Source: Candidatus Yanofskyibacteriota bacterium (GTDB lineage Bacteria; Patescibacteriota; Minisyncoccia; 2-02-FULL-40-12; GWA2-44-9). From it: a DNA stretch of 34,861 nt. The stretch spans positions 1-34,861 of the forward strand of contig JAHFKT010000007.1 of assembly GCA_023245235.1 (NCBI GenBank), written 5' to 3'. The position numbers were made by a program, and so were the translations under genes. Shown piece after piece: positions 1 through 34,861 of this stretch. Every line of letters begins with the position of its first letter. The stretch's first letter is position 1. The notes below the pieces were generated by a model, which did no database searches, had not been told where the DNA came from, and was given only the letters and a program-made list of their open reading frames with translations.

Positions 1-1
1 T

Positions 2-418
2 CTTAAATTCGGTGGCCTCTCACCGGAAGATGTTTTTTATGACCTTGGCGCAGGTGATGGTCGCGTACTGCTCTTTGCGGCTAATAATTTCCGGGTGAAG
101 CGCGCCGTCGGTTATGAGGCGGCACCATGGCCGTACGTAAGGTCCCGCTGGCTTATTCGTCGTTCCGGCCTGCGGAACGTCTCCGTAATCCGAAAAGACT
201 TATTAGGGGCGGATTTGACCGAAGCAACCTTTATTTACATGTATCTCTTTCCGAAACTCGTTGATCGTTTAGCGGGGAAGTTAGCTCTTGAACTTCAGCC
301 GGGCACCAAAGTCTTATGCCCCGATTTCCCTATAGACTTGGACCGGCATCCCGAATTTTCATTGAAGAAAGAACGCAAAATCGGTACAATGACCGCGTAT
401 CTGTATGAAAAAAGATAG
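2..418 (+). CDS. SAM-dependent methyltransferase, 3' part (5' end outside window)
   Basis: The frame is open from the first bases of the window, so the gene starts upstream and only the last 138 codons are visible. Near the visible start is the class I methyltransferase motif I, D-L-G-A-G-D-G-R, which binds S-adenosylmethionine, followed by an acidic residue at the end of the next strand (V-G-Y-E). The later part (F-I-Y-M-Y-L-F-P, then L-C-P-D-F-P) fits strands 4 and 5 of the Rossmann-like fold. The substrate cannot be told. An in-frame ATG at 95 lies after motif I and would cut the cofactor site, so it is not a likely start. The TAG stop directly abuts the tRNA-Leu gene. Confidence 0.8.
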   Translation, partial: LKFGGLSPEDVFYDLGAGDGRVLLFAANNFRVKRAVGYEAAPWPYVRSRWLIRRSGLRNVSVIRKDLLGADLTEATFIYMYLFPKLVDRLAGKLALELQPGTKVLCPDFPIDLDRHPEFSLKKERKIGTMTAYLYEKR

Positions 419-502
419 GCCCTCGTGGCGGAACTGGTATACGCGCGGCGCTTAGGACGCCGTTCCCGTAAGGGATTAGAGGTTCAAATCCTCTCGAGGG
501 CA
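419..502 (+). tRNA. tRNA-Leu (anticodon UAG)
   Basis: An 84-nt class II tRNA. The acceptor strands GCCCTCG (419-425) and CGAGGGC (495-501) pair over 7 bp, with discriminator A at 502 and no encoded CCA. The anticodon stem GGCG/CGCC encloses loop CTTAGGA (451-457) with anticodon TAG at 453-455. A long variable arm at about 462-476 and the leucine-type discriminator A fit leucine. The gene starts on the base after the preceding stop codon, so it may be co-transcribed and processed out. Its last bases, from the T-loop onward, are duplicated at 629-650. Confidence 0.93.
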
Positions 503-506
503 CAAC
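485..506 (+). repeat. 22-bp direct repeat, copy 1 (T-loop to just past the tRNA-Leu 3' end)
   Basis: An exact 22-bp sequence that starts in the T-loop of tRNA-Leu, covers the 3' T-stem and acceptor strand, and runs four bases past the discriminator. The identical sequence recurs at 629-650. The position within the tRNA matches the crossover site commonly used by tyrosine recombinases, so this may be an attachment-site core. Confidence 0.85.
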
Positions 507-628
507 GAAGTTGGGCACGAAAAGGACGCCAACTGCTTGGCGTGCGGGTGGATTTGAATGCCGGAGCTTATCCCGCTCTTGGCGGGATGCGAGGCGGGGT
601 TGCGACCAAGCGAAGCTTGAGTTGTGAC
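507..628. other. Hairpin-rich 122-bp segment between tRNA-end repeats
   Basis: The segment has no convincing coding frame. It contains two perfect hairpins: a 7-bp stem at 526-532/537-543 with a 4-base loop, and a 7-bp stem at 570-576/582-588 with a 5-base loop. It lies exactly between the two 22-bp repeats. It may be the remnant of an integrated element, a small structured mobile repeat, or a non-coding RNA; the sequence does not decide. Confidence 0.4.
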
Positions 629-650
629 CAAATCCTCTCGAGGGCACAAC
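629..650 (+). repeat. 22-bp direct repeat, copy 2 (partial tRNA-Leu 3' end)
   Basis: An exact copy of 485-506 with no tRNA body in front of it, so it is not itself a tRNA gene. It ends 6 bp from the stop codon of the convergent vanW-family gene. Confidence 0.85.
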
Positions 651-656
651 ATTAGG

Positions 657-1823
657 CTACTCATAAGGATTCAATTCGGTCGGGTAAAGGCTTGGTGATC
701 TGTATACCGAGGTGAATTTTTCTTCCTTGCTTGAACCATCCGGGTAGGTGATAGTTCTTACAAAATAGGCTTTCATCGAACCGTCCGTCCGTCGGTCGTA
801 CTGATGAGGTCCGTCAACCGTAACCGTCCTTTTGGTGTCGGTTCCGTATAGGTCGAAATAAAGCTCGGTTCCCTTCATTCTTGTTTGTATCAATACATGG
901 TTCGGGCTGTCATTTACAAATCGCATGTCCGAAACTCCGGGATAGATAGTTGCATCAAAGCCCTGCGGTTCGTAATAGTGGACGGGGAACGCATGCGGTT
1001 TGCGTTCAACGATCGGGAAGCCGGCCAAGATCGCCGCCCTGAACAGGGTGGTTGATACTTGGCAAATTCCACCACCGTACTCATAGGCGATCTCATGGTT
1101 CTTGATGACTTTTTCCGGCAGATAACCGCCCGTCTCGTCCACCGGGCCGAGAATGGCGTTGAACGAAAAAGTCTCGCCGGGCTTGATGATCGCGCCATTG
1201 AATAGCTGGGAAGAAACTTTTATATTCTGGATCCGGCTACGGGTCGACCCGATAAAGTCTGATTCGCCGGTGGCGATCTTCCCGGAGATCCCGAGAGAGT
1301 TTATTTTATCGAGCGTGATCCCCGGTTCCACAGTATCGAGCGTCAGCACAACTTCGGATTCATTTGCAAGAAGCGCCCTGTTCAGCTGAGAACTCGCCGC
1401 TTCGATATTGAGACGCTGGCCGCTCTGTTCGGGCACGAATACCTGAGCTTTCCCATTCTGAATGGTGAAGCGGGCATCTATCGGGTCTTTAGCCACCGAT
1501 GCCCCGATATTCGCAACGAAAGCGCCTAGTCCTTGCGAGAATCGAAGGTCGTCTTTGCCCGAATACAGCCGGACATAGGTTTCGGTCCATTCGACGACCT
1601 GCGCCTTCGTGACGATGAATTTCTGGTCCCCGATAGTCACGGTTGTATCATGGCTGCCCGCCTGCAGAATTGCAGCCCTGAAATCTTTGAGCTGAACCGG
1701 GCGGGGGAGGGCAATAGAACTGACGTATACCCAGGAGCCGACCGCAAAACTCACCACTATAAATATACCGGTCATCGATAGCCGGTATATTAATGACTTG
1801 AACCGTTGGGATAACGAGATCAC
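657..1823 (-). CDS. VanW family membrane-anchored protein
   Basis: 388 residues from a GTG start. There is one N-terminal membrane segment (about residues 12-32), then an extracellular region of about 130 residues resembling the peptidoglycan-binding-like domain often found ahead of VanW, then the VanW domain. The VanW hallmark is clear: Y-G-G-G-I-C-Q-V-S-T-T-L-F followed by R-K-P-H-A-F-P-V-H-Y-Y and the C-terminal F-V-N-D region. VanW occurs in vancomycin-resistance clusters but is widespread, and its biochemical role is unsettled; a cell-wall role is inferred. The start lies 5 bp after the hsp20 stop, so the two are probably co-transcribed. Confidence 0.9.
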   Translation of the reverse strand: MISLSQRFKSLIYRLSMTGIFIVVSFAVGSWVYVSSIALPRPVQLKDFRAAILQAGSHDTTVTIGDQKFIVTKAQVVEWTETYVRLYSGKDDLRFSQGLGAFVANIGASVAKDPIDARFTIQNGKAQVFVPEQSGQRLNIEAASSQLNRALLANESEVVLTLDTVEPGITLDKINSLGISGKIATGESDFIGSTRSRIQNIKVSSQLFNGAIIKPGETFSFNAILGPVDETGGYLPEKVIKNHEIAYEYGGGICQVSTTLFRAAILAGFPIVERKPHAFPVHYYEPQGFDATIYPGVSDMRFVNDSPNHVLIQTRMKGTELYFDLYGTDTKRTVTVDGPHQYDRRTDGSMKAYFVRTITYPDGSSKEEKFTSVYRSPSLYPTELNPYE

Positions 1824-1828
1824 GCTGG

Positions 1829-2239
1829 CTAACTTGAAACTTTAATCTTCTTGGTCCGGCTCTTTTCGAGTTTGGGCAGCCGGATCGTGAGGATACCGTT
1901 CTTGTAGCTGGCTTTGGCGGCATCAGCATCGATGTCTTCCGGCAATATGATAGCGCGAGAAAAAGGACCCCAGTACAGTTCCTGGTGGAAGTAATCCGAG
2001 GGCTTGATGTTTTCTTCCGGTTCCCGCCGGCCTTTTATGGTCACCATGTCAGTCGTGACCGAAATATCCATATCATCGGCGCTGGCGCCTGCGATTGTAG
2101 ATTGGACGATGATCTCATCCTCATTTTGATACACGTCAACCGTAAGGTGGCCCTCATTTCCGGGCTTCGTTTCTTTCTTGCTGGCGATAAGCTCAACGCC
2201 GTATGTCCGATCGTTATCCTCTGAAAAAAAGTCTTCCAT
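1829..2239 (-). CDS. Hsp20/alpha-crystallin small heat-shock protein
   Basis: 136 residues, normal for bacterial small heat-shock proteins. The alpha-crystallin domain occupies about residues 30-130, with a beta strand around V-D-V-Y-Q-N-E-D-E-I-I-V and the closing signature Y-K-N-G-I-L-T-I-R-L-P-K. The short charged N-terminus precedes it and a basic tail ends the protein. Members hold unfolding proteins as ATP-independent chaperones in the cytoplasm. It is followed by the vanW-family gene after 5 bp and preceded by prsW on the same strand. Confidence 0.93.
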   Translation of the reverse strand: MEDFFSEDNDRTYGVELIASKKETKPGNEGHLTVDVYQNEDEIIVQSTIAGASADDMDISVTTDMVTIKGRREPEENIKPSDYFHQELYWGPFSRAIILPEDIDADAAKASYKNGILTIRLPKLEKSRTKKIKVSS

Positions 2240-2277
2240 AGATTGATAAGTTTATACTAAATATTAGATCGATGCTC

Positions 2278-3036
2278 TTAGGCGGTGGTGACATCGCTTT
2301 CCTCGGTTCCGGTAAGCTGTGCTGACCGTTGAGCATGCCTTTCCCGTATCTTATCAAATAACAGAGAAACAAGGAATGACATAACCAACAGGAGGCCGGT
2401 CGCGTATGCCAGACCGGTTACCCGATCATCCGTACTGGACAGAAACATGTTGAACGTGAAGTGGAACATTGTCGCTAATGCAAGCCCGATAACCACTAAT
2501 TTTTTATGATGTTCCCGGAAGAACCATGCCATCGCCAAGAAGTAGCCGACCAGACTTGAAGATAGGGCATGAAGCAGCGTGGCTCCCATTGATCGGAGGG
2601 TCCATACGGTCAGTGTGGCCTGGGCGCCGTCCGGTATGGTTTTGAACAGAACAAGGATGTTCTCTATCGCCGCGAAGCCGAGCGCCGCGACCATCATATA
2701 GATCATGGCATCGACCGGCTCATCGAATTCCGGACTGGAAAGGGCGACGATCCTCACCGCATAGAATTTAATGAATTCTTCGACGAAGGCCGCCCAGAGG
2801 AAGAAAGACGGACTATCGGCGGCGAACACGCTGATCGAAAGGTAGTCGGAGATTTTTGTAAATCCGGACTCAAAGAGGATCGCCAGCGGGGAGATGATGA
2901 TCCCCATCAAGAATACTTTCGTTATGAGAGATTTCGGTTCCGGATGAACGTCTTTTTTGATAAAGAAAGACATCCAGAGAAAACTGGGTATCAGTCCGAG
3001 TACGACCAGGAGTACGGTATTATTAAATGGCATCAT
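2278..3036 (-). CDS. PrsW family intramembrane metalloprotease
   Basis: 252 residues with about seven or eight hydrophobic segments. The PrsW-family motifs are present in order: E-E-F-I-K-F in the middle of the protein, then a conserved D-E-P-V-D-A-M-I-Y run into G-F-A-A-I-E-N, H-A-L-S-S-S-L-V-G-Y, and H-F-T-F-N near the C-terminus; the Glu and His residues are the proposed metal ligands. In Bacillus, PrsW performs site-1 cleavage of an anti-sigma factor. No anti-sigma or sigma gene is visible here, so the substrate is unknown. It follows valS by 28 bp on the same strand. Confidence 0.88.
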   Translation of the reverse strand: MMPFNNTVLLVVLGLIPSFLWMSFFIKKDVHPEPKSLITKVFLMGIIISPLAILFESGFTKISDYLSISVFAADSPSFFLWAAFVEEFIKFYAVRIVALSSPEFDEPVDAMIYMMVAALGFAAIENILVLFKTIPDGAQATLTVWTLRSMGATLLHALSSSLVGYFLAMAWFFREHHKKLVVIGLALATMFHFTFNMFLSSTDDRVTGLAYATGLLLVMSFLVSLLFDKIRERHAQRSAQLTGTEESDVTTA

Positions 3037-3064
3037 CTCCAGTATACCGTGTTTTTATTCCGGC

Positions 3065-5257
3065 TTAAACAGGCCATTTCTCTATAAGCAGCATGGTCTT
3101 GCCGGATATCGGCAGTTTTGAGTAGAGCTCTTCTGTTATGAACGGCATGAACGGATGGAGAAGCTTCAGGCAAGTCGACAATATCTCCAAAAGCATCCGC
3201 TGAGCCGAAGCTTTCGCGGCTGGGTCTTCAGAAGCCAGGCGAGCTTTTGATTCTTCGACGATCTTGTCCGCAAACGTATGCCATACATAGTGATAGATCT
3301 CTTCGGCCGCAAGATAAAATCGGTACTGATCCATATGCGATGTCATACTGGCCAGAACCGTACCCAGTTCGGCAAGGCTTCTTTCGTCTCCCGGGGTCAG
3401 CTGGGAATTCATAATGCCCGAGCTATCCTCCGGGACGCTCATCAATACGAAGCGGGCGATATTCCAAAGTTTATTGCCGAAATGCTTGTAAGCCTTGACC
3501 TTGTTGAGGTCGAAGTTCCCGTCATTTCCGGGGCCGATACCGACCACTACCGACATGCGCAAGGCATCGGTGCCGTACTGTTTGATCACATCGATTGGAT
3601 CGACACCATTGTCCAGGGATTTTGAGAACTTCCGACCCTGGGCATCGCGCAGGATCCCGTGCAGGTACACCGTTTTAAACGGGATCTCGCCGAGCAGGAA
3701 TCCGCTCATGAGTATCATCCGGGCGACCCAGAAGAACAGGATCTCATATCCCGGATTCATGAATGTGGTCGGATGATACATTTGAAGGTCCGGTGAGTTC
3801 TCATCGGGCCAGCCGAGCGTTGAGAACGTCCAAAGCGCGGACGAGAACCATGTGTCGAGGGTGTCCGGGTCTTGCTCCCAGCCCGAGTCTTTTGGCGCAT
3901 CAATGCCGCAATAGATCTCTTTCCCGCGGTACCATACCGGTATCCTGTGGCCATACCAAAGTTGGCGGCTGATGTTCCAGTCGCGCAAGTTGTTTATCCA
4001 ATGAAAATATATCTTCTCAAATCGGTCGGGCATGATCCGGATCTGTCCGTTTTGGACGGCGGCCCGCATAACATCTTTAAGCGTTGTCTCGGAGCCGCCC
4101 TCGATACCCTTGATGGATGATCTCGGTATCGTGAACTCTTTATTGACCGTGATGAACCATTGGAGTTTCGGCAGGGGCTCAATGACGCCGCCGGACCGCT
4201 CAGCGACGCTTATGTTAAGTTCGGTCGGCTCTTCTTTCGAAAGCAGGTCGTTTTCTTTCAGCCATTGCACAATGATATCGCGAGCCTCTTTCGTTTTCTT
4301 TCCGGCGACGAGCGGTCCGGCGATTTCTGTCATTCGGGCATACTCATTAATAACCTGATGACGGTCTTCGGCGGGGATGTTCTGTCGATCCGCAATTTCC
4401 CAGTCAGTCATGCTGTGCATCGGGGTAACGCCGACTGCGCCGGTTCCGAATTCCGGGTCGACGCCGGGATCGGCTACGATCTTGACCTTGAGCCTGGTAC
4501 CCGCAAACTCAACACCGTACTCTTTGCCGATATATTTCTGATAGCGCTTGTCATCCGGGTGGACCGCGACCGCAGAATCACCGACCTTGGTTTCGGGACG
4601 AGTCGTGGCTATCTCAACGGGGAAGTCCTTTGAGTAACGGAACGTATATAGCACGCCCTTCTCCGGCCGATGTTGCACCTCATCATCGGAAACCGATGTC
4701 TGACCTTTGGGGTCCCAATTGATGACGCGATAGCCGCGGTAGATCAGCCCGGCATCGTACATCCGCTTGAATGCGGTCCGGACAGCGAGATTGCGTTCGG
4801 CATCCATCGTGAATGCTTCCCGACTCCAGTCCAGAGACGCTCCCATCTGGCGGATCTGTTTCTGCATCGTACCCCGGCTGTCCGCCACGAAATCCTCGAC
4901 TTTCTTGACGAACGCCTCCCGGCCGATATCGTGGCGGTTTCTACCCTCTTCTTTTATGAGTATCTTCTCTACTTTTGTATTTGTGGCGATAGCGGCGTGA
5001 TCGGTGCCCGGGATCCAGAGTGTTTTCTCCCCCCTCATCCGGTGGTAACGGACTACGGCATCCTGTAAGGAGTATTCGAGGGCATGGCCCAGGTGGAGGG
5101 TTCCCGTGGCATTGGGCGGGGGGAGTGCGACGCTGAATATATCCTTCCGGTCGCCGGGTAGTTTGTCCGGATCAAAAAAGCCGCTCTCTTCCCAGAGTTT
5201 GTATATCTTGTCTTCGACATCGGCTGCGTTATAAGCTTTCGGGAGTTCGGTTGACAT
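3065..5257 (-). CDS. valS: Valyl-tRNA synthetase (short form)
   Basis: 730 residues, class I synthetase that charges tRNA-Val. The N-terminus has P-P-P-N-A-T-G-T-L-H-L-G-H, the HIGH-type ATP site with the valine-specific leader. The CP1 editing insert includes the T-T-R-P-E-T region, and the second ATP motif reads K-F-S-K-S followed by L-D-N-G-V-D-P. The anticodon-binding domain ends in H-P-F-M-P-F-I-T-E-E-L-Y, and the protein stops about 20 residues later. The usual C-terminal coiled-coil arm that contacts the tRNA is absent. A good promoter on this strand lies at 5288-5316. Confidence 0.96.
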   Translation of the reverse strand: MSTELPKAYNAADVEDKIYKLWEESGFFDPDKLPGDRKDIFSVALPPPNATGTLHLGHALEYSLQDAVVRYHRMRGEKTLWIPGTDHAAIATNTKVEKILIKEEGRNRHDIGREAFVKKVEDFVADSRGTMQKQIRQMGASLDWSREAFTMDAERNLAVRTAFKRMYDAGLIYRGYRVINWDPKGQTSVSDDEVQHRPEKGVLYTFRYSKDFPVEIATTRPETKVGDSAVAVHPDDKRYQKYIGKEYGVEFAGTRLKVKIVADPGVDPEFGTGAVGVTPMHSMTDWEIADRQNIPAEDRHQVINEYARMTEIAGPLVAGKKTKEARDIIVQWLKENDLLSKEEPTELNISVAERSGGVIEPLPKLQWFITVNKEFTIPRSSIKGIEGGSETTLKDVMRAAVQNGQIRIMPDRFEKIYFHWINNLRDWNISRQLWYGHRIPVWYRGKEIYCGIDAPKDSGWEQDPDTLDTWFSSALWTFSTLGWPDENSPDLQMYHPTTFMNPGYEILFFWVARMILMSGFLLGEIPFKTVYLHGILRDAQGRKFSKSLDNGVDPIDVIKQYGTDALRMSVVVGIGPGNDGNFDLNKVKAYKHFGNKLWNIARFVLMSVPEDSSGIMNSQLTPGDERSLAELGTVLASMTSHMDQYRFYLAAEEIYHYVWHTFADKIVEESKARLASEDPAAKASAQRMLLEILSTCLKLLHPFMPFITEELYSKLPISGKTMLLIEKWPV

Positions 5258-5278
5258 TTTTCCCGTAAATGGTAAAAG
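5251..5278 (+). promoter_or_regulatory. Predicted promoter for the zinc-ribbon membrane protein
   Basis: TTGACA (5251-5256), 16-bp spacer, extended TGG-TAAAAG (5273-5278). The upstream ATG at 5269 overlaps this -10 region, which favours the later ATG at 5302 as the real start. Confidence 0.5.
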
Positions 5279-5287
5279 TTCTAGGTA

Positions 5288-5316
5288 ATTGTAGCTTAAA
5301 AATGAGCCCGGAACAA
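5288..5316 (-). promoter_or_regulatory. Predicted promoter for valS
   Basis: On the minus strand TTGTTC (5311-5316), 17-bp spacer, TACAAT (5288-5293). Predicted start is roughly 25 nt upstream of the valS ATG. It overlaps the 5' end of the divergent gene. Confidence 0.55.
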
Positions 5317-6060
5317 CTCGATCAGCGAAGTGATCGTCACGATTACGACTATCTGATCATTGACTCGCAAGGCACCAGACGGGTCAAAGATGGCGTGGAA
5401 TCTCCCGCCACTGAAGATGATCTAGCTCCGCGTAAACCGCACCGATGCGTCAAGTGTACGGCCGTAGAGAGCAGAGGATTCATCTACTCCGGTCATCACG
5501 AGAAGATCGAACGGTGCTGGCGGGGTCAGAACATCCAATTGATTCAAAGGGTCGTCGGTATCATTGCGATTGCCGTCACCGCACTCATCTCTATCGAATT
5601 GTTAGTTCGGTCCAATGTCCGCGAGGGTCTGGTCGGATTACTGGGAGTGTTTGTGGTTTATCTGCTCCTGGGCAAGGCCAACAATCCCGAGGATACCATC
5701 CGTGAGCTCGGGTACTTCACATTGCCCGACTGGACCGGCCACCTCATGTGGTATGGGTTCATTTGTTCGCAATGCGGCGAGACGAATTGCGACTACTGTC
5801 ACGGCCACGATCCATATCTGAAGTGTCAGTCGTGCGGAGCGAACCTCCACCTGCGAAGCAAACGCTTCTATGCGAACGATGGGCGGGCCTATCCCGCGGC
5901 TTGGAGGCAAGCCCTTGAGATGATCCGGGTCATGTGGCGATGCCGGAATATGACACCGTATCAAGATCCATTGCCGGTGCCGGCACCGTTGCATATCGAA
6001 GACCTTGAAAAGCTCAAGGCGAGGCCGGATTCGCATGTCCCCCGGGATTTAGAATCCTAA
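5302..6060 (+). CDS. Membrane protein with zinc-ribbon cysteine pairs, function unknown
   Basis: 252 residues from the ATG at 5302; an earlier in-frame ATG at 5269 sits inside the predicted -10 box. The N-terminal part is polar with a C-V-K-C pair. Two adjacent hydrophobic segments at about residues 80-102 and 106-125 make a hairpin through the membrane. They are followed by three more pairs, C-S-Q-C, C-D-Y-C and C-Q-S-C, with nearby histidines, a pattern expected for one or two zinc ribbons on the cytoplasmic side. The C-terminus is proline-rich. I do not recognise the family. Its last 12 bases overlap the end of convergent tsaD. Confidence 0.75.
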   Translation: MSPEQLDQRSDRHDYDYLIIDSQGTRRVKDGVESPATEDDLAPRKPHRCVKCTAVESRGFIYSGHHEKIERCWRGQNIQLIQRVVGIIAIAVTALISIELLVRSNVREGLVGLLGVFVVYLLLGKANNPEDTIRELGYFTLPDWTGHLMWYGFICSQCGETNCDYCHGHDPYLKCQSCGANLHLRSKRFYANDGRAYPAAWRQALEMIRVMWRCRNMTPYQDPLPVPAPLHIEDLEKLKARPDSHVPRDLES

Positions 6061-7092
6061 GTTCGCATGCATATCTACGGACCGCCACACGGCGGTCTTT
6101 TTGTTTTTCCGGTAAGCAAAGTATCCGGCCAGGGCGATCATCGCCGCATTGTCGGTGGTATACATCATCTTCGGTTGGAGATATTTCAGATCATTGTCAT
6201 GTGCGGCTTTCTCTAGCCGTTCACGGAGAAGTTTGTTTGCCGAAACACCTCCGGAAAGAAGTATTGTTCGAACCTCAAACTCTTTGGCCGCCCGGATAGT
6301 TTTTTGGACAAGGACCTCGGTGGCTGCATGCTGGAACGATGCGGCGATGTCAGCCTTCGTTTGTTCATCTAGCTCCGCACCTTTTTCTTTGAGGTCGCGA
6401 AGGAGATACAAGACCGCTGTTTTCAATCCCGAGTAGCTGAAATCAAAGTTCTTCGATTTAAGCATCGGACTTGGCAGGGGAAAGCGCGCACTATCGCCGC
6501 CGATAGCAATTTTTGAAATTGCGGGTCCGCCGGGATATCCGAGACCGAGCAGGCGGGCGACCTTATCAAATGCTTCACCGATGGCATCGTCCATTGTTTC
6601 TCCGACCAGCCTGTATTTATTGAAGTCGTTCATGAGTACCAGTTCGGTGTGGCCGCCCGATACGATCAAATTCAGGGCGGGGAAGATATTTTTTACGGGC
6701 TCTTCCTGCTCGATCCAGTTGGAGTACACGTGACCCTCCATGTGATTGGTGCCGATGAGAGGTTTGTTGTATATCATGGCCACCGACTTGGCAAAGGCGA
6801 TACCGATCAGGAGTGCCGGGCCGAGGCCGGGTCCGTGGGTGACCGCGATAAGGTCGACCTCTTTTTTAAAATCCCTGATGCCGGCGGTTTTAAGGGCCAG
6901 ATCAAAAACGCGCCGGATATTTTTGGTATGTTCACGGGCCGCGAGCGATGGTACTACGCCCCCGAATTTGGCATGGAGTTTTACCTGGGAGGAAACGATA
7001 TTTGCCCGGACCGTAATGTTGTTCGGGTTTTTGATGTCGAGAACCGCTACGGCGGTCTCATCGCAGGATGTTTCAATGCCGAGGATGGTCAT
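6049..7092 (-). CDS. tsaD: tRNA N6-adenosine threonylcarbamoyltransferase
   Basis: 347 residues, the usual length for bacterial TsaD (Kae1/YgjD). It transfers the threonylcarbamoyl group to A37 of tRNAs reading ANN codons, together with TsaB and TsaE. The ASKHA-fold start M-T-I-L-G-I-E-T-S-C-D-E-T is clear, as are the metal-binding H-M-E-G-H, the ATP-site stretch S-G-G-H-T-E-L and the later L-L-S-G-G-V-S-A-N. tsaB and tsaE are not in the window. It lies downstream of tRNA-Glu, separated by a perfect 10-bp hairpin ending 8 nt before the ATG. Confidence 0.97.
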   Translation of the reverse strand: MTILGIETSCDETAVAVLDIKNPNNITVRANIVSSQVKLHAKFGGVVPSLAAREHTKNIRRVFDLALKTAGIRDFKKEVDLIAVTHGPGLGPALLIGIAFAKSVAMIYNKPLIGTNHMEGHVYSNWIEQEEPVKNIFPALNLIVSGGHTELVLMNDFNKYRLVGETMDDAIGEAFDKVARLLGLGYPGGPAISKIAIGGDSARFPLPSPMLKSKNFDFSYSGLKTAVLYLLRDLKEKGAELDEQTKADIAASFQHAATEVLVQKTIRAAKEFEVRTILLSGGVSANKLLRERLEKAAHDNDLKYLQPKMMYTTDNAAMIALAGYFAYRKNKKTAVWRSVDMHANLGF

Positions 7093-7100
7093 AGTGCGGT

Positions 7101-7123
7101 GCGTCGCCTCAAAGAGGCGACGC
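7101..7123 (-). promoter_or_regulatory. Perfect 10-bp hairpin between tRNA-Glu and tsaD
   Basis: GCGTCGCCTC (7101-7110) and its exact complement (7114-7123) enclose a 3-base loop. No T-run follows on either strand, so it is not a normal intrinsic terminator. It could be a processing signal that separates the tRNA from the tsaD mRNA, or it could reduce access to the tsaD start. Confidence 0.5.
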
Positions 7124-7129
7124 GTTAGC

Positions 7130-7204
7130 TGGCAGCGCCACGGAGAATCGAACTCCGATTGACGGCTTGAAAAGCCGCTGTCCTAACCGTTAGACGATGG
7201 CGCC
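7130..7204 (-). tRNA. tRNA-Glu (anticodon UUC)
   Basis: 75 nt with an encoded CCA at the 3' end. On the minus strand the acceptor GGCGCCA (7204-7198) pairs with TGGCGCT, with one G-U closing pair and discriminator G. The anticodon stem GCGGC/GCCGT encloses loop TTTTCAA with anticodon TTC. The D-arm has the typical C-T-A-A-C-G-G-T-T-A-G-G loop of glutamate tRNAs. Unlike tRNA-Leu at 419, CCA is genomically encoded. Confidence 0.95.
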
Positions 7205-7224
7205 ATATCGTGTGTCTAGGCGAT

Positions 7225-7252
7225 ATCATACCAGATTTTTGAGGATTTTCAA
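7225..7252 (-). promoter_or_regulatory. Predicted promoter for tRNA-Glu (and probably tsaD)
   Basis: Minus strand TTGAAA (7247-7252), 16-bp spacer, extended TGG-TATGAT (7225-7230), about 20 nt ahead of the mature tRNA. The -35 box overlaps the rplT terminator. Confidence 0.6.
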
Positions 7253-7290
7253 ATAAAATCGGCCCCGATATGTCGGAGCCGATTTTATTT
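7251..7290 (-). terminator. Terminator of infC-rpmI-rplT
   Basis: Inverted repeat AAATAAAATCGGC / GCCGATTTTATTT with a GC-rich, partly paired centre. It includes the last bases of the rplT stop codon; the arms' A and T runs let it act in both directions. Confidence 0.8.
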
Positions 7291-7633
7291 ACTGGACCTG
7301 CTTGAAGATGTATTCGAACACTTTCGGTTCGTGTTCGGCCAGGTCGGCGAGCACTTTGCGGTCGAGCTCGACGTTGGCTTTGAGGAGCTGATTGATGAAT
7401 CTTGAGTAATTGACTCCGTACTGGCGGGTGGCGGCATTGATCTTGATGGTCCAGAGCTTGCGGAACTCTCGCTTCTTTTTCTTCCGGTCGGCGAACTGGA
7501 AGCTCCATGCATGAAGCACCGCCTCCTTGGCTTGGCGGTATTTGCTCTTGCGGGTCCACAAAAATCCCTTTGTGTGTTTCAGGAGCCGTTTGCGCCGTGC
7601 GTTGGCGGTTGTGCCTCGTTTAACTCTGGTCAT
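7289..7633 (-). CDS. rplT: 50S ribosomal protein bL20
   Basis: 114 residues, standard length. bL20 binds 23S rRNA and is needed early in large-subunit assembly. The N-terminal basic extension M-T-R-V-K-R-G-T-T-A-N-A-R-R-K and the helical region with F-R-K-L-W-T-I-K-I-N-A-A-T-R and Y-S-R-F-I-N are typical. It starts 1 nt after the rpmI stop, in the conserved order infC-rpmI-rplT. The short upstream leader of the operon leaves no room for a long L20-binding leader RNA. Confidence 0.97.
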   Translation of the reverse strand: MTRVKRGTTANARRKRLLKHTKGFLWTRKSKYRQAKEAVLHAWSFQFADRKKKKREFRKLWTIKINAATRQYGVNYSRFINQLLKANVELDRKVLADLAEHEPKVFEYIFKQVQ

Positions 7634-7634
7634 G

Positions 7635-7832
7635 TTAGTTGAAAATTAAAGCTTTAACTTTATCGGTCAGTTCATATGGACCCTGTTTGCCGATCCTTTT
7701 GGAGCGGGTGCCATTGCCGGAATCTTTTGCATTAAAATGGTTCTGGCCGGGTGGTCGCTTCATGATCTTTCCCGTTGATGTGATCTTGATCCGCTTCATC
7801 AACGCCTTTTTTGTTTTTCCGGAATGTGGCAT
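7635..7832 (-). CDS. rpmI: 50S ribosomal protein bL35
   Basis: 65 residues, the normal size of bL35. The typical start M-P-H-S-G-K-T-K-K-A-L-M-K-R and the lysine/arginine-rich middle with G-K-I-M-K-R-P-P-G-Q-N-H-F are seen. It lies 19 bp after infC and 1 bp before rplT. Confidence 0.95.
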   Translation of the reverse strand: MPHSGKTKKALMKRIKITSTGKIMKRPPGQNHFNAKDSGNGTRSKRIGKQGPYELTDKVKALIFN

Positions 7833-7851
7833 GGGTGGGTGAATTTTTCGG

Positions 7852-8367
7852 TTATTTCTTTTTAGTAGCGATAGTGGTTATCCAGCCGAATGGCCCCCGC
7901 TTGGGCTGATCCTGGACTGTGAACTCCTGAGGAATGACAGCAAGAAATTGCTCTAATTTCTGTCTGCCGATATGAGCCAGGCCTTTCTCGCGTCCCCGCA
8001 AGGTAAGCTCTACTTTGACGATATTGCCCTCTTTCAGAAACTCTGCTACCTGGTTGGCCTTGAACTGGAGATCATGAATGCCGGTCTTGAATCCGACCCG
8101 GACCGTTTTCAGCTCCTGCCGCTGATTCTTCGCTGCGCCGGACTTTTTTTCCTGCCGTTCTTTCTGGTAAATATATTTGCCATAGTCCATGATCTTGGTG
8201 ATCGGGGGCTGGACGTTCGGCCCGACCTCTACCAGGTCAAGGTCCTGCTCCTTGGCAAGGCGTAACGCTTCGCGGATATCCATGGTTCCCAGTTGTTTGC
8301 CGTCATCGGCGATCACCTGGACCTGGGCGGCGCGTATCTGATTGTTGGTGTATAGTTTTTTTACCAC
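7852..8367 (-). CDS. infC: Translation initiation factor IF-3
   Basis: 171 residues. IF-3 binds the 30S subunit, keeps subunits apart and checks the start codon. The N-domain has I-R-A-A-Q-V-Q-V-I and D-L-D-L-V-E-V-G-P-N-V-Q-P-P; the linker has M-D-Y-G-K-Y; the C-domain has V-R-V-G-F-K-T-G-I-H-D-L. The start is a GTG (codons GTG-GTA-AAA); no nearby ATG is in frame. Non-AUG starts are well known in infC and in E. coli (AUU) underlie autoregulation, so the GTG may matter for control. Operon promoter at 8395-8423. Confidence 0.96.
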   Translation of the reverse strand: MVKKLYTNNQIRAAQVQVIADDGKQLGTMDIREALRLAKEQDLDLVEVGPNVQPPITKIMDYGKYIYQKERQEKKSGAAKNQRQELKTVRVGFKTGIHDLQFKANQVAEFLKEGNIVKVELTLRGREKGLAHIGRQKLEQFLAVIPQEFTVQDQPKRGPFGWITTIATKKK

Positions 8368-8394
8368 TGATGGGATGTCTAACGGACGGAGTTT

Positions 8395-8423
8395 ATTCTA
8401 GCATAATCCTTCAGAAATGCAAA
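8395..8423 (-). promoter_or_regulatory. Predicted promoter for infC-rpmI-rplT
   Basis: Minus strand TTTGCA (8418-8423), 17-bp spacer, TAGAAT (8395-8400), giving a leader of only about 20 nt before the infC GTG. Confidence 0.55.
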
Positions 8424-8452
8424 GAGCCCGGGCCGTACGGCCCGGGCTCTTT
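8421..8452 (-). terminator. Terminator after the 8471-8944 gene
   Basis: A perfect 14-bp stem (8421-8434 with 8439-8452), loop GTAC, with A/T ends forming part of the stem. It isolates the upstream gene from infC and could work in both directions. Confidence 0.8.
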
Positions 8453-8470
8453 GCCGAGAGCGGTAAGCGG

Positions 8471-8944
8471 TTACTCCATCGCTTTCTTTCCGCCGACCAC
8501 CTTTATCTTCTCAGACACTTTTGCCAATAGGGCTTCATGGAATTCAACCCCGGTCTTAGCCAGAGCTTTCAGCTCGACATGCTCAAGCGCCTGGGCCGCG
8601 CCTTCAACGAGTTTCCAGTGCACGATCGCGGCCCCCTCAAAGAATCCGTGCCATTCCAGAAGTTCGGTCGGGTTATCCCATTCTTCGCCGACATACAGCT
8701 CCAGCATCTTGCGGAGTTTTTCGGCGGTCTTTTCGGACTTCGGCAGAGTGATGTCAGTGGTGCCCAGGTCCTGAGCCATGTCTTCGATGGCAACCGCATG
8801 CTCGGAGATAGCATGGAGCGTCTGATTAACGCCGGCTTCTGTGAATATCGTTGCCAGGGCCTGCCTCCCGCGCTCAAAAATTTCTTCCCCGACTTTCGCG
8901 AATGCCAGCACCTCGCCTAATTTTTTCGCAGTGAATTCGTTCAT
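8471..8944 (-). CDS. Uncharacterised all-helical protein
   Basis: 157 residues, predicted almost wholly alpha-helical, with no membrane segment or signal peptide. Glutamates and histidines recur with helical spacing (A-I-S-E-H-A-V-A-I-E-D, L-E-W-H-G-F-F-E-G, A-L-E-H-V-E-L, V-E-F-H-E-A-L-L), which resembles metal-coordinating four-helix bundles such as ferritin-like proteins. That is only a resemblance; no canonical E-x-x-H pair set was confirmed. The gene is a single transcription unit between two terminators. Confidence 0.7.
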   Translation of the reverse strand: MNEFTAKKLGEVLAFAKVGEEIFERGRQALATIFTEAGVNQTLHAISEHAVAIEDMAQDLGTTDITLPKSEKTAEKLRKMLELYVGEEWDNPTELLEWHGFFEGAAIVHWKLVEGAAQALEHVELKALAKTGVEFHEALLAKVSEKIKVVGGKKAME

Positions 8945-8998
8945 GGTTCAGTGTTATTTTTTATTACTCCCAGCATAGCACAAAAAGAACCGTCAATT

Positions 8999-9026
8999 AA
9001 AAAACCGCCCATATCAATGGCGGTTC
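8999..9026 (-). terminator. Terminator of the TlpA-like gene
   Basis: Minus-strand stem AACCGCC/GGCGGTT followed by a T-rich run; the tlpA-like stop codon lies in its loop. Confidence 0.75.
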
Positions 9027-9547
9027 AGGTTCTTCAGGAAGGAAACGACCGGCCTGCTATTCCAGTCGCTCGCGCCCAATTCGCGGAGAACTATCTTCCC
9101 GTCGGGCGAAATGACGAATGTGGCCGGAATGCCCTCGGTGTCATATGCCTTCGGCTGATCGTCGGAGATGTAAATGGGTAGGGTGTAGTGGTTTGCTTCG
9201 ACGAACTTTTTCACCGTTTCCGTCCGTTCATCGGAAACGAGAACGAAAACGGCGTCGTTTCCGACCTTGTCATAGAGCTTCTGCAAGCTTGGCATCTCCA
9301 TCCTGCACGGCCCGCACCATGTTGCCCACTCATTCAGAATCAGGACCTTGCCCTTCGCGTCGGTCAGGGAGAAATCCCGACCGTCCAAGGTCTTCATGTT
9401 CCAGCTGTAGTCGGCATCGCCAAGCGACGTTACCGTCTTGGGCAAAGTCGGCCCGGTCAGCGAACCTGACCGGTTCAAAGCCTGCCTGACCGCCAGTGCC
9501 GCGATCAGCAGAAACAAAACCCCGATTGATATGCGGATTATTCTCAT
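9014..9547 (-). CDS. TlpA/ResA-like thiol-disulfide oxidoreductase, membrane-anchored
   Basis: 177 residues from the ATG at 9547. A longer frame from 9601 adds 18 residues ahead of the membrane anchor and would overlap the divergent gene. An N-terminal hydrophobic segment (residues 5-22) anchors a thioredoxin fold outside the membrane. The active site is W-A-T-W-C-G-P-C, in the typical TlpA context of D-G-R-D-F-S-L-T-D-A-K-G-K, and the cis-proline loop is G-I-P-A-T-F-V-I. Members reduce or oxidise cysteines of exported proteins. The partner protein is unknown. Confidence 0.93.
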   Translation of the reverse strand: MRIIRISIGVLFLLIAALAVRQALNRSGSLTGPTLPKTVTSLGDADYSWNMKTLDGRDFSLTDAKGKVLILNEWATWCGPCRMEMPSLQKLYDKVGNDAVFVLVSDERTETVKKFVEANHYTLPIYISDDQPKAYDTEGIPATFVISPDGKIVLRELGASDWNSRPVVSFLKNLNRH

Positions 9548-9570
9548 GGTGAGTTGTGAAAGAAGCACCA

Positions 9571-10260
9571 ATGTTATACCATGAAATTCATAACGAATCA
9601 AATGTGAAGATCGAAATTATCTATGAAGACAATCATCTCATCGCCGTATTCAAGCCGGCCGGCCTGCTGGTGCAGGGAGACATAACCGGCGACCCGAACC
9701 TCTTGGACGAGGTCAGGCAGTATTTAAAAGAGAAGTACCAAAAACCCGGAAATGTTTTCGTCGGCCTTATTCATCGTCTTGATCGGCCGGTCAGCGGCAT
9801 CGTCCTGTTCGCCAAGACCTCTAAGGGCGCCTCGCGTTTGTCCCGGCAGTTCCGGGACAACACTATCAAGAAGACGTACCACGCACTGGTACTCGGAAAG
9901 CCGAGGCAAGGTTCGGCCACATTGGAGCATCAGCTACTGAAAGACGAGGCCGCTAAAAAAGCGGCAGTCGACCCTCGGGGAGATCTTTCAGTTCTGCATT
10001 ATGAAACCGTCAGTTCCAACGGAACGTATTCATTGCTCCGTATAGAGCTTGAGACGGGCAGATTCCATCAGATCAGGGCCCAGCTTTCGGCCATCGGCCA
10101 TGCGGTCATGGGGGACGTAAAGTATGGAGCTCCGGGATCACTGTCTGACGGTTCTATCGCGTTATGCGCCACAGAGTTGTCCTTCCAGACCGCCACTTCC
10201 GGCGAGTCGGTCACGCTATCGGTGCCATATCCGCCGGTATGGGACGATTGGCTGAATTAA
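9571..10260 (+). CDS. RluA-family pseudouridine synthase
   Basis: 229 residues from the ATG at 9571, which has a GAAAGAAG Shine-Dalgarno-like stretch 7-8 nt ahead; a GTG at 9556 is an alternative and would overlap the divergent promoter region. The catalytic motif is H-R-L-D-R-P-V-S-G, with the nucleophilic Asp, preceded by Y-E-D-N-H-L-I-A-V-F-K-P-A-G. The family signature R-F-H-Q-I-R-A-Q-L-S is present. No S4 RNA-binding domain precedes it, so it is the short form. It converts uridine to pseudouridine in rRNA or tRNA; the target base cannot be told. Confidence 0.92.
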   Translation: MLYHEIHNESNVKIEIIYEDNHLIAVFKPAGLLVQGDITGDPNLLDEVRQYLKEKYQKPGNVFVGLIHRLDRPVSGIVLFAKTSKGASRLSRQFRDNTIKKTYHALVLGKPRQGSATLEHQLLKDEAAKKAAVDPRGDLSVLHYETVSSNGTYSLLRIELETGRFHQIRAQLSAIGHAVMGDVKYGAPGSLSDGSIALCATELSFQTATSGESVTLSVPYPPVWDDWLN

Positions 10261-10267
10261 AAAACGA

Positions 10268-10540
10268 CTACCAGAATAGTCGTTCCAAATATGGCCATAG
10301 GCGGAAGCCGACAAGAGCAGCGGTAATGAATACGAGGCCGCACAGGGCAACCCGGTCAAAGGAGTTGACCGGCGCTACGGTCCGCCTCGCCGGCACCATC
10401 CTATCATCAGGCACAGCAAGGCGGGGATAACCCAAACCAGCAGTACGCGGATGGAAAACGGAATGGCCAGCGGGGGTTCGGAGTCTTTCGGACACAAGGC
10501 AAGGAACAGTGCCGTAACGATACACTATTTGGGGGAGAAA
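10268..10540 (-). pseudogene. Possible frameshifted small two-helix membrane protein
   Basis: This 325-bp gap holds no normal gene. On the minus strand one frame encodes a hydrophobic helix (I-R-V-L-L-V-W-V-I-P-A-L-L-C-L-M-I-G) with no clear start codon, and an overlapping frame, joined at about 10398, encodes a second (V-A-L-C-G-L-V-F-I-T-A-A-L-V-G-F) ending in L-W-P-Y-L-E-R-L-F-W and a stop at 10268. Joined by one frameshift, they would make a two-helix membrane protein. It may be a decayed gene or chance. Confidence 0.3.
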
Positions 10541-10548
10541 TCTCAACT

Positions 10549-10577
10549 TTGACTTTTAGCCTATTTTCTGGTATATT
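10549..10577 (+). promoter_or_regulatory. Promoter of the tmRNA gene
   Basis: TTGACT (10549-10554), 17-bp spacer, extended TGG-TATATT (10572-10577). The predicted start falls within a base or two of the mature tmRNA 5' end at 10586. Confidence 0.8.
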
Positions 10578-10585
10578 AGAGGCAC

Positions 10586-10947
10586 GGGGATGACAGGCCT
10601 CGACATAGGTTCTTAACTAAAACAGACGCTGGGAGTGGACGGCCGTTACCCACTGAAAATATTCGACCAACTATAATAACTGGCAATTTTTCCAGTAATT
10701 ACGCTTTCGCCTAACTTCGTTTAGGTAAGCCATCCTACCGCGATGCTCGCTAGCGGATCATGGGGTGTTATCAGCGAACTCTAAGAGGACCCGTAGTTCT
10801 TCCGGATCTTCTTGAACCATAGTAAGAACTAGTCGCGCCTTATTTTGCTGGTTTCTTAATGCGCGGCGAAACAACAAACCGGATATCTCAGTAGAAGTCG
10901 TTTTAGTGAATCTTTGGACGGCGGTTCAATTCCGCCCATCTCCACCA
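10586..10947 (+). ncRNA. ssrA: Transfer-messenger RNA
   Basis: 362 nt in one piece, with encoded CCA. The 5' end GGGGATGACAGGCCTCGACA is the classic tmRNA start and pairs over 7 bp with CATCTCC near the 3' end (10937-10943), then discriminator A and CCA. The T-arm reads G-G-T-T-C-A-A-T-T-C-C. The tag frame ends at the TAA at 10712-10714 and encodes N-Y-A-F-A at its C-terminus; with GGC at 10682 as resume codon the tag would be GNFSSNYAFA, though the resume codon is a guess. It releases stalled ribosomes with SmpB (gene at 18934-19380). Confidence 0.96.
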
Positions 10948-10952
10948 GATAG

Positions 10953-10990
10953 AAACAAAACAACCACGCCTCGCGTGGTTGTTTTGTTTT
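10953..10990 (+). terminator. Terminator of the tmRNA gene
   Basis: A perfect 17-bp stem (10953-10969 with 10973-10989), 3-base loop; the T-rich arm supplies the U-run. It works in both orientations. Confidence 0.85.
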
Positions 10991-11006
10991 GAGCCGATGC
11001 TACCAT
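10979..11006 (+). promoter_or_regulatory. Predicted leaderless promoter for the 11013 gene
   Basis: TTGTTT (10979-10984), 16-bp spacer, TACCAT (11001-11006). Expected transcription start coincides with the ATG at 11013. Confidence 0.5.
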
Positions 11007-11012
11007 ATTGGT

Positions 11013-11348
11013 ATGTCATTTGAATCTCCGACACTGGAGCGAAAAGAGGTAACCCAGAAAACCCTGCGCGATATGCGGAGGGTTGTTGAGCGTATGGGCG
11101 GGCTGTGGCAGGTGGATGGCATCGAGGTAGCGGGGGATACCATCTTCGCCTTTTATGTTTCGCCCGAAAATGCGGCGGAGATCGAGATGGAACTTCTACA
11201 ACTCGGCTACGAGTCGGAAGAGGACCTGGACGACCCGTACGTATTTCCCGACACAGGCAAATACCGCAAGATATTCATGCCGGCCCAGGCGGGCAATCAG
11301 GCCAGCCAATCGGATTCATATTTTTTCAGAGTAGCGGAAAAGAAATGA
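11013..11348 (+). CDS. Small acidic protein, function unknown
   Basis: 111 residues from the ATG at 11013. An in-frame start at 10989 lies within the tmRNA terminator and ahead of the predicted -10 box, so it is rejected. The protein has no signal peptide or membrane segment. It alternates a helix (V-T-Q-K-T-L-R-D-M-R-R-V-V-E-R-M) with strands (L-W-Q-V-D-G-I-E-V, T-I-F-A-F-Y-V), suggesting a small alpha/beta domain, and ends in a loose polar tail. I do not recognise the family. The next gene follows after 35 bp and may share its transcript. Confidence 0.7.
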   Translation: MSFESPTLERKEVTQKTLRDMRRVVERMGGLWQVDGIEVAGDTIFAFYVSPENAAEIEMELLQLGYESEEDLDDPYVFPDTGKYRKIFMPAQAGNQASQSDSYFFRVAEKK

Positions 11349-11383
11349 TATGGTAATCTGGCGGCAGGTCTTTCAGGAAACTC

Positions 11384-11638
11384 ATGGATACCGTGGAAGA
11401 ACTCTCCGAGCCCACTCCTCCTACGCCTCAGCAGAACGAGCTGTTCCAGCTGACCGTCAGAAATTTCGTGAACACGGCGCCAAGCCACAGGCAGGCCCTC
11501 ATTGACTGCCGGCTCTCTCTTGCCGGAGCGGACATAGACAAGTGGACCGAAGGGCTGGATCTGCCCACAGACCTCGCCAGGCGTGTCCACATCGTGGATT
11601 GGATATGGAACCATTACTGCACCTGCAAGTGCGCATAA
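11384..11638 (+). CDS. Small protein with C-terminal CxCxC, function unknown
   Basis: 84 residues; a CAGGA ribosome-binding sequence sits 6 nt before the ATG. It is mostly helical and soluble, with an acidic, proline-rich start and the unusual end Y-C-T-C-K-C-A. Together with one internal cysteine (I-D-C-R-L), the tail could bind metal or form disulfides. No family is recognised. A terminator overlaps its stop codon, so the transcript that begins at 11013 probably ends here. Confidence 0.65.
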   Translation: MDTVEELSEPTPPTPQQNELFQLTVRNFVNTAPSHRQALIDCRLSLAGADIDKWTEGLDLPTDLARRVHIVDWIWNHYCTCKCA

Positions 11639-11660
11639 CCGTTTCTCAGCGGTTTTTTTA
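11637..11660 (+). terminator. Terminator after the 11384 gene
   Basis: Short stem AACCGT/GCGGTT (one G-U pair) with a 6-base loop, followed by a run of T. Confidence 0.7.
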
Positions 11661-11686
11661 ATCCAATCCAGGGTTCTTACAGGGTA

Positions 11687-11715
11687 TTGACAACATAGAT
11701 TTTCCGGAGTATTAC
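11687..11715 (+). promoter_or_regulatory. Strong predicted leaderless promoter
   Basis: Consensus TTGACA (11687-11692), 17-bp spacer, TATTAC (11710-11715). The -10 box touches the ATG at 11716, so transcription should start near the next in-frame ATG at 11725. Confidence 0.65.
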
Positions 11716-11724
11716 ATGGTTATT

Positions 11725-12111
11725 ATGCAAGGCTACTACTCCACATCATTGGTGCATTACCACGGCTATACCATACGAAAACTCTTTATTATGGCCGCAT
11801 TTTTAATGTTGCTGACCCTGCCCTTTTTCAACGAAGAACTGCCGGTGCCGACCCTTGTATCATTGCTCGGCATCCTCGTTATAGGATTCTCCGCGGCATT
11901 CACCAACCCCGTTACGGAATTCGCCCCGGTACTGGACTTTGCCGTCTCCGCGGTCGGATTTGCCATCTTTGAGTACCAGACGATCACCGGATATGCACAG
12001 GCCGGGCCGGACATGTTATTTTGGATCAATCAGGTACTGGCCGCCATATTTCTGGCTACATTTTACTTAAGTACCAAGACGGTCAGGGCGATGGAACTTA
12101 AGCAGCGTTAA
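11725..12111 (+). CDS. Integral membrane protein, function unknown
   Basis: 128 residues from ATG 11725. ATG 11716, three codons earlier, has a GGAG sequence 6 nt upstream but abuts the predicted -10 hexamer; choosing between them depends on the real transcript start. After a short polar N-terminus there are about four hydrophobic segments (around L-F-I-M-A-A-F-L-M-L-L, V-S-L-L-G-I-L-V-I-G-F, L-D-F-A-V-S-A-V-G-F-A-I-F and I-N-Q-V-L-A-A-I-F-L-A-T-F), then a basic tail. There are no catalytic motifs and I do not recognise the family. Confidence 0.75.
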   Translation: MQGYYSTSLVHYHGYTIRKLFIMAAFLMLLTLPFFNEELPVPTLVSLLGILVIGFSAAFTNPVTEFAPVLDFAVSAVGFAIFEYQTITGYAQAGPDMLFWINQVLAAIFLATFYLSTKTVRAMELKQR

Positions 12112-12148
12112 ATCAAAAATCCGCGATAGCGGAATTTTGATTTAAAAA
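12109..12148 (+). terminator. Bidirectional terminator between convergent genes
   Basis: A 16-bp stem with one mismatch (12109-12124 with 12129-12144), loop GATA, T-rich right arm and A-run after it. It includes the stop codon of the left gene and serves the right, minus-strand gene as well. Confidence 0.8.
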
Positions 12149-12154
12149 CGCATC

Positions 12155-13153
12155 CTATGCGGATGCGTGTGCGGTCAGGCGCTTTGGCCTGCCGCTTACC
12201 TTGCCCTCAAATGCGAGCATTGAAGCGATGATGGTCTTGATGACCGCTTCGCAATCGGCCAGGGTTTCCTCGCGGTAGCACTTGTAATGCGACCCGCAAT
12301 CGACATAGCCGTCGTTGACGGTCTGTCTGATGATCTCGTCGATCGCGTCGTCGCCGGAGAATACCAGCCCGGCATTTCGGGCCATGGCCTCCTTCTCATA
12401 CCGCTCATACTCCCTCCACCACGGAGAGCTCTCGGTTTCAAGGACGTCTTTCAATACATCGAAATCAACTCCGATGTCAGCCGCCATGCGATGGATCTCC
12501 TCGTCGGAACGGGAGGCTTTCTTCCTCTTCTTTTTTCCGGCGCTCTCCGTGTAGCTGTCTTCGATGTGCGCCTGGGTGTATGCCAGCCCCTGGCATTCCA
12601 GGAGTACGCCTTGAATTCCCAGGGCGTGAAGAGTTTCGTCGGTGATGACCGGCCGGGAACCGATGCAAGGGGATTCGGCGAGCTTCTCCATGATGCCGAA
12701 GAGCTTCGGCGCCCATCCGGCTTCAGTGTATTCTTCTTTGGCGATGACTTTGAACATCGGCACGCAGTGTTCCATGATGAGGAATGCGGCATGGACGAGG
12801 TATGGGACCGCTTCGGGACAGCGCGGCGGCTCCTTTTCATCGGGTTTCCTCAGTTTAATGCCTTCTTGGCGATGAAAGCAGAACGATGACAGGAGGTGTC
12901 CGGCATCCTCTTCAAGTTTTTCTGAAGAACCGAGCCATCCGAGCCCGTTCCGGCGCATCATTTGTGCGCCTTCCATCATCAGGTACCCGCATTCCTTCAG
13001 TTCCTTGGAGCGTTTGAGGCCCCATTCGTGCCAAAGGTCCGCGGCTTGATAGAGAAGCAATCCGGCCCGGTCAAAAAAGGGCGGGATAGGCAGGAACGCG
13101 ATCTTAGCGTTGCGTCTGCGGTTTTCCCAGAAATCCAAGGGCCGTTGTCTCAC
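12155..13153 (-). CDS. Uncharacterised 332-residue protein
   Basis: 332 residues from a GTG start. It appears soluble and mainly helical. The middle third carries clustered His and Cys (S-S-F-C-F-H, Y-L-V-H-A-A-F-L-I-M-E-H-C) and a basic linker K-K-K-R-K-K at about residue 212, followed by an acidic helical C-terminal part containing D-C-G-S-H-Y-K-C. The N-terminal region has W-H-E-W and a Met-rich helix. I do not recognise it. It is divergent from the thiolase gene with 111 bp between the starts, so a shared control region with the beta-oxidation cluster is possible but unproven. Confidence 0.7.
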   Translation of the reverse strand: MRQRPLDFWENRRRNAKIAFLPIPPFFDRAGLLLYQAADLWHEWGLKRSKELKECGYLMMEGAQMMRRNGLGWLGSSEKLEEDAGHLLSSFCFHRQEGIKLRKPDEKEPPRCPEAVPYLVHAAFLIMEHCVPMFKVIAKEEYTEAGWAPKLFGIMEKLAESPCIGSRPVITDETLHALGIQGVLLECQGLAYTQAHIEDSYTESAGKKKRKKASRSDEEIHRMAADIGVDFDVLKDVLETESSPWWREYERYEKEAMARNAGLVFSGDDAIDEIIRQTVNDGYVDCGSHYKCYREETLADCEAVIKTIIASMLAFEGKVSGRPKRLTAHASA

Positions 13154-13211
13154 TTGTTAAGAATCACTTATGGGAGAGTGTATCAGAATCTTTGCCAAAC
13201 AAAAAGTAACC

Positions 13212-13240
13212 TTGACGGAGGGCTTTCATGCGCCTACATT
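13212..13240 (+). promoter_or_regulatory. Predicted promoter for thiolase and hydroxyacyl-CoA dehydrogenase
   Basis: TTGACG (13212-13217), 17-bp spacer, TACATT (13235-13240), leaving a leader of about 18 nt before the ATG at 13265. The -35 hexamer and spacing match those of the promoter at 15704. Confidence 0.6.
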
Positions 13241-13264
13241 TATGGGGCATTCTTTGACAATTCA

Positions 13265-14464
13265 ATGAACAAAAGAATAGTCATCGCGGGTTCCTGCCGG
13301 ACGCCTATCGGCAAAGCCGGGGCGACGCGCGGAAACCTGAGCAGTCAGTCGGCATGCGACCTGCTGGTCCCGTGTTTCAAGGAAACTTTGGATCGGTCAA
13401 ATAACCATGCCGAGTATCTTGAGCAGGTCATCGTGGGCAATGTGGCACAGTCATCCGACGCTCCGAACATCGCCCGTGTGGCGCTATTGAAAGCAGGAAT
13501 GCCCATCGGCCTTCCCGCATTCACGGTTCAACGCAACTGCGGTTCCGGCCTTCAGGCGCTCGTATCGGCCTGTCAGATGATCGGCGCCGGAGAAGCTGAA
13601 AATATTTTGGTCGGCGGCACCGAGAGCATGTCCAACATCCCATATCTCTCGCGGGACATGAGATTCGGCAAAGGCATCCAGCATGGCCAGTTCGTTGACG
13701 CCATTTGGGAAGGCCTGACCGATCCGGTCACCGGCGAGCTCATGGGCAAGACGGCTGAGAATATCGCCCGGAGGTTTGAGATCTCCCGGGAAGACCAGGA
13801 CGAGTTCGCGGCGGCCTCTCATCAAAAAGCGTTCCGGGCAACCCGGGAAGGAAAGTTCCGTTCGCAGATCCTGCCGCTCGAAATAGCGGGCAAGAAAGTT
13901 TTTCAGGACGAGGGCATCAATCAGGCGTTGACTAAACAGCATCTCGCCCTGTATCCGGAGAGAGCATTCTTCGTGAAGGGCGGGTCGGTGCATGCCGGCA
14001 ACAGCTGCAGTCTCTCCGACGGTGCGGCTTCTTTTCTGGCATTGACCTTGGACCAGGCACAGCAGAGGAATATCGAACCCGAAGCCGAAGTACTCGGCTA
14101 TGCGTTCGAGGCTTGTGATCCGTCGTATATGGGCATGGGCCCGTACCACGCGATACCCAAGGCGTTATGGAACGCGCAGGTGACGCTCAAACAGGTTGAC
14201 TACTTCGAGATCAACGAGGCCTTTGCGGCCCAGGTTCTCGCATGCCAGCGTTATCTGAGCATTCCATCGGAAAAACTGAATGCCTGGGGCGGTGCCATCG
14301 CGCTCGGCCATCCGGTCGGAGCGACCGGAGCCATTCTGGTCGCCAAGCTCATTGCAATGCTCAAAGACACCGGCAAAGAGTACGGCGTGGTCTCGATGTG
14401 CATCGGCGGCGGACAAGGTGGCGCTCTGGTCATCAAGAACCTGCATACGGGAGCCCGTCAATGA
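13265..14464 (+). CDS. Thiolase (acetyl-CoA C-acyltransferase)
   Basis: 399 residues, the normal thiolase length; the frame is open further upstream but that part lies across the promoter and antisense to the neighbouring gene. The active-site nucleophile is Cys92 in N-C-G-S-G-L-Q-A-L. His349 lies in G-H-P-V-G-A-T-G-A and the second Cys379 in C-I-G-G-G-Q-G-G-A, completing the set of a degradative or biosynthetic thiolase. It cleaves 3-ketoacyl-CoA with CoA, or condenses acetyl-CoA in reverse. Chain-length preference cannot be read. Its stop overlaps the next start as ATGA, which indicates translational coupling. Confidence 0.95.
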   Translation: MNKRIVIAGSCRTPIGKAGATRGNLSSQSACDLLVPCFKETLDRSNNHAEYLEQVIVGNVAQSSDAPNIARVALLKAGMPIGLPAFTVQRNCGSGLQALVSACQMIGAGEAENILVGGTESMSNIPYLSRDMRFGKGIQHGQFVDAIWEGLTDPVTGELMGKTAENIARRFEISREDQDEFAAASHQKAFRATREGKFRSQILPLEIAGKKVFQDEGINQALTKQHLALYPERAFFVKGGSVHAGNSCSLSDGAASFLALTLDQAQQRNIEPEAEVLGYAFEACDPSYMGMGPYHAIPKALWNAQVTLKQVDYFEINEAFAAQVLACQRYLSIPSEKLNAWGGAIALGHPVGATGAILVAKLIAMLKDTGKEYGVVSMCIGGGQGGALVIKNLHTGARQ

Positions 14465-15666
14465 AAAACATCTACAAAGTTGCGGTTATCGGCGGCGGCA
14501 CCATGGGTGCGGACCTCGCGGCACTGATCGCCCGGCAGGATATGCCGGTAGTGATCAAAGAGGTCAATGCCGAGTTGGCAGAGCGCTTGCGGGGACGGTT
14601 GGACCAGCGCATTGACGGCTGGCTCGAGCGGGGCAAGATAAATGCCTCCCGTGCCGAACAGCTGAAGATGCTGTGCACGGCGACCGCCAGCAATGACGAC
14701 CTTTGCGACGCAGACCTCGTCATTGAAGCGGTGCCGGAGGACGTAAATCTGAAACGGAAGATATTCGCCGAGTTGGCAGTGCTATTGCCCGACGCCATTC
14801 TGACGTCGAACACTTCTTCGATACCTATCACGTCACTTTCCAAGGGCGTTGCGCGTCCGGAACGGCTGGCGGGTATGCACTTCTTCAACCCTCCGACGAG
14901 AATGCCCTTGGTCGAGCTCATCTCGGCCGAGGCCACTTCTCCGGAGACGCTTGAATCGCTCGAGGTCTTTGCAGCGGAAACACTGGCCAAGAAGCCGATC
15001 CGGGTCAAAGACCGGCCGGGATTTCTGGTGAACGTTCTGCTCGGAGCGTATCTTACGCCGGCCATCAGGGCGTTGGAGACAACGACCGTGAAGCCGGAAG
15101 CCATCGACGCCGAAGCGAAAGCATTCGGCTGGCCGATGGGTCCGTTCGTCCTGTTGGATATGATGGGCGTAGACCTCGTGAAAGAGGTAATGAACATCCT
15201 GTTCAGCGCCTATGGTGACCGGTTCGCTCCTTCGTGCCTGGTAAACGCACTCGTCAGCGCCGGACGCCTTGGTCAAAAGACCGGTGCCGGATTTTACGAC
15301 AGAGTTCCTGGGCCGGCTGAAGCACGGCCAGGAGACCACTCCGAGAGCGGGAGCGAACCCCTCGATGCGATTCTGGAAAAGAATTTTCCGGAACGTACGT
15401 CCGGCGATGCCGTACAGGCGTTTACGGACATGATGTACAGCATGGTCAATGAATCGGCTATGGCCCTGGAGACCGCAACCGCATCGGCCAACGACATCGA
15501 GACCGGCTGTCTCTTCGGCCTCGGCTTTCCGCAGGCCAAAGGCGGTCCGCTCCATTACGGTGACCAAGTAGGGCTGGGCAGACTGGCCGAGGCACTTGGC
15601 GACAGCGCCTGTCCGCTTCTGCGGGGCATGGCCGTCCGTGCCGAGACGTTCTTCAGCAGTTGGTAA
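14461..15666 (+). CDS. 3-hydroxyacyl-CoA dehydrogenase (FadB/FadJ C-terminal type)
   Basis: 401 residues. The NAD-binding Rossmann motif V-I-G-G-G-T-M-G is at residues 9-16, then N-T-S-S-I-P-I-T-S-L and the catalytic-His stretch M-H-F-F-N-P-P (His140). Two C-terminal helical 3HCDH domains follow, the first around R-P-G-F-L-V-N and G-W-P-M-G-P-F, the second around G-F-P-Q-A-K-G-G-P-L-H-Y. This two-domain tail is that of the multifunctional FadB/FadJ alpha subunit, but here the enoyl-CoA hydratase half is missing and is instead fused to the acyl-CoA dehydrogenase in the next gene. It oxidises 3-hydroxyacyl-CoA with NAD. An ATGA overlap joins it to thiolase. Confidence 0.94.
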   Translation: MKNIYKVAVIGGGTMGADLAALIARQDMPVVIKEVNAELAERLRGRLDQRIDGWLERGKINASRAEQLKMLCTATASNDDLCDADLVIEAVPEDVNLKRKIFAELAVLLPDAILTSNTSSIPITSLSKGVARPERLAGMHFFNPPTRMPLVELISAEATSPETLESLEVFAAETLAKKPIRVKDRPGFLVNVLLGAYLTPAIRALETTTVKPEAIDAEAKAFGWPMGPFVLLDMMGVDLVKEVMNILFSAYGDRFAPSCLVNALVSAGRLGQKTGAGFYDRVPGPAEARPGDHSESGSEPLDAILEKNFPERTSGDAVQAFTDMMYSMVNESAMALETATASANDIETGCLFGLGFPQAKGGPLHYGDQVGLGRLAEALGDSACPLLRGMAVRAETFFSSW

Positions 15667-15674
15667 GACGAGAC

Positions 15675-15699
15675 ACCCCGGCTTCGGTCGGGGTTTTTG
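15675..15699 (+). terminator. Terminator after the thiolase-dehydrogenase pair (UUCG loop)
   Basis: Stem ACCCCGGC/GTCGGGGT (one G-U pair) closed by a C(TTCG)G tetraloop, then a T-run. Confidence 0.85.
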
Positions 15700-15703
15700 T
15701 TTC

Positions 15704-15732
15704 TTGACGTCGGGGCATTTCGGGGCTATATC
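15704..15732 (+). promoter_or_regulatory. Predicted promoter of the hydratase/dehydrogenase fusion gene
   Basis: TTGACG (15704-15709), 17-bp spacer, TATATC (15727-15732); leader of about 15 nt. Confidence 0.6.
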
Positions 15733-15753
15733 TTGAGCATCTGTTCTTAAAAA

Positions 15754-17835
15754 ATGTCTGAAAAACAAGAACTCGTTCGCGTGTCAGTTCGCAACGGACT
15801 GGGCGTGGTTACTATCGACAGCAATGACCAAAACACTCTGACGGGCGATACGATCTTTGCGATCGGCCGAGCTGTCGAGGGGCTCGAAGCGAAAGCCGAG
15901 GTCAAAGCCATTATCGTCACCGGTGAACCCAAGTCATTCTTCTCGGCCGGCGCCGATGTCAAAGAGATCCTTTCGTTGGCCAAAGCCGGTGAAAAAGATA
16001 AGGCGTTGGAAGCCATCCGGGCTCTGCAGGTGGTCCTGGTCGGTATCGAGGGAGCATCCAAGCCAACTATCGCCGCTATCAACGGCTATTGTTTGGGCGG
16101 GGGATTGGAACTTGCGCTGGCGTGCAAATATCGGGTCGCCAAGATCGATGCGACGCTGGGCTTGCCCGAGATAGGACTGGGTATTATTCCCGGCCTCGGG
16201 GGAACACAGCGTCTGCCACGCCTGGTCGGATCGAAGAATGCGGTGAAGATCCTGTTCGGCGGTAAAAAGGCCCTCCAAACCGGCAAAGCCGCTAAAGAAA
16301 TAGGATTGGTTGATTTCGTCATCGAAGGCGATTTCGCCGCCGGTGTGAAAACGTTCCTCGGCCAGCTTGAAGCGGGCAACATGGTCCAGGCCAAGGCAGA
16401 GACAGTGTTTGTTCCCGTTGCTGATGACAGTTTCAGTGCGTTAGTAGAAGGCAAGGCCAGTTCAGCTGTTCAAGCGCTGAAACATGCGGTGACCAAGGGC
16501 TGGGACCTTTCCTTGGACAATGCCCTTGCACTTGAGCAGGAAGTTTTTCTGCAACAGCTTTTCTCGCCAGACGGCCTTGAGGGCATCTCGGCTTATGTGG
16601 AGAAGAGGTCGCCGAAATTCCAAAAAGTGGAAGGGGAACCGGCTGCCGGTCCCACGACCGTAGCGGAAACGCTTCAGAGCCAGCCCGGAGCGCTCGACGA
16701 AGAATACGCGCTCATGCGCCAGATGCTCAGGGAATTCTGCGACAACGAGATCAGACCGAAGGTTGACGAGATGGAGCGGGCAGGGAATATTTTCCCGGAA
16801 CTTCTCCAGAAAATGGCGGACCTCCAACTGTTCGGGGTTCCATTTGCCGATACCTACGGCGGATCAGGTCTTGGCAAGACCGGCTACTGCATGATGATGG
16901 AAGAACTGTGCCGTGTTCACGGTTCGATGGCCGTGCTTGTCGGTGCCAGCGTCGGTCTTACCGGCGGCTGCATTGCTCTCTACGGTTCAGAAGCCCAGAA
17001 ACAGAAATATCTGCGGGCCATCGCCGAGGGTAAAGCGATCGGTGCATTCGCGCTGACCGAGGCCGAAGCGGGTTCCGACGTTGCCAATATCCGGTCTACC
17101 GCCGAAAAACGCGGGAACTCGTGGATAATCAACGGCACCAAACAATTCATCTCCAACGGTGACATCGCCGATGTGATCGTGGTGTTCGCCAAGACCGACA
17201 AGGACTTGGGAGCCAACGGCATCACGGCATTCATCGTCGAGAAGAACTACCCGGGATTCAAGACGACAAAGGTCGAGCACAAGATGGGCATCCGCGCTTC
17301 GCGGACCACGTCGATGGAGTTCACCGACATGGTCGTGCCTGATGAAAATACTCTCGGCCGGCCGGGACAGGGTTTCAAGATCGCGATGAACGCACTGAAC
17401 TATGGCCGCTTGAGTCTGGCGGCCGGGTGCATCGGCGCTTCAAAGCGCGCCCTCCAACTGGCGTATGAGCACGCGAGCCAGCGTTCGCAGATGGGCAAGA
17501 AACTGCTTGAGTTCGAAGTGATCCAGTTTTACTTCGCCAGAATGCGCTCGGACATATTCCTGATGGAAAGCAGTGTCTACCCCGTGGCGGCCATGGCCGA
17601 CCGGGGAGAAGACATCCGTCTGGAATCAGCTATCGTGAAGCTGACCGCTTCGGAAATGTCGGGGCGGGTCATCGACACGGCCCTGCAGATCCACGGCGGC
17701 ATGGGCTACATGGACGAGTCTGAGATATCGCGGCTCTACCGCGATGCGAGGATCAATCCGATCTTCGAGGGGACGAACGAGGTTCAGCATCTTCTCATTT
17801 TCAAAGAGATATTTAAGAGCGGCGGCAAGATCTGA
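15754..17835 (+). CDS. Enoyl-CoA hydratase/acyl-CoA dehydrogenase fusion protein
   Basis: 693 residues in one uninterrupted frame. Residues about 1-265 are a crotonase-fold enoyl-CoA hydratase: A-G-A-D-V-K for the oxyanion hole, and the two catalytic glutamates Glu119 (G-G-G-L-E-L-A-L) and Glu139 (L-P-E-I-G-L-G-I-I-P-G) at the canonical spacing of 20. Residues about 314-690 are an acyl-CoA dehydrogenase with A-L-T-E-A-E-A-G-S-D for FAD/substrate contact, the helical C-domain, and the catalytic base Glu672 in F-E-G-T-N-E. An Ala/Pro/Thr-rich linker joins them. The enzyme would oxidise acyl-CoA and hydrate the product. It needs an electron acceptor such as ETF, which is not in the window. Confidence 0.94.
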   Translation: MSEKQELVRVSVRNGLGVVTIDSNDQNTLTGDTIFAIGRAVEGLEAKAEVKAIIVTGEPKSFFSAGADVKEILSLAKAGEKDKALEAIRALQVVLVGIEGASKPTIAAINGYCLGGGLELALACKYRVAKIDATLGLPEIGLGIIPGLGGTQRLPRLVGSKNAVKILFGGKKALQTGKAAKEIGLVDFVIEGDFAAGVKTFLGQLEAGNMVQAKAETVFVPVADDSFSALVEGKASSAVQALKHAVTKGWDLSLDNALALEQEVFLQQLFSPDGLEGISAYVEKRSPKFQKVEGEPAAGPTTVAETLQSQPGALDEEYALMRQMLREFCDNEIRPKVDEMERAGNIFPELLQKMADLQLFGVPFADTYGGSGLGKTGYCMMMEELCRVHGSMAVLVGASVGLTGGCIALYGSEAQKQKYLRAIAEGKAIGAFALTEAEAGSDVANIRSTAEKRGNSWIINGTKQFISNGDIADVIVVFAKTDKDLGANGITAFIVEKNYPGFKTTKVEHKMGIRASRTTSMEFTDMVVPDENTLGRPGQGFKIAMNALNYGRLSLAAGCIGASKRALQLAYEHASQRSQMGKKLLEFEVIQFYFARMRSDIFLMESSVYPVAAMADRGEDIRLESAIVKLTASEMSGRVIDTALQIHGGMGYMDESEISRLYRDARINPIFEGTNEVQHLLIFKEIFKSGGKI

Positions 17836-17836
17836 C

Positions 17837-17862
17837 AATGGGGCTTCGGCCCCATTTTTTAT
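17837..17862 (+). terminator. Terminator of the fusion gene (UUCG loop)
   Basis: Perfect stem AATGGGGC/GCCCCATT with TTCG tetraloop and a long T-run. Confidence 0.9.
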
Positions 17863-17869
17863 TTCCTCA

Positions 17870-17898
17870 TTGTTTTTAAAAACGAAGATTGCTATGCT
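17870..17898 (+). promoter_or_regulatory. Predicted promoter for the 17919 gene
   Basis: TTGTTT (17870-17875), 17-bp spacer, TATGCT (17893-17898). It overlaps an in-frame upstream start at 17889, so that start is unlikely. Confidence 0.55.
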
Positions 17899-17918
17899 GG
17901 TGCCGTAAACAGTTCTTT

Positions 17919-18329
17919 ATGTCACAGAAGGCATCCCATTCGGCAGGTCAGCCGAAAGAGTCTCGCCGCATCTTTGTGATCTGTCCGGTGCGCAATGTTC
18001 CCGATGAGGTCGTCGTGAAGATCGGGACCTACGTGAAAAAGTTGGAACGCTCAGGCGCCGAGGTTTATTGGCCGTTCCGCGACACCGACCAGAACGACCC
18101 CATCGGGCTTCATATCTGCCAGGATAATCGCCGGGCGGTCAGCCAGGCCGATGAGATCCATATCTGGTTCGACCCGAAAAGCCAAGGTTCGGTATTCGAC
18201 TTCGGCATGACCTTTGCTTTCATGATGAGCCAGAAAAAACGGATCGTGATTGCGAATCCGGAAGAGGTCAGGTCGACCAAGGGAAAAAGTTTCCAGAACG
18301 TGCTTCTGGCGTTGGCGACAACGGCGTAA
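17919..18329 (+). CDS. Nucleoside 2-deoxyribosyltransferase-like protein
   Basis: 136 residues from the ATG at 17919. After a polar start, R-R-I-F-V-I-C-P-V-R-N begins a Rossmann-like alpha/beta domain. Then come a helix, G-A-E-V-Y-W-P-F-R-D-T-D-Q-N-D-P-I-G, N-R-R-A-V-S-Q-A-D-E-I-H-I-W-F-D and S-Q-G-S-V-F-D-F-G-M-T-F-A. This order, with the acidic loop after the second strand and the S-x-G-S-x-F-D-x-G-M helix cap, resembles nucleoside 2-deoxyribosyltransferases and related TIR/SLOG-like nucleotide-binding folds. The substrate is unknown; salvage or nucleotide-signal processing are both possible. Single-gene transcript. Confidence 0.65.
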   Translation: MSQKASHSAGQPKESRRIFVICPVRNVPDEVVVKIGTYVKKLERSGAEVYWPFRDTDQNDPIGLHICQDNRRAVSQADEIHIWFDPKSQGSVFDFGMTFAFMMSQKKRIVIANPEEVRSTKGKSFQNVLLALATTA

Positions 18330-18340
18330 GCCGTTTTTTG
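18320..18340 (+). terminator. Terminator of the 17919 gene
   Basis: Stem AACGGC/GCCGTT with GTAA loop (containing the stop codon) and a T-run. Confidence 0.75.
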
Positions 18341-18397
18341 TTTGCTCTGGTAAAGAACAGGTAAAAGGACTACAGTTTCGGTAAGTTCCTACACATC

Positions 18398-18937
18398 ATG
18401 ATGAAGCTGTTCCGAGTAGCGATGATCCTTGTCGGATTCGTAGCGCTCGCGCTACCTTCGTTCGCACAAGAACGATCGCCCAACGCGATGCAGGTCCTCA
18501 TTGCCGAGACGGTACCGGATTTTTATAAAGCGCCATGGAAGCCTGTCGGACAGCAGGAGGCTTCGTTCGGCCAAACCCTCGGCAATCCCGCCGAGAGCTG
18601 GGCATTACAGCTCCAGTTCAAAGTTGTGGACACCGGTTATCAAAATACCGAGAATGGTCTCTACGTGGTCGTCAGCTCTTATTGGGCCGCTGATATCGGC
18701 CAGTATGAAGAGTTCATGCTCTGGTACGGTGATGCCACCGCCAGGCGATACGCCCTGAAGATAGGTCCCCAGTGGAAGCTGGCCGCCGATATGTGGAGCC
18801 AGGGCAGCCTCGCCGCAATGCCGGTCATTCAAGGTCTGACCCTGGACCAGGTCAAGGGAGAATTAACCTGCCGCCTGGTCATGGAAGCCGACGGCGGTCC
18901 CGTAATCAGAGAATTGGTCCTGCACCGAAAACCCTAA
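18398..18937 (+). CDS. Exported protein of unknown function
   Basis: 179 residues with a clear Sec signal peptide: basic start M-M-K-L-F-R, hydrophobic core V-A-M-I-L-V-G-F-V-A-L-A-L, and likely cleavage after P-S-F-A at residue 23. Either of the first two Met codons could start it. The mature part is beta-rich with many aromatic residues (S-Y-W-A-A-D-I-G-Q-Y, F-M-L-W-Y-G-D), suggesting a compact beta-sandwich domain. No cysteines or catalytic motif are obvious. It ends on top of convergent smpB, overlapping by 4 bp. Confidence 0.75.
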   Translation: MMKLFRVAMILVGFVALALPSFAQERSPNAMQVLIAETVPDFYKAPWKPVGQQEASFGQTLGNPAESWALQLQFKVVDTGYQNTENGLYVVVSSYWAADIGQYEEFMLWYGDATARRYALKIGPQWKLAADMWSQGSLAAMPVIQGLTLDQVKGELTCRLVMEADGGPVIRELVLHRKP

Positions 18938-19380
18938 TCTTCTGTAAGTCCACGTTGCTCTCTTCGGGCAACGTCTTTTTTTCTGATACTTTCGCGCTTA
19001 TCGTATTTTTTCTTGCCGCGCGCGATGCCGATGAGCAGTTTTATTTTCCGGTGATGGTCATAGAGCTTGAGAGGAATGAGCGTGAGGCCCTGCGATTGCG
19101 AGAGGCCGACCAATGTCGCGATCTCTTTCTTTGACAGCAATATTTTCCGGGTCTGCTGGGGGTCGTATGTTTCAGGTGTGTTCTTGGGCTGGTAAGGCGC
19201 AATGATCGCCCCGATAAGCTGGGGGATGCCGTTCAGGATCTTCACATACGAACCCTTGATGGATGCTTTGCCGGTCTTGATGGCCTTGGCTTCATACCCT
19301 TTCAATACCAAACCGGCCTCGAGCGTTTCGAGTATCTCGTAGTCAAAACCGGCTTTTGGGTTGGTTGCGTATTCAGACAT
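18934..19380 (-). CDS. smpB: SsrA-binding protein SmpB
   Basis: 148 residues, usual length. SmpB binds the tRNA-like part of tmRNA and brings it to stalled ribosomes; its tail takes the place of the mRNA in the decoding centre. Typical features are N-P-K-A-G-F-D-Y-E-I-L-E-T-L-E-A-G-L-V-L, G-Y-E-A-K-A-I-K-T-G-K-A-S-I-K-G-S-Y-V, and the basic tail G-K-K-K-Y-D-K-R-E. The tmRNA partner gene is 8 kb to the left in this window. Confidence 0.97.
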   Translation of the reverse strand: MSEYATNPKAGFDYEILETLEAGLVLKGYEAKAIKTGKASIKGSYVKILNGIPQLIGAIIAPYQPKNTPETYDPQQTRKILLSKKEIATLVGLSQSQGLTLIPLKLYDHHRKIKLLIGIARGKKKYDKRESIRKKDVARREQRGLTED

Positions 19381-19418
19381 TATGTCAGTATCTTACCCGA
19401 AAAACTGAGGAATTTAAA

Positions 19419-19441
19419 ATCCCCTCAGAACGGGAGGGGAT
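19419..19441 (-). terminator. Terminator of the 19425 gene
   Basis: 8-bp stem ATCCCCTC/GAGGGGAT with a 7-base loop, T-rich on the minus-strand side; it includes the stop codon. Confidence 0.65.
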
Positions 19442-19874
19442 GGATCGTGACGAGGCCGTAGTATTTTTCGGCCTCGAGCATGACCGCGGCGTGAACTTCG
19501 GCCAGTTCGGGGATTTCCCGGAACGGATTGGGGCACTTGGTCCAGAGAACCATGTGTTCGGGCGGATCGGGCACGTGGGCGCAGAAGAAGGTCGCGAACA
19601 TCGGCAGGGCCTCACGGGCATGCCGGTTCTCCGGGAACGGACCGTCCCAGTCGAATTCACCGACCATTGCGATGAGCTCCGGATGTTGATTGCCGGTGTT
19701 CTTCCGGAGATGGTACAAGAAATTATGCCAGATGGCGTTGCTGTAGGTCGGGAAAAGGGCCAGGCCGCGCCGCTCTGCCAGGGCTTTTTCGTGATGGAAC
19801 TCCATGACCGCATAAACGATCTCACGAACACCGATGGAGGACTTCTGATGTTCAACAGAGCCGGGTGAACTCAT
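19425..19874 (-). CDS. Uncharacterised protein
   Basis: 149 residues, soluble, no signal peptide. It is rich in His, Trp and Phe (V-M-E-F-H-H-E-K, S-N-A-I-W-H-N-F-L-Y-H-L) and has a central motif G-E-F-D-W-D-G-P-F-P-E-N. The plus strand also has a long open frame here, 19356-19868, but this minus frame ends at a terminator and has the more protein-like composition. I do not recognise the family. A terminator at 19920 separates it from the gene upstream. Confidence 0.65.
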   Translation of the reverse strand: MSSPGSVEHQKSSIGVREIVYAVMEFHHEKALAERRGLALFPTYSNAIWHNFLYHLRKNTGNQHPELIAMVGEFDWDGPFPENRHAREALPMFATFFCAHVPDPPEHMVLWTKCPNPFREIPELAEVHAAVMLEAEKYYGLVTIHPLPF

Positions 19875-19919
19875 AGGTAAAGGTGCTTGTGCGATAGAAT
19901 ATCAGATTCTCGGAATTAG

Positions 19920-19951
19920 AAAAGCCCCGCCGATAATGCGGCGGGGCTTTT
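19920..19951 (-). terminator. Terminator of the htrA-like operon
   Basis: Perfect 13-bp GC-rich stem (19920-19932 with 19939-19951), A-run/T-run at the ends, loop ATAATG. Confidence 0.9.
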
Positions 19952-19957
19952 CGTTAT

Positions 19958-20305
19958 TCAAAGCTCTTGGAATTCTTCGATCTCAGATGTAGTGATTGGC
20001 CGGCCGCGATCAGGAGTGGTGAACTCAAGGTAACCGCCGATAATGATCTTGCCCGGACTGATAGCCAAGCCGCCGGCAGTTGAGCCGGCGATATATGCCT
20101 TGGTCGGCTCGGGGCAGAATGTCGGATGACCGGAAATATAGAAGCCGTCTTCTCTGCGCTCAAGCGTATATGTTCTGCTGTGAGTTTTGATCTCAAGTTT
20201 TCTGCCGACAGCCAGGTCGTCGAGCGTGAACTGATCGGCCTCCCTGAATTCTGCCGCGACCTCATTGATATCCTTGGCTCCTGGCGGTATCTCTGATTTG
20301 CTCAT
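19958..20305 (-). CDS. Small uncharacterised protein downstream of the HtrA-like protease
   Basis: 115 residues, soluble, predicted mainly beta: L-E-I-K-T-H-S-R-T-Y-T-L-E-R-R then G-F-Y-I-S-G-H-P-T-F-C-P and G-K-I-I-I-G-G-Y-L-E-F. The first 30 residues are helical and acidic. It begins 15 bp after the protease stop and ends at a strong terminator, so it is very likely the second gene of that operon. The family is not recognised. Confidence 0.7.
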   Translation of the reverse strand: MSKSEIPPGAKDINEVAAEFREADQFTLDDLAVGRKLEIKTHSRTYTLERREDGFYISGHPTFCPEPTKAYIAGSTAGGLAISPGKIIIGGYLEFTTPDRGRPITTSEIEEFQEL

Positions 20306-20320
20306 GATAAGTGTGTCGGT

Positions 20321-21388
20321 TTATTTTCTTTCTTCTAAAACCGTTCTTGCTTTTATCTCCTTACCGTTGCGGAGGACCGTCATCTCTATCTGATCCCCGA
20401 CCTTTAATTTTTGCAACTCTTCCGAAAGGTCCGCGTCCTCGGTCAGCTCCTGGCCGTCCACATGAGTGATGATGTCATTTTCTTTGATGCCGGCCCGGTC
20501 GGCAGGGGAACCTGCCACAACTGCGACGGAGTTCGGCCGGTGATCGCGGATTACGAGCGCCCCGCGATCGCGGGACAGGCCGTATTGGTTCCGGTATTTA
20601 TTGTTCAGCATGACATAGAGCAGCCCCAAGAACGGCTTTATAATGCGTCCGTATTTGATGATGTCTTCCAGGTCCTGCTTGGCCCAATTGATGGGGAGTG
20701 CGAATCCGATGTTCTGCGCTCCGTAAATGATGGCCGTATTGATGCCGACGGCTTCGCCGTCGAGACTGATAAGCGGTCCGCCGGAGTTGCCCTGGTTGAT
20801 GGAAACATCGGTCTGAAGCACGCCGCGGAGGTGCTCCATCTCACCGGCGGTTCCCAGGGCGGCAGAAATGGTCCGGGACAGTCCGGAGATGATGCCCTTT
20901 GAGACGCTGTTCTTGAACATGCCCAGGGCATTGCCGATGGCAAGCACAGTCTGGCCGAGCTCGAGTTTTTTGGAGTTGCCCAGTTGCACGGTCGGCATAT
21001 TCTTGGCCTCTATTTTAACAACGGCGATATCAGTGACGGGATCGCGGGCCACGACTTTGGCCGGATACTCCTTGCCGTCGTTATCGATAACGGTATATTC
21101 AGCGTCGGTATCAAAAACAACATGCTTGTTGGTCAGTATCAGACCATCAGGATGAACGATAAAGCCCGACCCGCCGCCTACCTTGACCTTTTCCTTATCG
21201 CCGCCGAATCCGGGCTGTTCGCCAAATGAGAATGGGTTTGGAAAGGGTCCAAAAGGTCCGAAAGGGACTTGACCCTGTTTGATTGTCGGTAAAAACTTCG
21301 AGATGACGATGCTGACGACGGCCGGGGAAACCTTTTTAACGGCTTCGATCGGCAGTGAATCATACTGGTTGCTATTCATGGTTTCCAT
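20321..21388 (-). CDS. HtrA/DegP-like trypsin-fold protease with PDZ domain, no signal peptide
   Basis: 355 residues. The trypsin-fold domain has the full triad: His89 (T-N-K-H-V-V), Asp120 (D-P-V-T-D-I-A-V-V-K-I) and Ser202 (G-N-S-G-G-P-L). One C-terminal PDZ domain (about residues 255-350) has S-P-A-D-R-A-G-I-K-E-N-D-I-I and the D-G-Q-E-L loop. HtrA proteins degrade or refold damaged exported proteins, but here neither a signal peptide nor a membrane helix is visible, so it may act in the cytoplasm. A Phe/Pro/Gly-rich stretch at residues 42-62 fills the LA-loop region. Met4 (21379) is an alternative start, being better spaced from the TATATT -10 box on this strand at 21393-21398. Confidence 0.93.
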   Translation of the reverse strand: METMNSNQYDSLPIEAVKKVSPAVVSIVISKFLPTIKQGQVPFGPFGPFPNPFSFGEQPGFGGDKEKVKVGGGSGFIVHPDGLILTNKHVVFDTDAEYTVIDNDGKEYPAKVVARDPVTDIAVVKIEAKNMPTVQLGNSKKLELGQTVLAIGNALGMFKNSVSKGIISGLSRTISAALGTAGEMEHLRGVLQTDVSINQGNSGGPLISLDGEAVGINTAIIYGAQNIGFALPINWAKQDLEDIIKYGRIIKPFLGLLYVMLNNKYRNQYGLSRDRGALVIRDHRPNSVAVVAGSPADRAGIKENDIITHVDGQELTEDADLSEELQKLKVGDQIEMTVLRNGKEIKARTVLEERK

Positions 21389-21397
21389 AGCTAATAT
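21369..21397 (+). promoter_or_regulatory. Predicted promoter for the DNA glycosylase gene
   Basis: TTGCTA (21369-21374), 17-bp spacer, TAATAT (21392-21397); leader about 5 nt. It overlaps the start of the divergent protease gene and its own -10 box. Confidence 0.6.
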
Positions 21398-21408
21398 AGT
21401 AGCACAAC

Positions 21409-21927
21409 ATGAGGAAAAAACTAGGCAGAAAATTCTTCCAAAGAAAGACGCTTATCGTGGCCAGAGAGCTGCTTGGCAAGTTTCTCATCCGCAGGTCCGG
21501 AGGCACGGTCATCGCCGCAAAGATCATTGAAACGGAAGCATATTGCGGCCCTCATGATAAAGCCTGCCATGCATCGAAGGGCCTCACGCCGCGGACACGG
21601 GTCATGTTCGGTCCGCCCGGGCATGCCTACGTCTACCTTGTATACGGGATGTATCATTGCCTGAATATCGTGACCGAGAAAGACGGTTATCCGGCGGCGG
21701 TACTTATCCGTGCGGTCGAGCATCCCAATGCCGATGGACCGGGCAAACTGTGCCGGGAGTTAAAGATAGATAAGAAGCTCAACGGTGCGGATGTCACATC
21801 GGGCGACAAACTCTGGGTAGAAGACCGGGGAGTGAGGGTCGCGGCGAGCGCGATCAAGCGCTCGCCGCGCATCGGCATCGATTATGCCGGTCCGTGGAAG
21901 CATAAGCTCTGGCGATTTTATCTTTGA
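21409..21927 (+). CDS. 3-methyladenine DNA glycosylase, AAG family
   Basis: 172 residues, a little shorter than the usual 190-200. This family flips out and excises alkylated and deaminated purines, leaving an abasic site. The N-terminal A-R-E-L-L-G-K-F-L is followed by the catalytic-glutamate motif I-E-T-E-A-Y-C-G-P-H-D-K-A-C-H-A, R-V-M-F-G-P-P-G-H-A-Y-V-Y and Y-G-M-Y-H-C-L-N-I-V, which includes the residue that intercalates in the DNA. The end R-S-P-R-I-G-I-D-Y-A-G is also typical. It is a monocistronic gene followed by the proteasome promoter. Confidence 0.95.
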   Translation: MRKKLGRKFFQRKTLIVARELLGKFLIRRSGGTVIAAKIIETEAYCGPHDKACHASKGLTPRTRVMFGPPGHAYVYLVYGMYHCLNIVTEKDGYPAAVLIRAVEHPNADGPGKLCRELKIDKKLNGADVTSGDKLWVEDRGVRVAASAIKRSPRIGIDYAGPWKHKLWRFYL

Positions 21928-21951
21928 CTTTGGCTCTCTGCGTGGTATCGT
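21924..21951 (+). promoter_or_regulatory. Predicted promoter of the proteasome operon
   Basis: TTGACT (21924-21929), 16-bp spacer, extended TGG-TATCGT (21946-21951); leader about 15 nt. The -35 overlaps the stop codon of the glycosylase gene. Confidence 0.65.
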
Positions 21952-21972
21952 AGCGGCATCTGAACTTTCACA

Positions 21973-22740
21973 ATGCGTAGAGAGTTAATTGAACGGGCGT
22001 TCAGCTCGATATTTCCTTCTCCGGTTCGGGCCCCCGGCGTAGTGCATGGCCAGAAGATCAACACCGTTGCTCAGTCCGGGACCACCGTCGTGGCCTTCCG
22101 GTACAAAGACGGCCTCATCATGGCCGCCGATCGCAAAACTTCAGGCGGATATTTCTTCATTGATAACCTGGAAGCCATGAAGATACACGAAGTCGCTGTA
22201 CATACCGGCTTTGGTGCCGCAGGCGCCGTTGCCCATATCCAGTTGGTTCTTCACGAACTGGAACTGATAAACAGTTCCTTCAGGTCCCGTGCACGGCATC
22301 CCTTGTCTGTCCGCGGACAGGTGAACTACATCTCCAATATGATCAGGGATTACTCCTTGTATGTGTGTCCCTGGGGCCTTGAGGCTCATTCGCTCATCGC
22401 CGGCATTGACCATGAGGGCGCGAGCATCTACGGAATATTCGTAGACGGTGCCGTACTGGAGTATCCCTACAGTTCTGTAGGATCGGGCAGCGATCAGGCG
22501 ATCGCGCGCCTTGACCAGGAACAGCGGCAGCTGAAAGCCGGCTCATTCAAGGAGAAAGCAGCGATCGAACTCGCACTGAGAGCCATCAGGCAAGCGGGTC
22601 TGCGAGATTCCGGAAGCTCTGATCTTCGGACCGCACTTCCGTCAGTGGCCAAGATCACCTACAAAAATGGATTCGAATTCATCGACGAGGATGTTCTCAA
22701 GCCGGTCGTCGCAGGCTTAGTTGAGGAGCTGAAGTCATGA
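21973..22740 (+). CDS. prcB: 20S proteasome beta subunit (PrcB-like)
   Basis: 255 residues: a propeptide of 36 residues, then the mature N-terminal nucleophile Thr37 in Q-S-G-T-T-V-V-A-F. In mature numbering Asp17 (A-A-D-R-K-T-S) is exactly placed and the catalytic Lys (E-A-M-K-I-H) is at 34, one residue later than usual. The later V-G-S-G-S-D matches the conserved Ser/Asp-containing loop near the active site. Length, propeptide and the adjoining alpha-like gene argue for a true 20S core rather than HslV. This subunit would cut peptides inside the barrel. ATGA overlap to the next gene. No Shine-Dalgarno sequence is seen. Confidence 0.9.
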   Translation: MRRELIERAFSSIFPSPVRAPGVVHGQKINTVAQSGTTVVAFRYKDGLIMAADRKTSGGYFFIDNLEAMKIHEVAVHTGFGAAGAVAHIQLVLHELELINSSFRSRARHPLSVRGQVNYISNMIRDYSLYVCPWGLEAHSLIAGIDHEGASIYGIFVDGAVLEYPYSSVGSGSDQAIARLDQEQRQLKAGSFKEKAAIELALRAIRQAGLRDSGSSDLRTALPSVAKITYKNGFEFIDEDVLKPVVAGLVEELKS

Positions 22741-23372
22741 AGCTTCGTCTGGGACTTCTCGAAGAATTCATAATTAAGAAAGTCGAAGCGGAGCAGCGGC
22801 TCTCGAACGCGTTTGCTGCTTTTGTGGTCACCAAAGACGGCCTGTGTTTCGTAGCCGCATCGAAAGTCTCGCCGGTCCGCGTTCAGCAGAACGAGAACTT
22901 CGGCGGCATCATCATCGGCGAAACCAACAAGGATACCGAAGAGATGACAAGCGTCTTCCGTGCCGTCTGCATGAGCATTCAGAGTGCGTATTCGGAGGAT
23001 GATGTTCACGCCCGCCTGGTCGTGGATATGATGAGCAACTACCTTCGCTGGACGATCGAAGACATGGACAGCCCGCAGGCCACAGCCAGTGAGATGCTTA
23101 TCTACGATATGCATCGCCAGGTCATCCATCAGATCTTCCTGAACGGAGATTTTACCGAGATACCGCTCGGCGAAACGAAGGAAAAGCAGTTCTTTGTCGG
23201 GGCGTACTCAAAGCGCTTGCGCCGGATGATCGCCAAGGAACTTCAGAAGATGCCCGAGGTCAGCAAGGCACTGAAGGATCCGAAGCTCATCGGTCCTGTG
23301 GTAAGTAAATTGGGAAAACTCACGGGGATGAAGTTTGTAAACGTCATCGCCGTGAAACGATCCGGGATCTAA
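22737..23372 (+). CDS. prcA: Proteasome alpha subunit-like protein (divergent PrcA)
   Basis: 211 residues. It has the N-terminal helix expected of alpha subunits (L-L-E-E-F-I-I-K-K-V-E-A-E-Q-R-L), followed by strands F-A-A-F-V-V-T-K-D-G-L-C-F-V-A-A-S-K-V and N-F-G-G-I-I-I-G-E-T, then the long helix D-T-E-E-M-T-S-V-F-R-A-V-C-M-S-I. This order matches the N-terminal half of actinobacterial PrcA. There is no catalytic threonine. The C-terminal part is divergent and lysine-rich, so the assignment rests on fold-like pattern and gene order (beta before alpha, ATGA overlap, as in Mycobacterium). GAGGAG lies 9 nt before its ATG. Confidence 0.7.
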   Translation: MKLRLGLLEEFIIKKVEAEQRLSNAFAAFVVTKDGLCFVAASKVSPVRVQQNENFGGIIIGETNKDTEEMTSVFRAVCMSIQSAYSEDDVHARLVVDMMSNYLRWTIEDMDSPQATASEMLIYDMHRQVIHQIFLNGDFTEIPLGETKEKQFFVGAYSKRLRRMIAKELQKMPEVSKALKDPKLIGPVVSKLGKLTGMKFVNVIAVKRSGI

Positions 23373-23390
23373 CCCCGGATTTTTCTTTTT
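23360..23390 (+). terminator. Terminator of the proteasome operon
   Basis: 7-bp stem ATCCGGG/CCCGGAT, loop with the stop codon, and a long T-rich run. Confidence 0.85.
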
Positions 23391-23403
23391 CATGATAGAA
23401 CGC

Positions 23404-23409
23404 TATACT
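23404..23409 (+). promoter_or_regulatory. -10 box for argS, probably leaderless
   Basis: TATACT ends 7 nt before the ATG at 23417, so transcription should begin at or next to the start codon. No good -35 hexamer is seen; the corresponding position is the T-run of the preceding terminator. Confidence 0.45.
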
Positions 23410-23416
23410 TTCAGTA

Positions 23417-25108
23417 ATGACAGAGACTACAAAAAGGTTTTTGAACGGGCAAATTGCGACCGCCTCTGACGGCGTTTCTTTTGACGTTCTGACTCCGCCG
23501 GATCCCAAACTCGGGGATTACTCGACCAACCTTGCTTTTGTGCTTGCTAAGCGTGAAGGCAAGCGCCCGGTTGATGTCGCTAACGCGTTGAAGCTTGAGC
23601 TCGAAACGGACGAGATGAATGCCATCGCCGAGATCAAAGTCGCTCCGAATGGTTTTTTGAACTTCTTTTTAAAGCCGGAATTTCTTGAGAAGCAGTTTAG
23701 TTCAGTGGAAGCGGTAAATATCGGCGGGCAGAAAAAAGTCATCGTTGAATATTCATCGCCCAATATCGCCAAACCGATGCATATCGGCCACTTACGCTCG
23801 ACCATCATCGGCGATGCCCTGGCGAATGTCTATGAGAAACTCGGCTATGATGTCACACGCTGGAATTTCATCGGTGATTGGGGTACGCAATATGGGAAAG
23901 TAATTGTTCAGATAAAAAAAGAACTTGAGGATTCAGGAAAACCCCTCAGCGAAATTTATGTTAGCGATATAAACACCTCTGCGAAAGCCTATGTGAAATT
24001 TCACGAAGACACGAAATTAAATCCAGGACTTGAGGATAAAGCTAGAGAAGAATTCAAAAAACTTGAAGAAGGAGATTCGGAAAATAAAGTAATTTGGGAA
24101 AGAGATAAGAAAGAAAGCCTCAGGGAGCTGTCTCGAATTTTTAAAGAGTTAGGGGTTCCAGATTCTGATATGGTGAGAAAAGGTGAGAGTGACTATGAGC
24201 CTAGGCTTAAACCCTTGATCGCTGAACTCGAGCAAAAAGGAGTTGCCAAAGAGAGCGAGGGGGCGCTGATCATTGAACTGGATAATTTGGCGCCGGCACT
24301 GTTGCGTAAGTCTGATGGTGCGACGCTTTATATGACCCGTGACCTCGCCAGCCTCGAAGATCGTATCCAAAACTATCAACCTGCGAAGATTCTGTATGTG
24401 GTTGCAAACCAACAGGCACTCCACTTTGAGCAACTGTTCGCAGTTGCAAAGAAGCTCGGATGGAACAGTGCGGAACTGGAGCATGTAAAGTTCGGCATGG
24501 TTCTCGGAGAAGATGGGAAAAAACTGGCTACCCGGGAAGGGAAGGTTGTGTTGCTCGAGGATGTTCTTAGAGAAGCCGAAGCCAAAGCTTTAAAGGTAGT
24601 GAAAGAAAAAAATCCTGATGCTAAAAATCCCGAAGAGATAGCCCGCGTCATCGCACTAGGCGGCCTGAAGTATAACGACCTTAAACAGCATCCGCACACG
24701 GACATTAAGTTCGATTGGGACTCCATGCTGGATTTTGCCGGCAATAGCGGGCCGTACCTTCAATATACCTATGCCCGATTTGCCAATATTCTGTCGAAAG
24801 CCGGAACAGGAGACCGGCCGACGTCATTGCCTCTCGGCCTTGATCCTGAAGGGAAGTTGATCGAGCATCACGTAAATAAATATTGGGATATTTTGATCGA
24901 ATGCACTCAGGTCAACGCGCTGACCGGCTTGGCTTTATACTTGTACGAGCTTGCGGCACTCCTGAACCGTTTCTACGAAAGTGTTCGGGTGCTTGATGAA
25001 AAGGATACAGATAAGAAGAACGCGCGCTTGCGTCTGATAAAAATCGCGTCCGATAATTTAGCGGATGGTCTTAAACTCCTCGGCATCCAAACCCTCGAGC
25101 GGATTTGA
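23417..25108 (+). CDS. argS: Arginyl-tRNA synthetase
   Basis: 563 residues, normal for bacterial ArgRS. It charges tRNA-Arg and, unlike most synthetases, needs tRNA for amino-acid activation. The N-terminal tRNA-binding domain has P-D-P-K-L-G-D-Y-S-T-N-L-A, then P-M-H-I-G-H-L-R-S-T-I-I-G-D with the HIGH motif. The KMSKS position reads G-K-K-L-A-T-R-E-G-K-V, as is common in ArgRS. The C-terminal helical domain contains A-L-Y-L-Y-E-L-A-A-L-L-N-R-F-Y. The stretch 23890-24240 is visibly more AT-rich than the rest of the gene. Confidence 0.97.
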   Translation: MTETTKRFLNGQIATASDGVSFDVLTPPDPKLGDYSTNLAFVLAKREGKRPVDVANALKLELETDEMNAIAEIKVAPNGFLNFFLKPEFLEKQFSSVEAVNIGGQKKVIVEYSSPNIAKPMHIGHLRSTIIGDALANVYEKLGYDVTRWNFIGDWGTQYGKVIVQIKKELEDSGKPLSEIYVSDINTSAKAYVKFHEDTKLNPGLEDKAREEFKKLEEGDSENKVIWERDKKESLRELSRIFKELGVPDSDMVRKGESDYEPRLKPLIAELEQKGVAKESEGALIIELDNLAPALLRKSDGATLYMTRDLASLEDRIQNYQPAKILYVVANQQALHFEQLFAVAKKLGWNSAELEHVKFGMVLGEDGKKLATREGKVVLLEDVLREAEAKALKVVKEKNPDAKNPEEIARVIALGGLKYNDLKQHPHTDIKFDWDSMLDFAGNSGPYLQYTYARFANILSKAGTGDRPTSLPLGLDPEGKLIEHHVNKYWDILIECTQVNALTGLALYLYELAALLNRFYESVRVLDEKDTDKKNARLRLIKIASDNLADGLKLLGIQTLERI

Positions 25109-25156
25109 TTTTTTTGAAAAAGTTCTCTAGAGTAAGCACATTCTTTAACAAGTAAG

Positions 25157-25651
25157 GTGTTTGCCTCAACTCACCTGATCATGGGCGGAGCCGGCGGGGT
25201 TGCCATGTATCGCGGTTCCCGGTCGTGGCCGTCTTGGTTCGCATGTAATATCGCGTTCATCATTGGGATCGCTACGCACTTCCTGCTTGATTCCGTACCA
25301 CACTCCGAATACGATGGGCTGACGATATTCCAGCTTCCGCTGTACGCCATCCTTGTGCCGGAGGTATTGGTTACTTCGTTCCTGATCTTCCTGTTCGGTT
25401 GTAGCCCGGTTAACGTGAGGCGTAATGTGCTCATCGGCCTCGCCGCCTTCGGCGGCGCATTACCGGATTGCATCCTCATCGGTTCGCAGCTGGTATTCCG
25501 CCATGGCATGCCGACCCTGTTATGGCAGCTTAACCAGTTCCATAAGTACTGCCACACCACGTATCCGTCGCTTCCGATGGGATGGGGTATTGCGATGCAA
25601 TTGGTCGTGATGTTCGCCGGCATGACGGTGCTCAGCCGGGTGCCCGACTAG
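25157..25651 (+). CDS. Membrane protein resembling DUF457/YdjM metal-dependent hydrolases
   Basis: 164 residues from a GTG start with no spaced ribosome-binding site, so the start is uncertain; ATG 25181 is an alternative. About four membrane segments carry polar residues in the pattern S-T-H-L-I-M-G-G near the start, I-A-T-H-F-L-L-D-S-V-P-H, G-G-A-L-P-D-C, and F-H-K-Y-C-H-T. Conserved H, D and P-D/H-S in the same order are typical of the YdjM/DUF457 family, which is only predicted to be hydrolytic. The match is by eye. It lies 48 bp after argS and is closed by a terminator. Confidence 0.65.
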   Translation: MFASTHLIMGGAGGVAMYRGSRSWPSWFACNIAFIIGIATHFLLDSVPHSEYDGLTIFQLPLYAILVPEVLVTSFLIFLFGCSPVNVRRNVLIGLAAFGGALPDCILIGSQLVFRHGMPTLLWQLNQFHKYCHTTYPSLPMGWGIAMQLVVMFAGMTVLSRVPD

Positions 25652-25653
25652 CC

Positions 25654-25676
25654 AGCCGCTTTCAGCGGCTTTTTTG
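25654..25676 (+). terminator. Terminator after the YdjM-like gene
   Basis: Perfect 7-bp stem AGCCGCT/AGCGGCT with TTC loop and a T-run. Confidence 0.85.
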
Positions 25677-25677
25677 A

Positions 25678-25706
25678 TTGGAAAATGGCACTTTTCATGC
25701 TATTAT
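25678..25706 (+). promoter_or_regulatory. Predicted leaderless promoter of the ileS operon
   Basis: TTGGAA (25678-25683), 17-bp spacer, TATTAT (25701-25706). The expected transcription start is within about 3 nt of the ATG at 25716 and rules out the longer frame from 25674. Confidence 0.6.
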
Positions 25707-25715
25707 TCAGTCCGG

Positions 25716-28700
25716 ATGTACGACTTCAAGAAAACAGAGACGGCTGTCCGGCATTTCTGGGACGACCACACGATTTTCGAGAAATCTCTTGAACAGCGCC
25801 GTAAGGCGAAACGTTTTGTGTTCTGGGAAGGCCCGCCGACCGCCAATGGCAAACCGCATATCGGTCACTTCCTGACCCGGGTCTACAAAGACCTCTACGG
25901 ACGGTATAAGACCATGGGCGGTTTTTTTGTCCTCCGAAAAGCCGGCTGGGACACTCACGGATTGCCTGTGGAGATAGAAGTTGAGAAAGAGCTTGGCTTC
26001 ACCAACAAAAAGCAGATAGAAGAGTACGGCATCGCCAAGTTCAACCGGAAGGCCAAAGAGAGCGTTTGGAAATACAAAAAAGATTGGGAGGACATGACCC
26101 GGCAGATGGGATTTTGGCTGGACCTCGACCATCCGTACGTCACATATGAGAACAGCTACATGGAGTCCGTCTGGTATATCCTCCAGCAGATGTGGAACAA
26201 GGGACTACTGTTTCAGGCCCACAAGGTGGTGCCGTTTTGCACGCGCTGCGGCACGCCGCTCTCGGCCCACGAAGTTTCCCAGGGTTATAAAAAAGTCACC
26301 GAACGGTCTGTTTATCTAAAATTCAAAATCGTCGGACAAAAAGATACTTACATTCTCGCGTGGACCACAACCCCGTGGACATTGCCCGGCAATGTCGCTC
26401 TCGCTGTCGGGGCGGATATCCGTTACGTCTACGCCAGGAAAGACGGGCAGACGTATATTCTTGCAAAAGACCTGGCCGAAAAAGTTCTCGACGGGGGATT
26501 CACGACAGAAAAAGAAGTTTCAGGCGGTGAACTCGTCGGCCTTTCGTATGAGCCGCTGTTTGATGTGCCCGAACTGCAATCGGAGAATTCATACAAAGTG
26601 TATGCCGCTGATTTTGTTTCGACTCATGACGGCACCGGAGTGGTCCATACCGCGGTAATGTACGGCGAGGACGACTACAATCTCGGAACAAAACTGGGAT
26701 TGCCTAAATTCCACACCGTCAATGAGGCCGGGAAATTCATAGCGGCAGCCGGAACCGACCTTGAGGGAAAGTATGTGAAGGCCAAAGCGACCGAGGATTT
26801 TATTGTCAAAAAATTAGAAGAGAAGGGCCTGCTTCTGAAGTCCGAGGATTATGAGCATGACTATCCGTTCTGCTGGCGCTGCGGCACGCCTTTATTGTAT
26901 TACGCCAAGACCTCCTGGTTCATTAAGACGTCAGCCGTCAATAAAGAACTCCTGGCCAATAATGCTTCGGTCAATTGGATCCCGGAGCACATCCGTGATG
27001 GCCGGTTCGGCCAGTGGATCAGAGAGGGGAAGGACTGGGCATTGTCCCGGGAACGCTATTGGGGTACGCCGTTGCCGATCTGGGAGTGCGACCAATGCGA
27101 CAACAAGGTCACTATTCTGTCAAAGAACTCGAGAAGCTTTCGGTCGGTCCGAAGAACACATATTATCTGCTTCGCCATGGCGGTACGACCCGCAACGAAA
27201 TGACCGACGGCATCATTAACTCTCAACTTAAGCACGACACATATCATTTGACCCCTGACGGCCAGGCAATGGTTGAACGCTCACTCCGGCTCTTGCAGTT
27301 GGACGGCGTTGACCTGATATATGCTTCGCCGTTCACACGCACCCAGGAGACCGCGAAAATAGCGGCCAAGGTCCTGCATCGGGACATAAATACCGATGAG
27401 CGCCTGGTTGAACTTAACTGCGGCACCGGCTGCGAAGGAAAACCCCACGCATTATGCCCGGGCCTTAACGGGCCGCGGACCATGGACACAAAAGAGCCGG
27501 ACGGAGAAAGCTGGACCGATGTCCGCCTGCGCCTGATGGATTTCATGACCGAGATGGAGTCAAAATACCGTAATAAGAAGATACTCATCGTCAGCCATGG
27601 TGACCCGCTCTGGCTTCTCAATGCTGTTGGCAATGGTTCGACCGCCGCTCAAATACTCGAGAAAGACAACCCGTACCAGTGGTATCCGACACTGGGCGAA
27701 CTCAAGAAAATCACTTGGCGGAAGATCCCGCGCAATGAAACAGGTGAACTGGACCTCCATCGGCCATATATCGACAGCGTTGTCATCAAGTGCCCTAAGT
27801 GCAAATCAAAAATGAGGAAGATCCCGGACCTTATCGATGTCTGGTTCGATTCCGGCGCGATGCCGTTTGCTCAGTGGCACTACCCGTTCGAGAATAAGCC
27901 GATGTTCAAAAATCAGTTCCCGGCCGATTTCATCGTTGAAGCGATAGACCAGACCCGCGGCTGGTTTTGGACTTTGCTGGCGATCGCAACCTCGCTCGGC
28001 TACTCCGCTCCGTATAAGAATGTGATGGTTCTCGGCCACACGCTTGATGAGAAGGGTCAGAAAATGTCCAAGTCCAAAAAGAATTTCGTGCCGGTCATGG
28101 AACTTATGGATACGTACGGAGCCGATGTGCTGCGCTGGTATCTGTTCTCTTCCGTGGCCGCCGGGGAGGGCAAGGCGATCATTGCTAAAGAGATCGAGGC
28201 CAAACTGAAAGGATTCGTGTTCACACTCCAGAACTGCATCCGTTTCTACGAGTTGTACGCGGTCAGTACGGCAAAGACCGCTCCGGCTAAACTTACCGTT
28301 CTGGATAAATGGATATTGTCGCGGCTCCATCGGTTGATAGCAGATGTTTCTACACGACTTGAACAGTACGATGTCGTCACAGCGGTCCGGGCTATAGAAA
28401 ATTTCGTCACGGAAGATCTGTCGAACTGGTGGGTGCGCCGTTCCCGCAAACGCAAAGAAGCTCTGCCGCTGCTTCGGTTGATACTTCTTGAAACTTCAAA
28501 ACTGCTGGCGCCGTTCGTGCCGTTCATGGCCGAGGACATGTATCGCCGGCTTGGCGGCGAAGGAGAGAGCGTTCATTTGACCGACTGGCCAAAGCCGGCG
28601 AAGAAATATCTGAATGAAAATCTTGAGAGTGAGATGGCGCAGGTCAAAGACGTCATCGCCATGGGCCTGGCTCAGCGCAAAGAGAAACAGCTCAAGGTCC

Positions 28701-29122
28701 GGCAGCCCCTGAGGCTGATCTCCTTGAAGCGGGATAAGCTGAGCAAGGACCTGGAATCATTGATCAAAGATGAGCTGAACATCAAACAGATAAAATATGA
28801 TAAAAGTCAGGAACATGAGTTGGTACTTGATGTGGAGATGACGCCTGCGCTCATCCAGGAAGGATATGCCCGCGAACTGATGCGCCAGATCCAGGATATG
28901 CGCAAAGAGGCCAAGTATCGTATGGATGACTTAGTGTTCGCCCACTGGCACAGCGACAGTCCGGATATCGTACAGGCCTTGGCCACCTGGAGCGAAGAGA
29001 TAAAACGGGACACGCTGTTAAAAACATTGGAACAGCAGCCGAAAGATTCAAAGGCCTACGACATCGAGAAGGAGACAGAACTGGCTCCGGGCAAAATCAT
29101 CTGGCTGGGCATCAAAAAATAG
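25716..29122 (+). CDS. ileS: Isoleucyl-tRNA synthetase with inserted histidine-phosphatase domain; one frameshift
   Basis: About 1135 residues once one frameshift is corrected. HIGH motif at residues 48-51, CP1 editing region with A-W-T-T-T-P-W-T-L-P-G-N, catalytic core resuming at D-L-H-R-P-Y-I-D (about 680), KMSKS at 783-787, then the anticodon domain. The motifs and the G-W-D-T-H-G-L-P-V-E-I-E-V-E-K-E-L start are of the eukaryote/archaea-like type 2 IleRS, the type linked elsewhere to mupirocin resistance. Residues of about 482-672 are a histidine phosphatase domain. The frame changes at 27114-27118, consistent with one missing base after T-I; a 4-base loss that also removed a Gly codon is equally possible. 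First gene of a five-gene operon. Confidence 0.93.
27150..27735 (+). other. Histidine phosphatase (phosphoglycerate-mutase-like) domain inserted in IleRS
   Basis: The insert carries the full catalytic set of the branch-1 histidine phosphatases: L-L-R-H-G-G-T-T-R-N-E with phospho-acceptor His488 and Arg487, S-P-F-T-R-T-Q-E-T-A with the second Arg, D-E-R-L-V-E-L-N with the acid, and I-V-S-H-G-D-P-L-W with the second His. It lies between S-V-K-E-L-E-K-L-S and D-L-H-R-P-Y-I-D, which are adjacent in ordinary IleRS. The length of about 190 residues is a complete domain. It could act on a phosphate ester or phosphoanhydride; its substrate is unknown. Confidence 0.9.
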
Positions 29123-29125
29123 ATC

Positions 29126-29728
29126 ATGGAGAAAAGCATTTGCGTCTTTGGGGACAGTACCGCCTGGGGAGCTTGGGACAGGGAGAAGGGCGGATGGGTG
29201 AGCCGTCTCTGGTTCTATTTGGCCGAACATGGAGGAGAGGACTACATAGAGATATTTAACCAAAGCATTTCCGGAGGCACGACCGAGACGATCCTGGCCC
29301 GCTTTGAAGCCGAGGCAAAGATCAGGAGTGCCGATGTTTTGATATTCCAGACCGGCGGCAATGACGCATCGTATGAACATACTCCCGGCAACTTCATGGT
29401 CCTGCCCGATCAGTTCAGGAAAAATCTTGAAGAAATAATCAGGCGGGCCCGGACTATCACCAAGGACATTATTTTTATGGACCTCAAGAACTGCGATGAA
29501 TCGAAAACCATGCCGGTATCGTGGATCGATATCTACTACACGAACGAGAACATGAGAAAATACAGCGAGATCATGGATGATGTCTGCAAAAAAAATAATG
29601 TGCCGGTCATCGATCTCGGGATCCTCGGTGATGACGATTTTGATGACGGCCTTCATCCGAACGCGAAAGGCCATGAAAAGATATTCCGAAAAGTCAGAGA
29701 CTTTCTTACAGAGCGTAAGCTTATATGA
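29126..29728 (+). CDS. SGNH/GDSL-family hydrolase
   Basis: 200 residues. The four SGNH blocks are visible: V-F-G-D-S-T-A-W-G (nucleophilic Ser), S-G-G-T-T in block II, T-G-G-N-D-A in block III, and D-G-L-H-P-N with the catalytic Asp/His pair near the C-terminus. There is no signal peptide, so the enzyme is probably cytoplasmic. The family includes esterases, lipases and acyl-group hydrolases; substrate cannot be read. It follows ileS after 3 bp and overlaps recO as ATGA. Confidence 0.92.
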   Translation: MEKSICVFGDSTAWGAWDREKGGWVSRLWFYLAEHGGEDYIEIFNQSISGGTTETILARFEAEAKIRSADVLIFQTGGNDASYEHTPGNFMVLPDQFRKNLEEIIRRARTITKDIIFMDLKNCDESKTMPVSWIDIYYTNENMRKYSEIMDDVCKKNNVPVIDLGILGDDDFDDGLHPNAKGHEKIFRKVRDFLTERKLI

Positions 29729-30435
29729 GAACGAAAGCCATCATCATCAAAAAGACGCCGGCCAATGAATTTGACCAGCTTATCTCCATGTACTCGGAAG
29801 ATTTCGGCACATTGCGCGCGATTGCGAGGGGAATATACCGCCCGACATCTATTCAGTCGATGCATTTGGAGACGTTAAATCTGGTTGAGTTTGAACTCGT
29901 GAATGGCCGGGCGCTGCCTATCATCGCCTCGGCTCAAATGATCGATCAGTTCCCCGGTATCAAGAGTTCTCTGCGTAAGCTTGCCGCAGTTCAGTTCTTC
30001 ACTGAAGTTGTCGATAAGATATCATTTGAGAATGAGAAAGATCCCAAGCTCTGGGAATTTCTGAAGAAGATCCTGGCCGATATCAATAGCTCCGCGGATA
30101 ACCAGCTCGTGGCGAAGTTCCGGGCGTATCAAACACGGTTCCTAGACGTATTGGGATATGCGCCCCAGGTGAGCCGGTGCGTAGTATGTTCTCAGGACGT
30201 ATTATCGGGCCCGGAAAAGATGGTTGCCTTGAATCCTGAGCTGGGCGGCGTGGTCTGCGGCGAATGTTTCCTGGCATCGGGCCGCGGGGTGATGTTTGAC
30301 AAGCGCGACCTCAGCCTCCTGACAGGCTCAAGCACGGCGAGTAGCGCCTATCACGGAGCCATCGATACGTTTTTTGAGTATACGGTAGGCAAAAAGCTCA
30401 ACTCGTTAGTTTTTCTGTACTCTGTGTTAAAATGA
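29725..30435 (+). CDS. recO: DNA repair protein RecO
   Basis: 236 residues. RecO helps load RecA on SSB-coated DNA in the RecFOR pathway and anneals strands. The N-terminal OB-fold is seen at R-T-K-A-I-I-I-K-K-T-P-A-N-E-F-D-Q-L-I then L-R-A-I-A-R-G-I-Y-R-P. The helical C-terminal domain has a zinc site with the pairs C-V-V-C and C-G-E-C. It is coupled by an ATGA overlap to the SGNH gene and is followed after 4 bp by the next gene of the operon. RecF and RecR are not in the window. Confidence 0.92.
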   Translation: MRTKAIIIKKTPANEFDQLISMYSEDFGTLRAIARGIYRPTSIQSMHLETLNLVEFELVNGRALPIIASAQMIDQFPGIKSSLRKLAAVQFFTEVVDKISFENEKDPKLWEFLKKILADINSSADNQLVAKFRAYQTRFLDVLGYAPQVSRCVVCSQDVLSGPEKMVALNPELGGVVCGECFLASGRGVMFDKRDLSLLTGSSTASSAYHGAIDTFFEYTVGKKLNSLVFLYSVLK

Positions 30436-30439
30436 ACAT

Positions 30440-32158
30440 ATGTCCAATACTGTTTTAAAGTGGCTTATTGTAACGGCTATCGGCCTGTTCGTTGTAAGTC
30501 TGCTGCTGTTTTGGTTCGGCAGTCCGTCATTCAACGAAAGTCAGGTTACTCTCAAGATCGAGGGTCCGACCCAGGCATCAGTGGGTGATGAGGTCGTATA
30601 TAAGGTGACGTACGCGAATACGACCAAGATCACCCTCCAGCATATCCATCTGATATTCACATATCCTGACAGCTCAGTGATCCTGCAGAACGGTCAGGTC
30701 GTAAATAATTCGACCGGACATGAAACCGTGGACGAAGACACGCTGAATCCCGGGCAGTCCCAGCAGAAGGAGTTCCACGCCTTTCTTATCGGCGACAAGG
30801 GCAATATCAAAATGGCTAAAGCTTCTTTGGCATTCGATGCCGGAAATCTGAAGTCACCGTTCCAGAAGACCGCCGATATCTCAACGACGATCACCAATCT
30901 TCCGGTCAGTCTGACGATGGTCGCACCGCCCAATGCGGTGAACGGTCAAAACATCTCATATATACTTGACTATCGGAACCAATCAAATAACGACATTTCC
31001 GATCTTCAGCTGGCATTCACCTACCCCGACGGATTTGATCCGCGCAAATTTTCTCCGGCGCCATCGCAGGGCCAGGCCACCTGGTCGCTCAAGACCATAA
31101 AGAAGGGCGAAGGCGGCCGCATTCAGATAGACGGCGTACTAAACGGCAACCAGGGAGATTCCAAACAGGTGACCGCTACGTTGAAGCGTAATATAAACGG
31201 GGCCTATATCGATTACGAGAAGGCGGCGGCGACCACCATTATCGCGTCTCCGCTTCTGCACGTTTCTTTAAATGTGAACGACAGCTCCAACTATATATCT
31301 CATGCCGGCGATACTCTTCAGTACACCGTTGATTATCAGAATGACTCGAATGTGACCTTAAGCGGATTGACGCTCTCGGTGCGTCTGGATGGTGCGATGT
31401 ATGATTTCTCGAGCATGGATACCCGGGGGGCATTCTTCGATTCTTCAAGCCGGACGATCACATGGAATTCAACGATTATCCCGGCTTTCGATAATTTGAG
31501 ACCGAATCAGAACGGCAGTGCGGTCTTTTCAGTGAAGCTCAAGCCCGGAGCCGCTAATGCCGGATCGGGAAATCTGTTCGTGCATGCGACGGCGCAACTT
31601 ATGACCGAAAATATCCCCGACACGATCGATGCCCAGCAGATCAATGCCCAGAATGATCTCGTGACCAAGATCACCAGCCAGCCCATCGTCGACCAGTCGC
31701 TGTATTATAGTGACCCCGCATTCGGAGCCTCCGGTCCATTGCCGCCCGCGGTAGCCCAGGAAACGGTTTTCACCGTTCACTGGAGGATCACCAATCCCGG
31801 CAACACTCTCTCCGGCGCAAAGGTTACCGCAACCCTGCCCCAGGGGGTGACCTGGAAAAATGTTTCAAGTGTCGGCGCCGGTCAGCCGGAGCCCACATTT
31901 AACAAGGGTACCTCTCAGGTTATCTGGGCCCTCGGCACGATTCCCCAGGGAGTCGGTATTTCTTCCCCCAAGTACGAGCTCGCATTTCAGGTCAGCATCA
32001 AACCGTCCTCCACCCAAAGCGGGACCGCCCCGTTCCTCATCAAATCACCGGCGCTTTCGGGAGTCGACAGCTTCACCCAGCAGAATATAGTGGTACCCGG
32101 TCAGGATCTTTCAACGAACGATACGATTGACCAATCCGGCCAGGGCACCGTACAATAG
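30440..32158 (+). CDS. Surface-exposed membrane-anchored protein with DUF11-like repeats
   Basis: 572 residues. One N-terminal membrane segment (residues 6-27) places nearly all of the protein outside the cell. It consists of about four beta-sandwich repeats, each with a Y-x-V-x-Y/W-x-x-x-x-N core (Y-K-V-T-Y-A-N, Y-I-L-D-Y-R-N-Q-S-N-N, Y-T-V-D-Y-Q-N-D-S-N, F-T-V-H-W-R-I-T-N-P-G-N), the sort of pattern seen in DUF11/cohesin-like repeats of cell-surface proteins. The last region ends in a Thr/Ser/Gln-rich tail without a sorting motif. It may be an adhesin or envelope scaffold; this is inferred. It lies in the same operon as recO and glyS. Confidence 0.85.
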   Translation: MSNTVLKWLIVTAIGLFVVSLLLFWFGSPSFNESQVTLKIEGPTQASVGDEVVYKVTYANTTKITLQHIHLIFTYPDSSVILQNGQVVNNSTGHETVDEDTLNPGQSQQKEFHAFLIGDKGNIKMAKASLAFDAGNLKSPFQKTADISTTITNLPVSLTMVAPPNAVNGQNISYILDYRNQSNNDISDLQLAFTYPDGFDPRKFSPAPSQGQATWSLKTIKKGEGGRIQIDGVLNGNQGDSKQVTATLKRNINGAYIDYEKAAATTIIASPLLHVSLNVNDSSNYISHAGDTLQYTVDYQNDSNVTLSGLTLSVRLDGAMYDFSSMDTRGAFFDSSSRTITWNSTIIPAFDNLRPNQNGSAVFSVKLKPGAANAGSGNLFVHATAQLMTENIPDTIDAQQINAQNDLVTKITSQPIVDQSLYYSDPAFGASGPLPPAVAQETVFTVHWRITNPGNTLSGAKVTATLPQGVTWKNVSSVGAGQPEPTFNKGTSQVIWALGTIPQGVGISSPKYELAFQVSIKPSSTQSGTAPFLIKSPALSGVDSFTQQNIVVPGQDLSTNDTIDQSGQGTVQ

Positions 32159-32166
32159 GCGAACAT

Positions 32167-33459
32167 ATGGCCGAACAGAACAAACTCGAAAAAGTAGTTT
32201 CACTTGCCAAGCGCCGGGGTTTTATTTTTCCCGGCTCCGAGATCTACGGCGGCATCGGCGGCTTTTATGATTTCGGTCCGCTCGGTACCGAACTCAAATT
32301 CAACATCAAGCAGGCCTGGTGGAAGGACATGGTCCAGATGCGCCGTAACGTCGTCGGCTTGAACGCCGCCATCATTATGAATCCGGAGGTATGGAAGGCA
32401 TCCGGCCACGTCAGCGGTTTTTCCGACCCGATGGTGGAATGCAAAAAGTGTCATCAGCGTTTCCGGGCCGACCAGATCGGAGACAAATGTCCGAATTGTG
32501 GGGCAAAAGATTTCAGCGATGTCCGGCAGTTTAATCTGATGTTTAAGACCAACGCCGGGCCGGTCGAGGATACCGCTTCAGTTGCGTACTTGCGTCCGGA
32601 AACGGCCGGCGGCATCTTCGTTAACTTTAAGAATGTATTGGATACGATGCGGGTCCGCGTGCCGTTCGGCATCGCCCAGATAGGCAAGGCCTTCCGCAAC
32701 GAGGTCAATCCGAAGGACTACATCTTCCGGACCCGGGAGTTCGAGCAGATGGAGCTGGAATATTTCGTGAAGCCCGGCGATGACGACAAGGAATATGAAC
32801 TTTGGGTTGATGAGCGCTTCAATTGGTACGGGAAAATAGGTTTGAGGAATATCCGCAAATTTGTTCAGCCGAAAGAAGAGCTGGCCCATTATTCCAAGGG
32901 TACGACAGACATTGAATACGAATTCCCGTTCGGCTGGAAGGAGATAGAGGGTATCGCTAACCGTACCGATTTCGACCTGAAAGCTCACGCGGCCGCGTCC
33001 GGTCAGGAACTGGCATATCTGGACCCCGACACCAATGAAAAATATGTGCCGTATGTCATTGAACCGTCAGCCGGTGTCGACCGCATTGCTTTGGCACTAC
33101 TGTGCGACGCGTACCATGAGAACGAGGACGAAGAGCGGGTAGTCCTCAAACTTCATCCGCGTCTGGCGCCGTACAAGGCCGCGGTCTTTCCGTTGTTGAA
33201 GAACAAGCCGGAACTGGTGGCGAAGGCCGATACTGTCTACGTCGAGCTCAAGAAGCATTTCAACGTGGCATGGGACGAACGGGGGAATATCGGCAAGCGG
33301 TATTTCTCACAGGATGAGATAGGGACACCATACTGCATCACCGTCGATTTCGATACGCTTCAGGATGATACCGTGACGGTCCGCGACCGTGATTCGATGA
33401 AACAGGAGCGGATGAGTATCTCGGAGCTCAGAGCATATATCGAGAACTCTCTTCAGTAA
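32167..33459 (+). CDS. glyS: Glycyl-tRNA synthetase, dimeric class II type
   Basis: 430 residues, single-chain dimeric type rather than the alpha2-beta2 type. It charges tRNA-Gly. The start K-R-R-G-F-I-F-P-G-S-E-I-Y-G-G is typical, followed by a zinc-ribbon insert with C-K-K-C and C-P-N-C. Class II motif 2 is at F-R-N-E-V-N-P-K-D-Y-I-F-R-T-R-E-F and motif 3 at P-S-A-G-V-D-R-I-A-L-A-L-L. The anticodon domain follows with P-R-L-A-P-Y-K-A-A-V. It lies 8 bp after the DUF11-like gene and is the last gene of the operon. Confidence 0.96.
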   Translation: MAEQNKLEKVVSLAKRRGFIFPGSEIYGGIGGFYDFGPLGTELKFNIKQAWWKDMVQMRRNVVGLNAAIIMNPEVWKASGHVSGFSDPMVECKKCHQRFRADQIGDKCPNCGAKDFSDVRQFNLMFKTNAGPVEDTASVAYLRPETAGGIFVNFKNVLDTMRVRVPFGIAQIGKAFRNEVNPKDYIFRTREFEQMELEYFVKPGDDDKEYELWVDERFNWYGKIGLRNIRKFVQPKEELAHYSKGTTDIEYEFPFGWKEIEGIANRTDFDLKAHAAASGQELAYLDPDTNEKYVPYVIEPSAGVDRIALALLCDAYHENEDEERVVLKLHPRLAPYKAAVFPLLKNKPELVAKADTVYVELKKHFNVAWDERGNIGKRYFSQDEIGTPYCITVDFDTLQDDTVTVRDRDSMKQERMSISELRAYIENSLQ

Positions 33460-33465
33460 TCAAAA

Positions 33466-33490
33466 CGCCCGGGCTATACGCCCGGGCGAT
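33466..33490. terminator. GC-rich hairpin between glyS and the convergent exported protein
   Basis: 8-bp stem CGCCCGGG/CCCGGGCG with a 7-base loop. The run of T is on the minus-strand side (after the stop of the 33497 gene), so it is best for that gene, but it can serve glyS too. Confidence 0.7.
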
Positions 33491-33496
33491 GTCGTC

Positions 33497-34114
33497 TTAA
33501 AATTTGAATCCTGCCTGGAGAACCAGGCTCGGCACAAGCTCGCCGTGAGTGTCGTCGCGCACAGAGTACGCGCCGCTCTGGCCGGGGCCGAAGAGGCTTT
33601 CTTTGACCCCGAATCTCATGGCCTGAACCTTTACACCCCCTTCGAGCACGAGGTGTTTGGCCGAAATACCGAAGCCGATCGTAGAGAAGGGGTAGACGCC
33701 CACACCCTTGATGGCCGGTTCTGCCAGATATGCCCACCGCTGCCACACATATCCCTGTTGGGACTCCGTGACGTATGCATTGTAGGTCGTGCTGGAGATG
33801 CCGAATTCCACTCCGCCGTTCACAAAAAAGTACGCGGTGTGCGGAGATTTGTACGCCACGTATGAACCGAGGTAGTAGCCTTCGTAGATCAGTTTCGATT
33901 CCTTCCGGAACTCGAAGCCGATGCCGACATTCTTCTTTTTCCCGGGATAATGTTCGAACTGGATGTGCCAGCTCGGAAGCTCTATCCGATTACCCTCGAC
34001 ATTCCAGCGGAGCCGATCGAGGCCCACCTTGATCTCATCGTCGGCGAAGACAGGTCGCCCGCTCACAAAGAAAATGCCGAGAGCGATCGTGCACGCGATA
34101 AAGATCCGTTTCAC
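33497..34114 (-). CDS. Exported beta-rich protein, barrel-like
   Basis: 205 residues from a GTG at 34114 with a perfect AGGAGG 6 nt upstream; the open frame extends further but that part is antisense-like and lacks a site. A Sec signal peptide (K-R-I-F-I-A-C-T-I-A-L-G-I-F-F-V, cleavage near V-F-A) comes first. The mature part is alternating beta strands rich in Tyr, Gly and aromatic residues, with the last strand L-V-P-S-L-V-L-Q-A-G-F-K-F ending in phenylalanine, as outer-membrane barrels do. A real outer membrane is not expected in Patescibacteria, so this may be a soluble beta protein. It overlaps the upstream glycosidase stop as GTGA. Confidence 0.75.
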   Translation of the reverse strand: MKRIFIACTIALGIFFVSGRPVFADDEIKVGLDRLRWNVEGNRIELPSWHIQFEHYPGKKKNVGIGFEFRKESKLIYEGYYLGSYVAYKSPHTAYFFVNGGVEFGISSTTYNAYVTESQQGYVWQRWAYLAEPAIKGVGVYPFSTIGFGISAKHLVLEGGVKVQAMRFGVKESLFGPGQSGAYSVRDDTHGELVPSLVLQAGFKF

Positions 34115-34861
34115 TGGACACCTCCTGTAAGCGCGGAGAAGAGGGGACTTTGCGTTGGTTCCGCCGCACACTGACCGGGCAGGCCCTTGATCAGCGAGAA
34201 ATCTCCGCCGTTCTCCGGACATTCACTGAACACGTACCAGAAAATGCGGATGGCACGGAGCGTGCCCTGATATCGTGGATAGTTTGTCTGGACGTACGAG
34301 ACCTGGGTCGGCCAGCTGTTGTCACCGGTCTCGGTGATCCACACCTGTACCGTTCCGGGAACCCTCGCGATCTGCTCCTGCAGAGATTCAAGGCTGATGG
34401 TCTTTTTGTAGTCGTAGTAGTGAACCGTCACGATCGGAAGACCGTCCCGTATGATCTGGTCGAGCCCGTTGTCGAGCATTTCGCCGAGGCCGTCCGACTG
34501 CGGAGCCACCCATACCTGGGGATGATTTGCTTTGGCGTAGTAGAACAGGCTCTTAAAGATCGGCATGTATTCTTGGATTGACATCGCCCCCCTGCCGTCG
34601 GTGGAGCCTTGAACTTCGTTGCCGATCTCCCATACGCGGACTGACGGATTCTGTTGCACCCACGAACCGAAGAGCCGGTTGAAGTCGGGGTCGCGAAGAT
34701 AGTTCTTTTGATCAATAAGACCGAGTACCTCTACTCCTTGCGAACTGAGCCATGAGGCGCACTGTTGGATGCCCGGATTTTCCAATCCTTCCATCCGGAC
34801 ACCTTTCAACATACCGGCCCGGATCAGCTTTGCCAGGTAGGGTTTCTGGCTTTCACAGGCG
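34111..34861 (-). CDS. Glycoside hydrolase, clan GH-A-like TIM barrel (5' end outside window)
   Basis: 250 codons are visible and the frame runs off the window edge, so the start is missing. The pattern of barrel strand ends with V-W-E-I-G-N-E-V-Q-G (Asn-Glu, expected acid/base) and W-I-T-E-T-G-D-N-S-W (expected nucleophile Glu) is the clan GH-A signature. Between these are H-Y-Y-D-Y and W-V-A-P-Q-S-D. Families GH5, GH39 or GH53 are all conceivable; substrate cannot be told. Its stop TGA overlaps the GTG of the exported protein, so the two form an operon. Confidence 0.8.
   Translation of the reverse strand, partial: ACESQKPYLAKLIRAGMLKGVRMEGLENPGIQQCASWLSSQGVEVLGLIDQKNYLRDPDFNRLFGSWVQQNPSVRVWEIGNEVQGSTDGRGAMSIQEYMPIFKSLFYYAKANHPQVWVAPQSDGLGEMLDNGLDQIIRDGLPIVTVHYYDYKKTISLESLQEQIARVPGTVQVWITETGDNSWPTQVSYVQTNYPRYQGTLRAIRIFWYVFSECPENGGDFSLIKGLPGQCAAEPTQSPLFSALTGGVQ

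Follow-up and report, generated by a model that had tools for sequence, protein, structure and literature searches.

The 20S proteasome is a protein-degrading barrel of archaea, eukaryotes and a few bacteria. According to a review, proteasomes are unusual among bacteria and restricted to Actinomycetota (PMC6466877), PafA/Dop genes are known from Nitrospirae and sporadically from a few other phyla, Patescibacteria not being among those named (PMC7947786, PMC2588565), and the main text of a survey of 22 new proteasome homologues leaves CPR/Patescibacteria unmentioned (PMC8665760). The stretch of DNA analyzed here (34,861 nucleotides, referred to as the window) carries two overlapping open reading frames which a preliminary description had read as a 20S operon of a likely CPR bacterium, and it raises the question whether such an organism encodes a genuine 20S core and how this core would be supplied with substrates.

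The window corresponds to contig C33 of a genome (G000) of 825,704 bases in 42 contigs, which is 95.3% complete. Records of relatives from the same family are assigned to Ca. Yanofskybacteria and Ca. Paceibacterota, which places G000 in the Patescibacteria, Paceibacteria type, so that the proposed CPR host is borne out by taxonomy and by a genome of 826 kb. At 95% completeness a single gene may be missing. A full-text literature search, with subscription papers and preprints outside its scope and hence no claim to priority, returned no paper on proteasome or pupylation genes in Patescibacteria.

The beta-alpha gene pair

The features of the locus are as follows.

20321..21388, minus strand: htrA/degP-like serine protease, left border of the chromosomal slot (Pfam Trypsin_2 and PDZ; conserved in relatives)
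21409..21927, plus strand: methylpurine-DNA glycosylase (MPG), a frequent slot occupant (PF02245, 198 bits)
21924..21951, plus strand: tentative sigma-70-like promoter match, TTGACT-16-TATCGT with TG before the -10 element (consensus only)
21973..22740, plus strand: proteasome beta subunit (prcB-like), 255 aa (PF00227, PDB beta matches, residue alignment)
21973..22080, plus strand: beta propeptide, 36 aa, with predicted autolytic removal before Thr1 (sequence; Thr1 aligned with known betas)
22737..23372, plus strand: prcA-like gene for a diverged proteasome alpha subunit of 211 aa; N-terminal helix followed by an Ntn fold (family profile, hhalign, AF2 with Foldseek)
23359..23381, plus strand: hairpin resembling a terminator, with TTTCTTTTTC after it; it overlaps the stop codon of alpha
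23417..25108, plus strand: argS, right border of the slot (homologue in 43 of the 45 genomes of the order)

The first frame matches PF00227 with 99.9 bits (E 1.9e-28), passing the Pfam cut-off. On the named NCBIfam models it reaches 95.7 bits for archaeal beta, 63.6 bits for bacterial beta and 11.8 bits for HslV, the curated cut-offs being 224, 191.9 and 137 bits, respectively; since all of these scores fall below their cut-offs, the protein is regarded as a proteasome beta outside the curated subfamilies. Grouping with HslV, against which the preliminary description had proposed to check the pair, is excluded by the same scores, and no HslU-type AAA_2 protein was found in G000. A single-sequence search of the PDB returned an archaeal beta as top match (6he5 chain, A. 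fulgidus-type, E 2.3e-17), and the best 60 PDB matches of the beta profile were all proteasome beta. Alignment with Rokubacterial, actinobacterial and archaeal betas and with E. coli HslV placed the mature Thr1 at residue 37, directly after the 36-residue propeptide, and D17, K33, G47, S129, D166 and S169 at D53, K70, G84, S171, D212 and S215, whereby the propeptide, Thr nucleophile, Asp17 and Lys announced in the preliminary description were all recovered. Furthermore, beta homologues are present in 11 of 95 genomes searched as relatives (own genome counted), which argues against a chance similarity. At the level of sequence, the window beta is firmly identified as a 20S proteasome beta subunit.

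The second frame, likewise on the plus strand, overlaps the first by ATGA (22737-22740). Searched as a single sequence, its product matched nothing of note in Pfam, NCBIfam or the PDB. In the close relatives examined, beta is immediately followed by a homologue of this frame (2e-27 in L003), which is considered real for this reason. A profile of 11 alpha-family proteins, which includes less diverged alphas linked to Pup genes (a profile of the stand-alone type, termed type II below, being weaker), yielded as significant PDB matches only proteasome alpha of Rhodococcus (8.6e-7) and of M. tuberculosis (1e-4), and scored up to 57 bits on the alpha genes of further proteasome operons, those of Rokubacteria among them. 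When the type II alphas alone were compared via hhalign, the E value was 1.5e-7 for the alphas of Pup-linked clusters in Patescibacteria, 3.7e-5 for the Rokubacterial and other ones and 8e-4 for the type II betas, as compared with 0.08-0.7 for unrelated neighbours as negative controls; with the four alphas of family f1 only, the values were much weaker (0.0035-0.019).

An AlphaFold (AF2) model of moderate confidence (pLDDT 63.7, pTM 0.61, four-sequence alignment) begins with an N-terminal helix, after which strands and helices succeed one another as they should in a proteasome fold. The best PDB matches of this model in Foldseek were proteasome chains, mostly from M. tuberculosis and with alpha chains among them (E about 2e-6 to 1e-5, TM 0.54-0.64), and in the alignment type II and proteasome alphas have a Y/F-S-x-x-D motif in common. 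An N-terminal helix has been described for proteasome alpha subunits only (PMC8665760), and a separate, catalytically inactive alpha with helix H0, which marks membership of the 20S type, is indicated here by profile and model alike. On gene position, profile, hhalign and predicted fold the second frame is firmly assigned as a very diverged proteasome alpha subunit. The 20S-type pair in prcB-prcA order with ATGA overlap, as initially proposed, thus stands with exact coordinates; in the profile search named there as a test of alpha similarity, the second protein fails as a single sequence, but a profile of its relatives reaches proteasome alphas, as does the predicted fold.

A promoter and terminator of its own had also been ascribed to the pair. 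This part of the description is weaker: both sites exist and are well placed, yet shuffled sequence yields similar matches, and the region contains 3 promoter-like matches where 0.9 are expected.

Proteasome loci in the class and the chromosomal slot

In the class two kinds of loci were found, namely Pup-proteasome clusters with ARC-type ATPase, PafA/Dop, Pup, beta and alpha (type I) and stand-alone beta-alpha pairs (type II). In G032 (L129) and G037 (L122), both of type I, the genes run consecutively: first an ARC-like ATPase, then two members of the PafA/Dop family, Pup, beta and alpha. In G087 (L121) Pup comes last, after the ATPase, two PafA/Dop genes, beta and alpha, and in G007 (L123), which has one PafA/Dop gene, beta, alpha and an ATPase, no convincing Pup was found. 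The ATPase frame of G087 (L121:4184-5776) is interrupted by a stop codon, the cluster being otherwise complete. The Pup genes end in GE or GQ, one in L178 in NYVQKGGE. Type II comprises G000, G018 (L069), G022 (L070), G016 (L071), G031, G039 and G041, and further betas without a Pup ligase are carried by G055 and G064.

A strong beta match (E < 1e-20) is present in 20 of 384 sampled genomes of the class, and 13 of these 20 are devoid of a Pup ligase match. Within the order the distribution is patchy (10 of 45 genomes); each of these has a single beta match, and no genome of the order was found with both types together. Across the phylum, PF00227 mostly matches other Ntn homologues without an alpha partner. 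As a separate observation, 17 of the 24 Paceibacteria genomes with a Pup ligase match gave no proteasome beta match at E <= 0.001 (G376, G426, G443, G459, G514, G555 and others, several of them with 3-5 PafA/Dop matches); these genomes may pupylate proteins while having no proteasome, or their betas may have diverged beyond the reach of the search.

The type II pair occupies a conserved slot, smpB-htrA-[MPG]-beta-alpha-argS-ileS, in which MPG is variably present. It lies between htrA and argS in the window, L069, L070, L071, L126 and L127; in L128 (G039) the contig starts just before beta and the argS-ileS side alone is visible. Close relatives of the order have an empty slot (L137, L142, L144, L148), and elsewhere in the order it is taken up in L141 by a methylpurine glycosylase, in L138 by a NUDIX-like gene and in L139, L140, L143 and L145-L147 by genes for ClpP-like or M16 peptidases, the genes of these pair-free loci being named partly by reading the sequences. 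The htrA-argS interval thus varies across sister genomes between the proteasome pair, diverged ClpP-like proteins, an M16 peptidase or nothing. In the adjacent ileS (25674-29122, plus strand) an inserted histidine phosphatase domain (PF00300, 89.9 bits) separates the catalytic parts. L126 and L128 have this insertion too, in genes that are single frames; in the window ileS is split over two overlapping frames at about 27014-27203, owing to a frameshift or an assembly error.

The window beta has 24-37% identity to the other type II betas. T1, D17 and K33 are retained in 7 of 7 type II genomes of the order, including three more distant ones (the f2/f3 branch) in which S129, D166 and S169 are lost, so that in some members activity may be on the way to loss or alteration. 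The beta tree supports f1 (98/93) and f2/f3 (100/98) each as a group, but neither their union nor the deep branches. Archaeal betas form a clade of their own. A recent transfer from Actinomycetota, Rokubacteria or archaea was rejected, with these groups falling into their own supported clades without type II sequences, although the deep branching is weak; a scan of viral contigs gave no relative, and a viral or mobile origin was likewise set aside. E. coli HslV joins a long Patescibacteria branch (82/73), which the tree program flags as a possible long-branch artefact. The preliminary description held bacterial proteasomes to stem most likely from transfer; nothing in the tree points to a single recent one out of Actinomycetota or archaea. 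That three families have the pair in one position, with identities of 24-37%, suggests that it is old and has been lost repeatedly, instead of having been acquired recently and independently.

A core apparently without dedicated partners

The preliminary description had pointed to Pup, PafA/Dop and ARC/Mpa as genes to be sought in the genome, and none of them was detected in G000. PafA/Dop (PF03136) gave no match in G000 or in the other eight stand-alone-beta genomes scanned, the positive controls G007, G037 and G087 being matched and type I scores amounting to 225-359 bits. A lineage-specific Pup profile, which matches five type I genomes with E values of 4.6e-13 to 1.5e-19 (its own training sequences among them), had no match in G000 or the type II genomes, and no Pup-like frame was found beside the window pair. 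In an AAA scan ARC was not found in type II genomes. The seven AAA matches of G000 comprise one orphan AAA protein, FtsH, Lon and, as named from their sequences, DnaX, RuvB, DnaA and a ComM-like protein; a PAN/Cdc48-type ATPase was not identified among the proteins of G000. The orphan (L134:1458-2612, contig C9) has 384 residues and an FtsH-like AAA domain, with neither a protease domain nor a Pfam OB-domain match; lacking a clear counterpart in the other type II AAA lists, it was not adopted as a dedicated partner. ClpP, ClpX, ClpB and HslU were not detected in G000, G018, G022 and G016, the only AAA_2 match of G000 being the DnaX-like protein, below the cut-off.

In the alpha alignment, type II alphas do not conserve a K-I/V-x-E-x-Y-D-R segment of the Pup-linked alphas, which probably contains the lysine to which activators bind with their C-terminal tails. 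As the alignment is at its limit here, loss of this docking motif is only suggestive of ATPase independence and was rejected as proof of it.

Without Pup genes, a dedicated ATPase or a detectable ClpP, the barrel may be fed some other way, and the lack of Clp-type ATPases, the few AAA candidates and the unconserved docking motif favor a core for already unfolded proteins or one served by a housekeeping partner. The pair would encode a 20S-type core particle of alpha and beta rings whose beta subunit processes itself, exposing Thr1, and cuts peptide bonds inside the barrel. In the type II lineage, pupylation and a dedicated ARC/Mpa-type unfoldase would be absent; unfolded, damaged or intrinsically disordered proteins and peptides would enter directly through the alpha gate, or else a housekeeping partner or some activator as yet unrecognised would open that gate. 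With ClpP apparently absent, its vacant role in the cytosol would fall to this core. We consider this reading as a whole rather probable. That the window core is catalytically competent and works without Pup and without a dedicated AAA unfoldase is most likely, while we infer its assembly, proteolytic activity, ATP-independence and substrate class from the genes. For 20S particles elsewhere, ATP-independent clearing of unstructured proteins has been described (PMC8665760). It counts against the present reading that the bacterial 20S particles known so far have a gate and depend on a regulator (PMC6466877). The narrower version, an alpha and beta 20S acting as an ATPase-free, tag-free cytosolic protease that replaces ClpP in a slot where sisters carry ClpP-like peptidases, is put forward tentatively, as possible rather than probable.

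Feeding of the core by a shared or unrecognised AAA protein other than ARC/Mpa (FtsH, Lon, the orphan AAA protein of G000 or, in some relatives, a ClpX-like protein) is a rather unlikely alternative: FtsH-type matches occur in nearly all genomes scanned and Lon-type matches in most, the orphan of G000 is free of a protease domain, and a ClpX-like ATPase is found in G031 and in G039, the latter without a detected ClpP. However, FtsH and Lon have protease domains of their own, no non-housekeeping AAA is evidently common to type II when the AAA list is read by open-frame size, and the lysine-containing motif is not conserved.

It is improbable that the pair is a repurposed heteromer which keeps the Ntn fold for specific processing or ligation (cf. 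connectase) instead of bulk degradation. New functions are known in the proteasome-like family (PMC8665760), and the strong divergence among type II betas and the losses in the f2/f3 branch would fit, but the window beta has a complete active site and propeptide, and an alpha partner with N-terminal helix is retained. Intact frames with coding-type base composition and ATGA overlap, all catalytic residues, neighbours conserved across three families and the invariant T1, D17 and K33 render a decaying, non-functional relic of an ancestral Pup-proteasome very improbable in G000, despite the patchy distribution, the empty slot of close relatives and the missing accessory genes. That a full Pup system exists but escaped detection, lying in the roughly 5% of the genome absent from the 42 contigs, is scarcely credible, given the same absence in G018, G022, G016, G031, G039 and G041 (90-100% complete), the positive controls for PafA/Dop (three genomes) and Pup (five), and type I Pup genes that adjoin beta and alpha, which is not so in the window.

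Significance and comparison with known systems

Pup-proteasome clusters and stand-alone cores in Patescibacteria extend the range of the proteasome to one of the largest bacterial groups and bear on whether bacterial proteasomes are old with repeated loss or spread by transfer. Furthermore, natural alpha/beta cores without an evident dedicated ATPase make it directly testable whether a 20S particle is of use to a cell when no ATP-driven unfolding takes place.

With HslV, Anbu and BPH the window beta shares the Ntn-hydrolase beta fold and Thr1/D17/K33; these are beta-only complexes, whereas the window beta has an alpha partner. Propeptides occur in proteasome beta and HslV and not in other homologues (PMC8665760). 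The archaeal 20S is closest to the window beta by single sequence (2.3e-17; model 95.7 bits), but the score lies below the 224-bit cut-off, beta precedes alpha in one operon, and a PAN/Cdc48-type ATPase was not identified. From the Actinomycetota Pup-proteasome (prcBA, ARC/Mpa, PafA, Dop, Pup) the locus differs in that Pup, PafA/Dop and ARC went undetected in G000, that its alpha lies below Pfam and NCBIfam detection and that its beta scores 63.6 bits against a cut-off of 191.9. Common to both are the beta-alpha order, the beta propeptide, Thr1/D17/K33/S129/D166 and the predicted N-terminal helix of alpha, and Pup-proteasome clusters are present in the sister Paceibacteria genomes of L121, L122 and L129.
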